NCBI GenBank assembly: GCA_036504445.1
Contig: DASXVE010000003.1
Coordinates: 1 to 48,861, forward strand
From: Candidatus Aquicultor sp.
Lineage (GTDB): Bacteria; Actinomycetota; Aquicultoria; Aquicultorales; Aquicultoraceae
Direction: 5' to 3'
DNA length: 48,861 nt
Shown: piece after piece, positions 1 to 48,861 of the stretch
Numbering within the stretch: the stretch's first letter is position 1
Layout: each line of letters opens with the position of its first letter
Notes under the pieces: model-generated
Told to the model about the DNA's origin: nothing
Database searches by the model: none
What the model saw: only the letters and a program-made list of their open reading frames with translations
Program-made: the position numbers and the translations under genes

Positions 1-50
1 AAGCTCTTTTCCTCTAGCCAATCAGATCCATTCGTTGTAAGATGCAACAT

Positions 51-103
51 AAAAGCGTGCTCCTTTCGTTTGATTGGTCTCAAAAGGAAGGGTACGCTTT
101 TTT
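51..103 (+). terminator. Possible terminator of a gene lying left of the window
   Basis: AAAAGCGT at 51-58 can pair with ACGCTTTT at 94-101, and TCCTTT with AAAGGA inside, followed by more T residues. The stem is imperfect and the upstream gene is outside the window, so this is a weak call. Confidence 0.35.
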
Positions 104-167
104 GCTTAAAAAGCCAATCCACAACTTTTAGTTATAACTCAGCAGAAAAAAGAAACAAGTGAATAAA

Positions 168-198
168 AAAGAGCGGAGAGAAAGCCTCTCCGCTCTTT
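168..198 (-). terminator. Intrinsic terminator of the clpC-like gene
   Basis: AAAGAGCGGAGAG (168-180) pairs perfectly with CTCTCCGCTCTTT (186-198) around a 5-nt loop. Read on the minus strand the 13-bp stem is followed by a run of T. It lies 27 nt past the clpC stop. Confidence 0.88.
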
Positions 199-225
199 AC
201 ATTGCTAGTCGTTACGTATGGCCTG

Positions 226-3006
226 CTATTCAGGCGTGCCGCCGTCAGCGGCTTCTTCCGGGCCTGCTTCCTTCGGCCTAGGCTCCTGAGCCTTAGCCTC
301 CTCGATGGCTTTTTCCAGCTCGCCGACAGGCGTTGTCGCAGTTGCCGTGACGCCTTCCAGTTTCTTGAACGCGATTTTGCCGTCCGTATCAACGTCGGCG
401 ACAATAACGTCGCCCTCGCCGTACGCACCGCGCAGCAACTTGGAAGCGAGCGGGTTTTCAATCCGTCGCTGGATGGTCCTGCGAAGCGGGCGCGCCCCGA
501 GAAGCGGGTCAAAGCCTTCTTTCGCGAGCACGTCTTTCACCGCATCGGTAAGCCGCAGCGCAATCTGCTGGCCCTTAAGCTCCTGCTCGACACGGATCAT
601 CAAGATATCGACGATCTCTCGGATCTGAACCTCGGTCAGCGGGTGGAAGACGATAATCTCGTCGACACGGTTTAAGAATTCAGGCCTGAAGCTGCGCTCA
701 AGGGCGCGCAGCACCTCGTCCTTGACGTTCTCGAACCGTTTTTCGTCTTCCGCCGCCGCCGGTCTAAACCCGAGCGCCGCGCCTTGCTTGATGAACTGAC
801 TGCCGATGTTCGAGGTCATGATAATCACGGTGTTCTTAAAGTTCACCGCGCGACCCTTCGAATCGGTGATGCGGCCGTCGTCCATAATTTGCAGCAGGAC
901 ATTGAGCACGTCCGGGTGCGCTTTTTCGATCTCATCGAAAAGCACGACCGAATACGGGCGACGTCGTACAGGCTCCGTTAACTGGCCGGCTTCTTCGTAG
1001 CCCACATAACCGGGAGGCGCACCGATCAACCGTGAAACCGTATGCTTCTCCATGTACTCGCTCATGTCGATGCGAATCAGCGCTTCTTCTTCACCGAAGA
1101 GGTGTTCAGCAAGCGCACGGGCGAGCTCGGTTTTACCGACACCGGTCGGCCCGAGGAAGATAAAGCTTCCGATCGGGCGCTTTGGGTCTTTCAGGCCCGC
1201 GCGAGCCCTTCGAATCGCCTCCGAGACCGCAACAATTGCTTCTTGCTGCCCGACGACTCTATCATGTAATGCCGCTTCCATGGTGAGCAGCCGCTCGCGT
1301 TCTTCCTGGACGAGCTTCTGCGCGGGCACCCCGGTCCAGCTGGACACGATTTCGGCGATATCCTCGGTCGTAACCGTGGCATCGGCCATGCCCCGCACCC
1401 GAGCCCAATCGCGCGAAGCTTTATCGAGCTCATCTTGAAGCTCGCTTTCTTTTTCGCGAAGCTTCATGGCGCGCTCGTAATCCTCGGCTTTTACAGCGCT
1501 TTCTTTCTCGCGCTGAATTGCTTCGAGCTGCTCTTCGATACCCTTAACATCGACCGGTGGCACGGTCGATTGCAGCCGTACTTTCGCGCCGGCTTCATCG
1601 ATCAGATCGATTGCCTTGTCGGGCAGGAACCTGTCGGTTATGTACATATCAGAAAGCTCGGCAGCCGCGAGAATAGCCTCATCGCTGATCTTCACGCGAT
1701 GGTGCGCTTCGTAGCGATCACGCAAACCCTTAAGGATCTCTATCGTATCTTCAACGGACGGCTCGCTGACCATAATCGGCTGGAACCTGCGCTCTAGCGC
1801 CGGATCGTTCTCGATATGCTTGCGATACTCGTCAAGCGTTGTTGCGCCGACAACCTGCAACTCGCCACGGGCGAGCGCCGGTTTAATCATGTTCGCGGCA
1901 TCGATTGCACCTTCGGCCGCACCCGCACCGGAGATTGTATGTAGCTCATCGATAAAGACGATGATCTGCCCGCTCTGCTGGCGGAGTTCGTCCATAATGC
2001 GTTTCAGGCGCTCTTCAAACTCACCACGGTACCGTGTACCGGCTACCATACCGGCAAGGTCGAGCGCTACGACTCTTTTATCCCTAAGGATATCCGGAAC
2101 TTCACCGGCTTCGATTTTCTGGGCAAGCCCATCGGCGATTGCGGTCTTTCCAACACCCGCTTCACCGATCAACGCCGGGTTATTTTTTGTCCGGCGGCTT
2201 AAGATTCGGATAATGCGCTCGATCTCCTTATCGCGACCGATAATCGGGTCGAGCTTGCCCTCACGCGCAAGCCTGTTGAGATCGCGGCTGTACTGGTCGA
2301 GCACCGGCGTTTTACTGCGCGCTTGCGCGCCCGGTGCCGTCGGCGGCATTTCACCACCGGGGCGATTTGTACCGGCCATGCTTAAAACCACCTCGCGAAC
2401 GCGGTCGATAGTAACACCGCGCCGCTTTAATACCTGTGCGCCGATTCCTTCGTCTTCGCGGATTAATCCGAGAAGCAAATGCTCGGGGCCGATAAACCGT
2501 TCACCCATGGAGCGTGCTTCATCGAGAGCCAGCTCTAGCGCACGCTTACTGCGCGGGCTGAGTGGAATCTCTTTTTCGGCGGCTCCTTTGCCTCTGCCGA
2601 TAAGATCTTCGACCTCATAGCGCAGGTCACCAAGGTTAACACCAAGGTTCATCAATATTTTAGACCCGACCGATTCGCGGCTTAAGCCAAGAATCAAGTG
2701 CTCGGTGCCTACATAATCGAAATCAAGCCTAACTGCCTCGTTAGCGGCAAGGTTAAGCGCTTCTTGGGCGTTCGCCGACAGCATGTCCAGAATGTCCTGG
2801 CGATGCTGTTGTTTAAACAGCTCGGAGAACATATTGGTCATATCCGGCATTCCGAAAAGTCCGCCGAACGCGTCTGACGGCGGCGACGGGAGAATCCCTA
2901 CCTCGCGAGCACACTGCTCGCAGACGTACGTAACATCTTTATGGTCGCCCTTGACCTGCGTGTACGTCACGCTGGCGGGGCGTTCTTTGCATCTTTGACA
3001 CAGCAA
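226..3006 (-). CDS. clpC: ClpC-type ATP-dependent protease unfoldase with N-terminal zinc finger
   Basis: Hexameric AAA+ unfoldase that feeds substrates to ClpP in the cytoplasm. From the chosen start the 926-residue protein has a CxxC/CxxC zinc finger (C3, C6, C29, C32), a repeated Clp-N domain (about 65-205), a first AAA domain with Walker A GEAGVGKT near 280, a UVR-like middle segment near 490-525 (EDYERAMKLREKE), and a second AAA domain with GPTGVGKT near 620. A LGF loop (GAALGFRP) fits the ClpP-binding loop of ClpC. A TTG at 3030 also opens the frame, but TTG at 3006 is preceded by AGGAGG at 9 nt spacing, which lies inside the longer frame and decides the start. The zinc finger resembles the McsA adaptor, which is normally a separate protein. 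The gene stands alone, with a terminator and a long inverted repeat in its leader. Confidence 0.93.
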   Translation of the reverse strand: MLCQRCKERPASVTYTQVKGDHKDVTYVCEQCAREVGILPSPPSDAFGGLFGMPDMTNMFSELFKQQHRQDILDMLSANAQEALNLAANEAVRLDFDYVGTEHLILGLSRESVGSKILMNLGVNLGDLRYEVEDLIGRGKGAAEKEIPLSPRSKRALELALDEARSMGERFIGPEHLLLGLIREDEGIGAQVLKRRGVTIDRVREVVLSMAGTNRPGGEMPPTAPGAQARSKTPVLDQYSRDLNRLAREGKLDPIIGRDKEIERIIRILSRRTKNNPALIGEAGVGKTAIADGLAQKIEAGEVPDILRDKRVVALDLAGMVAGTRYRGEFEERLKRIMDELRQQSGQIIVFIDELHTISGAGAAEGAIDAANMIKPALARGELQVVGATTLDEYRKHIENDPALERRFQPIMVSEPSVEDTIEILKGLRDRYEAHHRVKISDEAILAAAELSDMYITDRFLPDKAIDLIDEAGAKVRLQSTVPPVDVKGIEEQLEAIQREKESAVKAEDYERAMKLREKESELQDELDKASRDWARVRGMADATVTTEDIAEIVSSWTGVPAQKLVQEERERLLTMEAALHDRVVGQQEAIVAVSEAIRRARAGLKDPKRPIGSFIFLGPTGVGKTELARALAEHLFGEEEALIRIDMSEYMEKHTVSRLIGAPPGYVGYEEAGQLTEPVRRRPYSVVLFDEIEKAHPDVLNVLLQIMDDGRITDSKGRAVNFKNTVIIMTSNIGSQFIKQGAALGFRPAAAEDEKRFENVKDEVLRALERSFRPEFLNRVDEIIVFHPLTEVQIREIVDILMIRVEQELKGQQIALRLTDAVKDVLAKEGFDPLLGARPLRRTIQRRIENPLASKLLRGAYGEGDVIVADVDTDGKIAFKKLEGVTATATTPVGELEKAIEEAKAQEPRPKEAGPEEAADGGTPE

Positions 3007-3037
3007 CGAATTCGACCTCCTTTGTCTCAATATAATT

Positions 3038-3071
3038 CTTCCCGTTCACTAAGATAAACATGAACGGGAAG
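3038..3071 (-). promoter_or_regulatory. 11-bp inverted repeat in the clpC leader
   Basis: CTTCCCGTTCA (3038-3048) and TGAACGGGAAG (3061-3071) form a perfect inverted repeat with a 12-nt gap, between the probable promoter and the ribosome binding site. It is not CIRCE, HAIR or the CtsR heptad repeat. It could be an operator of an unknown heat-shock repressor or an mRNA hairpin. Confidence 0.6.
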
Positions 3072-3095
3072 GTCGTAAAATCCTATGTTGTTCTA

Positions 3096-3125
3096 ATAAT
3101 ATTATATCAGACGTTGCAAGAACAA
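3096..3125 (-). promoter_or_regulatory. Probable clpC promoter
   Basis: On the minus strand TTGTTC (3125-3120), an 18-nt spacer and TATTAT (3101-3096) precede the leader. A TATAAT at 3106-3101 overlaps but lacks a partner at normal spacing. Only moderate matches. Confidence 0.4.
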
Positions 3126-3249
3126 TTAGGCAGTTGACCGGCAAGTAAGCATACGGGAGCACCTGTGTTTATACTGTTTATCGCGCCGATAATACAGCGG
3201 CACTTCTAAGGAAGCTTCCCATTATGATACGATGGGCGGGGTGATGAAA

Positions 3250-4362
3250 ATGACGGTTGTCTCACAAATTATGGGTATAGTTGAAGATATAGCGCCTGCT
3301 TATTACAAATCCGAGCAGGATAAAATCGGTTTGCAGGTGGGAAACCCTGCCGCTGACGTTACAAAAGTTCTGGCTACTTTGGAAATCACCCCCGGCGTCA
3401 TTCGGGAAGCCCGCGAAAAGGGCGCGCAACTCATATTTTCGCATCATCCGCTCATCTTTCAGAGTCTTGACCGCGTGCTTATAAACGACTATATCGGCGG
3501 CATGGTTACAACGCTTATCCAATCAGGTATTTCGGTTCTTGTTGCGCATACCAATCTTGACCGGGCGCGTGATGGTGTAAGCGATGTTTTGGCCGCGGCT
3601 CTTGGCCTGGAGGATATCCAGGTTATGCTGCCCGCGGGCGATATCCAGATATTCAAGCTCGTGGTATTTGTACCCGCAGAAAATATTAATGAGATGATAG
3701 CGGCAGTTGGAAATGCGGGCGGCGGAATTATCGGCGATTACAGCCATTGCACCTTTAGAGCGCAGGGAACAGGAACGTTTTATCCCATGGTGGGCGCACA
3801 GCCGTATCTTGGCAGCGTCGGTGAGCTTAATCAGGTTGATGAATATCGCCTTGAGGTCCTGATTGCGCCTAATAAGGTTGATCGTGTTGTGCAGGCCATG
3901 CTAAACACGCATTCTTATGAGGAGCCTGCATTCGATATTTATGAGGTAAAAACGCCGCCGTCGGGCGTCGGCTTTGGACGAATCGGAAATCTTGAGAAGC
4001 CGCACAGCTTACGCCAGTGTATAGAAAAGTGGAGCGTAGTGCTCGATAGCGAGCTTAAAGTCGCTGGTGATTGGAAAATAACTGTTAAGCGGGTAGCCGT
4101 GTGTGGCGGAAGCGGTGGTGAGCTTATGAGTGTTGCGAAAGCATCGGGCGCCGACGTATATGTGACCGGAGATATAAAACATCATGCCGCCCATGCCGCG
4201 CTCGGCATGGGCCTCGCCATTGTCGATGCGGGGCACGCCGAGACGGAGCGCTTGGTTATACCCGAAGTCGCCAAAGAAATTCAGCGCAAAATATATGAGG
4301 AGCGCCTTGACGTAAGTGTTATAGTTTCGGAAGTAAATACGATTCCGTGGAATAAAGGGTAG
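3250..4362 (+). CDS. Nif3-like dinuclear metal centre protein (YqfO type)
   Basis: Member of the Nif3/YqfO family, sometimes named GTP cyclohydrolase 1 type 2 homolog; the cellular role is not established. The protein has the metal-ligand segments expected of the family: SHHPL near residue 65, AHTNLD near 100, and GHAETE near 335. At about 370 residues it is the long form with a PII-like insertion in the middle, as in Bacillus YqfO, not the 250-residue Nif3 form. In-frame ATGs lie at 3232, 3244 and 3250; GGGGTG six bases before 3250 favours that one. It is followed after 3 nt by the zinc-ribbon coiled-coil gene, so the two are probably co-transcribed; this pairing is common in Gram-positive genomes. 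Confidence 0.9.
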   Translation: MTVVSQIMGIVEDIAPAYYKSEQDKIGLQVGNPAADVTKVLATLEITPGVIREAREKGAQLIFSHHPLIFQSLDRVLINDYIGGMVTTLIQSGISVLVAHTNLDRARDGVSDVLAAALGLEDIQVMLPAGDIQIFKLVVFVPAENINEMIAAVGNAGGGIIGDYSHCTFRAQGTGTFYPMVGAQPYLGSVGELNQVDEYRLEVLIAPNKVDRVVQAMLNTHSYEEPAFDIYEVKTPPSGVGFGRIGNLEKPHSLRQCIEKWSVVLDSELKVAGDWKITVKRVAVCGGSGGELMSVAKASGADVYVTGDIKHHAAHAALGMGLAIVDAGHAETERLVIPEVAKEIQRKIYEERLDVSVIVSEVNTIPWNKG

Positions 4363-4365
4363 AGT

Positions 4366-5073
4366 ATGGACGATCATCAGAAACTGCTTGAACTGCAGGA
4401 GATAGACACGAAGATTGACGCGCTTAATTACCGCGAGAAGAACCCCCCGGAGCGCGACCGTTTCGTATTGCTTTCCGAAGAGGCTAAAAAAATGGGGAGC
4501 CTTCATGCGGCATTTGAAAAGAAACTGCATGATGAAGCGGTGATACAAAAACGGCTCGAAGACCAGCTTACGAGTCTCAATGCAAAGATAAAAAAAGAGC
4601 AAAAGCTCCTATATGGCGGTACAATCAACAACCCGAAGGAGCTCGCGGGTGTCCAGCAAGAAGTTGAACATCTCACGGGGCATGCCGATGAAAAAGAGCT
4701 CGAGCTTCTCGAGCAAATTGACGTCGTTGATAAACTCAAACATGATGAAAAGATAGTTGCCGACCGGTTGAAAGCAAAAAAAGCCGAGGTTGAACAGGCA
4801 AAGGCCGCGTTAGATAAAGTACGCTCGGAGATAAATACCGAGCGTGACAAGTTAACAAGTGAGAGAGAGCCAATCGTTGCCGCACTAAGCGAAGATGTAC
4901 GGGAACTTTACCTGAGAACGCGAACAAAGTATTCGCTTGCCGTGACCGTTATGGAGGAAGGGCTGTGCCGGGGATGCAGGGTTGAAGTCCCGAGTACGGA
5001 TGCCGAGCGTATCGCCGCAAGCAGCAAGCTCGAAAAGTGCCCGAGTTGCGGTAGAATTATAGTAAAGAAATAG
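4366..5073 (+). CDS. Coiled-coil protein with C-terminal C4 zinc ribbon (DUF164 / CT398-like)
   Basis: Cytoplasmic 235-residue protein of unknown exact function. Residues about 1-185 are charged and predicted to be a long coiled coil (repeated E/K/L heptads). The C-terminus holds CRGCR near 200 and CPSCG near 227, the two halves of a C4 zinc ribbon. This layout matches the zf-RING_7/DUF164 family found next to Nif3 and RNase H genes. It starts 3 nt after the Nif3 stop, with the SD-like GGGTAGAG overlapping that stop, and is followed by RNase HI after 16 nt, so the three form one operon. Confidence 0.88.
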   Translation: MDDHQKLLELQEIDTKIDALNYREKNPPERDRFVLLSEEAKKMGSLHAAFEKKLHDEAVIQKRLEDQLTSLNAKIKKEQKLLYGGTINNPKELAGVQQEVEHLTGHADEKELELLEQIDVVDKLKHDEKIVADRLKAKKAEVEQAKAALDKVRSEINTERDKLTSEREPIVAALSEDVRELYLRTRTKYSLAVTVMEEGLCRGCRVEVPSTDAERIAASSKLEKCPSCGRIIVKK

Positions 5074-5089
5074 GAGACAAAAAGTACAA

Positions 5090-5572
5090 ATGGCACGTTA
5101 CGAAAAGATTATCATCTATAGCGATGGCGCGGCCCGGGGGAATCCTGGGCCTGCTGGCGCTGGGGGCCAAATACTGACCCCGTCCGGTAAAACAATAGCC
5201 GAAATATCCGAGTATCTTGGTGAAACCACAAATAATGTCGCAGAATATAGTGCGCTCATACTTGCTCTCGAAAAAGCCCGCGAATTTTACCCGAAAGAAA
5301 TCGAGATTAGAGCTGACAGTGAGCTCATGGTAAAGCAGCTAAACGGCGAATACCGTGTAAAGAACGAGGGGCTAAAGCCGCTCTATGATCGTGTCCGGCA
5401 GTTGCTTGTGGGCGTTAAGAAGGTAAATGTGCGTCATATCTACCGAAGCGATAACAAACGTGCTGATGAGTTGGCAAACGAGGCGATAGATTCTCAAGAG
5501 CCTAGTGAAACGCGCTTTAATGCACATGAGCAGCCCCCCGGCAACCACCCGGGGCAAGGTATATTGTTTTAA
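5090..5572 (+). CDS. rnhA: Ribonuclease HI family protein
   Basis: Endonuclease that cuts the RNA strand of RNA-DNA hybrids. The 160-residue protein starts with the beta strand YSDGAARGNPGPAGAGG, giving the first catalytic Asp; a Glu follows in NNVAEYSALILAL, an Asp in RADSELMVKQLNGEY, and the fourth acidic residue in NKRADELANEA. These are the four DEDD positions of bacterial-type RNase HI. The last 20 residues are a Pro/Gly-rich tail of no known role. AGGAGA lies about 11 nt before ATG. A CCCCGG/CCGGGG hairpin within the last codons may help transcription end. Confidence 0.93.
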   Translation: MARYEKIIIYSDGAARGNPGPAGAGGQILTPSGKTIAEISEYLGETTNNVAEYSALILALEKAREFYPKEIEIRADSELMVKQLNGEYRVKNEGLKPLYDRVRQLLVGVKKVNVRHIYRSDNKRADELANEAIDSQEPSETRFNAHEQPPGNHPGQGILF

Positions 5573-5580
5573 CAAAATAA

Positions 5581-5753
5581 AGACCCCAAGAAACCTTAAG
5601 TAATTCTCAGTACTCACGAATCATTCCCGTTTCGTTCCTCTTGGCGTATACCTTCTAATTTGGTCCCTAGACCATCCCATCTGGCACTCCGCCTCAAGGT
5701 CGCTACTGGTACATCTCGTTTTCTCGAGCCTTACGTCCAGCCCCTTGGGGTCT
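5581..5753 (-). ncRNA. Stand-alone structured RNA of unrecognised class
   Basis: On the minus strand the 5' end AGACCCCAAG (5753-5744) pairs perfectly over 10 bp with the 3' end CTTGGGGTCT (5590-5581), and the next bases are TTATTTTGTT, a terminator-like U-tract. Inside, several local helices can be drawn: CTGG/CCAG with ACGT/ATGT and CTCG/CGAG (within 5740-5704); CCTT and GGCG closing on CGCC and AAGAGG; TGGTC/GACCA with a TAGG loop; ACGAA/TTCGT; GAGTA/TACTT. Together they suggest a multibranched fold of about 173 nt. A TTGACA box sits at the right distance upstream. It has no ORF. It does not contain the signature sequences of tmRNA, RNase P RNA, SRP RNA or 5S rRNA, and it is not a single rod as 6S RNA is. 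The raiA RNA, common in Gram-positives, is one candidate I cannot confirm. Confidence 0.68.
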
Positions 5754-5759
5754 GGTTTT

Positions 5760-5788
5760 AGATTATCAAAATCTATAGATGATGTCAA
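5760..5788 (-). promoter_or_regulatory. Promoter of the structured RNA
   Basis: A perfect TTGACA (5788-5783 on the minus strand) is followed after 15 nt by GATAAT (5767-5762), or after 17 nt by the overlapping TAATCT. Either predicts a start near 5753-5755, just where the closing helix of the RNA begins. Confidence 0.65.
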
Positions 5789-5841
5789 CAACATTTCCAA
5801 AATAATTCTGTTGGGATTCTCAGATACAGCAGGTAAGCAAG

Positions 5842-5877
5842 GGTATGGTTAACAAGCACATGCTATACAACCATACC
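5842..5877. repeat. 9-bp inverted repeat in the region before ubiD
   Basis: GGTATGGTT (5842-5850) and AACCATACC (5869-5877) are perfect inverted copies 18 nt apart, followed by the small palindrome TAGTAATACTA. The rest of 5790-6050 shows no gene. It may be an operator or a hairpin. Confidence 0.5.
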
Positions 5878-6051
5878 ATATAGTAATACTACATACGAAG
5901 CATTTTGTGTGCTGTAAAATTGGCCAAGATGGTTACGGCTTCTGGCCATAGACGTGACGCAGCAGGCCACACATCTGCACGTTTAATCCTTGCAAGGCTG
6001 TGCCACGTGTGGAATTGCCCAGCATATCTGACAATTGAATCTTTGCAGAAA

Positions 6052-6081
6052 TTGCAACAATGTCATTCCAAACGATATAAT
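6052..6081 (+). promoter_or_regulatory. Promoter of the menaquinone operon
   Basis: TTGCAA (6052-6057), an 18-nt spacer and a perfect TATAAT (6076-6081), 34 nt before the ubiD-type start codon. Confidence 0.7.
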
Positions 6082-6114
6082 GCGTGATAGTGAATTGAAA
6101 GGTGGATAATACTA

Positions 6115-7566
6115 GTGGCATTTCGCGACTTACGAGAATTTATCGCATTCCTAGAATCAAAAGGGCAACTTAAGCGTGTTGCGGCTGAGGTTGACCCGAT
6201 CCTGGAGGTTACTGAGATTACGGATCGCATTAGCAAACAGTACGGTCCGGCGATCCTGTTTGAAAATCCCAAAGGGTCTAAAATGCCGATTCTAATGAAT
6301 GCGTTTGGCACTTACGAGCGTATGAGTTGGGCTCTCGATGCAAATCATCTCGACGAGGTTCCGGAGCGGCTCATGCAGCTTCTTCCTGATGGCGAGCCCG
6401 GTACGTTCTGGGAGAAGCTGACTACAGTATTTAAGCTTAAGAACATTGCCGACTACAAACCCAAAGAAGTCAAGACAGCGCCGTGTCAGGAAGTTGTCCT
6501 GACCGATGGGTTTTCACTTCACGATATTCCCGTTCTCCAATGTTGGCCGCAGGATGGCGGTAGGTTCGTGACGCTGCCGCTTGTCATTACGAAAGATCCT
6601 GAGAGCGCCCGGCAAAACCTTGGCATGTACCGCATGCAGATCTTTGACGACACGACGACCGGTATGCACTGGCACGCCCACCACGACGGGGCAAGCAATC
6701 ATCGCAAGCATCAAAAGGACGGTAAAAATATTGAGGTTGCGGTTGCGCTCGGCGGCGACCCCGTCACGATTTATTCGGCGACAGCGCCGCTTCCACCCAA
6801 TGTTGAAGAACTCTTTTTTGCAGGCTTAATCCGCCGGCAAGCGGTCGAAGTTGTCAAGGCTAAGACTGTCGATCTCTTGGTGCCGGCGCATGCCGAGATC
6901 ATCCTTGAAGGATACGTTGACCCGGAGGAGACCAGGTGGGAGGGACCATTTGGCGACCATACCGGCTATTATTCGTTGGCCGATTACTATCCGGTATTTC
7001 ACGTGCAGTGTATAACGATGCGCAAGAACCCGATTTATCCGGCAACGATTGTTGGAAAGCCTCCGATGGAGGACTGCTACATGGGCAAAGCGACCGAACG
7101 GATTTTCCTTCCGGTGCTTAAAGCCGCACTGCCCGAGATAAAGGATATTAACTTGCCGCTCGAAGGGGTATTTCATAACTGTGCGATTGTTTCCATTAAA
7201 AAAAGCTACCCCGCGCACGCTTATAAAGTAATGAGCGCGCTCTGGGGTTTAGGCCAGATGATGTTTACGAAAATGATAATTATCGTTGACGAAACGGTTG
7301 ATGCACAAAATATGTCTGAGGTACTGTGGAAGGTATTTAATAACGTCGATCCGGCCCGTGATATTATGGTTGTTAAGGGTCCTCTCGATGCACTCGATCA
7401 CTCGTCCAATACACCAAAGTTTGGTTCCAAGATGGGGATCGACGCTACAAAGAAATGGCCCGAAGAAGGCCATACGCGAGAATGGCCGGATGATATAGAG
7501 ATGGACGAGGATACAAAACGCATGGTAGATGCAAAATGGAAGGAATACGGTCTTGAGCAAGCTTAA
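6115..7566 (+). CDS. ubiD: UbiD-family menaquinone biosynthesis decarboxylase
   Basis: Prenylated-FMN-dependent decarboxylase, thought to remove the carboxyl group from the prenylated 1,4-dihydroxy-6-naphthoate intermediate late in the futalosine menaquinone pathway (MqnL in the Streptomyces scheme). The 483-residue length is typical for UbiD. Visible family segments are ARQNLGMYRMQ (about 164-174), which binds the cofactor, and RWEGPFGDHTGYY (about 275), which carries the acidic active-site residues. Start is GTG with AAGGTGG nine bases upstream. It is the first gene of the operon; its end overlaps the prenyltransferase gene by 14 nt, and the UbiX that makes its cofactor is two genes on. The neighbours make menaquinone, not ubiquinone, the likely product. 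Confidence 0.92.
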   Translation: MAFRDLREFIAFLESKGQLKRVAAEVDPILEVTEITDRISKQYGPAILFENPKGSKMPILMNAFGTYERMSWALDANHLDEVPERLMQLLPDGEPGTFWEKLTTVFKLKNIADYKPKEVKTAPCQEVVLTDGFSLHDIPVLQCWPQDGGRFVTLPLVITKDPESARQNLGMYRMQIFDDTTTGMHWHAHHDGASNHRKHQKDGKNIEVAVALGGDPVTIYSATAPLPPNVEELFFAGLIRRQAVEVVKAKTVDLLVPAHAEIILEGYVDPEETRWEGPFGDHTGYYSLADYYPVFHVQCITMRKNPIYPATIVGKPPMEDCYMGKATERIFLPVLKAALPEIKDINLPLEGVFHNCAIVSIKKSYPAHAYKVMSALWGLGQMMFTKMIIIVDETVDAQNMSEVLWKVFNNVDPARDIMVVKGPLDALDHSSNTPKFGSKMGIDATKKWPEEGHTREWPDDIEMDEDTKRMVDAKWKEYGLEQA

Positions 7567-8425
7567 AACCGTCCTCGAGATGATAAAATTTGAGCATTCT
7601 ATATTTGCGCTGCCCTTTGCCTACATGGGCATGATGCTCGCGGCAAACGGTTTCCCGAGCGTTGCGCAAATAATTTGGATTACGATAGCGATGATCGGCG
7701 CCCGAAGCTTCGCGATGGCAGTCAACCGCTATATCGATCGCGAGATCGACGCGCGCAATCCGCGTACGGCCGAAAGGGCGATCCCGGCAGGTAAACTTAC
7801 CTCTGGCTACGTTCTCGGATTTAGCGTAATTAGCTTGATCATATTCTTTGTCGCGACCTACCAGCTTGCGCCGCTCGCTCGAATTGTCTGGCCCGCAGTC
7901 GTTCTCCCGTTTATCATCTACTCGTACACTAAACGATTTACCTGGTTAAACCATGTTGTGCTTGGTATTTCACTCGGTTTAGCCCCCATTGGCGCTTGGG
8001 TAGCGATAACGAATGGTCTCAGCTGGCCTGTTGTTGTTCTTGGCGCGGCAGTTACGCTTTGGACGGCGGGCTTCGACATCATCTATGCTTGTCAGGACGT
8101 TGATGTTGATAAGCGCGATAAACTTTTTTCAATTCCGGCGACTTTCGGTGTTGAGCGGGCGCTGCTTGTAACCCGCGCGTTTCATGTGCTCACCGTTGCG
8201 CTCTTATTCACCGTGGGTGTGACCTTTAAGATGGGCGCGGTTTACTACTTCGGCGTTATGATAACCGCTTTGCTTCTCACGTACGAGAACAGGCTTGTCA
8301 AACACAATGATCTGTCGCGCGTAAATATGGCGTTCTTTACGGTAAATGGGCTTATCAGCCTGCAGATATTTGTCTTTACGGGCTTAGATTTTGCCGTCAG
8401 ATATCTATTTAAGGGGCTGGCGTAA
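7553..8425 (+). CDS. mqnP: UbiA-family prenyltransferase (menaquinone, futalosine pathway)
   Basis: Integral membrane enzyme that attaches a polyprenyl chain to 1,4-dihydroxy-6-naphthoate. The 290-residue protein is mostly hydrophobic, with about eight or nine membrane segments. Both Asp-rich motifs are present: NRYIDREIDARNPRT near 58-72 and DIIYACQDVDVDKRD near 175-189, which bind Mg-diphosphate. An ATG at 7529 opens the frame, but TTG at 7553 has GGAAGG nine bases before it and gives the normal N-terminus, so I prefer it. It overlaps the ubiD end by 14 nt and abuts the ubiX start, showing translational coupling. Confidence 0.9.
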   Translation: MSKLKTVLEMIKFEHSIFALPFAYMGMMLAANGFPSVAQIIWITIAMIGARSFAMAVNRYIDREIDARNPRTAERAIPAGKLTSGYVLGFSVISLIIFFVATYQLAPLARIVWPAVVLPFIIYSYTKRFTWLNHVVLGISLGLAPIGAWVAITNGLSWPVVVLGAAVTLWTAGFDIIYACQDVDVDKRDKLFSIPATFGVERALLVTRAFHVLTVALLFTVGVTFKMGAVYYFGVMITALLLTYENRLVKHNDLSRVNMAFFTVNGLISLQIFVFTGLDFAVRYLFKGLA

Positions 8426-9070
8426 TTGCCGCAGGTAGCGAAAAACAAAGAATTTGCGGTCGCCATTACCGGTGCAAGCGGCTCGATTTACGGCAAACGC
8501 CTTATCCAAGAACTCCTCAAAGCAGGCCATGATGTTTCCCTTATCATCTCTGATCCCGGCAAGCAGGTTATCGCCCACGAGCTCGGGTTTTCTTTTAGCG
8601 GTGACAACGCCGAGGCTGAACTTTTAAAGTGGCTGGGCGTTGATCCTAAGCAACAGTTTGACGCGACTGATACAGAAGGGCGGCTTACATATTATCGCGA
8701 CGACGATCTAATGGCCCCGATTTGTAGCGGCTCGCATCTTACCGACGGAATGATTATAATCCCGTGCAGTATGGCGACGCTTGCCGCCGTCGCGAACGGC
8801 TTATCGTCGAGTTTGATCGAGCGTACCGCCGATGTTGCGCTCAAAGAGTCGCGGCGTCTCGTGCTGGTCCCGAGAGAAACGCCGTTTAATCGCATCCATT
8901 TGAAGAATATGCTCGCAGCGGAAGAAGCTGGGGCGAAAATCGTCCCCGCGATGCCCGGGTTTTATACAAATCCAACCATAATCGACCAAATGGTTGATTT
9001 TGTTGTCGGCAAAGCACTCGATCAATTAGGCGTAGGGCATAACCTGTTTGAACGCTGGCACGGAGAGTAA
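8426..9070 (+). CDS. ubiX: UbiX-family flavin prenyltransferase
   Basis: Makes prenylated FMN from reduced FMN and dimethylallyl phosphate for the UbiD partner. The 214-residue protein begins AVAITGASGSIYGKRL (about 11-26), the flavin-binding loop of UbiX/PAD1, and carries PCSMATLAAVANGLSSSL and LVLVPRETPFNRIHL, both typical. The start is TTG directly after the TAA of the prenyltransferase gene; AAGGGG overlaps the previous gene end as its SD. Product and position fit the MqnM role of the futalosine pathway. About 100 nt separate it from mqnE with no promoter I can defend. Confidence 0.93.
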   Translation: MPQVAKNKEFAVAITGASGSIYGKRLIQELLKAGHDVSLIISDPGKQVIAHELGFSFSGDNAEAELLKWLGVDPKQQFDATDTEGRLTYYRDDDLMAPICSGSHLTDGMIIIPCSMATLAAVANGLSSSLIERTADVALKESRRLVLVPRETPFNRIHLKNMLAAEEAGAKIVPAMPGFYTNPTIIDQMVDFVVGKALDQLGVGHNLFERWHGE

Positions 9071-9174
9071 CGAACATGCAATAGCGCTTATAGCTGTAGC
9101 AAGTAGCAAAGTAGCTAATATTTATATCTTTAGCTGCTTCGTTAGCTGTTATAGATCATGAGTTAGGGGGAACA

Positions 9175-10275
9175 ATGGTACCAGCAATAACAAAGATAGA
9201 TTTGAAAGAGATAGAAGAAAAAGTAATGGCCGGCGGGCGGCTTAGCCGCGAAGACGGTGTTGCATTATACGAGCTAAACGACCTCATCTTTTTAGGTGCT
9301 CTTGCACGGTGCGTAAAAGAGAAAAAGACCGGTAACTACACGTATTTTAATGTTAACCGGCATATCAATTTGACGAACGTATGTGTAAACGGCTGCAAGT
9401 TCTGCGCGTTTAATGCGAAGAAATCGACCGACCCGCATGCGTACACGATGACGCTCGAAGAGGTACTAAACCGGGCGCTCGAAGCTCCGGGTATCGGAGC
9501 AACCGAGCTGCATATAGTAAGCGGCTGTCATCCCGACCTGCCGTTCGATTACTACCTCGGGGCAGTTCGTGAGTGCAGGGAAGCACTGCCGGATATCCAC
9601 ATACAGGCCTTTACGGCTGTCGAGATCGATTATTTTACGCAATTGACCGGGATGTCGATTCGTGAAGTGCTGGAGACGCTTAAAGATGCCGGTCTCGGTT
9701 CGATGCCGGGCGGCGGCGCGGAGGTGTTCAGCCCGCGCGTTCGCGGCCAGGTTTGCGCCAACAAAGCAAATGCCGATCGCTGGCTGGAGATAATGAAAAC
9801 AGCCCACGAGCTCGGCATCCGGTCGAATGCGACAATGCTGTACGGCCACGTCGAGACATATGAAGAGCGTATCGATCACATGATCAGGCTTCGCGAGCTT
9901 CAGGACGAGACCGGCGGGTTCCAGAGTTTTATCCCGCTTCCGTTTCTCCCCGACAATACCGAGCTTGAGAATATACAGAAGACGACAGCTTTCGACAACA
10001 TGAAAACATATACAATTTCGCGTTTGGTGCTCGACAACTTCGATCATATTAAAGCGTTTTGGATCATGGTCGGAATGAAACTCGCCCAGCTCTCGCTCGA
10101 TTTTGGCGTAGACGATCTCGACGGCACCGTCGTCGAGGAAAAAATTATGCATATGGCCGGCGCGACGACCGACGAGTCGGTTTCAAAAGAAGAGCTCATA
10201 CATTTAATCAAAGATGCCGGTCGCACACCGGTTGAACGAGACACGCTATATAACGTTATTCGGGTGTTTGAGTAG
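9175..10275 (+). CDS. mqnE: Aminofutalosine synthase MqnE (radical SAM)
   Basis: Radical SAM enzyme that joins 3-[(1-carboxyvinyl)oxy]benzoate to adenosine, giving aminodeoxyfutalosine. The 366-residue protein holds the 4Fe-4S motif CVNGCKFCAF at about 67-76 (CxxxCxxC), then the TIM-barrel segments HIVSGCHPDLPFDYY, GLGSMPGGGAEVFS and DNTELENI, as in MqnE proteins. The paralogue three genes down is MqnC, recognised by a different signature. AGGGGGA precedes ATG at good spacing. It uses the product of mqnA, the next gene, and supplies the substrate of mqnX at the end of the operon. Confidence 0.94.
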   Translation: MVPAITKIDLKEIEEKVMAGGRLSREDGVALYELNDLIFLGALARCVKEKKTGNYTYFNVNRHINLTNVCVNGCKFCAFNAKKSTDPHAYTMTLEEVLNRALEAPGIGATELHIVSGCHPDLPFDYYLGAVRECREALPDIHIQAFTAVEIDYFTQLTGMSIREVLETLKDAGLGSMPGGGAEVFSPRVRGQVCANKANADRWLEIMKTAHELGIRSNATMLYGHVETYEERIDHMIRLRELQDETGGFQSFIPLPFLPDNTELENIQKTTAFDNMKTYTISRLVLDNFDHIKAFWIMVGMKLAQLSLDFGVDDLDGTVVEEKIMHMAGATTDESVSKEELIHLIKDAGRTPVERDTLYNVIRVFE

Positions 10276-10363
10276 AATAGAATTAAGTGGGTGCTTTTCG
10301 CATATACGGCTTGCGCGAAGGCGATATGCTGCCAGCGCCAAACTAAACATGGAGGGAACAACA

Positions 10364-11197
10364 TTGCTACGACCACGAGTCGGTCATATCCAGTTCTTAA
10401 ATTGCCTGCCGCTCTATTACGGTTTAGTGCAAAATAACGTTCTACTTGACGTGGAACTTATCAAAGGGACACCGACAGAATTAAATCGCATGATACTTGA
10501 CGGCAAACTCGATATAAGCCCGATGTCATCAATCGAGTTTTGTCGCAACCATAAAGACCTGATGCTCATGCCGCACTTGGCAGTTGCGGCCGACGGCGAG
10601 GTAAAGAGCATTCTCTTCGTAAGCAAAGTGCCGATTGAGGAAATGGACGGTCGTCCGGTAGCGCTAACAAGCTCATCGGCTACCTCGCAAGCGCTCACCA
10701 GGATTATCCTTAGGGATAAGTATAAGGTTTCGCCGAAGTATTTCGTATGCCCGCCCGACCTTCCCGAGATGCTCATGGAAGCGGACGGCGCTCTGCTTAT
10801 CGGCGACGACGCGCTTCGCGTGCTCTACGATCCCCCGAAGGACCTGTATCTCTACGATCTTGGAATAGAATGGAAAGAGATGACCGGGCGTAAAATGGTA
10901 TTCGCTGTGTGGGGAGTACGCCGCATATTTGCCGCAGAAAACCCGGAGCTGGTAGCGGAAGTGCAAGCGGCGTTTCTAAAATCGATGGAGTATTCGATAA
11001 ACAAGGTCGATGAAATCGCTCAGGCTGCGGCACGTTGGGAAGCATTCGACGCCGGTTTTCTTAAAGAGTATTTTATGAGTTTGAAGTTCGATCTCGATTC
11101 GGCTTATCAGCAAGATCTGATGGCGTATGCGACGAGAGCGTATGAACTCGGCTTTATGCAGGAAATCCCGAAGCTCGAGTTTGTGGAGGGTAGTTAA
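10364..11197 (+). CDS. mqnA: Chorismate dehydratase MqnA
   Basis: First enzyme of the futalosine pathway; turns chorismate into 3-[(1-carboxyvinyl)oxy]benzoate. The 277-residue protein has the periplasmic-binding-protein-like fold, starting RVGHIQFLNCLPLYYGL, then GTPTELNRMILDGKLDISPMSS and the segment LTSSSATSQAL, all diagnostic of MqnA/MqnD-type enzymes; the N-terminus marks it as MqnA. The open frame runs back to 10214, overlapping mqnE, but TTG at 10364 follows GGAGGG by 7 nt, so it is the better start. The mqnC ATG is 4 nt after its stop. Confidence 0.93.
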   Translation: MLRPRVGHIQFLNCLPLYYGLVQNNVLLDVELIKGTPTELNRMILDGKLDISPMSSIEFCRNHKDLMLMPHLAVAADGEVKSILFVSKVPIEEMDGRPVALTSSSATSQALTRIILRDKYKVSPKYFVCPPDLPEMLMEADGALLIGDDALRVLYDPPKDLYLYDLGIEWKEMTGRKMVFAVWGVRRIFAAENPELVAEVQAAFLKSMEYSINKVDEIAQAAARWEAFDAGFLKEYFMSLKFDLDSAYQQDLMAYATRAYELGFMQEIPKLEFVEGS

Positions 11198-11201
11198 CTA
11201 C

Positions 11202-12266
11202 ATGGATCAATATCAGATACTCGGCGAGGTCGTGTACGGACGTCGTCTAACTGAAGAAGAGGCAATTTACCTGATCAACGAAGGAGATTTGCTGGCTATC
11301 GGTTCTGCGGCCAATAATATCCGCTCGCGCGATTATCCGGATACGGTCACATTTATCATCGACCGCAATATTAACTACACCAACATTTGCACGAGCAAGT
11401 GCAAGTTCTGTGCATTTTACCGCGATAAGGCAGACCCGGACGCATATCTCTTAAGCAAAGAAGAGATATTTATGAAGATCGAAGAGACGCTTGCGCTCGA
11501 AGGCACGCAGATAATGCTGCAGGGCGGGCTCAATCCCGATCTTACCATTGATTATTTCGAGGACCTCTTCAAAAGCATCAAAGGGCGCTATCCGATTGTC
11601 ATTCACTCGCTCGGCGCACCGGAGGTCGCCTACATCGCGGAGATTTCAAAGATCGAAGTGGATGAAGCGCTCACACGTTTGCATAAAGCGGGGCTCGATT
11701 CATTGCCAGGCGCCGGCGCAGAGATTTTAGTCGATCACTACCGTAGCGCCGTAAGCCCGAATAAGGTATCGGCCAAACGTTGGCTCGAGGTAATGGAGCG
11801 GGCGCACCGTCTCGGTATCGAGAGTACGGCGACGATGATGATGGGCGGGCCCGATACGGTCGAGGACCGTGTCGAGCATATGAGTAAAATCCGAAGTTTG
11901 CAGGATAAAACCGGTGGTTTTCGGGCGTTTATCGCCTGGACGTACCAGCCGGGTTACACTGAACTCGGCGGTAAAACAATGTCGTCCAGACAGTATTTAA
12001 AGACGCTTGCCGTATCGCGGTTGTTCCTGGACAATTTCGATCACATTCAAGGTTCCTGGGTCACTCAGGGCAAAGACATAGGGCAGCTCAGTCTGTCGTT
12101 TGGTGCCGACGATCTGGGTAGCATCATGATTGAGGAGAACGTCGTGCGGGCAACCGGGGTGGCGTATGCCATGTCAAAAGAGGAGATCGTAGGCCTTATT
12201 CAAAGTACCGGCAAACACGCCGCCAGGCGAAATACAGTGTATGAAGTAATCGAGAGGTTTGATTAA
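11202..12266 (+). CDS. mqnC: Cyclic dehypoxanthine futalosine synthase MqnC (radical SAM)
   Basis: Radical SAM enzyme that cyclises dehypoxanthine futalosine into cyclic dehypoxanthinyl futalosine. The 354-residue protein carries CTSKCKFCAFYRD near 61-73 (CxxxCxxC cluster), IMLQGGLNPDL, GLDSLPGAGAEIL and FIAWTYQPGYTELGG, the signature that separates MqnC from MqnE. The frame is open from 11127, but the ATG at 11202 gives the normal start, with GGAGGG about 11 nt upstream. The stop TAA shares its last A with the ATG of the next gene, so the nucleosidase gene is translationally coupled to it. Confidence 0.94.
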   Translation: MDQYQILGEVVYGRRLTEEEAIYLINEGDLLAIGSAANNIRSRDYPDTVTFIIDRNINYTNICTSKCKFCAFYRDKADPDAYLLSKEEIFMKIEETLALEGTQIMLQGGLNPDLTIDYFEDLFKSIKGRYPIVIHSLGAPEVAYIAEISKIEVDEALTRLHKAGLDSLPGAGAEILVDHYRSAVSPNKVSAKRWLEVMERAHRLGIESTATMMMGGPDTVEDRVEHMSKIRSLQDKTGGFRAFIAWTYQPGYTELGGKTMSSRQYLKTLAVSRLFLDNFDHIQGSWVTQGKDIGQLSLSFGADDLGSIMIEENVVRATGVAYAMSKEEIVGLIQSTGKHAARRNTVYEVIERFD

Positions 12267-13090
12267 TGAACCATATACCGAACGCAAACTTTGCCGTAAT
12301 CTGTGGGTCGAGCACGTTCTCGATACAGTTTCCTGAAGCGCTCAACGACCCCGGTATAGAAATTCTTGCTGATGGCCTTGTTTTTGAGACGCCGTATGGC
12401 GAGAGCCCTGTGTTTACGCTCTTCAAGCTAGATGAGAAGCGTGTGCTCACCTGTAAAATGCACGGTTGGCGTAGCGGGGTTACGCGAGCCGACGCTTCAA
12501 AGCAGGTATTTTGGGTGTTCCGTGAAGCCGGCGTTACAAATATTCTTGCCGAGGGCGGCGTCGGCGCAGTAAACCATCTGCTTAATCCGCGAGACGTTAT
12601 CATACCGACCGATTACATCGACAACTCGATGCGAAAAGATGTAAGCCTCGGCTCCGATTATCTCCTTATCATGCGCAATGCTGTTTGCTCGGACCTGCAT
12701 GAGGCGTTGTTTGAATCGGCGCAGAAGTACGCGATGGCGCGCATTTTTGAACGCGGTATTTACGCCAACACCGATGGGCGCCACTTTGAGAGCCCGGCTG
12801 AGGTTGCGGTACTCAATCAATGGGGCGCCGATGTCGTTGGGCAAAGCATCTGCCCCGAAGTATACCTCGCCCGTGAGATCGGCGCGTGCTATGCAGGTGT
12901 TTACCTGGTGGTTAACTATGCCGAGGGCATTGTCGAAGACTGGACGCATGAAGAACTAGCGGAAATATTCTACAGTGAATCCGAAATGGTTGGGAAAATT
13001 CTTGTCGACGCGTTACGAGCCGCTTCGCTTGAGCCGTCCTGCGAGTGCAAAGACCTGCGCAAACAAACGCTCCTTGCAGAGGAATCATAG
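12266..13090 (+). CDS. PNP/MTAP-family nucleoside phosphorylase, probable futalosine-cleaving enzyme
   Basis: The 274-residue protein belongs to the purine nucleoside / methylthioadenosine phosphorylase family: NILAEGGVGAVNHLLNPRD, DYIDNSMRKD and GADVVGQSICPEVYLAREIG match the family in order. The usual active-site EGPRF/NMT segments read DGRHF and GQS, and the base-binding stretch is VVNYAEG. Asn there is the residue that in PNP and methylthioinosine phosphorylase contacts 6-oxopurines, whereas MTAP has Asp for adenine. The phosphate-site RHG is KMHGW, so hydrolysis instead of phosphorolysis is possible. It sits between mqnC and mqnX with TAATG and abutting junctions. No MqnB is in the window. 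I infer that it releases hypoxanthine from futalosine after MqnX deaminates aminofutalosine; plain MTA or MTI salvage is the alternative. Confidence 0.8.
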   Translation: MNHIPNANFAVICGSSTFSIQFPEALNDPGIEILADGLVFETPYGESPVFTLFKLDEKRVLTCKMHGWRSGVTRADASKQVFWVFREAGVTNILAEGGVGAVNHLLNPRDVIIPTDYIDNSMRKDVSLGSDYLLIMRNAVCSDLHEALFESAQKYAMARIFERGIYANTDGRHFESPAEVAVLNQWGADVVGQSICPEVYLAREIGACYAGVYLVVNYAEGIVEDWTHEELAEIFYSESEMVGKILVDALRAASLEPSCECKDLRKQTLLAEES

Positions 13091-14365
13091 ATGATTTACA
13101 CGTCGGACATCGTTCTTCCCATAACGCAAAACCCTATTAGAAAGGGAGCCGTTCTCGTTGAAAACGGCCTTATTGCAGCAGTTGGCGAGCGTGAATCACT
13201 TCTGCAGGCTCATCCCGATGAAAAAATCAAAGATTTTGGTTGTTCGATTCTCATGCCCGGCCTCGTTAACCTGCACGGCCATCTCGAGTGCTCATTATTT
13301 GAAGGGCTCGCGCAACCGACGCAATTTATCTCATGGCTGGAGGGAATAATTCAAGCGGGGCGTCGTCTGGACCAAGCAGGCTGGGTTGAAGCGGCGCGCC
13401 TCGGTGTAAGAAAGTACTTTGAGGCGGGGATAACCTGCACGGCCGACATAACCAGGTCGGGCGCGGGGGTTCTGGCGATGGCTGAGGTGAAAATGCCCGG
13501 TATTGTCTATATGGAGGCCGTGGCCATTGATAATAGCAATTTAGCTGATGCGGTTGTCGATATCCTTGGGCAGCTAAAAAGTGCTGAAATGATGGTCCAA
13601 ACCGATACGTTTGCAATTGGGCTGTCACCTCATTCACCGTACACTCTCTCAGAGCCGGCGCTTAAGGCATGCATCGAAATAGCAAGCACGGGCAACCTAC
13701 CGGTTACAACCCACCTCGCCGAAACACAAGCGGAATGTGAGCTGCTTCAGAATGGTTCCGGCGAGCTTGCCGTGTTAATGGGTAAACGCTTAAAGATCGA
13801 TGCGATCGAGCGTGGGGGGTACGATACAACGCCGGCCCGGTATCTGGACCGGCTCGGAGTGCTGCAGCCCGGCCTAATTGCTGCCCACGGTGTTTGGCTG
13901 ACCGCTGAAGATCTCGGGCTTTTAAAGGAAAAGGGCGTCTGTATTGCCGCTTGCCCTACATCCAATGAGCTACTCGGCACCGGCAAAGCCTCGATTTCGC
14001 AATTCTTCGAACAGGGGCTTGAATTCGGTATCGGTACCGATAGTGCAGCTAGCAATCCGCAGCTCGACCTTTTTGATGAAGCCAGAAAGATGTACCGGCT
14101 GTACAAAGAACAAACCGGCGGTGATGAACGGCTTACCGCACAACATATTATCCATAAACTTACAATCAATGCAGCCCAGGCGCTTGGTTTGGCAGATAAG
14201 CTCGGCTCCATCGAGCCTGGCAAACGGGCGGATTTCATTGGTGTCGATTGTGCGGGTGCCGTTAACGCCGGCAATGACGTCTACGCATTTATCCTCGAAC
14301 ATACCTCTAAAGCACAGGTTAATAATACGGTACTAGGCGGGAATCTCGTATATACGCGCTCGTAG
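13091..14365 (+). CDS. mqnX: Aminodeoxyfutalosine deaminase MqnX-like amidohydrolase
   Basis: Metal-dependent deaminase of the amidohydrolase superfamily that converts aminodeoxyfutalosine to futalosine. The 424-residue protein has NLHGHLECS near 58 (HxH metal pair), HLAETQAE near 214, AAHGVWLT near 258 and GTDSAASN near 313, the four metal/catalytic sites of the SAH/MTA/guanine deaminase group. Sequence alone could also be MTA/SAH deaminase, but it ends an operon of five menaquinone genes and directly abuts the nucleosidase gene, which favours MqnX. It is the last gene before a 170-nt gap. Confidence 0.87.
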   Translation: MIYTSDIVLPITQNPIRKGAVLVENGLIAAVGERESLLQAHPDEKIKDFGCSILMPGLVNLHGHLECSLFEGLAQPTQFISWLEGIIQAGRRLDQAGWVEAARLGVRKYFEAGITCTADITRSGAGVLAMAEVKMPGIVYMEAVAIDNSNLADAVVDILGQLKSAEMMVQTDTFAIGLSPHSPYTLSEPALKACIEIASTGNLPVTTHLAETQAECELLQNGSGELAVLMGKRLKIDAIERGGYDTTPARYLDRLGVLQPGLIAAHGVWLTAEDLGLLKEKGVCIAACPTSNELLGTGKASISQFFEQGLEFGIGTDSAASNPQLDLFDEARKMYRLYKEQTGGDERLTAQHIIHKLTINAAQALGLADKLGSIEPGKRADFIGVDCAGAVNAGNDVYAFILEHTSKAQVNNTVLGGNLVYTRS

Positions 14366-14432
14366 ATAGTGACGTAGCTTATCTGAGACGCCAAAGCCTG
14401 TACGATAACTTGAGATAAAAGACCAAACACTA

Positions 14433-14461
14433 TTCAAAACTTCGTAGATTAATTCTATAAT
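14433..14461 (+). promoter_or_regulatory. Promoter of the 14.5 kb membrane protein gene
   Basis: TTCAAA (14433-14438), 17-nt spacer, perfect TATAAT (14456-14461), about 74 nt before the start codon. Confidence 0.6.
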
Positions 14462-14534
14462 AGCAGCAGGGCCTAGAGGAGTAGCAATTGAATTAATTAC
14501 CGAAGCATAGCTGAAGTTTTAACAGGGGTTAAAC

Positions 14535-15311
14535 ATGAGACGGAGTTCTAGCAGCACCGAGGCTTGGTATGCTTTGCTTGCGCTAATATGCGCAATTGCC
14601 GGTATCGGGGTCGGCCTTCGCTGGAAGGCTGGTCCGGCAGGCGGTCTTAACATGTTAAAGATTAACACCATAATATTTCCAATCGCCCTCATGTTCCTGT
14701 CGTCCCTCGTTACCTGGTTTATTACGGTCAATTATTCCAAAAAGAAACAGATCAGGTACCAGAAAGAGCTCGCCAAAAAAACAGTCCGCAAGACCTTCGA
14801 GTTGATGAAAACATCAAAACGCACACTCGATAACCTGGATGTCAAAGCAAATCGTATTATGAGCGCAAGCCCAGGTCCCACAATCGATAAAGCACTCTCA
14901 TACGAGGTGCTTCAAAATATCCGCAATCAAATCGTCGAAATCTATAACGGGATGCGCATTTGCATTGAAGATTGGCGAGAGGTGCTCTCCGAGGAATTCG
15001 ACGAGATAGAAAAGAAAGAGCGCATGCTCGACAAGCTTACGTTCGAGCATCTTTTCAAATCTCAGAAGTTAAAAGAGTACGAGCAAACGGGTACTGGTAC
15101 CGAGAAAGAGATCCTGACGATTAAAGCCGACCTCGCCCGTATTGCCGAGCGGCAGCGAACATCGCAGATCGACATAATCAGCGAGTCGCGCAAACTCGTC
15201 GGCGCGCCGATCACCGCTATCACCAGTGTGGCCCAATCAGCTCCGGCCCAAATTATGCTGGAACAGCCGCAAAACCAGACGCTCTTCTTGAACGGCGACG
15301 AAAATAGCTAA
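14535..15311 (+). CDS. Membrane-anchored coiled-coil protein, function unknown
   Basis: I do not recognise this 258-residue protein. It has two hydrophobic segments (about 9-28 and 44-64) followed by a basic stretch SKKKQIRYQKELAKK, then roughly 150 charged, helical residues likely to form a coiled coil in the cytoplasm, and a short Gln/Asn-rich tail. AGGGG stands 7 nt before ATG and a good promoter lies upstream. It is a single-gene unit between the menaquinone operon and the BON-domain gene, with a terminator about 200 nt downstream. Confidence 0.75.
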   Translation: MRRSSSSTEAWYALLALICAIAGIGVGLRWKAGPAGGLNMLKINTIIFPIALMFLSSLVTWFITVNYSKKKQIRYQKELAKKTVRKTFELMKTSKRTLDNLDVKANRIMSASPGPTIDKALSYEVLQNIRNQIVEIYNGMRICIEDWREVLSEEFDEIEKKERMLDKLTFEHLFKSQKLKEYEQTGTGTEKEILTIKADLARIAERQRTSQIDIISESRKLVGAPITAITSVAQSAPAQIMLEQPQNQTLFLNGDENS

Positions 15312-15732
15312 ATCCCCCGATAAAACGCTATAAAAACCCTGATTTTATCTTAATAACTCTAAAGCGAGGTATAAAACTGCCGATATATCTATTACAAGGT
15401 TTTGCATATTCCTTACCAGGGAATAAAAAATCGCCGCTCTTAATGCGAAAAAAGACAACCGATTGGTTGTGGGCTGTTCCAGGGGCATTATGAGTGGAAG
15501 GGATCAAAACCCGGCTTTTACCTAACTGCGTAGAGTAAAAGCCGGGTATTTCTTTGTCTTCCAGCACGTTTCTTAACATTTCAATTCGGGTAAATATACC
15601 CCGCAATCTGCAATTATACGCTTTGGCGATGTGGGCAAGCGGGTGAGCAGTTAGTTAGACGCAAAGCAAAAGGCATGCTCGCCCTATGATTCTACGCTGA
15701 ATTGGGCTGCTTATTAAAGGGAGGGTATACAT
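15312..15732 (+). other. Long 3' region with hairpins, no gene
   Basis: This 420-nt stretch holds no convincing ORF. A small hairpin ACAACC/GGTTGT lies near 15458-15473 and a strong terminator at 15510-15546. The segment from the terminator to the BON gene shows the SD GGGAGG just before that gene and nothing else I can name. Confidence 0.5.
15510..15556 (+). terminator. Strong intrinsic terminator
   Basis: CCCGGCTTTTAC (15510-15521) and GTAAAAGCCGGG (15535-15546) form a perfect 12-bp stem, followed by TATTTCTTTGTCTT. It ends transcription of the upstream membrane protein unit. Confidence 0.82.
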
Positions 15733-16404
15733 ATGGTAGGAGAAGGAATTGTCAACGATGTGCTACGGGCGCTAGCTAACGATACTCGCATCGATGAGGC
15801 GCTGATTACAGCGGAAAGTGACGAACCCGGCGTCATTATACTCAGCGGCCAGGTAGATACATATAACGAGAAAATAATTGCCGAAGAAATTGCCGGCCGG
15901 GTGCGAGGTGTGCGCGATGTTATCGATAACATCGCCGTGGTACCGCCGGTAGTGCGCTCTGATTCCGAGATTGCCGAGAGCATCCGCACCAATCTAAAGT
16001 TGGATGCGTGGGTTGAGTGGCCCAGAGTCGACGTCGAGGTTATCGACGGAGTCGCCTTCTTGCGCGGCACGACTATTTCGCCGGTAGAGAAGCAGGAAGC
16101 GGAAAATGATGCCCGCTGGGCTGCCGGGGTCATAGACGTTGTTAATCATCTCATCGTAAAGCCCGAGATGAAAATCGCCGACGCTGAAGTCGCACGTGAT
16201 GTCAGGGCTGCCCTCATAAAAAATACCAGGCTCGACTTGACCGAGATGGAAGTAGACGTGTCGGATGGCGTGGTTACACTCACCGGCGAAGTCCCGAACT
16301 TTACACAAAAACGGATTGCCGAATTCGTTGCGTTCTCGGTACCCGGCGTTGTTGATGTGGTCAACGAATTGCATGCGCACGGGATTCAAAGAAGGGTCGC
16401 TTAA
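15733..16404 (+). CDS. Triple BON-domain protein
   Basis: The 223-residue protein is built of three BON domains (about 5-72, 75-142, 147-216), each with the pattern of an IxxxLxxxxR helix, a DGVVxLxG turn and an AxxVxGVxxVxN ending. BON domains bind membranes or ligands and occur in OsmY-like stress proteins. No signal peptide is visible, so this copy seems cytoplasmic. GGGAGG precedes the ATG. The selenocysteine glutaredoxin gene follows after 16 nt and thioredoxin reductase after that, so it likely shares their operon. Confidence 0.87.
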   Translation: MVGEGIVNDVLRALANDTRIDEALITAESDEPGVIILSGQVDTYNEKIIAEEIAGRVRGVRDVIDNIAVVPPVVRSDSEIAESIRTNLKLDAWVEWPRVDVEVIDGVAFLRGTTISPVEKQEAENDARWAAGVIDVVNHLIVKPEMKIADAEVARDVRAALIKNTRLDLTEMEVDVSDGVVTLTGEVPNFTQKRIAEFVAFSVPGVVDVVNELHAHGIQRRVA

Positions 16405-16420
16405 GAGAAAGGACAGGCGT

Positions 16421-16657
16421 ATGGTAGACTCGGTAAAGGTGTACTCGACGCCTACCTGAGCGTTTTGCACAATGCTCAAGAGGTATCTTGATGAAAGAGG
16501 CGTAAAGTACGAAGAGATCGATTTAGCGGCCGATCCGGAAAAGGTAAGCGAGCTCGTGGAAGTATCAGGACAGCTTGGAGTGCCTGTGACGGTCATCAAC
16601 CGCCAAGTGATTGTCGGATTCGATCGCGGTAGCATAGACTCGGCGCTTGCGGCGTAA
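16421..16657 (+). CDS. Selenocysteine-containing glutaredoxin-like protein (UGA at codon 13)
   Basis: Reading from ATG 16421 through TGA at 16457-16459 gives a 78-residue protein: VKVYSTPT-U-AFC at about 5-16, then LDERGVKYEEIDL, GVPVTVINRQVIVGFDR. This is the small YruB/NrdH-like glutaredoxin family, whose motif is normally STPTCxxC; here the first cysteine is UGA. Without readthrough only the fragment from 16472 would be left, lacking the active site and any good SD. AAAGGA precedes 16421 at good spacing. A hairpin with GGUA loop follows UGA by 22 nt, as a bacterial SECIS would. UGA is an ordinary stop elsewhere in the window, for example in the next gene. Thioredoxin reductase follows after 19 nt and is the probable electron donor. 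Confidence 0.88.
16476..16491 (+). promoter_or_regulatory. Candidate SECIS hairpin of the glutaredoxin gene
   Basis: TCAAGA (16476-16481), loop GGTA, TCTTGA (16486-16491). The loop G lies 22 nt past the UGA, within the usual 16-37 nt window, and the loop starts GGU as in the E. coli fdhF element. Confidence 0.7.
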
Positions 16658-16676
16658 CCGGCTACGGGAGGCTTCT

Positions 16677-17588
16677 ATGCGAGATTTAGCAATAATTGGC
16701 GCCGGGCCAGCGGGAATGACGGCTGCGGTCTATGCGGCCCGCAAAAAGATCGACGTTGTTCTCACAACAAAAGACATCGGCGGCATGGCAGCCTGGAGTT
16801 CAGGGATAGAAAACTATATGGGCTATAATCTGATTTCCGGCCCTGAGCTTATGGCGAAGTTCGAAGATCAGGTTGCCGAGTTCGGTATACCGATTGAATA
16901 CAAGCAGGTCGATAAAATCACAAAAGAGGATAATTTCTTTAATATCCATACGATTGAGGGTGATGCTCTAGAAGCAAAGAGCATCATTATAGCCACCGGC
17001 CGGACGCCGAGGCGAAGCGGTGCTCCCGGAGAGCGTGAGTTTGTTGGGCGGGGGGTTTCATATTGTGCGACGTGCGACGCCCCATTGTTTGCGAACCTGG
17101 ATGTGGCGGTAATCGGCGGCGGCAACTCCGCACTGCACGCTATCGAGCAATTGGTTAAGATTGCAAATCATGCCTATGCGATTTCATCTGCGGGGTGGAG
17201 CGGCGATCCCGTTCTACAGGAACGCGTTTTAAAGGCGACAAACCTACAGGTCTACAAAGGATATAACCTGGTCGCAATAGAAGGACATGATTTCGTTGAG
17301 AAGATAAGAATTAAGTCGAAAAAAACGGAAGAGGAGATCGAGCTGCCGGTCCGGGGTGTCTTCTTTGAAATCGGATCGGAGCCGACATCGATGATAGTTC
17401 AAGGTCTTGTTGATGTAGACGATAAACAAGAGATTATCGTAGATTGTAGCAACCGCACAAATGTCGAGGGCCTTTTTGCAGCCGGGGATGTAACGAATGC
17501 ACCGCAAAAACAAATAATTGTCGCCGCAGGCGAGGGCGCAAAAGCGGCGCTGTCTGCGTATGAATACCTGGTAAGGCTATCTGATTGA
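16677..17588 (+). CDS. trxB: Thioredoxin/glutaredoxin reductase (FAD-dependent)
   Basis: Flavoprotein that passes electrons from a pyridine nucleotide to small thiol or selenol proteins. The 303-residue protein has the FAD site IIGAGPAGMTAAVYAARK near 5-22, a second dinucleotide site VIGGGNSALHAIEQL near 144, the redox pair CATCDAP near 127-133 and the C-terminal GLFAAGDVTN. The second-site follow-up lacks an obvious HRR NADPH motif, so the donor is uncertain. The frame opens at 16647, but ATG 16677 follows GGGAGG. It lies just downstream of the selenocysteine glutaredoxin, its likely partner. It ends in TGA, showing UGA is also a true stop here. Confidence 0.92.
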   Translation: MRDLAIIGAGPAGMTAAVYAARKKIDVVLTTKDIGGMAAWSSGIENYMGYNLISGPELMAKFEDQVAEFGIPIEYKQVDKITKEDNFFNIHTIEGDALEAKSIIIATGRTPRRSGAPGEREFVGRGVSYCATCDAPLFANLDVAVIGGGNSALHAIEQLVKIANHAYAISSAGWSGDPVLQERVLKATNLQVYKGYNLVAIEGHDFVEKIRIKSKKTEEEIELPVRGVFFEIGSEPTSMIVQGLVDVDDKQEIIVDCSNRTNVEGLFAAGDVTNAPQKQIIVAAGEGAKAALSAYEYLVRLSD

Positions 17589-17647
17589 TCAATGTCACCC
17601 ATCGACCAAACCGATAGCCTTATGCAAAAATTCTTATGCTGCTTTGG

Positions 17648-17773
17648 TTACCTCGTGTATACGAGCACGAAGATGTAGAATGCCAGCGTAATGGCAGCTG
17701 CTACAAGCAGACTTTTCCAAACAATCGGGTCTTCACGTCGTACAAAGCCCTTAAATCCATCAACAATGCGCAT
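17648..17773 (-). CDS. Possible small membrane protein, 41 residues
   Basis: On the minus strand a frame from ATG 17773 with AAGGATGG just upstream encodes a basic, charged N-terminal half (MRIVDGFKGFVRREDP) and one membrane helix (about 19-38, SLLVAAAITLAFYIFVLV). The frame stays open to 17896 but the longer form has no ribosome binding site. I do not recognise a family. The amphipathic-plus-helix design is typical of real small membrane proteins, but the call is weak. Confidence 0.4.
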   Translation of the reverse strand: MRIVDGFKGFVRREDPIVWKSLLVAAAITLAFYIFVLVYTR

Positions 17774-18001
17774 AATATCCATCCTTACCGGAAAGTTACT
17801 CAAGTACTCCATTATTATAGCGGTAATGGCAAGCTTTTTGTAGAGTGCTTTATATTGTTCACCATCACATATATAATCTTTTAGCAGGTATGCCATGGTG
17901 TATGCATCTGGTATGCTTAGTTGAAGACAGCCGATGCACGCGCTGTGCTTATGTCACACATGCGGATTTCTTAAAAGTAAAATTGTTTTGGAGTTGTTAT
18001 T

Positions 18002-18280
18002 GTGTCCGATTATTATAAAACATTGCAGGTTGATCCGGAGGCCTCACCGGAGGTTATAGAAAAAGCGTACAAGGCGCTGTCGCTAAAATACCATCCGGAC
18101 AAGCAGCCATCCGAAAAGAAAGAAGAGGCGACTCACCGATGGATGCAAATCAGAGAGGCATTTGAGATTCTCTCCGATGCCAAGCGCAGAAGCGAATACG
18201 ACGTTTCGCGCCGCGAAGAAGCTATCGGCACGTTTCTAAACGAAGGCCTTATCGGATTGTATAAGCGGTATGTAAAATAA
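18002..18280 (+). CDS. Short J-domain (DnaJ-like) protein
   Basis: The 92-residue protein is nearly all J-domain: YYKTLQVDPEASPEVIEKAYKAL, then KYHPDKQ with the HPD motif at about 31-33 that stimulates Hsp70 ATPase, and FEILSDAKRRSEYD. It lacks the Gly/Phe linker, zinc fingers and C-terminal domains of DnaJ, so it would recruit DnaK for one special purpose. Start is GTG. No DnaK is in the window. A HAD hydrolase gene follows after 68 nt. Confidence 0.88.
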   Translation: MSDYYKTLQVDPEASPEVIEKAYKALSLKYHPDKQPSEKKEEATHRWMQIREAFEILSDAKRRSEYDVSRREEAIGTFLNEGLIGLYKRYVK

Positions 18281-18348
18281 GCGTAGGGGAATTAAAGCCC
18301 GGAATCGGGGGCTCGGTTTCCGATAAAGCAGACGCGAGAGGACGGAAC

Positions 18349-19200
18349 TTGGGATATAAGCTTGTTGCGCTCGACCTTGACGGAACCCTTCTGGCCAAGG
18401 AGAAATATATAGCCGAAAGCACGTCGGAGCGAATTGCCGAAGCGGAAAAACTGGGTGTAAAATTTACGATTGCAACCGGCCGCATGTCGAGGGGCGCATT
18501 GCGATACGCCGAACAGCTCGGTATCGATATACCGATTATCACCTATAACGGCGCAGTCACCCGAACAGTCGCCGCTGGTACGGTATGCCGTGAGTACAAA
18601 GTGCCGCTTAAAGGCGCCATGCAAGCCATTAATCTGCTAAAAGGTCAGCCGGTCTTACGCTACGCTTTTGTGGACGATGAAGTCTATACCGACACGCCGC
18701 ATGAATGGACAGACCGCTATGCTGAGCTCCTCGAAGTAGAGATGCAATTCGTCGATGATATTCACGACGCGCTCACAACAGACCCGACCATGCTTGTATT
18801 TATGGTGACGGAGCTTAAGGCAGCCGAGCTTACGTATGTGCTGCGAGAACACCTTAACCAAGGTGTGAGAGTTACAAACTCTGCCGAGTGGTTCCTTGAT
18901 GTCCTGAACGAAGAAGCTTCTAAAGGGTTTGCCCTTAAGTGGCTTGCCGACAGCTTAGGTATTGCTCGTGAAGAAGTCATTGCAATAGGGGACAATAGTA
19001 ATGACCTCGAGATGATTCAATATGCCGGCCTTGGAGCAGCAGTATCGAACGCAAGCCCGGGGCTGGCCGCAGCCGCCGATTATGTTGCTACCCTTCCAAT
19101 GTGTGAAGGCGTAGATGAGATTATCGATAAGTTTGTGCTCGGCAGCGCGGCACCTGAAGACGATCGCGGTTCCGCCTTAATACAGAATCCTTTCTTGTAG
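18349..19200 (+). CDS. Cof-type HAD-IIB phosphatase
   Basis: Cytoplasmic phosphatase of the Cof/YbiV group, acting on sugar phosphates or related small molecules; the substrate cannot be told. The 283-residue protein has motif I ALDLDGTLL (Asp 8 and 10), motif II IATGR near 42, the IIB cap in the middle, motif III Lys near 185 (SKGFALKWL) and motif IV IGDNSNDLEMI near 208. Start is TTG with GAGAGGACGG upstream. No frameshift or missing residue. Confidence 0.9.
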   Translation: MGYKLVALDLDGTLLAKEKYIAESTSERIAEAEKLGVKFTIATGRMSRGALRYAEQLGIDIPIITYNGAVTRTVAAGTVCREYKVPLKGAMQAINLLKGQPVLRYAFVDDEVYTDTPHEWTDRYAELLEVEMQFVDDIHDALTTDPTMLVFMVTELKAAELTYVLREHLNQGVRVTNSAEWFLDVLNEEASKGFALKWLADSLGIAREEVIAIGDNSNDLEMIQYAGLGAAVSNASPGLAAAADYVATLPMCEGVDEIIDKFVLGSAAPEDDRGSALIQNPFL

Positions 19201-19362
19201 CCCATCTAAATTTGAACTTCCCGATGCAAGAGTAGAAACATTGATGATTGTCTTAACAGCCAACCCCGCCGCTGTTTATTTGCGCCGGGATAAACCGGGT
19301 ATAAGAAAAACTGGCCAAGAATAATGACGTGGTGAAATAGTATGCGTGAGGAGGTAATCAGG

Positions 19363-19629
19363 ATGGCTGAGCCCGAAAAAGATGAAACCAGGGACATGAT
19401 GGAATCCACTGAAATAGATGAGACTCGCTACATGGGGGAGGGTCCTCCAGGCCGAAACCCTGGCGGAACCGAGGTTACTGAAACAGCTTATATGGGAGAA
19501 CCGCCGGAGCGGCACGACGGGGTACATGAGACGGAATACAACAAAGGCCGGCAGGGACCGCGCATCGGAAAAGCGACTATTGAGCCGACGAAGGGTCAAA
19601 ACAAAGGCGAAGAGAAAAAGACCGCATAA
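19363..19629 (+). CDS. Small acidic protein with repeated ETxYMGE motif
   Basis: I do not recognise this 88-residue hydrophilic protein. It has imperfect repeats: DETRDMMES, DETRYMGEG, TETAYMGEP and HETEYNKG, about 12-25 residues apart, and a basic Lys-rich tail. It lacks hydrophobic core residues and is probably disordered. An ATG at 19342 precedes, but AGGAGG at 19349-19354 lies inside that frame and points to ATG 19363. A hairpin follows the stop. The repeats with tyrosine could be binding or modification sites. Confidence 0.7.
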   Translation: MAEPEKDETRDMMESTEIDETRYMGEGPPGRNPGGTEVTETAYMGEPPERHDGVHETEYNKGRQGPRIGKATIEPTKGQNKGEEKKTA

Positions 19630-19643
19630 GTACTGAGCAGAAC

Positions 19644-19672
19644 AGAGGCGGGCGTCAAACGAACCCGCCTCT
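19644..19672 (+). terminator. GC-rich hairpin after the repeat-protein gene
   Basis: AGAGGCGGG (19644-19652) pairs with CCCGCCTCT (19664-19672). The T-run after it is poor, so termination may be partial. Confidence 0.6.
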
Positions 19673-19737
19673 ACCTCTATCGTTCGAGCATACTACCTGT
19701 AAAATAACCTCTTGGTGTTTTGAACGAACTAGTCGTT

Positions 19738-19766
19738 TTATACTTCCATAGCAATCATGCTATAGT
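19738..19766 (+). promoter_or_regulatory. Possible promoter of the SpoIIE-type phosphatase gene
   Basis: TTATAC (19738-19743), 17-nt spacer, TATAGT (19761-19766). The spacer ends in an inverted repeat ATAGC/GCTAT that may be an operator. The 190-nt leader after it shows no feature I can name. Confidence 0.4.
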
Positions 19767-19957
19767 GTATATTAGTTACAAATAACCGGAAAACGATATC
19801 ATTAATTCACCATCACACCCGCACAAAGAGTAAGGTATCCAATACGCAAGCGTGTGCCCTGTCTTGCAGAGGTAACCATAGGATCGACGCTCTTTTATAT
19901 ACTTACAAGAATCGCCGAAGGATGCATGAAGGCCTGGATATTCATCAAGGGTGCGTT

Positions 19958-22294
19958 ATGGTCGTCGAGAAAAGCCTCGAATTCGGTCGCGAGCAAACAT
20001 ACATAGATATCCTGTCACAGCTTCTCGATACAGGTTGCCTGCTTTCAAGCAAGCTGACATCGCGCGAGCTCAACGAATGTATTATCTCGGAAGCCAAGCG
20101 GGTTTTTGATGCAATAGCCTTTTGGATTGTACTGTATGATGTCAGAAGCGATCGTCTTAAGATGCATTCCTACTGGGGGCCAAACAGCAACGAATTAGCA
20201 TGGTCAACGCTCCGACCCGATCAAGGGGTAGTCGGGAGAGTATTTTTAATGCACAGACCGACTGTGGCACTTGTTGCCAAATCTCCCAGCAATCCTATTA
20301 ACGCCTCACTCTTATCTGATGATAAGCCGCTGATTGCGGCATTTCCGCTATCGGTTGCCGGCAAGAAGCTCGGTGTGCTGGGCTTTGTCTCCGAATCGCT
20401 CACGAAGTGCGCTCTATCAACCTCGGAGATTGAAGTCGTCGGCCAAGCATTTGCGAACCAGGTTGCGGTAGCGCTTGAAATGGTGCGGATTATTGAGACC
20501 AAGGACAAAATCGAGAACGAACTCAAGCAGAGCCTGCGAAACGTTGAGACGCTTAACAAGATAGGCATCGATCTTATCAAAGACCTCGATTTATCGATAA
20601 TTATCAGAAAAGTTGCGCGATACACCACACAAATATTAAATGCAGACGCGGCTGCGGTTAATATTGGAAGCGCAGACGCGACACCCGCCGAAACGGCCTA
20701 CTTTTATAACATGCCGGCAGGCGCCGAGAATCTGCTGAGAGCAAAACACACCATCTGCAGTACCGTGTTCGAGCGACCGCGCAGAGTTGTTATCAACGAT
20801 TACCCGAGTTCGTCGTGGGCTACGACGGAGTTCATCAAGGCAGGAATAAGCTGTATTGCCATGGTGCCGGTGATATCTCGCGGTCATGTGCTTGCAACGA
20901 TTTCGGCTATTAGCCTTAATCCCGAGCGGGAATTTACAGACGAAAATGTCAATGAACTTGAGTTTCTTGCGAATGAGATGGCGGTTGCTATAGAGAACGC
21001 ATCCCTTTATCACGCGCAAGTCGAAACGCGCGAAAAGATAGAGGCGTATGCCGGCCAGCTGCAGCTGCTTAACGATCTCTCGCAGAATATTATTAAAGAA
21101 GAGGACTCTGAAAAGATGTCGGCGCTACTAGCCGACGCGGCTCGCAAACTGCTAAATTGCTCGGTTTCAATCGTCTCGCTGGGGAGCCGGTACGGGTCGT
21201 CAATACAGCGGTATTCTTGGTCAACCGATGAACTCAACGCCTGCATGCTCGACATCGAAGAGCGTGATTTATCACTGCACGGAGGGCTAGGCGGCGAGAT
21301 GTATCGTACAAAGCGCACGTTGCGTTTTAACGCTATTGCAGACTATCCGCACTGCACAAGCTTGCCGGAAGGACACCCCAACGTACGCGGCATACTCGGG
21401 TCACCGCTTTTAGACTCAAAAAATAATTTTATCGGGCAGATAGTGGTTACCAGCAAGAACGACGGTTCCGGTTTCAACCAGACCGACGAGGAGTTGCTTG
21501 TCGCATTATGCGCACAAGTTGCGATCGGTATCGAGAAAGCGGAAGCGTATAAGCAAGAGCACGGCATCGCGGAAGCCCTGCAGCAAGCGATCCTGGCGAT
21601 ACCGGATAGTTTGCCCGGTCTCGAGGTAGGTAGCACGTATGAAGCCGCCGGTGAAGTCGCCAAGGTAGGCGGGGATTTCTACGACCTATTTGAGCTCGGC
21701 GATGGAAGGATAGGCATTGTTATCGGCGATGTTTCGGGAAAAGGCTTAAAAGCGGCAACAATTACTTCGATGGTCAAGAGCACGGTAAGAGCATTTGCCT
21801 ATACCGGTCTTAGCCCATCCCGGGTTATCACCGAAGCCAACAAGGTTATTTGCCGGCAGCTCGGGCTTAATCAGTTCATAACGATGCTATTCGGTGTTCT
21901 GGAACCGGAATCAGGCGCACTTAACGTGTGTCGTGCGGGCCACCCCGAAATGGTCATCCTGGAAGAGAACTCGTGCCGCTACTGCCACATGGAAAGCAAT
22001 ATGCCCATTGGCATATTTGAAGACGTGGTTTACGAAGAGAATGAAGTAAGCATTACACCCGGCCAAGGGATTATTTTGTATACCGATGGGTTGACGGAGG
22101 CACGGCAGGAGAAAAAGATTCTAGGTGACGACGGCTTGATAGAAGCGGTAAGCTTGATGGCTCCCGGCCTGAGCGCACAAAAAGTTGCTAATGACCTGGT
22201 GGCGTTGGCACGTCACGTTAGCGGTGGTAAACAGCAAGATGATATCGCGATTATCGTTATCCGGTTGTTAGGGCAGGAGAGTGTACTCGTATAA
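19958..22294 (+). CDS. Triple-GAF SpoIIE-type PP2C serine phosphatase
   Basis: Signal-sensing phosphatase of the RsbU/SpoIIE type, which usually dephosphorylates an anti-anti-sigma factor. The 778-residue protein has three GAF domains (about 20-170, 200-345, 370-530) and a C-terminal PP2C-SIIE domain (about 560-775). The phosphatase metal-site segments are EVAKVGGDFYDLF, GIVIGDVSGKGLKAA, CRAGHP, ILYTDGLTEAR and QQDDIAIIVI, all intact. There is no membrane segment. ATG 19922 also opens the frame, but 19958 has AAGGG at good spacing. No anti-sigma or STAS gene is nearby, so its target is elsewhere. A strong terminator follows. Confidence 0.9.
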   Translation: MVVEKSLEFGREQTYIDILSQLLDTGCLLSSKLTSRELNECIISEAKRVFDAIAFWIVLYDVRSDRLKMHSYWGPNSNELAWSTLRPDQGVVGRVFLMHRPTVALVAKSPSNPINASLLSDDKPLIAAFPLSVAGKKLGVLGFVSESLTKCALSTSEIEVVGQAFANQVAVALEMVRIIETKDKIENELKQSLRNVETLNKIGIDLIKDLDLSIIIRKVARYTTQILNADAAAVNIGSADATPAETAYFYNMPAGAENLLRAKHTICSTVFERPRRVVINDYPSSSWATTEFIKAGISCIAMVPVISRGHVLATISAISLNPEREFTDENVNELEFLANEMAVAIENASLYHAQVETREKIEAYAGQLQLLNDLSQNIIKEEDSEKMSALLADAARKLLNCSVSIVSLGSRYGSSIQRYSWSTDELNACMLDIEERDLSLHGGLGGEMYRTKRTLRFNAIADYPHCTSLPEGHPNVRGILGSPLLDSKNNFIGQIVVTSKNDGSGFNQTDEELLVALCAQVAIGIEKAEAYKQEHGIAEALQQAILAIPDSLPGLEVGSTYEAAGEVAKVGGDFYDLFELGDGRIGIVIGDVSGKGLKAATITSMVKSTVRAFAYTGLSPSRVITEANKVICRQLGLNQFITMLFGVLEPESGALNVCRAGHPEMVILEENSCRYCHMESNMPIGIFEDVVYEENEVSITPGQGIILYTDGLTEARQEKKILGDDGLIEAVSLMAPGLSAQKVANDLVALARHVSGGKQQDDIAIIVIRLLGQESVLV

Positions 22295-22374
22295 GATATT
22301 CGAAAATATCTAAAAAATATTTAAAAAAGTGCTAAAGTTTTTATAAAGTTCCGCCGATAATATACAATTAGAGC

Positions 22375-22413
22375 AAAGCACCTAATAATTAGTTATCGGG
22401 TGCTTTATTTTTT
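22375..22413 (+). terminator. Intrinsic terminator of the phosphatase gene
   Basis: AAAGCACC (22375-22382) pairs with GGTGCTTT (22399-22406), followed by ATTTTTTA. It separates two convergent genes and may serve both. Confidence 0.8.
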
Positions 22414-22420
22414 ACTACTC

Positions 22421-23305
22421 TTACGCCGGTTCTTGATTGATAAGCTCGAGAAGCAGCCATATGATCTCAAAAGCTGCTCCGATAGCCTGCGAAGCTTCTT
22501 CTTTGGTTGTAGCCTCTCCCTGGTGGACGATACGATTGCGCTTATCCGCAACATCGCGCGCCCAGTTGCGGTAAATGGCAGGGCTTATGTCGGAAACCGC
22601 TTTTCCTATTGCAAGTTCCATGACGCGCTTGAGCCGCTCGCTCGCGGCTTGGACTTTACTTAATATCCATTCGACGACATCCGGGTCGATGCTCTTCTTG
22701 CGAACAAGAATCTCCCACAATACCGAGGCGATCGTCACCTCGACGGCGATTTCAGCTTCTACAATCGCGCCTTGATAATCTTCGCTTACAAGGCTTTCTT
22801 TTGACCGTTGCAGGTACTCCCGCCACGGCTCCTTATAATCACTTTTTACATTGGCGTAGAGTACCCAACGCACCTCACACTCTGCACCCAGCATGTCCGG
22901 GTTGCCGGAACTTACGATGAGAAAGTGCTCCGGTAGAATGACTACCGGCCTATAATAGATTACCGATTCATCACACGCATTTTGTTGAATAATAAAGATT
23001 TTCTTTGAAGCTTTTATCGGGGTTTTAAGCTTAATCTCTTTTACCGTGCCGATAGAGATAGTCTCCGTACCGGTAATCATAGTGTCGCTGATAAAGCTCC
23101 ATGCAAGAAAATCATTATCCGAGACTATGGCGTGCTTGATGCCTTCTTTTACTGAATACGTATTGCTGCAATCCGACCCCGCGCATGCAACATGCAGGCC
23201 TTTAATCTCTTCAGGGTCGATGTACTGCGCGTGCCCGCAATTCTTGCAGTTTACATAGAGCTGGTCTTGCGTTGAGGTTACTTGTTGCTTGGAAGTCTCT
23301 TGCAT
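22421..23305 (-). CDS. Zinc-ribbon protein with HEPN-like C-terminal domain
   Basis: The 294-residue protein has an N-terminal zinc ribbon (CKNCG near 20, then CAGSDC near 41), a central beta-rich region with no family I know, and a helical C-terminal part from about 165. There the stretch KRNRIVHQGEATTKEEASQAI near 255-275 carries the RN-xx-VH pattern of Apea-like HEPN domains, often RNases or nucleotide-binding in defence systems. No nucleotidyltransferase partner is adjacent, so toxin-antitoxin status is not supported. AGGGGG precedes ATG 23305. A 14-nt motif in its upstream region recurs at the LuxR locus near 47.8 kb. Confidence 0.7.
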   Translation of the reverse strand: MQETSKQQVTSTQDQLYVNCKNCGHAQYIDPEEIKGLHVACAGSDCSNTYSVKEGIKHAIVSDNDFLAWSFISDTMITGTETISIGTVKEIKLKTPIKASKKIFIIQQNACDESVIYYRPVVILPEHFLIVSSGNPDMLGAECEVRWVLYANVKSDYKEPWREYLQRSKESLVSEDYQGAIVEAEIAVEVTIASVLWEILVRKKSIDPDVVEWILSKVQAASERLKRVMELAIGKAVSDISPAIYRNWARDVADKRNRIVHQGEATTKEEASQAIGAAFEIIWLLLELINQEPA

Positions 23306-23337
23306 ACATCCCCCTGTACGCTTCCGGTATTACGACA

Positions 23338-23352
23338 TTAAGTGTACGATTA
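23338..23352 (-). promoter_or_regulatory. Copy 1 of the TAATCGTACACTTA motif
   Basis: On the minus strand TAATCGTACACTTAA lies 33 nt before the start of the HEPN-like gene. The same 14-nt core stands upstream of the LuxR-type gene at 47794-47807. Confidence 0.55.
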
Positions 23353-23578
23353 TTTACCCAATGATTCAAATGAACAGTGATAATATAGTTGCCGTATAAC
23401 AATTGCAGATACGTACATGTTTCTACCATACCTTACGTGCATTTAATGGGGAAACTTCTGTGAGCTGCACATAGGAGGATTATCGTATTAAATATTTAAC
23501 AAATTGTTTCCAGCCCGCAAGTGTTGTGGGTAAAGAAACTTCCGCGTGCGAATATCTGTGAATTGGCTGGGAGAGATT

Positions 23579-23797
23579 ATGGGCATCATCTTTTTAATTC
23601 TTGCCTTATCCTCTTTTAGGGCGCTTATTGTGGGATTGAGTAAACCGTGACGTGTAATAAAGTGGGATTGGAATCTCACGCGTACAAATGTGGTATTGGT
23701 CTACGGATCGGCAACGCTGGGCTTTCTTACACTCACGGCGGTTACCGCGCAATCTACTATAAGAATGCTGGAACCACTCCTTGAATGGCTGCCATAA
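23579..23797 (+). CDS. Possible small membrane protein read through a UGA codon
   Basis: ATG 23579 with GGGAG 5-6 nt upstream opens MGIIFLILALSSFRALIVGLSKP and meets TGA at 23648; the same frame then continues RVIKWDWNL...YGSATLGFLTLTAVTAQS to TAA at 23795. Both halves hold a membrane helix, giving a 72-residue two-helix protein if UGA is read. A 7-bp hairpin with loop TGGA (23662-23679) follows at SECIS-like distance. No family, redox motif or partner cysteine is visible, so a decayed gene or chance are serious alternatives. The rest of 23360-23570 shows no gene. Confidence 0.3.
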
Positions 23798-23835
23798 GCG
23801 ATGTGTCTCACAGGCACTATGCCTGCTCCAGTAAT

Positions 23836-23868
23836 AAAAAAAGCAGGGACTTTCATCCCTGCTTTTTG
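23836..23868 (-). terminator. Terminator of tRNA-Leu
   Basis: AAAGCAGGGA (23841-23850) pairs with TCCCTGCTTT (23857-23866); on the minus strand the stem is followed by a run of T. Confidence 0.88.
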
Positions 23869-23869
23869 T

Positions 23870-23952
23870 GTCCGAGACTGGACTTGAACCAGCACGGTAT
23901 TGCTACCACTAGGCCCTCAACCTAGCGCGTCTACCAATTCCGCCACTCGGAC
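23870..23952 (-). tRNA. tRNA-Leu (anticodon GAG)
   Basis: Class II tRNA on the minus strand. Acceptor GTCCGAG pairs with CTCGGAC; the anticodon stem CTAGG/CCTAG encloses TTGAGGG, anticodon GAG; there is a variable arm and the T arm CTGGTTCAAGTCCAG. Discriminator A; CCA is not encoded. Confidence 0.95.
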
Positions 23953-24000
23953 GAGACAGCGCACTAATAGGAGCGTTCGCCTATCAATTGCGCAAAAGTA

Positions 24001-24028
24001 ATTATATCATGTCGCGTTTTAGTGTCAA
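24001..24028 (-). promoter_or_regulatory. Promoter of tRNA-Leu
   Basis: On the minus strand a perfect TTGACA (24028-24023), 16-nt spacer and perfect TATAAT (24006-24001), about 50 nt before the tRNA. Confidence 0.85.
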
Positions 24029-24169
24029 CGTGCCTGGGCACGGCAAAATCGCTAAAATTGTATTATTTTTCATAATTGCGGAATTAGCGGCAAGAGCGCA
24101 CAATAAAGTGTAGAAAAGCACGTAAAAGTGCCGATACATTATGTAGTATATGTATGGAAGGCATACGTA

Positions 24170-25255
24170 ATGCAGGGGTTTGATCTGAAAACCAATCGGG
24201 CGTTGAGAGTTGCTCTTTTCAGTACAGCGATGTTGATACTATTCGGCGTTGTCTTCGCGGGTACGTACGCGCTTATGCGCGATCGCGATACCGTGACGAG
24301 CGGTGATCGTGTCACCGTACCTGCTTTCGTCGGCCGCAATCTCGAACAGGTGAAGCATGATGCCGCAGCCGCCGGCTTAAATCTGAAAATCGATGAATGG
24401 GTGGCCAGCAAGGTATATTCAAAAAATCAGGTAGTCGCCCAAAAACCGCTGCCAAACGCAACCATAGAACCGGGCAAAACTGTTGTAATCAAAGTAAGCG
24501 CGGGCAAATCGTATCAATCCGAAGAAAGTACAACCGCGGCAACGATGGCAAAAGATGAGGATCTGAGACCCCTTCCAAACCCACCAATACAGCCGCCGTC
24601 AAATCTTGCTCAGAATGTACCGGCCGGGAAGGTTGTAGTCATCGACCCTGGTCATCAGCAGCGCGTTGATTTAAGCAAAGAACCTATCGGGCCCGGTTCG
24701 TCGGAGCTCAAAGTGAAGAATCCGGGGGGCGCTCAGGGTGTTCGCACTCGAACCCCCGAATACGTGGTAGCGCTTGAAATTGCAGAGAAGCTCGAGCGCA
24801 AACTGCGAGCACAGGGCATCAAAGTGATTATGACGAGAGAATCTAACAACGTTACGATCGGCAACGTTCAGCGCGCTCAAGTCGCAAATAACGCGCATGC
24901 CGATCTTTTCGTCCGCGTCCATCAAGACAGCAGCACGGATAGGTCGAAGCACGGCATATCCACTCTATATCCGGCAAAGAATAAGTGGACCGCACCGATC
25001 TATTCACAAAGCTTAGAGGCCGCTAAGATGATCGAGCAAACTTTGTTATCGGTTACGAAGGCCACCGCTTCAGGCATTGTTCCACGCAACGATTTAACGG
25101 GTTTTAACTGGGCGCAAGTGCCGTCAGTGCTCGTTGAAGCCGGGTTTCTTTCAAATCCGCAAGAAGATCTTTTGCTCAACAGCGATTCGTATCAGGACCT
25201 AATCGCTGATGGGCTTAGCAAAGGAATCATCAGCTACCTCCAATCCGCCCAATAG
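24170..25255 (+). CDS. PASTA-domain N-acetylmuramoyl-L-alanine amidase
   Basis: Cell-wall hydrolase that cuts between muramic acid and the stem peptide. The 361-residue protein has a short cytoplasmic start, one membrane helix (about 14-33), a PASTA domain (about 43-107: VTVPAFVGRNLEQVKHDAAAAG and VVAQKPLPNATIEPG), a Pro-rich linker, and an Amidase_3 domain from about 145. Zinc and catalytic sites are DPGHQ, the Glu of TPEYVVALE, VHQD and LVEAGFLSN. The frame runs back to 24128, but ATG 24170 follows GGAAGG by 8 nt. PASTA repeats suggest targeting to un-crosslinked peptidoglycan. Confidence 0.9.
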   Translation: MQGFDLKTNRALRVALFSTAMLILFGVVFAGTYALMRDRDTVTSGDRVTVPAFVGRNLEQVKHDAAAAGLNLKIDEWVASKVYSKNQVVAQKPLPNATIEPGKTVVIKVSAGKSYQSEESTTAATMAKDEDLRPLPNPPIQPPSNLAQNVPAGKVVVIDPGHQQRVDLSKEPIGPGSSELKVKNPGGAQGVRTRTPEYVVALEIAEKLERKLRAQGIKVIMTRESNNVTIGNVQRAQVANNAHADLFVRVHQDSSTDRSKHGISTLYPAKNKWTAPIYSQSLEAAKMIEQTLLSVTKATASGIVPRNDLTGFNWAQVPSVLVEAGFLSNPQEDLLLNSDSYQDLIADGLSKGIISYLQSAQ

Positions 25256-25355
25256 GTGTGTTCCGACCGTTCATTTGTTAAACTTCGCTTTTACCATTCT
25301 CGGGTCTGGGTAAATAGATGCAAACAAGCATATACGGGCATCTAAGGATGGTTCT

Positions 25356-28187
25356 ATGCAACCGTATCAAATGACCGCAGAGGATGCGTATCGAGAGCTC
25401 AAGACATCGCCTAAGGGTTTAAACGATGAGGAAGCGCAGGTACGGTTAGAGGCTTATGGGCAGAACAAGCTTCCGGAGCCCAAGCGAAGACCGCTCATTT
25501 ATAAATTTCTGGCGAACCTTTACAATCTCCTGGCGATACTTCTCTGGGTTGGCGGCATTCTGGCACTCATCGGCGGTCTGCCGCAGCTCGCGTATGCCAT
25601 ATTCTTCGTCATCATCGTAAATGCGATATTTAGCTTCTTTCAGGAGTTTAAGGCTGAAAAGGCAACTGAAGCGCTGAGGCAATTATTGCCGAGTTACGCC
25701 AAGGTATCGCGGGATGGGGAGATAAAACAAGTACTGGCGGAGGATGTTGTACCGGGAGATTTACTGGTGCTGGATGAGGGTGATAATATCCCTGCCGATG
25801 GGCGTCTCGTTGATGCGTTTGAAATGAGAACCATCAACGCGGCGTTTACCGGTGAATCGGCGCCGTCTCGCCGCACGAAAGATGCTGTTTTACGCGAAAA
25901 CCTGCATATTACCGAAGCGCCGAACCTGGTTTTTGCCGGCACAAGTGTTGCGAGCGGCAACGGACGGGCAGTCGTCTACGCGACAGGGCAGAATACCGAA
26001 TTCGGAAAAATCGCCCAGCTTACTCAGACCATCAGCGATGAACTCAGCCCGCTTGAAAAAGAAGTCGCCAGGGCGGCGCAGGTCGTCGCGCTTCTCGCCA
26101 TCGGCATCGGCGTTGTACTCTTTGCTGTATCGATATTCTTAACGCCCCTCGGCATTACCAATAGCCTGCTATTTGCCATCGGCATTATCACGGCTAATGT
26201 CCCCGAAGGGCTTCTGCCCACCCTATCGCTGGCGTTGGCAATCGGTGTACAGCGAATGGTGCGGCGGCACGCGCTAATAAAGAAGCTGTCGAGCGTGGAG
26301 ACGCTTGGCTCGACCACCGTTATTTGTACCGATAAAACCGGTACCCTTACGCAAAACGAAATGACCGTTCGCGAAGTCTGGGTTGATGAAAAAGTCCTGG
26401 ATGTTTCCGGTGTCGGTTATGAACCTGTGGGTGATTATTACTATGAAGAGCGCAAATTACCCAAAGAGGAGCTTCAAAGATATGAGCAATTCTGGCGCTC
26501 GGCCGCATTCTGCAACACTTCGAGGCTTCTCCCGCCCGGCGATGGGAGGCGTAACTGGGCGATCGTCGGTGACCCGACGGAAGCCGCTCTTATAGTTGCC
26601 GCTCGCAAGGCGGGACTTGATCTCGACGCCGAACTCAAGAAGTTTCCACGGGTGTACCTCATCCCGTTTGAATCGGCCCGTAAGCGCATGTCGAGCATAC
26701 ATGAAGAAAACAGCGTCGATATCGCTTGTGTAAAGGGAGCGCCTAAAGAAACGCTGGACCTGAGCACCCGCATATGGCTTAACGGCCAAGTCGTCCCGCT
26801 TGCCGACGAAATCCGCGATCAGATAATTAAGGCTAACGATGATTTTGCGCGGCAGGGCTTACGCGTGCTTGCCGTCGCGTACCGAGAAGTCAGCTCCAAT
26901 ATAGGATTTACTGCGCAAACCGTTGAGAAAGACCTGGTGTTTCTGGGTTTAATGGCCATGCAAGACCCGCCACGCCCTGAAGTAGAGCATGCGGTCGCAG
27001 TCGCCCAGCGGGCCGGTATCCGAATTATCATGATCACGGGTGATTACGGGCTTACCGCGGAATCGATTGCACGGAAAATCGGGATCATTACGAGTGAGAG
27101 CCCGCGAATTATGACAGGCACCGAGCTTGATACGCTGTCCGATGCCGACCTTGAAACTATCCTCTACACGGGTGAGGTGATTTTCGCGCGTGTTGCTCCC
27201 GAGCACAAGCTTAAAATTGTCTCCGCATTCAAAGACAAAAGTGAGATTGTTGCGGTAACGGGTGACGGCGTTAATGACGCACCAGCTTTAAAGAGGGCCG
27301 ATATCGGGGTTGCTATGGGCATTACGGGAACCGACGTAGCAAAAGAAGCATCCGAGATGATTCTCACCGATGATAATTTTGCGAGCATCGTCGCTGCAAT
27401 CGAGGAAGGGCGAAGCGTATTCGATAATATTAAGAAGTTCGTGACGTATATTTTTGCGCACCTCACCCCGGAAGCGGTACCGTTTATCGTTTTTGTTCTT
27501 TCGGGCGGCTCGATCCCTCTTGCAATTACGGTACTGCAGATTCTTGCAATCGACCTCGGAACCGAGACGTTACCGGCACTTGCGCTCGGTGTCGAGCCGG
27601 CGGAACCGGGGATTATGGAACGCCCACCTCGCAAACGGGGCGAAGGCATAATCGATAGGTCACTCCTGTTCAGAGCATATGGTTTTATGGGAATCATTGA
27701 ATCGGTTCTCGTTATGGCCGGTTTCTTCTTTATCTTGTATTCGGGCGGTTGGCACCTGGGAACCCCGGATATAACCAGGTCGTCAAGCCCGCTGCACGGC
27801 TTATACCTGGCAGCTACAACCATGACATTTCTAGGTATTGTCGGGACACAGGTCGGAACGGTGTTTGCTTCGCGTACCAACCGGGCATCCGTATTTACAA
27901 TCGGCATATTTTCGAACATGTGGGTTGCATACGGAATTATCTTTGAATTGCTAATCGTAGCGGCGATCATATACATTCCGTTTTTACAGGATATTTTCGG
28001 AACGACGTCTGTCGGTGTTGTCGAGTGGTCATTGGCGCTTGTTTTTGGTGTCATCATATTTCTTGCCGACGAAGCACGCAAAGCGTATGTGCGCAGGAAT
28101 ATCCCGCCTTCCGAGCGGACATACTATGAGCGGGAGCCCAAGACGAAGGCTGAAATTATAGCTGTACGCAAAGGTGAGGCCGCATAA
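25356..28187 (+). CDS. P-type cation ATPase, Na+/K+-ATPase-like (type IIC-like)
   Basis: Membrane pump of 943 residues. It has the cation ATPase N-domain, about ten membrane helices, the actuator TGES (about 166-169), the phosphorylation site ICTDKTGTLTQNE near 322-334, the KGAP nucleotide site near 455 and the hinge VTGDGVNDAPALK near 635. M4 reads NVPEGLLPTLSLALA and M6 LQILAIDLGTETLPALALG, close to the Na+/K+-ATPase patterns (NVPEGLL, DLGTD) and unlike the PEGLPAVVT of Ca2+ pumps. I infer Na+ or K+ movement, not Ca2+. Two TrkA-type potassium regulators follow within 35 nt and 12 nt, supporting a monovalent cation role. Confidence 0.88.
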   Translation: MQPYQMTAEDAYRELKTSPKGLNDEEAQVRLEAYGQNKLPEPKRRPLIYKFLANLYNLLAILLWVGGILALIGGLPQLAYAIFFVIIVNAIFSFFQEFKAEKATEALRQLLPSYAKVSRDGEIKQVLAEDVVPGDLLVLDEGDNIPADGRLVDAFEMRTINAAFTGESAPSRRTKDAVLRENLHITEAPNLVFAGTSVASGNGRAVVYATGQNTEFGKIAQLTQTISDELSPLEKEVARAAQVVALLAIGIGVVLFAVSIFLTPLGITNSLLFAIGIITANVPEGLLPTLSLALAIGVQRMVRRHALIKKLSSVETLGSTTVICTDKTGTLTQNEMTVREVWVDEKVLDVSGVGYEPVGDYYYEERKLPKEELQRYEQFWRSAAFCNTSRLLPPGDGRRNWAIVGDPTEAALIVAARKAGLDLDAELKKFPRVYLIPFESARKRMSSIHEENSVDIACVKGAPKETLDLSTRIWLNGQVVPLADEIRDQIIKANDDFARQGLRVLAVAYREVSSNIGFTAQTVEKDLVFLGLMAMQDPPRPEVEHAVAVAQRAGIRIIMITGDYGLTAESIARKIGIITSESPRIMTGTELDTLSDADLETILYTGEVIFARVAPEHKLKIVSAFKDKSEIVAVTGDGVNDAPALKRADIGVAMGITGTDVAKEASEMILTDDNFASIVAAIEEGRSVFDNIKKFVTYIFAHLTPEAVPFIVFVLSGGSIPLAITVLQILAIDLGTETLPALALGVEPAEPGIMERPPRKRGEGIIDRSLLFRAYGFMGIIESVLVMAGFFFILYSGGWHLGTPDITRSSSPLHGLYLAATTMTFLGIVGTQVGTVFASRTNRASVFTIGIFSNMWVAYGIIFELLIVAAIIYIPFLQDIFGTTSVGVVEWSLALVFGVIIFLADEARKAYVRRNIPPSERTYYEREPKTKAEIIAVRKGEAA

Positions 28188-28220
28188 AGCGAGTACAGAA
28201 TTGGTATATAAGAGGTAGGG

Positions 28221-28883
28221 GTGATAGCCTTGCGCATAATAATTGTAGGATGTGGGCGTTTAGGGTCCGAGCTTGCGAACTCACTATGGCTCGACCGTCA
28301 TGACATCGCTGTTATCGATGAAGATCCTGAGGCGTTTAAGCGGCTGGTAAAAACGTTTACGGGTGAGCGAATCACCGGTCACGCGCTCGATCAGGAGACA
28401 CTGCTTGCAGCAAAAACCACCGAAGCCGATGCATTTGTTTCGGTGACGGGCGATGACAACTTAAATATTATCTCCGCTCGCATCGCGCGCGAGATATATT
28501 TCGTACCTCGAGTTGTGACCAGGATATACGATCCGATTCGCGCCAATATCTACGAGCGGCTGGGCGTGTCGACGGTTTCAACGACGGCGTGGGCTGTCAG
28601 TAAGATCGAAGACCTCATATTCCACCGTGCGCTCGATACCCAGCTGAGTTTTGGAAACGGGGAAGTCGAGCTTGTCCGTGTTGCAATACCGGTAGGTTTG
28701 TTCGGGAAGACAGTCGACAGCATAACGATACCGGGGGAGCTGCAGGTGGCTGTTATTACCAGGCACGGAAGACCGTTCATTCCGACGCTCGGCACCGTAT
28801 TCGAATCGGGCGATGTAGCTCGCATAGTAGTCTCACGCGCTGCGACAGACCGCCTGGAAGAGTTTATTAGCGCCGTCGCGTAA
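28221..28883 (+). CDS. TrkA/KtrA-family potassium regulatory protein (first copy)
   Basis: Cytoplasmic gating subunit of K+ channels or transporters. The 220-residue protein has a TrkA-N Rossmann domain with GCGRLGSELANSL near 10-22 and the acidic strand end IDED near 32-35, then a TrkA-C domain (about 140-218). Start may be GTG 28221 or TTG 28230, which has the better-spaced SD (GTAGGGG). It lies 33 nt after the Na+/K+-like ATPase and 12 nt before a second TrkA protein. No TrkH/KtrB membrane subunit is in the window. Confidence 0.87.
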   Translation: MIALRIIIVGCGRLGSELANSLWLDRHDIAVIDEDPEAFKRLVKTFTGERITGHALDQETLLAAKTTEADAFVSVTGDDNLNIISARIAREIYFVPRVVTRIYDPIRANIYERLGVSTVSTTAWAVSKIEDLIFHRALDTQLSFGNGEVELVRVAIPVGLFGKTVDSITIPGELQVAVITRHGRPFIPTLGTVFESGDVARIVVSRAATDRLEEFISAVA

Positions 28884-28895
28884 GGGGGGCAGATA

Positions 28896-29552
28896 ATGTA
28901 TATCTTAATAGCCGGAGCCGGAAAAGTTGGCCGCTATCTCGCGCTTCATTTAAGCGAGGCGCATCAAATCGGTTCCATTGATCTTAACGATGAGCATTTA
29001 TCGCAACTTCAAGGGAAGCCTAATATATCACTCTATAAGGGTGATGCGACCGACCCGAGAACGCTCGAAGAAGCCGGGATTCAACGCGCCGACTTGGTGG
29101 CGTCGGTTACCGGTGATGACGAGGATAATCTTGTTATCGCACAGTTGGCAAAACAAGTGTATGAAGTGCCGCGCGTGATCGGCAGGGTGAATGATCCGAG
29201 AAACCAGTGGTTGTTTACAAAGCGGTGGGGCGTCGATATTGCGGTTAGCAGCCCCCAGATAATACTCCAGCTCATTTCCGAGGAAGTAACACTAGGAGAA
29301 GTCATAACCTTGTTGAAGCTTAAGGTCGGCGAGCTGTCACTCGTTGAGGTTACCGTGCCGGAGGCATCACCAGCGGTTAAGAGAACGCTAATGGATATAA
29401 GTTTACCTGAGAATGTTGTTGCAGTTGCCATTTTGCGCGGCACGGACATAATGGTGCCGCGCGGAAACACAGTTGTCGAGTCGGGCGACACCGTGTTATT
29501 GGTAACACGACCTGAGTTGGAAAAAGATATCAGAATGCGGTTAGCCGGTTAG
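28896..29552 (+). CDS. TrkA/KtrA-family potassium regulatory protein (second copy)
   Basis: The 218-residue paralogue of the preceding gene: GAGKVGRYLALHL near 6-18, SIDLNDEHL near 29-37, the conserved ASVTGDDEDNLVIAQLAK near 70-87, and a TrkA-C domain at the end. AAGGGGGG precedes ATG. The tandem arrangement suggests two regulators working on one channel, as in CeuA/CeuB- or KtrA-like pairs, but the channel lies elsewhere. Confidence 0.88.
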   Translation: MYILIAGAGKVGRYLALHLSEAHQIGSIDLNDEHLSQLQGKPNISLYKGDATDPRTLEEAGIQRADLVASVTGDDEDNLVIAQLAKQVYEVPRVIGRVNDPRNQWLFTKRWGVDIAVSSPQIILQLISEEVTLGEVITLLKLKVGELSLVEVTVPEASPAVKRTLMDISLPENVVAVAILRGTDIMVPRGNTVVESGDTVLLVTRPELEKDIRMRLAG

Positions 29553-29579
29553 AAAAACGCCGGGTGCTTTTTTGTGCCA

Positions 29580-30236
29580 TTATTCTTGCGTGAAGAATTC
29601 AAAGAGGCAGTGTGCTACTACATCAGCGCCTTGCGAGCCGAGATGAACGCCGTCGATCGTTAGCATATATTCTTCTTGATGACCTGCCGCTCGCAGTTCG
29701 GCGGTTCGCTCCCGAAACGCTGGTGCGACATCGATTAGATTACAGTGTTTTTGGTAGGCGAGCGTTCTGATGCGGTCGTTTATAATCGCTAAACGCTCCG
29801 TCAGTTCAAACCCGACATCACCCTCCAGCCCCGTTGTAGTGCAGACCGCTATGTTATCGGTAGCAGAGCGCATTGAGTCGATGAGTGTGCTGTAATTGCC
29901 GCTGAAGTGATCTATTAGATGCCGCGTAGCGGATTGCTGCCCGGAACCTGCGCTCAATGCCGGATCGGCCATGAATATCGATTCGTAATAGACATCGTTG
30001 ATACCGACCAGCACAACCACCCAATCCGGTTTGCGCATAACAACATCGCGGTCTACCCGGCTGATTAAATCGCCGACCATATCGCCATCCCGGCCCGCGT
30101 TCACAAACTTCAGCGCGTCCATAATGCCGTTTTCTCGAAAGAGTTGCATTAGCGCCGCTATGTAGTTGCTGCCAAAATTAGCCTTGGTAATGCTATCGCC
30201 AAAAAAGACTACTGTATCGCCATTTTTTAATCTCAT
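29580..30236 (-). CDS. SGNH/GDSL-type hydrolase
   Basis: Esterase/lipase-like enzyme of 218 residues. Block I is FFGDSITK with the nucleophile Ser near 15, block II Gly is in NAGRDGD, block III is VLVGINDVY with Asn near 79, and block V is DGVHLGSQG with Asp and His near 196-199. There is no signal peptide, so it acts in the cytoplasm. It lies 14 nt downstream of the PLC-like gene on the same strand and probably shares its transcript. Confidence 0.87.
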   Translation of the reverse strand: MRLKNGDTVVFFGDSITKANFGSNYIAALMQLFRENGIMDALKFVNAGRDGDMVGDLISRVDRDVVMRKPDWVVVLVGINDVYYESIFMADPALSAGSGQQSATRHLIDHFSGNYSTLIDSMRSATDNIAVCTTTGLEGDVGFELTERLAIINDRIRTLAYQKHCNLIDVAPAFRERTAELRAAGHQEEYMLTIDGVHLGSQGADVVAHCLFEFFTQE

Positions 30237-30250
30237 CTTTTGTTAGCGGC

Positions 30251-30718
30251 TTATATGCCTATCGCCAGTCGATATTGCCGCATATACTCCTTTGTAATAG
30301 TCTCGAGTCGCTCAAGTCGCCCGCTGGAAAGGTCCTCATCGGGGTTATATCGACGCAGCCTAACGGTGCGTCCGAATATTTTAACATTCCACGGGCCTAT
30401 CCAATGGTAGCCGTATACCGGCCAGGCCCCGTGGCCTATCCAATCTTGCACGCTGTGGAGGCTCGTGCCCAGGTCTTCCAGGTTTGAAGACCGTATTGCT
30501 TGGCCGAGGTAGTAGCTTGCGTACCAGAGTTGGGTAGGCAATCCGCCCAGTAAAGCAAGCCAGTTCGTGTTGAGATGCCGGCCGCGCTGGTAACGCTCAT
30601 CCGGCTTAAGGATATCTACCTGCCAATCGGCAAGCGCAATTGCCTTGGCGTCGGCTTCAGAGAAACCGGCTTCAAGCGCCCATGTGTAGGTTTTGTAGTA
30701 ATGTATCAGTTTACCCAT
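30251..30718 (-). CDS. Zinc-dependent phospholipase C-like protein
   Basis: The 155-residue protein contains GTSLHSVQDWIGHGAWPVYG near 90-109, which resembles the metal-binding HxxQDxxxH core of the zinc-dependent phospholipase C / S1-P1 nuclease group, with more His and Asp near the N-terminus (HYYKTY, ADWQVD). It is shorter than characterised PLCs and has no signal peptide, so the substrate is unknown. An ATG at 30754 opens the same frame; neither start has a strong SD. It pairs with the SGNH hydrolase gene. Confidence 0.6.
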   Translation of the reverse strand: MGKLIHYYKTYTWALEAGFSEADAKAIALADWQVDILKPDERYQRGRHLNTNWLALLGGLPTQLWYASYYLGQAIRSSNLEDLGTSLHSVQDWIGHGAWPVYGYHWIGPWNVKIFGRTVRLRRYNPDEDLSSGRLERLETITKEYMRQYRLAIGI

Positions 30719-30754
30719 AGCATATATACCGATAGATCTGTTTAACCATAGCAT

Positions 30755-31051
30755 TTACGCCGGTGACTCAGCTTGCCCTTGGCTTTAGCAGTAATATATC
30801 AATTTACCTATTGTTTATATAGTAATACATCGATTAGACACAATCTTACGCTGAGAGTGCCGTGTAAACCATAGACTGCTTCAAAAGCCGTTGCCTGTTA
30901 CGATTCGTAATTTGTACAGTTTACGGTCATTTTTTAATACCGCAGAGGGTCGCTATTGTAAACGGTTTCAAAATCCCGAACATGGATATATTAGGTATGA
31001 CTGGAAAGTAAGCGAAGCCTTTATTAATAAACGCTGTTCAGTGAGGTATCT
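30755..31051. other. AT-rich region without a gene
   Basis: Contains two imperfect direct copies of AGTAATAyATCrATT near 30789 and 30827, which may belong to the promoter region of the minus-strand PLC-like gene. No ORF is convincing. Confidence 0.35.
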
Positions 31052-31301
31052 ATGGGTTTATTACCCTGTGGAATGCTTGCACTGGTTGAGCTGCGCGCTG
31101 GCAACAGGTTCCCCTGTTATCGGGGCGGTGGTGATGATAGCGTTTGGAATTGGCACAATCCCTGGGCTTGCCGGATTCGGAGTAGCTACCAGGCTGATCG
31201 GTATGCGAGCACAAGGCATGTTGCTCAAGGCAGGGGCCGTCATCATTATTGCGGCAGGCGCTTCATTGCTGATACGCAGCATTCCGCTCTTACACGGCTA
31301 A
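31052..31301 (+). pseudogene. Frameshifted remnant of a TauE/SafE-type exporter (C-terminal half)
   Basis: Frame 1 from ATG 31052, with GTGAGG upstream, begins MGLLPCGMLAL, the mid-protein motif of sulfite-exporter TauE/SafE-like proteins. The motif should continue with ALATGSPxxGAxxMxAFGxGT; that continuation (LSCALATGSPVIGAVVMIAFGIGTIP) is in another frame from about 31085 to the stop at 31299, including R-x-L-K and a last helix. The first half of the family is missing. I infer a decayed gene; a sequencing error could explain the shift but not the missing half. Confidence 0.55.
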
Positions 31302-31429
31302 ACGATGCTGATAATATGCCGCAGAGCGGGTGTTTGGCCAGGTCTAAATCAGGCGCGGCAAGGCTTACGATGCCTCAGTTAGTATGATATACTGACGCAT
31401 GCCGGCTCCGTAGTGAAGAGGGAATCCAT

Positions 31430-32245
31430 ATGCATCGCGCACGCACCAATATTACTATCAGCAAATTTGTATTGGTCATTATTTTGGCTCCGCTTGTGAC
31501 TTTGCTAACGGCAACCCCCGCTTACGCTATGCATATTTCGGAAGGGATATTGCCGCTGCCATGGGCACTTTTCTGGTATGTAGTCGCGATACCGTTTGTT
31601 ATAAAGGGCACCATCGCGATGCGCAAGAACAGCCGCAATATACCGGCGTTTATGCCGTTTGTCGGTATGGTGTCGGCCGCCGTCTTTATTATCTCAGCCT
31701 TGCCAATACCCGTGCCGGTCGCGGGCACATGTTCTCATCCCGCAGGTACGGGGCTTGCCGCAATGTTGATCGGGCCGTTTCCAACAATTGTATCCGCCTC
31801 GATTGCGCTGCTCATACAGGCGCTGTTTTTAGCACACGGCGGCATATCAACGTGGGGCGCGGACGTTGTTTCAATGGGAGTAGTAGGGGCGATATCGGGT
31901 TATATTACATATAAGGTATCTGTTAAACTGAAACTACCGCTTACGGTAGCGGCCTTTTTGACAGGCGTTGTATCCGATTGGGCGACATATACAACAACAT
32001 CATTAGAATTAGCACTCGGACTTAGCAACCGGCAATCATTTCTTGCCTTATTTAAAGCGATATTTATCGCGTTTATTCCTACGCAGCTTCCAATCGGGAT
32101 TCTCGAAGGCTTTGCCGCCGCAGGCTTGTTTGCTTTTGTTCTTAAGCGGAGACCCGATATCTTTATAGCGCTCGGGATAATAACTGAAAGCCAAATTGTG
32201 GTTAAGGGTGGTGAGCATGAAAATCCAGCTTTTCAAACAGATTAG
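31430..32245 (+). CDS. cbiM: CbiM, cobalt ECF transporter substrate-specific component
   Basis: Membrane protein that binds Co2+ (or Ni2+) for the CbiMNQO importer. The 271-residue protein has a signal peptide (about 1-33, ending TPAYA) whose removal would expose AMHISEGILP; the Met-His-Ile start is the metal-binding end of CbiM. AGTCSHPAGTGLAA near 98 is the second family signature, and about seven membrane helices follow. GAGGG lies before ATG. It overlaps cbiN by 29 nt. No cobalamin riboswitch is visible upstream. Co versus Ni cannot be settled from sequence. Confidence 0.92.
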   Translation: MHRARTNITISKFVLVIILAPLVTLLTATPAYAMHISEGILPLPWALFWYVVAIPFVIKGTIAMRKNSRNIPAFMPFVGMVSAAVFIISALPIPVPVAGTCSHPAGTGLAAMLIGPFPTIVSASIALLIQALFLAHGGISTWGADVVSMGVVGAISGYITYKVSVKLKLPLTVAAFLTGVVSDWATYTTTSLELALGLSNRQSFLALFKAIFIAFIPTQLPIGILEGFAAAGLFAFVLKRRPDIFIALGIITESQIVVKGGEHENPAFQTD

Positions 32246-32666
32246 TACAGCTATAAGAAGCATCGGGTTAGCCTGCATGCTTGCTATTACGGCCTTGCAT
32301 ACAACCGCCGGCGTCTCATGGGCTGCTAGCTGGGAGGGCGTTGATAAAACAGTCATAGAAAAGATCGCCGCGCAGAACGGGCAACCCGTGGCAAAGCCGC
32401 TTATCGATATCGGCCAAGGCGACATCTTACTGTTTGTATTTCTGGTTGCCGGTGTTATCAGCGGTTTTGTTCTGGGATACTTTTGGCGGGCACTGTTTGT
32501 TGATAGCAGGGTTAGCAGGAAACAACGAGAGATTTACGTTGCCAATATCCGGCAGGCATATGAAGATGCCGCCAAGATTCACATAAAGACCGAGGAGCCG
32601 TCCGCTGCCAAGAAGCCCCGATTACACCTTGTCCACCAGGAGAAGGATACGGATGGCAAAGGGTAG
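32217..32666 (+). CDS. cbiN: CbiN-like small component of the cobalt transporter
   Basis: The 149-residue protein has an N-terminal signal or membrane segment (about 14-36), an outside loop with WEGVDKTVIEK, a second membrane helix (about 69-92) and a charged cytoplasmic tail. The two-helix layout and position between CbiM and CbiQ match CbiN, though the tail is longer than usual. ATG 32217 with AAGGGTGGTGAG upstream is preferred over an earlier GTG. It overlaps both neighbours (29 nt and 14 nt). Confidence 0.78.
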   Translation: MKIQLFKQISTAIRSIGLACMLAITALHTTAGVSWAASWEGVDKTVIEKIAAQNGQPVAKPLIDIGQGDILLFVFLVAGVISGFVLGYFWRALFVDSRVSRKQREIYVANIRQAYEDAAKIHIKTEEPSAAKKPRLHLVHQEKDTDGKG

Positions 32667-33438
32667 CATAGAGCTTTTTTCGGACTATTTTGCCCACGAA
32701 ACCAATCCGGCAAGCATCACGGATGCTCGCATAAAGCTCGTATTTACGCTGATTATGCTGGTTCTCGTGCTTATTAATGGCAACATCGTGATCGCTCTTG
32801 CCGTGGCAATAACGAGTATTTGTGCGCTTTGCGCCATACGGATTCCCCTGAAGCTCGTTTTTGGCCGCTTTATCGCGCCCCTGCTTATAGCATGCATGCT
32901 TGTTGTTTTGCAGAGCCTTGTCACCGGTTCGACGGCATTGTTTGAACTGCGGTTTGCCGGATATCACATAGACTTTTACTACGAGGGGCTCATCAAGGGC
33001 AGTGTTATTGCCGGAAGAGTTATTGCAGGCGTTGCATTAATGGTGTTCCTGAGCATGACGACGCCCGTATATTCAATCCTTGGCGCACTGCGTTTCTTTA
33101 GAGTGCCGGACGGATGGCTTGAAGTCATGGCGTTTGCATATCGCTATATCTTTGTTTTTGTTGAGGAAGTCCAGGCGATAATGGATTCGCAGCGCTTACG
33201 GCTAGGTTATAGCGGTCTGGCTACGAGCCTGCGCTCGTGGGGAATTCTTACCGGCTCGTTATTCATTAGGGCATACGACCAGGCGCAAGCAACACATGAG
33301 GCTATGTTGCTTCGAGGCTATGATGGTTCACTGCATCTACAGGCGCCGGATAGACTGGTAGCCCGCGACATATACACAGCGTGTATTATGGCAGGGATTA
33401 TCGTAATTCTGCTTCTAGCGCAAGTATTCGGAGGGTAA
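32653..33438 (+). CDS. cbiQ: CbiQ, cobalt ECF transporter T component
   Basis: Transmembrane coupling protein of the importer, 261 residues with about five or six membrane helices. The region EVQAIMDSQRLRLGYSG and later EAMLLRGYDG are the two coupling motifs (Ala-Arg-Gly type) that contact the ATPase. The frame runs back to 32629, but ATG 32653 follows AGAAGGA. It overlaps cbiN and its stop is 1 nt before the cbiO start. Confidence 0.92.
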   Translation: MAKGSIELFSDYFAHETNPASITDARIKLVFTLIMLVLVLINGNIVIALAVAITSICALCAIRIPLKLVFGRFIAPLLIACMLVVLQSLVTGSTALFELRFAGYHIDFYYEGLIKGSVIAGRVIAGVALMVFLSMTTPVYSILGALRFFRVPDGWLEVMAFAYRYIFVFVEEVQAIMDSQRLRLGYSGLATSLRSWGILTGSLFIRAYDQAQATHEAMLLRGYDGSLHLQAPDRLVARDIYTACIMAGIIVILLLAQVFGG

Positions 33439-33439
33439 T

Positions 33440-34288
33440 GTGGCGTATCTCGAAATCAACGGTCTCTCATACACATTTGAAGACGGCACCAAAGCGCTCG
33501 ATAGTATAACGGTGTCCGTAAAGAAGGGTGAATTCGTAGGGCTGCTCGCTTCCAACGGTGGCGGAAAAACCACCCTCTTAAAAGCGCTGGTCGGTCTTTA
33601 TCCCGCGAAACCGGGGGCTATTAAAATCGATGACGTCTCGCTCTCCAGCATGAGCCGCCGCGATATATCGCGAATGGTCGGCCTGGTATTTCAGAACCCA
33701 AACGATCAACTCTTCGCAGCTACCGTCGCGGAAGATGTTGCGTTTGGCCCGCGCAATTTGAAACTAGATGAGAGTTCGGTCGCAGAGCGGGTCCAACGGG
33801 CGCTTGAACTTGTCGGCATCGCTCATTTGGCTAAGAAACCGGTGCACAGGCTGAGCTTCGGGCAGCAAAAAAAAGCAAGTATCGCGGGTATCCTGGCGAT
33901 GGAGCCGGAGTTGTTGTTGCTTGACGAGCCCACGGCGGGTCTTGATCCAAAAAGCGAAGCAAGCCTTCTGCAAATGCTGGAGAGGCTCAATAAAGAAAAT
34001 GGCGTGACGATAATCGTCGCTACTCACATGGTAGATCTTATGCCGCTTTTCGTCGATCGCATTTTCGTCCTTAAGGAAGGTCGGCTAACGCTTGAAGGCA
34101 CGCCGGAAGAAGTATTCTCAAGCACGCAGGTCATGGAAGAGGTCGATTTGCGCCTGCCGTACATCGCCCATCTTGTCGAAGAATTAAAGCATAAGGATAA
34201 TGTCCAGGTGGATGAGCTGCCGCTCACAATTAAAGACGCACGGAAGAAACTCATATCGATAATTTCCGAGGGGGCGTCGCGCGTATAA
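33440..34288 (+). CDS. cbiO: CbiO, cobalt ECF transporter ATPase
   Basis: ATP-hydrolysing subunit, 282 residues. Walker A is SNGGGKTT (about 38-45; usual form PNGAGKST), Q-loop is VFQNPNDQLF, the signature is LSFGQQKKASIAG near 135, Walker B is LLLLDEPTAGLD and the switch His is in VATHMVD. Start is GTG with GGAGGG before it. Last gene of cbiMNQO; no cobalamin synthesis gene follows in the window. Confidence 0.93.
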   Translation: MAYLEINGLSYTFEDGTKALDSITVSVKKGEFVGLLASNGGGKTTLLKALVGLYPAKPGAIKIDDVSLSSMSRRDISRMVGLVFQNPNDQLFAATVAEDVAFGPRNLKLDESSVAERVQRALELVGIAHLAKKPVHRLSFGQQKKASIAGILAMEPELLLLDEPTAGLDPKSEASLLQMLERLNKENGVTIIVATHMVDLMPLFVDRIFVLKEGRLTLEGTPEEVFSSTQVMEEVDLRLPYIAHLVEELKHKDNVQVDELPLTIKDARKKLISIISEGASRV

Positions 34289-34431
34289 TTTTAGGGAATT
34301 ATTACCACGGCAACGAAAGACATTTTTTGCACAAGCATGTCAATTCTGTATCAAATACTGGTAAAGTTAGGCATAATAAGGTAATTTAGAGAACGTAAGG
34401 TCTAACGTGAGCTAGGCGGGGAGGGAGTCGC

Positions 34432-34893
34432 TTGACGCAAGGCAGGAATAGTAACAAGAGATGGATTAGTATACTTGTATGTATGCTCGTTCTGGCTCTC
34501 ACGGCGTTTGTGGTAGCTGGCTGCTCTGGAGGCGGCTCGGAGAAGGGCACACAGAACGAAGGAGTTAAGAGCGAGTCGAACACAACAGCAGAAAAAGCAG
34601 GAGCCGGAGGAGAAAAAAGCCCGATCTCGGAGCAAGAGAAAGCACAGGAATCGAGCGTACGCGATGTAAAAGATCCGCAGCAGCTCTTTATCGATAATTG
34701 CGGCCCGTGCCACGGCCACGACGGCACCGGTCTGGTTGGCCCGTCTATTAAGGCAACCGATTTATCGACCGTGCAAGTCAAGGATGTAACCGACAACGGA
34801 AAGGGTAGCGGCATGCCGAAGTTTAAAGGCGGCGAGCTCTCTGACGACCAGATTGCTGCAATTGCGCAATATGTAAAAGATAAGCTGAAATAA
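34432..34893 (+). CDS. Lipoprotein c-type cytochrome
   Basis: Membrane-tethered mono-heme cytochrome c of 153 residues. A lipoprotein signal ends in the lipobox VVAGC (Cys near 31). A Ser/Glu/Lys-rich linker follows to about 80, then a class I cytochrome domain with heme site CGPCH (near 90-94) and the axial Met in GSGMPKF (near 125). It would carry electrons outside the membrane, plausibly in a chain with menaquinone. Start is TTG after GGGAGGGAG. A terminator follows at 34967. Confidence 0.9.
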   Translation: MTQGRNSNKRWISILVCMLVLALTAFVVAGCSGGGSEKGTQNEGVKSESNTTAEKAGAGGEKSPISEQEKAQESSVRDVKDPQQLFIDNCGPCHGHDGTGLVGPSIKATDLSTVQVKDVTDNGKGSGMPKFKGGELSDDQIAAIAQYVKDKLK

Positions 34894-34966
34894 AGAAGAC
34901 CACGAGGGCTTATATACAAGCTGTTTACGCGCCATTTAGCGTGGCGTACAATTAAAAAACATTTCG

Positions 34967-34998
34967 AAAGGCCGGCTTCAAAACCGGCCTTTTCTTTT
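34967..34998 (+). terminator. Terminator of the cytochrome gene
   Basis: AAAGGCCGG (34967-34975) pairs with CCGGCCTTT (34984-34992), followed by TCTTTT. Confidence 0.9.
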
Positions 34999-35089
34999 GC
35001 CGTTATCCTATCACGTGTTTTTGGGAATAGATTGAATAGAGCTGGCGGTGGTTAGAGTTGTTTTCCTATTTTGCACGAGGAGTGATTGT

Positions 35090-35644
35090 ATGGGCAAAAA
35101 GCTTGTGACAGGTGTTGAGGGGTTGCTGCCGCTTCCATTAGCATTGGTAACCGTTGCAAATAATGAAAATATCCCGGATATTTTTAGTGCTTCATGGCTT
35201 GGCGTTATGTGTCCCGATCCGCTCTATATCGGTGTCGGCATTGATGCCGTGAGCTACGCGCACGAACTCATAGAAGATAATGCTGAATTTGCGATTAATA
35301 TTATGGAAGAGGGTTTTGTCAAAGAGATAGACGAGCTTAGCCGTCTATCGGGACATGAAACCGATAAATTTGAAGAAGCGCGGCTCACGGCTCAACCTGC
35401 AAAAGAAATAAAAGCCCCAATCATTCTCGAATCTGCAATCAGCATCGAATGTAAGGTGCAACATGTGTTGCGTCTCGGCACCCACGACCTCTATATCGGG
35501 CGCGTGCTTGCCACCCACGTGGAAGAATCGGTTTTGGACGGCAACAGCATTAACGTCGAAGTATTGAGACCGGTTGTATATGCAGTCGATTGGTACTGGT
35601 CTATCGGACGGAGGATCGGCCAAGTAGGACGCATGGCGGCATAA
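35090..35644 (+). CDS. Flavin reductase-like (FMN-binding split barrel) protein
   Basis: FMN-binding protein of the flavin reductase/flavoredoxin family, 184 residues. The start LPLPLALVTVANNENIPDIFSASWLGVMCPDPLYIGVGI shows the usual PxPxxLVT..., a switch to S-W-x-G-x-x-x-x-P-P pattern and the flavin-binding strand; AEFAINIMEE follows. Redox partner and substrate are unknown. The frame opens at 35048, but ATG 35090 has AGGAG 7 nt upstream. A thioredoxin gene follows after a promoter. Confidence 0.85.
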   Translation: MGKKLVTGVEGLLPLPLALVTVANNENIPDIFSASWLGVMCPDPLYIGVGIDAVSYAHELIEDNAEFAINIMEEGFVKEIDELSRLSGHETDKFEEARLTAQPAKEIKAPIILESAISIECKVQHVLRLGTHDLYIGRVLATHVEESVLDGNSINVEVLRPVVYAVDWYWSIGRRIGQVGRMAA

Positions 35645-35657
35645 TCAAACACTAATC

Positions 35658-35686
35658 TTGACATTAATACCCCCTAGGGGTATAAA
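35658..35686 (+). promoter_or_regulatory. Thioredoxin promoter with CsoR/CstR-type operator
   Basis: Perfect TTGACA (35658-35663), 17-nt spacer and TATAAA (35681-35686). ATACCCCCTAGGGGTAT (35667-35683) is an inverted repeat with 7-bp arms covering the spacer and the -10. GC-rich arms ending in ATA/TAT are typical operators of CsoR-family repressors, and such a regulator is encoded 1.3 kb downstream. Confidence 0.78.
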
Positions 35687-35707
35687 TGTATTCAAAGGAG
35701 TGAGTGT

Positions 35708-36037
35708 TTGATTATGGCTTCAGAAAAAATCACCAACATAAGCGATGCAGAGTTCGATGCCGAGGTATTGAAGGCCGATAAACCCGTCATCGTCGATTTC
35801 TGGGCTCCCTGGTGCGGCCCTTGTAAACTAGTTGCACCAAGGCTTGAGGAAATCGCGGATGAGTATGATGGCAAGCTAAAGGTTATTAAGGTAAATGTCG
35901 ATGATAATCAAGAGTGGGCTGGTAAGCTCGGTGTTATGAGCATACCGACGCTACTTTTTTTCAAAGACGGGGATGTTGCGGGTAAAATTGTTGGCGCAGT
36001 TCCAAAAGAAGAAATTATAAAACGCTTTGGATTATAA
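35708..36037 (+). CDS. trxA: Thioredoxin
   Basis: Standard cytoplasmic thioredoxin, 109 residues: VDFWAPWCGPCKLVAP with the WCGPC site at about 34-38, the cis-Pro in SIPTLLFF near 78, and no signal peptide. TTG 35708 has AAGGAG 7 nt upstream; ATG 35714 two codons later is the other choice. It lies behind a promoter overlapped by a CsoR/CstR-type operator, so it may be induced by sulfur or metal stress. The cysteine site contrasts with the UGA-encoded paralogue 700 nt downstream. Confidence 0.93.
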   Translation: MIMASEKITNISDAEFDAEVLKADKPVIVDFWAPWCGPCKLVAPRLEEIADEYDGKLKVIKVNVDDNQEWAGKLGVMSIPTLLFFKDGDVAGKIVGAVPKEEIIKRFGL

Positions 36038-36080
36038 GCGAACGAATTTTACTGTGTTTATGTAAGACAATGGAGGAGAT

Positions 36081-36284
36081 ATGCCAACATACCAGTTTAT
36101 ATGTGAGAGCTGTGGCAAAGACTTCGAGTTCTTCCTCACACGAATGTTGCGTGATGAAGATAAAATTTGCCCTAGCTGTGGTAGCAGCAAAATAAAGCGC
36201 GCATACCGGGACTTCTTGGGATTTGCAGGCTCGAAAAGCAACAGTTGCGGCAACACCGGATGTGGTACCGGCAGCTTTGGTTGA
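36081..36284 (+). CDS. FmdB-family zinc ribbon protein
   Basis: Small 67-residue protein starting MPTYQFICESCGKDFEFF, followed by CPSCGSSKIKR, the CxxC pair of the FmdB regulatory domain. A Cys/Gly/Ser-rich tail (SCGNTGCGTGSFG) ends it, common in the family. The exact role is unknown. GGAGGA precedes ATG. It is 43 nt behind the thioredoxin and ends at a terminator. Confidence 0.88.
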   Translation: MPTYQFICESCGKDFEFFLTRMLRDEDKICPSCGSSKIKRAYRDFLGFAGSKSNSCGNTGCGTGSFG

Positions 36285-36326
36285 GGATAAATAATACAGG
36301 CTGGAAGCCTGAATAAGGAACAGGAA

Positions 36327-36360
36327 TTAGGCCCTCTGTTTAAGGGGGCCTAATCTTTCT
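36327..36360 (+). terminator. Terminator after the FmdB-type gene
   Basis: TTAGGCCC (36327-36334) pairs with GGGCCTAA (36346-36353), followed by TCTTTCTT. Confidence 0.85.
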
Positions 36361-36373
36361 TCCGGGGATACGA

Positions 36374-36397
36374 ATATGCCCTAGGGTGGTATTGACT
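36374..36397 (+). promoter_or_regulatory. Second CCCTAGGG operator-like site and -35 box
   Basis: CCCTAGGG (36379-36386) stands in the degenerate repeat ATGCCCTAGGGTGGTAT just before TTGACT (36392-36397). A poor TATCGT lies 16 nt further. It resembles the operator at 35667-35683 and precedes the selenocysteine thioredoxin and CsoR-family genes. Confidence 0.5.
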
Positions 36398-36486
36398 TAC
36401 GTCAAATAGTTGTTATCGTCTATCATGGTATACTAGAGTCAGCAAAGATTTGAATGATCTATTGCTGCACGTGAAAGGAGTACAGT

Positions 36487-36975
36487 ATGCCGGAACCAAG
36501 AGTTTCGCTTAAAATACTAGGAATTTTTGCCTGTATCGTACTAATCGTATCACTCTCGATAGGATGCCGGAGCAGCAACCGGGTACAAACAAGCCAACCT
36601 CAGACACAAGATCAAGCACAAACTCAACCTCAAACGCAGCCCGGAGCCGTACAACAAAATCAGGGCACAAGCGTTTCATCAAGCGAAGTGAGCGGCCCGA
36701 AAGTGCTGTACTTTGGGGCACAATGGTGACCGACCTGTAAGGAAACAAAACCGCTGGTCGAGCAGGTTAAAAGAGAGTATAATAATAAGATACCGGTTGT
36801 TATGTATGACGTTGATGATACGGCAGGTTCACAGATGGCCGACAAGTACGGTGTTGGGGGATTACCGACGACAGTGTTCATCGGTAAAGATGAAAAAACT
36901 GTCAGTCGCTTAGAGGGAGCTGTAACTAAGGAGATTATGGTTAAGGGCATTAACCAGGCCCTAGGAAATAACTAG
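36487..36975 (+). CDS. Selenocysteine-containing thioredoxin-like lipoprotein (UGA at codon 81)
   Basis: Reading through TGA at 36727-36729 gives one 162-residue protein. An N-terminal lipoprotein signal ends in LSIGC (Cys near 27), then a Gln/Pro/Thr-rich linker, then a thioredoxin domain: VLYFGAQW-U-PTCKETKPLV near 73-91, PVVMYDVDD near 100, and the cis-Pro in GVGGLPTTVFIG. The usual site is WCxxC; UGA stands at the first Cys, with the second kept. Both halves are in one frame, with no other start for the second half. A hairpin with loop GGUCG lies 26 nt past the UGA. AAAGGAG precedes ATG. The protein would act outside the membrane. A CsoR-family regulator gene follows after 20 nt. Confidence 0.88.
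36749..36768 (+). promoter_or_regulatory. Candidate SECIS hairpin of the thioredoxin lipoprotein gene
   Basis: AACC-GCT (36749-36755) pairs with AGC-(A)-GGTT (36761-36768) around the loop GGTCG. The loop begins 26 nt past the UGA and starts GGUC like the E. coli fdhF SECIS loop. Confidence 0.7.
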
Positions 36976-36995
36976 AAGAGGAGATCAAAAAGCCA

Positions 36996-37286
36996 ATGGT
37001 TGCAATGTATGACCGCGACGGAGAATCCAAACGAGTGATAACTCGACTGAAGCGGCTCGAAGGCCAGCTGAGAGGCCTACAGCGTTTGGTCGAAATGGGT
37101 GAAGACTGCGAGAGCATTCTTACCCAGTTTGCTGCGGCAAAAGGAGCGTTCCAGAGAGTTGGAGAGCTTATTTTGGCCAGCGTAATTCGCAACTGTGTCG
37201 AAAAGGAAACAGCCGACAAATCGCCGAGCGAAAGCATAGAGTCGGCTATTGCCCTTTTCGAGCAATATGTGAGGCATTTGCAGTAA
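36996..37286 (+). CDS. CsoR-family repressor with CstR-like (Cys-x-Cys) ligand set
   Basis: Small all-helical repressor of 96 residues in the CsoR/RcnR/FrmR/CstR family: ITRLKRLEGQLRGLQRLVE near 15-33, then DCESILTQFAAAKGAF, then LASVIRNCVE. The two Cys are 29 residues apart as in CsoR, but the Cu-ligand His, expected 4 residues before the second Cys, is Val. Two Cys without that His is the pattern of CstR, which senses persulfides. It follows the selenocysteine thioredoxin by 20 nt and likely controls it and the trxA promoter, both with CCCTAGGG sites. GAGGAG precedes ATG. Confidence 0.87.
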   Translation: MVAMYDRDGESKRVITRLKRLEGQLRGLQRLVEMGEDCESILTQFAAAKGAFQRVGELILASVIRNCVEKETADKSPSESIESAIALFEQYVRHLQ

Positions 37287-37303
37287 GACCACCTATAAGG
37301 TAT

Positions 37304-37332
37304 TTGCAGAATTTAAAAAGACATGATAAAAT
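37304..37332 (+). promoter_or_regulatory. Promoter of tRNA-Gly
   Basis: TTGCAG (37304-37309), 17-nt spacer, TAAAAT (37327-37332), 12 nt before the tRNA. Confidence 0.7.
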
Positions 37333-37344
37333 CGTTTCTGCAAT

Positions 37345-37420
<76 letters not shown>

Positions 37421-37424
37421 AAAG

Positions 37425-37463
37425 TGGGAGGGAACTGCTATAATTATGCAGTGTTCTCTCCCA
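37425..37463 (+). terminator. Hairpin between tRNA-Gly and tRNA-Cys
   Basis: TGGGAG (37425-37430) pairs with CTCCCA (37458-37463); inside, GAAC/GTTC and TGC/GCA pair with a small bulge. Only ATATTT follows, so it may be a processing signal or partial terminator. Confidence 0.5.
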
Positions 37464-37474
37464 TATTTGTAAGT

Positions 37475-37549
37475 GGCGACGTGGCCGAGTGGCTTAGGCA
37501 TTGGTCTGCAAAACCAAGTACACCGGTTCGACTCCGGTCGTCGCCTCCA
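37475..37549 (+). tRNA. tRNA-Cys (anticodon GCA)
   Basis: Acceptor GGCGACG/CGTCGCC, anticodon arm TTGGT-CTGCAAA-ACCAA with anticodon GCA, T arm CCGGTTCGACTCCGG; discriminator T and encoded CCA. Confidence 0.95.
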
Positions 37550-37559
37550 ATATGAGTTT

Positions 37560-37587
37560 GGGCATGTTTACATGCCCTTTTTTATTT
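37560..37587 (+). terminator. Terminator of tRNA-Cys
   Basis: GGGCATG (37560-37566), loop TTTA, CATGCCC (37571-37577), then TTTTTTATTT. Confidence 0.92.
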
Positions 37588-37607
37588 ACCAGGAGTTGTT
37601 GAGGACT

Positions 37608-38831
37608 ATGTCGCAGAAAGATGCAGCAAGCAGAGACGAACAGCAAGAAAAGCGCGTTTTAGGGGTATCTAAGAACGTCTTCTTCTTAGGCTTAACCAGC
37701 CTGTTTAATGATATTAGCTCTGAGATGATCTATCCTTTGATACCAATATTCTTGACGACTGTCCTGGGTACACCGGTAGCTTTTGTCGGGCTCATAGAAG
37801 GCATAGCGGAATCAACCGCTAGCTTAATGAAGCTCGTATCGGGTAGGCTTTCCGATAGGTTTAACCAGCGAAAATTGCCGGCCGTAATCGGTTATGCGTT
37901 AGGAGCGGTAGGAAAGCCCCTTCTCGCGGTATCATTCGTCTGGTGGCAGGCGTTATTCGCGAGATTCACGGATCGACTCGGGAAGGGTATTCGAACAGCC
38001 CCGCGAGACGCCCTCATTGCCGACTCAAGCAGCCCGGACGCCTATGGCAGATCGTTCGGCTTTCACCGGACAATGGATACGGTAGGCGCCGCCATAGGGC
38101 CCTTAATGGCATTATTCTTGTTTCCTGCCCTTAATCAGAATTTCCGCACATACTTTGCTATCGCTATAATCCCGGCGATTATCAGTATATTTGTGCTCGT
38201 AAAGTACGTTACCGAGCCTCGTCGAAGCGATGTTAGCAAGAAGATTGTTCTGGAGCGATTTAGCTTGGCACCGTTCAATCGCAGCTTTAAGATATTTTTA
38301 CTGATCGCACTGGTGTTTACGCTTGGCAACTCAAGCGATGCGTTCTTAGTGCTTCGAGCGCAGAATGTGGGTATAAGCGTAGCGCTTATCCCGCTAGTTT
38401 ATCTCATATTTAACCTGGTTAGCGCATCTATAGCGACACCAGCGGGAATTATATCCGATAAAATCGGGCGCAAACGGGTAATAGCTGTCGGGTTTGCAAC
38501 GTTTTCAGCTGTCTATTTAGGATTCGCGTTAGCAAAGACGACAACGGCGGTTTGGCTGTTGTTTGCAGCATACGGGTTGTACGCGGGGTTTACAGAGAGC
38601 ATTTTTAAGGCGTATGCTGCCGATCTAGCGCCGGCGAATTTGCGAGGCACAGCATACGGATTGCTCAATCTTGTTCTGGGGATCGCATTGCTTCCTGCAA
38701 GTTTTGTAGCAGGGTTGCTATGGCAATACGTAAACCCGGCGGCGACGTTTTATTACGGCAGCGCAATGTCGCTATTTGCCTTAATTCTGTTTGTGCTATT
38801 CTCTTTGATGTCAAATAGAGCGCGTGTTTAA
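37608..38831 (+). CDS. MFS transporter
   Basis: Major facilitator with about 12 membrane helices, 407 residues. The segment FNDISSEMIYPLIPIF near the start and DRLGKGIRTAPRDALIADSS near 115-134 mark a subgroup of MFS drug or metabolite exporters; the second-half loop reads GIISDKIGRKRVIA. The substrate cannot be told. The frame is open back to 37473, but that part is the tRNA-Cys gene; ATG 37608 with GAGG 5 nt upstream is the start. It sits between a tRNA terminator and the tRNA-Val promoter. Confidence 0.88.
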   Translation: MSQKDAASRDEQQEKRVLGVSKNVFFLGLTSLFNDISSEMIYPLIPIFLTTVLGTPVAFVGLIEGIAESTASLMKLVSGRLSDRFNQRKLPAVIGYALGAVGKPLLAVSFVWWQALFARFTDRLGKGIRTAPRDALIADSSSPDAYGRSFGFHRTMDTVGAAIGPLMALFLFPALNQNFRTYFAIAIIPAIISIFVLVKYVTEPRRSDVSKKIVLERFSLAPFNRSFKIFLLIALVFTLGNSSDAFLVLRAQNVGISVALIPLVYLIFNLVSASIATPAGIISDKIGRKRVIAVGFATFSAVYLGFALAKTTTAVWLLFAAYGLYAGFTESIFKAYAADLAPANLRGTAYGLLNLVLGIALLPASFVAGLLWQYVNPAATFYYGSAMSLFALILFVLFSLMSNRARV

Positions 38832-38919
38832 CGAGGAATAGCCTGGGGTAGTATCTATACGGTTCGCGTCTTGGGGCCTAAAGCGTAAGCTGTCGATTCA
38901 AGCATGTAAGGCAGCAAAA

Positions 38920-38948
38920 TTGCAAAAAATGGCGTTTTTCTGTATAAT
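38920..38948 (+). promoter_or_regulatory. Promoter of tRNA-Val
   Basis: TTGCAA (38920-38925), 17-nt spacer, perfect TATAAT (38943-38948). Confidence 0.78.
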
Positions 38949-38969
38949 CCATGAAGTGAAAAACGTTTA

Positions 38970-39044
38970 GGGCGCTTAGCTCAGGGGGAGAGCACTTCCT
39001 TGACGCGGAAGGGGTCAGAGGTTCAAATCCTCTAGCGCCCACCA
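38970..39044 (+). tRNA. tRNA-Val (anticodon GAC)
   Basis: Acceptor GGGCGCT/AGCGCCC, anticodon arm CTTCC-TTGACGC-GGAAG with anticodon GAC, T arm AGAGGTTCAAATCCTCT; discriminator A and encoded CCA. Confidence 0.95.
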
Positions 39045-39046
39045 AG

Positions 39047-39074
39047 AAAGACCAGTTAAACGCTGGCCTTTTGA
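39047..39074 (+). terminator. Terminator of tRNA-Val
   Basis: AAAG-A-CCAG pairs with CTGG-C-CTTT with one mismatch, followed by TT. Confidence 0.6.
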
Positions 39075-39431
39075 ATTATATGGAAGCCAAAAAGCTGAAA
39101 AGCTAAAAACATAGAGTTAAAAATCCCATATCGATACCAATTAGACCAATGAACTATGTTACCGCACTATAAAACCAGCCTAAAAGCAGCATCAAACCAG
39201 CATTAAGTAATCTATTCATGCAGAGACTGCGCATTTTGCGTGGTCGCGCACAATGAAGCCATTGCGTGTTCTGCTAACACGGGGCGGGCATTTTTATGTC
39301 ACAAGCCCAATGTCAGTAGTACTACATAGGCACGGTTGAGCGTAGACTCGCAAAAACCGGCAAAGGTAAGCCGGCAAAAGTGACCGAAGCTGGTTATTTG
39401 TACCATAAACCGGCGCAACAGCGAAAGGTAG
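39075..39431 (+). other. Leader region of the transglycosylase-like gene, no ORF
   Basis: About 350 nt without a gene. The last 100 nt can form GAG/CTC (39338-39349) and CCGGC/GCCGG (39357-39374) hairpins separated by A-rich links, then GGT/ACC. Cell-wall hydrolase genes of Gram-positives often have c-di-AMP riboswitches, but the ydaO-type conserved sequences are not seen here. Confidence 0.4.
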
Positions 39432-40064
39432 GTGTGTGTTATTAACGGTAGGAATAAGATAACAATCATCGGGTTCGTAATAGTTTTAATGACACTGTCG
39501 ATCGCGCTCTATACAGTGAATACGCAAAAGAGTGCGACGGTCGCGAAGCTACAGAAAAAAAATGCTTCGCTAAAATTAGAGGTCTCCAGAAAGATCGACC
39601 AACTCAAGATCGAGCAATCAAGAGTCGACGCGCTCATGAGCAGGAATGCGGAAGCGCGCAAGGCTTCCAGCATTAGTAAGCCCGCTCAACCACAGCTTGT
39701 ATCAAGCAAAAAGAAGGTAAAAGCCAAAGCAAGAAAACGTAAAACACGCAGTCGCGTGCGGGTATCAAGAGGAGCAGTGCGGACGTTTCCCGCCGAACCG
39801 ACCGTCAGGCAGGTGGGAGTAACCTATTGGTCGGACGAAGCGCAACTAGATGCATTGGTTTGGATTTGCTGCCACGAGTCTATCAGGCCGGGCGCGGTAA
39901 GTGCGAACGGATGTAAGGGCTTATTCCAATTGATTAATCCGCCCCGTTGGATGAAGCTCGGCGATGCTGCGAGTGAAACAAAAGCAGGGTGCGAATATAT
40001 ACAGCGCCGTTACGGGACGCCGTCGAAGGCAAAATCATTTTGGCTTGGGCACGGATGGTATTAA
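39432..40064 (+). CDS. Membrane-anchored lytic transglycosylase-like protein
   Basis: Cell-wall enzyme of 210 residues. A membrane helix (about 10-27) anchors it, followed by a coiled-coil segment (about 35-72), a very basic Lys/Arg linker near 90-115, and a transglycosylase-like domain from about 128: ALVWICCHESIRPGAVSANGCKGLFQL with the catalytic Glu near 149. The end GCEYIQRRYGTPSKAKSFWLGHGWY matches the aggregation-promoting-factor/SLT-like family, which ends in W-x-x-x-GWY. The start is GTG at 39432 with AAAGG nearby. A terminator follows at 40121. Confidence 0.85.
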   Translation: MCVINGRNKITIIGFVIVLMTLSIALYTVNTQKSATVAKLQKKNASLKLEVSRKIDQLKIEQSRVDALMSRNAEARKASSISKPAQPQLVSSKKKVKAKARKRKTRSRVRVSRGAVRTFPAEPTVRQVGVTYWSDEAQLDALVWICCHESIRPGAVSANGCKGLFQLINPPRWMKLGDAASETKAGCEYIQRRYGTPSKAKSFWLGHGWY

Positions 40065-40120
40065 ACTATCGCAGTTGTTAAGCTTGAAAGCATGAAAATA
40101 AGCGAATAACTTCGTATATA

Positions 40121-40153
40121 AATGCGCCGTGCAAGCGGCGCATTCTTTTATTT
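40121..40153 (+). terminator. Terminator of the transglycosylase-like gene
   Basis: AATGCGCCG (40121-40129), CGGCGCATT (40136-40144), then CTTTTATTT. Confidence 0.9.
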
Positions 40154-40201
40154 ACCGGAATAATTAAAGAATTTCTTATTATGAAAAATCCTATTACACG
40201 T

Positions 40202-40230
40202 TTGTTTGTACGTTAAAACGGGAATATAGT
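40202..40230 (+). promoter_or_regulatory. Possible promoter of the 40.3 kb small gene
   Basis: TTGTTT (40202-40207), 17-nt spacer, TATAGT (40225-40230). Confidence 0.45.
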
Positions 40231-40299
40231 GCCTATATGGGTAGCTAGCAAGCGCAATATTGCCGGGCAACGGGCAATATTAGTAAGAAAGGACGAAGA

Positions 40300-40551
40300 A
40301 TGAAGACGCTATACTCTAACTTTAGTATCGACAAAAAGCATCCGGGATCAGGCAAAGCCGGCTTTCGCAGGGCGATCGACGCCGAAGGAAAAGTCTATAT
40401 GCTCGATTTTACCGCGGGGAGATCGCCGCTCGAGCAGAATAGGGCTGAGAACCGCAGTATTTATGACCGTAAAGCCGTTGGCTTTTGGAATCAAGAACGC
40501 TTTACGCGGAGCGAGTCTGCGGTTGGTGAGCGCGTTCGACGCCGTGCATGA
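40300..40551 (+). CDS. Small basic protein, function unknown
   Basis: The 83-residue protein is not one I recognise. It is rich in Arg, Lys and Gly with short strands (KVYMLDFTAG) and no membrane segment. AAAGGACGAAGA precedes ATG and a promoter-like pair lies upstream, so it is probably expressed. Its last 50 nt overlap the end of the convergent TIM-barrel gene. Confidence 0.55.
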   Translation: MKTLYSNFSIDKKHPGSGKAGFRRAIDAEGKVYMLDFTAGRSPLEQNRAENRSIYDRKAVGFWNQERFTRSESAVGERVRRRA

Positions 40552-41386
40552 TGTTGGTCAAATAATAGTATGATCGTTTGATGGCGTAATCGGGCATGTC
40601 TTTGTACGATGATAGGTCTACGGTTACAAATCCCCCGTATTGAACCCTGTGCAGTGTTTTAAAAAACGAGATCCACTCAATGGTTCCGGCACCCGGAATA
40701 AGATAATCACGCCCACCGTATCCTGTGTCTGCAACAGTAATATGCTTGATATAATTACGATACGTATCCATAATGCTGCATGGCGTTTCACACGAGCTGC
40801 TTGATCGGCCCACATGAAACGCGATGTTGATGTTGCGGTGCTGCGAGAATACCGCTCGCATAGCATCCGCCGTGGGGAAGAAAAGACCGGGGCCGTACAT
40901 GAGGCCTACCGACACGCCAAGGTTTTGCGCATACTCGCCAAGCTCCTCGATTTTGGTAATCATGGCGATCAGCAGTCGTCTAGCATCGATGGTTGGATCG
41001 GCGACGCCGGGAGTAATCGTTACCGACGGGCAATTCAGCGTTCGTGCTACGCTCACATAGTATTTTATCCGCTCGAGGTAGTGGCGGTTCTGCCAGATCG
41101 TACGTTGTAGCGCCTTTACGTGCGCGCTCCTTATAAGGTTATGCACATCGCTGTTCAGGTGGCAGTGTTGTATAGCTATATTTGAAACTTCAAGATCGTG
41201 AAAGATTAAAGCATCTTTAACTGCCTGCGTGCAGCCCGAATGGCCGTCGCTCTGGTGAAGACGCTCATGACCGGCCACAATCTCGATACCCTGGTAACCG
41301 ATCGCGGCGAGCTTTCGTATCGCTTCGGTGAGAGCTATGCCGGTGTATACATTTGAGCTACAGGCAAGTTTAATACGATTCATCAT
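40502..41386 (-). CDS. Xylose isomerase-like TIM-barrel protein
   Basis: The 294-residue protein belongs to the sugar phosphate isomerase/epimerase superfamily: LTEAIRKLAAIGYQGIEIVAG near 17-37, CPSVTITPGV near 115, and GAGTIEWISFFKTLHRVQYGGFVTVDL near 240. Typical metal ligands seem changed: the usual D-x-GH segment reads FHVGRSS, and the last Glu is Asp. It may be inactive or act on another substrate. Start: ATG 41386 (or 41383); ATG 41410 is also open and none has a clear SD. It ends within the convergent small gene. Confidence 0.72.
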   Translation of the reverse strand: MMNRIKLACSSNVYTGIALTEAIRKLAAIGYQGIEIVAGHERLHQSDGHSGCTQAVKDALIFHDLEVSNIAIQHCHLNSDVHNLIRSAHVKALQRTIWQNRHYLERIKYYVSVARTLNCPSVTITPGVADPTIDARRLLIAMITKIEELGEYAQNLGVSVGLMYGPGLFFPTADAMRAVFSQHRNINIAFHVGRSSSSCETPCSIMDTYRNYIKHITVADTGYGGRDYLIPGAGTIEWISFFKTLHRVQYGGFVTVDLSSYKDMPDYAIKRSYYYLTNIMHGVERAHQPQTRSA

Positions 41387-41533
41387 TTCTGGTTGTACCC
41401 AGAATCGCATAAAATAAAGCGTTTTACTGGTCTGCAGGGAAGCTTAACGTAAGAGTTGACAGGTGCGAGTCTGATAGCCAAACTAGGAGGCAATGGTGTT
41501 TTAACAAAGACGGGTTACGTTCACGGATAGAGA

Positions 41534-42253
41534 GTGGAGATGCAGACCTTACAACAGAAAAATGTTCTGATAATCGAAGACGATCGCAACATCGCCGAAC
41601 TGGTCAGACTTTACCTCGATGATCAGGGTTGGCTTACCAGGATATTTGTCGATGGCGGCGATGCGCTCAATTATTTGAAAGATAATCATGTGCACGTAGG
41701 GTTGGTCATCCTTGACCTGATGTTGCCGAGCGTAGACGGGTGGGAAATATGCCGTTGGGTGAAGGAAAACACTCATATCCCGGTTATTATCGTAACCGCG
41801 CACGGTGAGATTCAGGATAAGCTGAAAGGATTTGAGTTGGGCACCGACGATTATATTGTAAAGCCCTTCGATCCGCTTGAAGTTGTCGCCCGGGTAAAAG
41901 CCGTTCTTCGCCGCACGGGCGATAAACCACAATGCCTTGAGTTCCCTAATCTCAGCATAAATCTTGATAGCTATACGGTATTGGTAGCCGGTGAAAAAAT
42001 GGAGCTTACGCCTCGTGAAATCGAACTGCTGCATTTTCTTGCCAGCTATCCGGGACGTGTCTTCACGCGTGAGTTGCTCTTGCAGCAACTCTGGGGATTC
42101 GATTTTCCAGGCAATACACGAACGGTTGACGTACACGTAAACCGGCTCAGAGAAAAACTAGAGGCGGCATCCGATTCGTGCCGAATTACGACGGTATGGG
42201 GTGTCGGCTACAAGTTCGAGGTAGGGGACGAGAATGCGGAGCATATTCGCTAA
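41534..42253 (+). CDS. OmpR-family response regulator
   Basis: Two-component regulator of 239 residues. The receiver domain (about 10-123) has the acidic pair EDD near 16-18, the phosphorylation Asp in VILDLMLPS near 60 and Lys in DDYIVKPFD near 110. The winged-helix DNA-binding domain follows (about 140-232: LTPREIELLHFLASYPGRVF, RTVDVHVNRLREKL). Start is GTG 41534 or ATG 41540. Its end overlaps the histidine kinase gene by 20 nt. A TTGACA at 41456 may be the promoter. The target is unknown. Confidence 0.93.
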   Translation: MEMQTLQQKNVLIIEDDRNIAELVRLYLDDQGWLTRIFVDGGDALNYLKDNHVHVGLVILDLMLPSVDGWEICRWVKENTHIPVIIVTAHGEIQDKLKGFELGTDDYIVKPFDPLEVVARVKAVLRRTGDKPQCLEFPNLSINLDSYTVLVAGEKMELTPREIELLHFLASYPGRVFTRELLLQQLWGFDFPGNTRTVDVHVNRLREKLEAASDSCRITTVWGVGYKFEVGDENAEHIR

Positions 42254-43625
42254 AATCCTGGTATCCGGGCTCTTTATTGCGCTCGTTACCGCGCTCGCCT
42301 TGAGTTTTATCCTCTCTTCATTATTTGGCCGCTACTATGAGAATAGAGCCGACCAAGAGCTTAACGAAGGACTCCATGCTGCCGAGACTCTTACAAAAAA
42401 CTATTTAGCAGGCCGAATACCTTTAAATGCTTATGCACATGCACTGCAAATGGTCGAAGACCTTGAGGGCAGTCACTTTATCATAATTGATAGCCATGGT
42501 AAAACCGTTATCAATACAAGACCGCAGATCGGAGGCGGCCTTAGCGAGTCTATGCTAAGGTTACTGGCTCCTCAATTAAGCGACGATCAAATACTAGAGA
42601 AGCAGGTTAAGGATTCTGATAGTCAAACCCTGAAAATAGATACCATGACTTCATCGGTATCGGGCGCTAAAATAATTGCATATAACCATTTAATTGATAT
42701 ACGTGAGCCTGTGGAAGAAATCAGCAGACTTGTATGGATTGCTACAGTGCTAGCGTTTTTCATATCGATAATACCTGCGTTTATAATGTCGAAGCACTTC
42801 ACGGCTGCGCTTGTTAACATGAATGAAGCGGCAAAAACGATCAGCCAGGGCGATTTTAGCGTTCGCGTGACGTCTAACCGGAACGACGAGATCGGGGAAC
42901 TCGCATCGACGCTCGATTATATGGCGACGCAACTGGACAAGATTGAGCAAACGCGGCAGGATTTCTTAGCAAACGTTTCGCATGAGCTGCGTACACCACT
43001 TACATCAATCCGTGGATTCGTGCAGGGTATGTTGGACGGTACGATTCATCCCGAGCAACAAACGGCTTACCTGGCCAGGGTTTACAGTGAGGCCGGACGC
43101 CTCTCAAAAATCGTAGACGATTTATTAACACTTGCAAGATTGCAGAGCGGACGGGTGCAATTCGAATGGAAAGAAGAAGACCCGGCCGCTGTGCTCTCCG
43201 AAGTCGTTGAGATACTAGAGCCGCAAGCCACTGAAAAGCAGCTCAAGCTCGAGTTAGTTAGGGTAGGCGAAAACCGGAAGCTTAGAACAGATCGCAACCG
43301 GTTGGCGCAGATTTATATGAACGTACTAGCCAACGCGATAAAATTTTCGCCGTCAGGTGGGACTATAACCGTAAATTCTGTTTGGAATACCGACGGTTAT
43401 TACGTGACCGTTCTCGATGAAGGCTCCGGTATACCGGAAGATGAGCTTCCGAGCATCTTTGAACGGTTCTATACCGGCAGCGGGAAAACCGATCGCGAAC
43501 TGCCCGGATCAGGGCTCGGCTTGGCTATTAGCAAACTGCTTGTTGAAGAACATGCGGGGACAATTACTGCCGTAAATCGCGCCGAAAAAGGCAGCGAATT
43601 TACCATTTTCTTTCCCAGCGTTTAA
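42234..43625 (+). CDS. Membrane sensor histidine kinase
   Basis: Partner kinase, 463 residues. Two membrane helices (about 9-28 and 160-182) frame an extracellular sensor domain of about 130 residues; HAMP follows (about 184-236), then HisKA with NVSHELRTPLTSIRGF (His near 249) and HATPase_c with NALxF-type NAIKFSPSGG, DEGSGIPEDELPSIFERFY and GSGLGLAISK. The sensor domain has no family I recognise. ATG 42234 follows GAGG/GGGG and lies inside the end of the regulator gene. Confidence 0.93.
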   Translation: MRSIFAKILVSGLFIALVTALALSFILSSLFGRYYENRADQELNEGLHAAETLTKNYLAGRIPLNAYAHALQMVEDLEGSHFIIIDSHGKTVINTRPQIGGGLSESMLRLLAPQLSDDQILEKQVKDSDSQTLKIDTMTSSVSGAKIIAYNHLIDIREPVEEISRLVWIATVLAFFISIIPAFIMSKHFTAALVNMNEAAKTISQGDFSVRVTSNRNDEIGELASTLDYMATQLDKIEQTRQDFLANVSHELRTPLTSIRGFVQGMLDGTIHPEQQTAYLARVYSEAGRLSKIVDDLLTLARLQSGRVQFEWKEEDPAAVLSEVVEILEPQATEKQLKLELVRVGENRKLRTDRNRLAQIYMNVLANAIKFSPSGGTITVNSVWNTDGYYVTVLDEGSGIPEDELPSIFERFYTGSGKTDRELPGSGLGLAISKLLVEEHAGTITAVNRAEKGSEFTIFFPSV

Positions 43626-43695
43626 GATGCCCGGGCTGCGGAAATATTTGCTTCGGATTATATTGGATGGCGGATAGCGAGGCGAGGATATAGTC

Positions 43696-43980
43696 ATGGA
43701 AGCGCAGCAATTAATCGATGAAGTCCGAAAGCTCAACCAAGATCTTCACAATGAGCATAATTCGAGAACAGTAAACAGCTACATCGACCGTTTCAGTCAA
43801 CTTTTAAACGAAGCGAAGGCAAAATGGCCGAACGTAGGGCGGCTCGGTATTATCCCCAGACCGAGAAAAGTCGGAAGTAATGCGCCCAAAATCGAAGCGG
43901 ATACCCAGATGGGGATATTGAAATCCGCCGCCGAGCAGCTCGATATGATGGTCGATAGAAAGGCCAGACAGGCGGCATAA
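43696..43980 (+). CDS. Small helical protein, function unknown
   Basis: The 94-residue soluble protein has two helical parts (about 1-40 and 68-92) and a Pro/Arg/Gly-rich centre (GRLGIIPRPRKVG). It contains no cysteine or membrane segment and belongs to no family I recognise. GGCGAGGA lies 7 nt before ATG. It follows the histidine kinase by 70 nt and may be read with it; it converges with the DUF362 gene. Confidence 0.65.
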   Translation: MEAQQLIDEVRKLNQDLHNEHNSRTVNSYIDRFSQLLNEAKAKWPNVGRLGIIPRPRKVGSNAPKIEADTQMGILKSAAEQLDMMVDRKARQAA

Positions 43981-44006
43981 GCGAAAGAAATACAGTCATA
44001 TACCTA

Positions 44007-45155
44007 CTATTTTCCAACAAACGGCCGCACCAGCCAATGATTCTTCCTTTTAATGGCGACTTCCGGGCATAATTCTTCGCAGCAATAACAGCGAATGCAC
44101 TTATCATAATCAAACGTAGGCTTTTTATCGACGTAGGTTATCGCGCCGGCCGGGCAACTCTGTTTGCACGTACCGCAGCCCGAACAAATATCGGGGATGG
44201 CTAGGTACGGCATAGATGTAGCCAGGCTTTTCAGCGAACCCACCAGCCAACCCGGCGCCTTTTCGTCCGCAAGCTCGCCTTTGGGGTGCTTGAAATCAGG
44301 GTCGATGATTTCGGCAAGCGGCGCCCCGGTAATCTCGATATCGTCGATGTTTGCAATCAAACCGCGCACGACCGCCGCTTTGTTCGTATACACATCAAGA
44401 GGATTAAAACCGATAACGCTCGACGCAACGCAATCGAGGGCGATTGAATCGGTGGAGGCGAAGAGCGCGCCGATGTGTTTCGGATCGCCGCCCGACGGGC
44501 CGTCGCCTTCCATCGCAATAACGCCGTCCATAATGGAAAGAGCAGGTTTAACCGCGAGATAGATGTCGAGCAGCATATCGGCAAAATCCATTCTGTCGGG
44601 CACTTTGAGGTGGAATTGAGCCTTTTCCAGCCCTGGGATGACGCCGAAGAGCACCTTTACCGCGCCGGTAAACTTCATGAGCCCGTGGGTCTTAAGCTTG
44701 GGCAGCGTAATGATGACGTCGGCTTCGCTCACAATGTGCCCGGTTGTAAAGCTGGTAAAAAGCTTGGCCTCAGGGCTTTTGATTGTAGTGGTGTCGCGGT
44801 CGAAGAGCACGAATTCCGCGCCGGTGCGATCGCACACTTCTTTAACGCCCGTTACCTGCACCAATTTATCGATTTGCCGCTGCATGTTCGGCCCACCGGG
44901 GCTGTCACCTGCAACCGGCGTGCCTCCGGCTTCCTGAACGGCCCGTATAACGGCTTCGATGACGGTCGGATGTGTCGTCACCGCTTTATCGGGTTCACAA
45001 CCGCGAAGCAAGTTGATTTTTATAAGCACCGTATTGCCGGGCTTTACAAAGGCGTTTATACCACCGATCGGCTCTAATACCTCCGTGAGGGATTTGCTTA
45101 CTTTGGATAGGTCGTATTCGTTGCAGCGAGCAATCGATACAATTGATTTTGGCAC
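44007..45155 (-). CDS. DUF362 protein with two 4Fe-4S clusters
   Basis: Iron-sulfur protein of 382 residues. The first 300 form a DUF362 domain (PGNTVLIKINLL, GGTPVAGDSPGG, DVIITLPKLKTHGLMKFTGAVKVLFG). The C-terminus is a double ferredoxin: CSGCGTCKQSCP near 322-333 and CIRCYCCEELCP near 351-362, each binding one 4Fe-4S cluster. Such proteins are typical of anaerobes; the reaction is unknown. Start is GTG 45155 with GGTGGA upstream. It is divergent from the thrS T-box leader. Confidence 0.9.
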   Translation of the reverse strand: MPKSIVSIARCNEYDLSKVSKSLTEVLEPIGGINAFVKPGNTVLIKINLLRGCEPDKAVTTHPTVIEAVIRAVQEAGGTPVAGDSPGGPNMQRQIDKLVQVTGVKEVCDRTGAEFVLFDRDTTTIKSPEAKLFTSFTTGHIVSEADVIITLPKLKTHGLMKFTGAVKVLFGVIPGLEKAQFHLKVPDRMDFADMLLDIYLAVKPALSIMDGVIAMEGDGPSGGDPKHIGALFASTDSIALDCVASSVIGFNPLDVYTNKAAVVRGLIANIDDIEITGAPLAEIIDPDFKHPKGELADEKAPGWLVGSLKSLATSMPYLAIPDICSGCGTCKQSCPAGAITYVDKKPTFDYDKCIRCYCCEELCPEVAIKRKNHWLVRPFVGK

Positions 45156-45305
45156 TATTTAGTCCACCGCCTAAGTTATCGATTATTTGAATTTAGCCAT
45201 TTGTCAGCTATTTGTATCTTGCTTGTTACATGAATTCTGCTTACTATTGTCGCGCTTTGTGCTGATTAAGCAAATATTTATTCATGATTGCTTAACGGCG
45301 TTATG

Positions 45306-45334
45306 TTTACATCAAATGTGTCTTACGATAGAAT
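45306..45334 (+). promoter_or_regulatory. Promoter of thrS
   Basis: TTTACA (45306-45311), 17-nt spacer, TAGAAT (45329-45334), each 5 of 6 to consensus; start of transcription near 45341, where the T-box RNA begins. Confidence 0.78.
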
Positions 45335-45354
45335 TTCGGTAAAGTGATATGAGC

Positions 45355-45602
45355 TGCTAAGATGGGGAAGAAACTAGCGGTAGCTTAAGCAGAGAGGCGG
45401 GTCGAGGCTGAAAACCCGCTTGAGCGATGGTAGGTACACCACCCCTGAGCAGGCGGTGAGCCGTAACTATTATGGGAAAAGTTACGCTAAGCCGCCCGGA
45501 AGCCCACCGTTACAAGGGAAAGAGAGGCAGTCGCAGACTGCAAATAGGGTGGAACCACGGAAGCCTTCGTCCCTTAAAGACGGGGCTTTTTTTATTTTTT
45601 TA
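45355..45602 (+). promoter_or_regulatory. T-box riboswitch (threonine), with terminator
   Basis: Leader that senses uncharged tRNA-Thr. The conserved T-box AGGGTGGAACCACGG is at 45546-45560. Stem I is closed by GGGG (45364-45367) and CCCC (45442-45445); just before the latter ACC (45438-45440) followed by A is the likely specifier codon, Thr. The apical hairpin GCGGGT/ACCCGC carries the GGCTGA motif. The terminator is AAGCC..CGTC pairing with GACG..GGCTT, then a long T-run (45586-45601). Confidence 0.93.
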
Positions 45603-45626
45603 CGTATGTGTACTGGAGGGTTATTA

Positions 45627-47534
45627 ATGGACAAGATTAGCGTTGTTTTACCGGACGGGGCAAAGATCGAGCTTGATAGCGGCGGCTCTGCGTACGACTT
45701 GGCGGGGGCAATCGGGCCTCGCCTGCAAAAAGCGGCGATTGCGGCGGTGGTCAACGATGTGCTGGTTGACCTCGATACCAAGCTTAATGACGGCGATATC
45801 GTTGCGATTGTCACCGAGACCGGTGAGACCGCTGCGGATATAATCCGGCATAGTACTGCGCACGTTATGGCGCAGGCGGTCATGCGCCTCCATAAAGATG
45901 TAAAGCTCGGTATCGGCCCGTCGATAGAGGGCGGTTTCTATTACGACCTCGACCTGAGCGAGCGCATTTCGGTTGAAGACCTGCCGAAAATCGAAGCCGA
46001 AATGAAAAAGATCATCGGTGAAAACCTGCCATTCGTAAGAGAAGCCGTCAGCAAAGACGAAGCGCGCGAGATATTTAAAGATCAACCGTACAAGATCGAG
46101 CTTATCAATGAGCTCGAGGACGAGACGATTACCGTCTACCGCGACGGCGAGTTCGTCGATCTCTGCCGCGGGCCGCACGTTCCCGGCACCGGAAAGATCA
46201 AAGCGTTCAAACTCTTGAGCGTTGCGGGCGCGTACTGGCGGGGCGATGAGAACCGGCCGATGCTGCAGCGCATTTACGGAACCGCGTTTGCAAATGACAA
46301 AGACCTCAACGAGCATATCGATCGTTTAGTGGAAGCGGAGCGGCGCGACCACCGCAAGCTCGGCCGCGAACTCGATCTTTTCAGTATCGACGAGGAATTC
46401 GGCGCCGGCCTGCCGCTCTGGCATCCCAAAGGTGCGATTCTTCGTAAAGTAATCGAAGACTTTTGGAAGGACGAGCATCTCAAGCGCGACTACGAGCTGC
46501 TCATGACGCCACATATTGCCAAAGTCGACCTATGGCGCACCAGCGGTCACTGGGATTTCTACCGCGACAGCATGTTCTCGCCGATGGAAGTCGAGGGCAC
46601 GGACTACATCGTAAAGCCGATGAATTGCCCCGGCCACATTCGCGTATATAAGACGCATACCAGGAGCTATCGCGACCTGCCGCTTCGCTGGGCCGAGCTC
46701 GGCACGGTCTACCGGTTCGAGAAATCGGGTGCTTTGCACGGCCTGCTTCGCGTCCGCGGCTTTACCCAGGACGATGCGCATATCTTCTGCACACCCGAGC
46801 AGATTGAAAGCGAAATTTTAAAGGTTATCGATCTTATGGATTTTGTTTTCAAGAAATTCGGATTTGATAAGTACGACGTGTACCTTTCAACGCAGCCGGA
46901 GAAATTTGTCGGCGAGCAGGAGAACTGGGATATTGCAACAAACGCGCTCCGCTCGGCGCTTGAAAAGGCGGGCTTGAAATACGAGGTAGATCCGGGCGAA
47001 GGCGTTTTCTACGGCCCGAAAATCGACGTAAAAGTACGCGACGCGCTGGGTAGAAGCTGGCAGTGCACCACCATCCAGGTCGATTTTAACCTGACCGAGC
47101 GCTTCGACGTAACCTATGTTGGGGCGGATAACCAGGAGCATCGCACCATCATGATTCACCGCGCGATCTTCGGTTCGCTCGAGCGTTTTATCGGCGTGCT
47201 CATCGAGCAATACGCCGGTGCGTTCCCGGTATGGATTGCTCCCGAGCAGGTTGTAGTGCTGCCGATTGCCGACCGCCACAACGACTATGCGGCGAGCGTT
47301 ACCGCAAAGCTTAAGAGCCTCGGAGCCCGTGCGCGCGCCGATTTGCGCACCGAATCGGTCAACAAGAAGATCAGGGATGCTCAGATGATGAAAGTGCCGT
47401 ATATGCTCGTTGTCGGCGATAAAGAAATCGAGAACAACGAGGTAGCAGTCCGCGACCGCAGCGGCAACCGTGGCGCAGTTGCGCTGAGCGCGTTTATCGA
47501 GGAGCTGCAAGGGGAGATGGAGCCTGGGGAATAG
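45627..47534 (+). CDS. thrS: Threonyl-tRNA synthetase
   Basis: Charges tRNA-Thr; full-length at 635 residues. N-terminal TGS domain (about 1-60), editing domain with HSTAHVMAQAV near 76 (HxxxH), the tRNA_SAD segment, class II core with motif 2 (RWAELGTVYRFEKSG, near 360), MNCPGH near 332 giving the zinc Cys, and the anticodon-binding domain from about 535. The frame extends to 45420 but that part lies in the T-box RNA; GGAGGG precedes ATG 45627. Confidence 0.97.
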   Translation: MDKISVVLPDGAKIELDSGGSAYDLAGAIGPRLQKAAIAAVVNDVLVDLDTKLNDGDIVAIVTETGETAADIIRHSTAHVMAQAVMRLHKDVKLGIGPSIEGGFYYDLDLSERISVEDLPKIEAEMKKIIGENLPFVREAVSKDEAREIFKDQPYKIELINELEDETITVYRDGEFVDLCRGPHVPGTGKIKAFKLLSVAGAYWRGDENRPMLQRIYGTAFANDKDLNEHIDRLVEAERRDHRKLGRELDLFSIDEEFGAGLPLWHPKGAILRKVIEDFWKDEHLKRDYELLMTPHIAKVDLWRTSGHWDFYRDSMFSPMEVEGTDYIVKPMNCPGHIRVYKTHTRSYRDLPLRWAELGTVYRFEKSGALHGLLRVRGFTQDDAHIFCTPEQIESEILKVIDLMDFVFKKFGFDKYDVYLSTQPEKFVGEQENWDIATNALRSALEKAGLKYEVDPGEGVFYGPKIDVKVRDALGRSWQCTTIQVDFNLTERFDVTYVGADNQEHRTIMIHRAIFGSLERFIGVLIEQYAGAFPVWIAPEQVVVLPIADRHNDYAASVTAKLKSLGARARADLRTESVNKKIRDAQMMKVPYMLVVGDKEIENNEVAVRDRSGNRGAVALSAFIEELQGEMEPGE

Positions 47535-47579
47535 GGTTAGAGTGAGGCAGCTAGGGCAGAATCTTAGAACTCTGAATTC

Positions 47580-47616
47580 AGCAAGGGCTCGTAAAATGTT
47601 TTTACGAGCCCTTGCT
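47580..47616 (+). terminator. Long hairpin after thrS
   Basis: AGCAAGGGCTCGTAAAA (47580-47596) pairs with TTTTACGAGCCCTTGCT (47600-47616). It has no T-run in the plus direction, so it may be a processing or partial termination site. Confidence 0.65.
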
Positions 47617-47743
47617 GCTGTCTAAATAATAGATGGGGAGAGGATTCGAGGTCATGCCTGGTGGTTTACCGGCTAACTACTCTAAGACATGTTGTTTGGC
47701 AAACTCGCTCCGCAACTCTTTGACGCTTTATAATTCTAGCAAC

Positions 47744-47778
47744 CTTTTTGGACACGGATTCTTCCTTTTTGGACACGC
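47744..47778. repeat. Direct repeat CCTTTTTGGACACG, two copies 21 bp apart
   Basis: Identical 14-nt copies at 47744-47757 and 47765-47778. The 21-bp period is two helical turns, so bound proteins would lie on one face of the DNA. Confidence 0.75.
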
Positions 47779-47793
47779 GCTATTTTCATTATT

Positions 47794-47807
47794 AATCGTA
47801 CACTTAT
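47794..47807 (+). promoter_or_regulatory. Copy 2 of the TAATCGTACACTTA motif
   Basis: Identical over 14 nt to the site before the HEPN-like gene at 23.3 kb; lies about 28 nt upstream of the likely -10 of the LuxR-type gene. Confidence 0.6.
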
Positions 47808-47965
47808 AATTAATGATATTACTAATTAGTAGTATATAATTTAAATGTTAGCTAACGAGCGCTTCTTGAGGCAAGTAGTTCTAAAAACCGATTATCGGCT
47901 TTTGAAAAGCCTAATTATAAAGCCCAAAACACATGGGTCAGGATTCATATCGTATAGGAGCAGTG

Positions 47966-48358
47966 ATGCCATCGATGAACTTTCAGCTAACAAAGAGACA
48001 GCAGGAAATCATGGAGCTGTTGATCCTAGGAAAAAGAGCAGATGGTATTGCCTTAGAACTACATATTTCAATTAATACTGTTCGGCGGCATTTATCTTTG
48101 ATTTATCGACACTTCGGTGTCACATCACAAGCTCAGGCAATAGCGATTTTCTTTAGCGCTCAAAAGAAGCAGACCCCGCCAGCTAAGTCCTTTGTAGAAG
48201 AAACAAAGCTATCAGAACGTGAACAGGGCGTGATGGCTCTCTACCAAAAAGGCTTAGGCCCAAAGCAAATAGCCGCAATCCTTTCCCTAGCACCTTCTAC
48301 TGTTAGAGAATATGCTCGTCGAGCCAGAAACAAGATAGACGCCAAGACTACCCAATAA
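47966..48358 (+). CDS. Tandem LuxR-type helix-turn-helix regulator
   Basis: The 130-residue protein has two GerE/LuxR-type HTH domains and no sensor domain. The first is LTKRQQEIMELLILGKRADGIA with NTVRRHLSLIYRHFGV (about 7-56); the second is LSEREQGVMALYQKGLGPKQIA with STVREYARRARNKI (about 77-124). Most LuxR-type proteins have one HTH after a sensor. AGGAG lies 5 nt before ATG 47966; ATG 47933 is open too. The gene sits in AT-rich DNA among repeated motifs, which may be its own binding sites. Confidence 0.82.
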   Translation: MPSMNFQLTKRQQEIMELLILGKRADGIALELHISINTVRRHLSLIYRHFGVTSQAQAIAIFFSAQKKQTPPAKSFVEETKLSEREQGVMALYQKGLGPKQIAAILSLAPSTVREYARRARNKIDAKTTQ

Positions 48359-48390
48359 CCGACGTCGTCAGAATTGATTGATTTAGGTAA

Positions 48391-48449
48391 TTGTAAGTAC
48401 GATTATTAGGTATTATAAGCATATAATAGCAAGCCAAGTTTAATCGTAC
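48391..48449 (+). promoter_or_regulatory. Promoter with inverted motif copies 3 and 4
   Basis: TTGTAA (48391-48396), 17-nt spacer and TATAAG (48414-48419) look like a promoter. GTACGATTA (48397-48405), the reverse of TAATCGTAC, fills the spacer start, and TAATCGTAC (48441-48449) follows, so two copies face each other 35 nt apart. Confidence 0.55.
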
Positions 48450-48733
48450 CTAAAAGTAGAGGTAAAGCGTTGCTTCGAGTCTAACTACAAAGCATGAACC
48501 ATCGATGACAAAGCAATTGTGCTATTTATCAACTAGCGACGGAGTCTGGATATTTATAACCATTAACCAAGATTGGAGAGCAAAGCCGTAAATATTCTAC
48601 AGCCGCTCTCTGCTTAGAAAACGCTAGCGTTGTGTTGTACGTGAACTGGACCAACTATATCCGTTAAGAGAGGTCGTTGAATGTAGGGATACATAGACAA
48701 TTATCAAGATCGTTGCTACTTAAAGGAGATGCT
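48450..48733 (+). other. Region without a recognised gene
   Basis: AT-rich stretch probably transcribed from the promoter at 48391; no ORF with an SD and no riboswitch signature that I can name. Confidence 0.4.
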
Positions 48734-48802
48734 ATGAAAGAGGTAGTCGCTGACCGCTCCAGGGAATATATAGTAGTACAACCTGGAGTAGATAGGCTAT
48801 AG
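48734..48802 (+). CDS. Possible 22-residue leader peptide
   Basis: ATG 48734 follows AAAGGAG by 5 nt, an excellent SD, and opens MKEVVADRSREYIVVQPGVD then TAG. The tiny frame is followed by inverted repeats up to the window edge, so it may be a leader peptide of an attenuated gene outside the window. Could be chance. Confidence 0.35.
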   Translation: MKEVVADRSREYIVVQPGVDRL

Positions 48803-48861
48803 GCTGGATATTGTTCTGGGGCTTTAAGACCCTGAAAAGGAGATTGGTCTTCGCCTATAGC
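48796..48861 (+). repeat. Nested inverted repeats at the window edge
   Basis: GCTATAGGC (48796-48804) and GCCTATAGC (48853-48861) are perfect inverted copies; between them AAGACC (48826-48831) pairs with GGTCTT (48846-48851) and AAAAGGAG lies in the loop. This would hide a ribosome binding site in a hairpin. Confidence 0.5.

Follow-up and report, generated by a model that had tools for sequence, protein, structure and literature searches.

A thioredoxin-like gene in a 48,861-nt stretch of DNA from Candidatus Aquicultor sp. (the whole analysed stretch, hereafter the window) carries a UGA codon at the position of its first active-site cysteine. The question is whether this codon encodes selenocysteine (Sec) in an exported protein and, as extracytoplasmic Sec is costly because it must stay reduced there, from where such a residue would be supplied with electrons.

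Decoding of the in-frame UGA

A preliminary description of the locus had placed the UGA at the first Cys of a thioredoxin WCxxC site, with the frame running on through the domain; coordinates, frame and a Pfam match across the TGA all agree with this. The features concerned are:

36487..36975, + strand: Sec-thioredoxin gene (signal/anchor helix, lipobox SIGC, Q/S-rich linker, thioredoxin domain at residues 70–160)
36727..36729, + strand: in-frame UGA for Sec at residue 81, the catalytic Cys1 position; UGA in 10/10 gene-holding family genomes
36749..36768, + strand: SECIS hairpin AACCGCU-GGUCG-AGC(A)GGUU, loop at 36756–36760, supported by covariation
16424..16654, + strand: glutaredoxin, the window's other selenoprotein gene (YSTPT-U-AFC, UGA at 16457; PF00462, E=1.4e-18)

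The Sec-thioredoxin gene comprises 162 codons, from the ATG at 36487 (with AAAGGAG upstream) to a TAG ending at 36975, and TGA is codon 81. Translation around this codon (...LYFGAQW-U-PTCKETKPLVEQ..., reading ...FGAQW-U-PTCKETKP...) yields the active site WUPTC; with Cys put at the TGA, Pfam Thioredoxin (PF00085) spans residues 69–156 (E=3.4e-15) and ranks over PF13098, so that the UGA occupies the catalytic Cys1 position within a thioredoxin domain. The gene was found in 10 of the 11 family genomes (the assembly without it is 77% complete), each time with TGA and never with Cys. The Trp before the UGA is dropped in some family members (YUPSC, TUPSC), with the UGA kept in all. Codons past the UGA show dN/dS values of 0.09–0.34 (eight pairs) and, by this measure, are under purifying selection. 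Because TGA occupies the site in all 10 gene-holding genomes and selection of this strength follows it, the UGA is not a product of chance, and the same recurrence removes the possibility, raised previously, that resequencing would return TGC or TGT at 36727. Homologues at class level carry UGA in four genomes (G011, G016, G023, G031) and Cys in G020 (WCGAC), which together with many other Cys homologues places Cys opposite the UGA. Outside the class, rhodanese-thioredoxin fusions carrying WUPTC occur in G155 (L036) and G185 (L034); both are membrane-anchored, and their SECIS hairpin is GC-rich and unbulged. The window's own genome also encodes a second exported Sec thioredoxin (contig C24, L048:5736-6383, − strand), in which a signal peptide and TPR-like repeats precede WUPSC.

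The preliminary description would have been overturned by a genome devoid of selenocysteine machinery, and this does not apply: tRNA-SeC (anticodon tca, 76.6 bits), SelA (615 bits), SelB (400 bits) and SelD (374 bits) are all present, clustered on contig C25. The selD gene there (L064), adjoining selA, selB and tRNA-Sec, also contains a UGA in frame, close to its start (SSKSG-U-AAKMGPG). SelB scored above cut-off in 9/10 gene-holding family genomes (G001–G006, G008, G009 and the window's own) and was not found above cut-off in G007 or G010 of the family, nor in G023 of the same class. Sec-thioredoxin genes are present in G007 and G023, and the missing SelB of these two is likely a matter of draft-genome gaps. 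The preliminary description had also hinted at another UGA gene, which we identify as the glutaredoxin (TGA at 16457); it scores above cut-off for the NCBIfam Uxx_star subfamily and slightly under that of the YruB family, and single-sequence folding displays a hairpin downstream.

The hairpin with a GGUCG loop proposed 26 nt past the UGA does exist (−5.8 kcal/mol as an isolated 20-mer), but the minimum free energy structure of the 52-nt segment is another fold (z=−0.8, not significant), for which reason single-sequence folding was dropped as proof of a SECIS and the evidence is comparative. Across 16 Sec genes, SECIS covariation reached 0.479 compared to 0.011–0.146 in slid-partner controls (0/500 shuffles), and compensatory changes at columns 24–41 (counted from the U of UGA) keep the shape while the letters vary. 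The three upper pairs occur as GC, UA, CG or UG; as CG, GC, AU or GU; and as UA, CG or UG, and in G004 a one-base shift gives a 6-nt loop and no bulge with pairing still perfect. As in bacterial SECIS elements, the hairpin stands soon after the UGA and has a G in its apical loop, which is xGUxx in every case. Since letter conservation here is partly protein-driven (Pro CCN, Val GTN), the case rests on the covarying pairs. These pairs were not found at the matching positions of ten neighbouring Cys TrxA genes (0/3 upper pairs in nine, 1/3 in the tenth), nor was pairing kept in the Cys homologues of G019 and G020 (1/3 upper pairs) vs 3/3 in Sec homologues. The comparison with Cys homologues that had been called for thus separates the two groups, the hairpin forming in Sec homologues but in neither the paralogues nor the homologues with Cys. 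The SECIS of E. coli fdhF has a bulged U on its 5′ side; the likeness to fdhF claimed previously holds for the loop and fails for the bulge, which in the Sec-thioredoxin hairpin is a 3′-side A.

Two other readings of the codon were weighed. If the UGA were a true stop, the product would be an 80-residue truncated lipoprotein and the downstream frame a pseudogene or sequencing error; about 13% of this genome's long ORFs (19/146) do end in UGA, but a one-codon UGA kept in 10 genomes, the low dN/dS and intact thioredoxin domain past it, the SECIS covariation and the Sec machinery make this very improbable. Genome-wide reassignment of UGA to Cys, Trp or Gly, suggested by several genes with in-frame UGA, can be set aside, because UGA ending those 19 ORFs indicates the standard genetic code and rules out a genome-wide change, the in-frame UGAs of thioredoxin, glutaredoxin and SelD fall at redox-active Cys positions, and the tRNA with anticodon UCA is tRNA-Sec. 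On sequence evidence, we consider it confirmed that this anaerobic Candidatus Aquicultor-group bacterium decodes UGA 36727 as Sec in a thioredoxin predicted to be membrane-tethered.

Export, fold and known relatives

The N-terminus is predicted to form a helix (residues 7–25) followed by a loose lipobox, SIGC, with Ser at −3 (residues 24–27; Cys27 at 36565–36567). A lipobox stands at the aligned place in 9/10 family genomes (AAGC, VIGC, IIGC, VVGC, VAGC and LAGC in relatives), and in G007 the helix is kept with the lipobox Cys missing. Both features support the earlier proposal that the Sec-thioredoxin is exported as a lipoprotein, and we infer lipid attachment. Structure prediction gave a disordered linker (residues 28–64) and a confident domain (residues 70–160, pLDDT about 95), for which Foldseek ranked classical thioredoxins first (TM-score by target 0.7–0.8). 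Among curated family models, the protein scored 40.4 bits for ResA (cut-off 170), far under the cut-off for DsbE and 21 bits for TsoB (cut-off 805), and SaoT and HUIPC matches were absent (NCBIfam).

Selenoprotein thioredoxins of the UxxC type (PF00085) are among characterised selenoproteins and form an established family (PMC13188914). The Sec-thioredoxin shares with them the classical fold, Sec at the first CxxC position and a SECIS right after the UGA, and differs in its extracytoplasmic anchoring, long linker, Sec-only lineage and CstR-like regulated block. Also known are a predicted PF13098 ‘thiol:disulfide interchange protein’ and TlpA/Thioredoxin_8-like selenoproteins (PMC13188914, PMC9312934), which have in common with it a UxxC (or UGC) thioredoxin fold and, for some, probable export, while belonging to different subfamilies. 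Neither the anchored Sec-thioredoxin subfamily nor the predicted regulon was found in the literature searched (Haft and Tolstoy 2025 lay outside it), and the anchored form and its regulon appear new among Sec thioredoxins.

A CstR-like regulator, TrxA and CcdA

The operon, its regulator, a link to CcdA and a second UGA gene directly upstream all go beyond the preliminary description. The gene order in the family is cytochrome c, flavin reductase (7/10), TrxA, FmdB, Sec-Trx and a CsoR-type regulator, often behind CbiMNQO (the G009 contig stops within Sec-Trx). The relevant features of the window are:

35658..35686, + strand: TrxA promoter TTGACA-17-TATAAA, with the palindrome TACCCCCTAGGGGTA (35668–35682) in the spacer; same position in 10/10 family genomes
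35714..36037, + strand: cytosolic-type thioredoxin TrxA (WCGPC); TIGR01068 124.8 bits, above cut-off
36429..36434, + strand: −10-like TATACT of a putative separate Sec-Trx promoter; a TATACT-like box lies about 60–100 nt upstream in relatives
36996..37286, + strand: CsoR-family repressor, CstR-like (PF02583; best PDB matches 7mq3/7mq1)

Alignment of the regulator shows Cys38 and Cys67 kept and the Cu-binding His (Cys67-4) replaced by Val63, a missing ligand that rules out Cu(I) sensing. Of its two best PDB matches, 7mq3 is CstR from S. pneumoniae, a member of the branch that senses persulfides (PMC8879271). The regulator is thus predicted to be a thiol/persulfide-type sensor, although it could instead respond to another thiol oxidant. 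The sites bound by CsoR-family proteins are commonly pseudo-palindromes containing 4 or more G or C; in M. tuberculosis the site overlaps −10 and −35 (PMC10318464). The operator-like palindrome TACCCCCTAGGGGTA is unique within the window (0.02 expected) and has its sole exact match in the genome here; a palindrome stands at the TrxA promoter in each of ten genomes, with differing C/G tracts. Thermus TTHA1953, a two-Cys CsoR relative (C39, C68), represses the thioredoxin SoxW more than 100-fold (PMC10318464). Our system shares with CstR and TTHA1953 a Cys pair 29 residues apart, the loss of the Cu-binding His and a G/C-tract palindrome with TAC/GTA ends (PMC8879271, PMC10318464); their targets are rhodanese/persulfide dioxygenase or Sox genes, whereas the targets predicted here are TrxA, the Sec-Trx block and CcdA.

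The TATACT box is preceded by a terminator-like hairpin with a T-rich tract (about 36328–36361), and Sec-Trx and the regulator seem to be transcribed from their own promoter behind it. No conserved operator was found at that promoter among the relatives compared. A candidate CsoR site in front of Sec-Trx (ATGCCCTAGGGTGGTAT, about 36376) was dropped, as it is not kept in relatives.

Elsewhere in the genome, one other site lies within 2 mismatches of TACCCCCTAGGGGTA, directly upstream of the sole DsbD_TM/CcdA gene. This element, TACCGGTAGGGGGTA, is letter-identical in all 9 CcdA genes with a readable start (flanks 58–67% identical) and sits 18 nt before the start codon (28 in the window's own genome); it is absent from a second CcdA type that some relatives have behind a TlpA-like gene. 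Because it matches the TrxA operator imperfectly, overlaps the ribosome-binding region and belongs to a class of 2-mismatch matches of which a few may occur by chance at this genome size, its weight lies in position and conservation, and a translational role may be its alternative explanation. From these sites we infer one regulon comprising TrxA as donor, CcdA as relay and the Sec-thioredoxin as acceptor, which suggests that a regulated chain carries electrons out of the cell, with the Sec-thioredoxin as its last member. The genome has, in CcdA or DsbD, the relay expected for ResA/TlpA-type proteins. On contig C29 (L197:1250-5763), multiheme cytochrome genes lie beside ccdA, whose start follows the operator-like element.

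ResA/TlpA/CcsX and SoxW are CcdA-dependent extracytoplasmic thioredoxins. Like the Sec-thioredoxin, they face outward from the membrane to which they are tied and come from genomes with a CcdA gene; they differ in having Cys where it has Sec. The protein might accordingly help to mature cytochrome c or to reduce disulfides in general, in a ResA/CcsX-like role and with the neighbouring cytochrome c as client, instead of defending against reactive sulfur. The cytochrome c gene (34432–34893) is conserved in the block of all 10 genomes, CcdA is a known partner of ResA-type proteins and the cytochrome genes adjoining ccdA fit as well, but the low ResA and DsbE scores, the classical thioredoxin fold and a CstR-like protein as the block's sole regulator count against this role, which we regard as possible but rather unlikely.

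For the regulated chain from TrxA through CcdA to the Sec-thioredoxin, the following mechanism is proposed. Sequence evidence supports the first steps: SelB with Sec-tRNA decodes UGA 36727, aided by the hairpin 20–40 nt downstream, and the product combines an anchor/lipobox at its N-terminus with a flexible linker and a thioredoxin domain of classical fold bearing U81 and C84. In the proposed later steps, the U81 selenolate would attack an extracytoplasmic substrate at a disulfide (or persulfide/polysulfide), C84 would resolve the mixed selenenyl-sulfide, and cytosolic TrxA would re-reduce the Sec-thioredoxin via the membrane protein CcdA. The CstR-like repressor may keep the TrxA promoter shut, and probably also the leader of ccdA, until its Cys pair is oxidised or persulfidated, by which donor, relay and selenium acceptor would be co-made under thiol or reactive-sulfur stress. 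We hold this explanation as a whole, anchoring, relay and CstR-like control included, to be probable. Since donor, relay and sensor can be identified for this conserved, membrane-tied and UGA-only thioredoxin, how an exported selenol stays reduced becomes a testable question.

The FmdB-type gene, a candidate second selenoprotein

Directly upstream of the Sec-thioredoxin gene lies a short frame (36081–36281, under the length limit of the ORF list) that also ends in UGA:

36081..36290, + strand: FmdB-type Zn-ribbon ORF, tail CGTGSFG-UGA(36282)-GGA-TAA; candidate C-terminal selenoprotein
36297..36311, + strand: candidate FmdB SECIS CAGGCT-GGA-AGCCTG, loop 18 nt after the UGA; hairpin in 10/10 relatives

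Its product scores above both FmdB-family cut-offs (TIGR02605 / PF09723, 47.7 bits over 31.3 and 51.5 over 34.4). The gene ends in UGA in all ten genomes, compared to 13–20% of genes generally, and in relatives the UGA is followed by GGA TAA, GGA TTT TAG, GGA TTC TAA/TAG, GGG TTT TAG or GGA GGA TAG. A hairpin of 6–10 bp with a GGN (or CGGGA) loop stands 17–23 nt past the UGA in each of the ten, vs 4/169 ordinary genes and 0/20 UGA-ended ones; four of its pairs have changed on both sides, and it is not the terminator, for which a distinct T-tract element stands further on. Among relatives the tail did not occur in a Cys version, which is the candidate's main weakness; further FmdB relatives have Cys/His-rich tails or read into unrelated frames. 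On balance we favour, with some reserve, an undescribed selenoprotein with Sec in its C-terminal tail. An FmdB-family selenoprotein from an ocean metagenome has a CxxU motif in which Sec aligns with a conserved Cys (PMC2398784); it shares the FmdB-type zinc ribbon with Sec, whereas the protein of this block retains all four Cys of the ribbon and would carry Sec in its tail (U-G-stop or U-G-F-stop). An Asgard ‘FmdB’ considered as a relative is unrelated, being formylmethanofuran dehydrogenase B.

Taken with the regulated block, the gene raises the prospect that Aquicultoraceae have a thiol export line based on selenium, in which one CstR-like sensor governs TrxA, CcdA and the Sec-Trx lipoprotein, with FmdB as a second selenoprotein in the block; we see the arguments for and against this fuller picture as evenly balanced. 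The gene further suggests another selenoprotein family, with Sec one or two codons before the gene end, hidden because ordinary annotation takes a near-terminal Sec UGA as a normal stop. The candidate redox tail, ending Cys..Gly-Phe-x-Sec-Gly, recurs in other Actinomycetota lineages as GFGUG, GFSUG, SGFGUGL and SGFSUAG, followed by hairpins with CGUGN, AGGUC or AGUU loops. Similar tails were noted at L161, L164, L246, L249, L251-L253 and L256, from several Actinomycetota.
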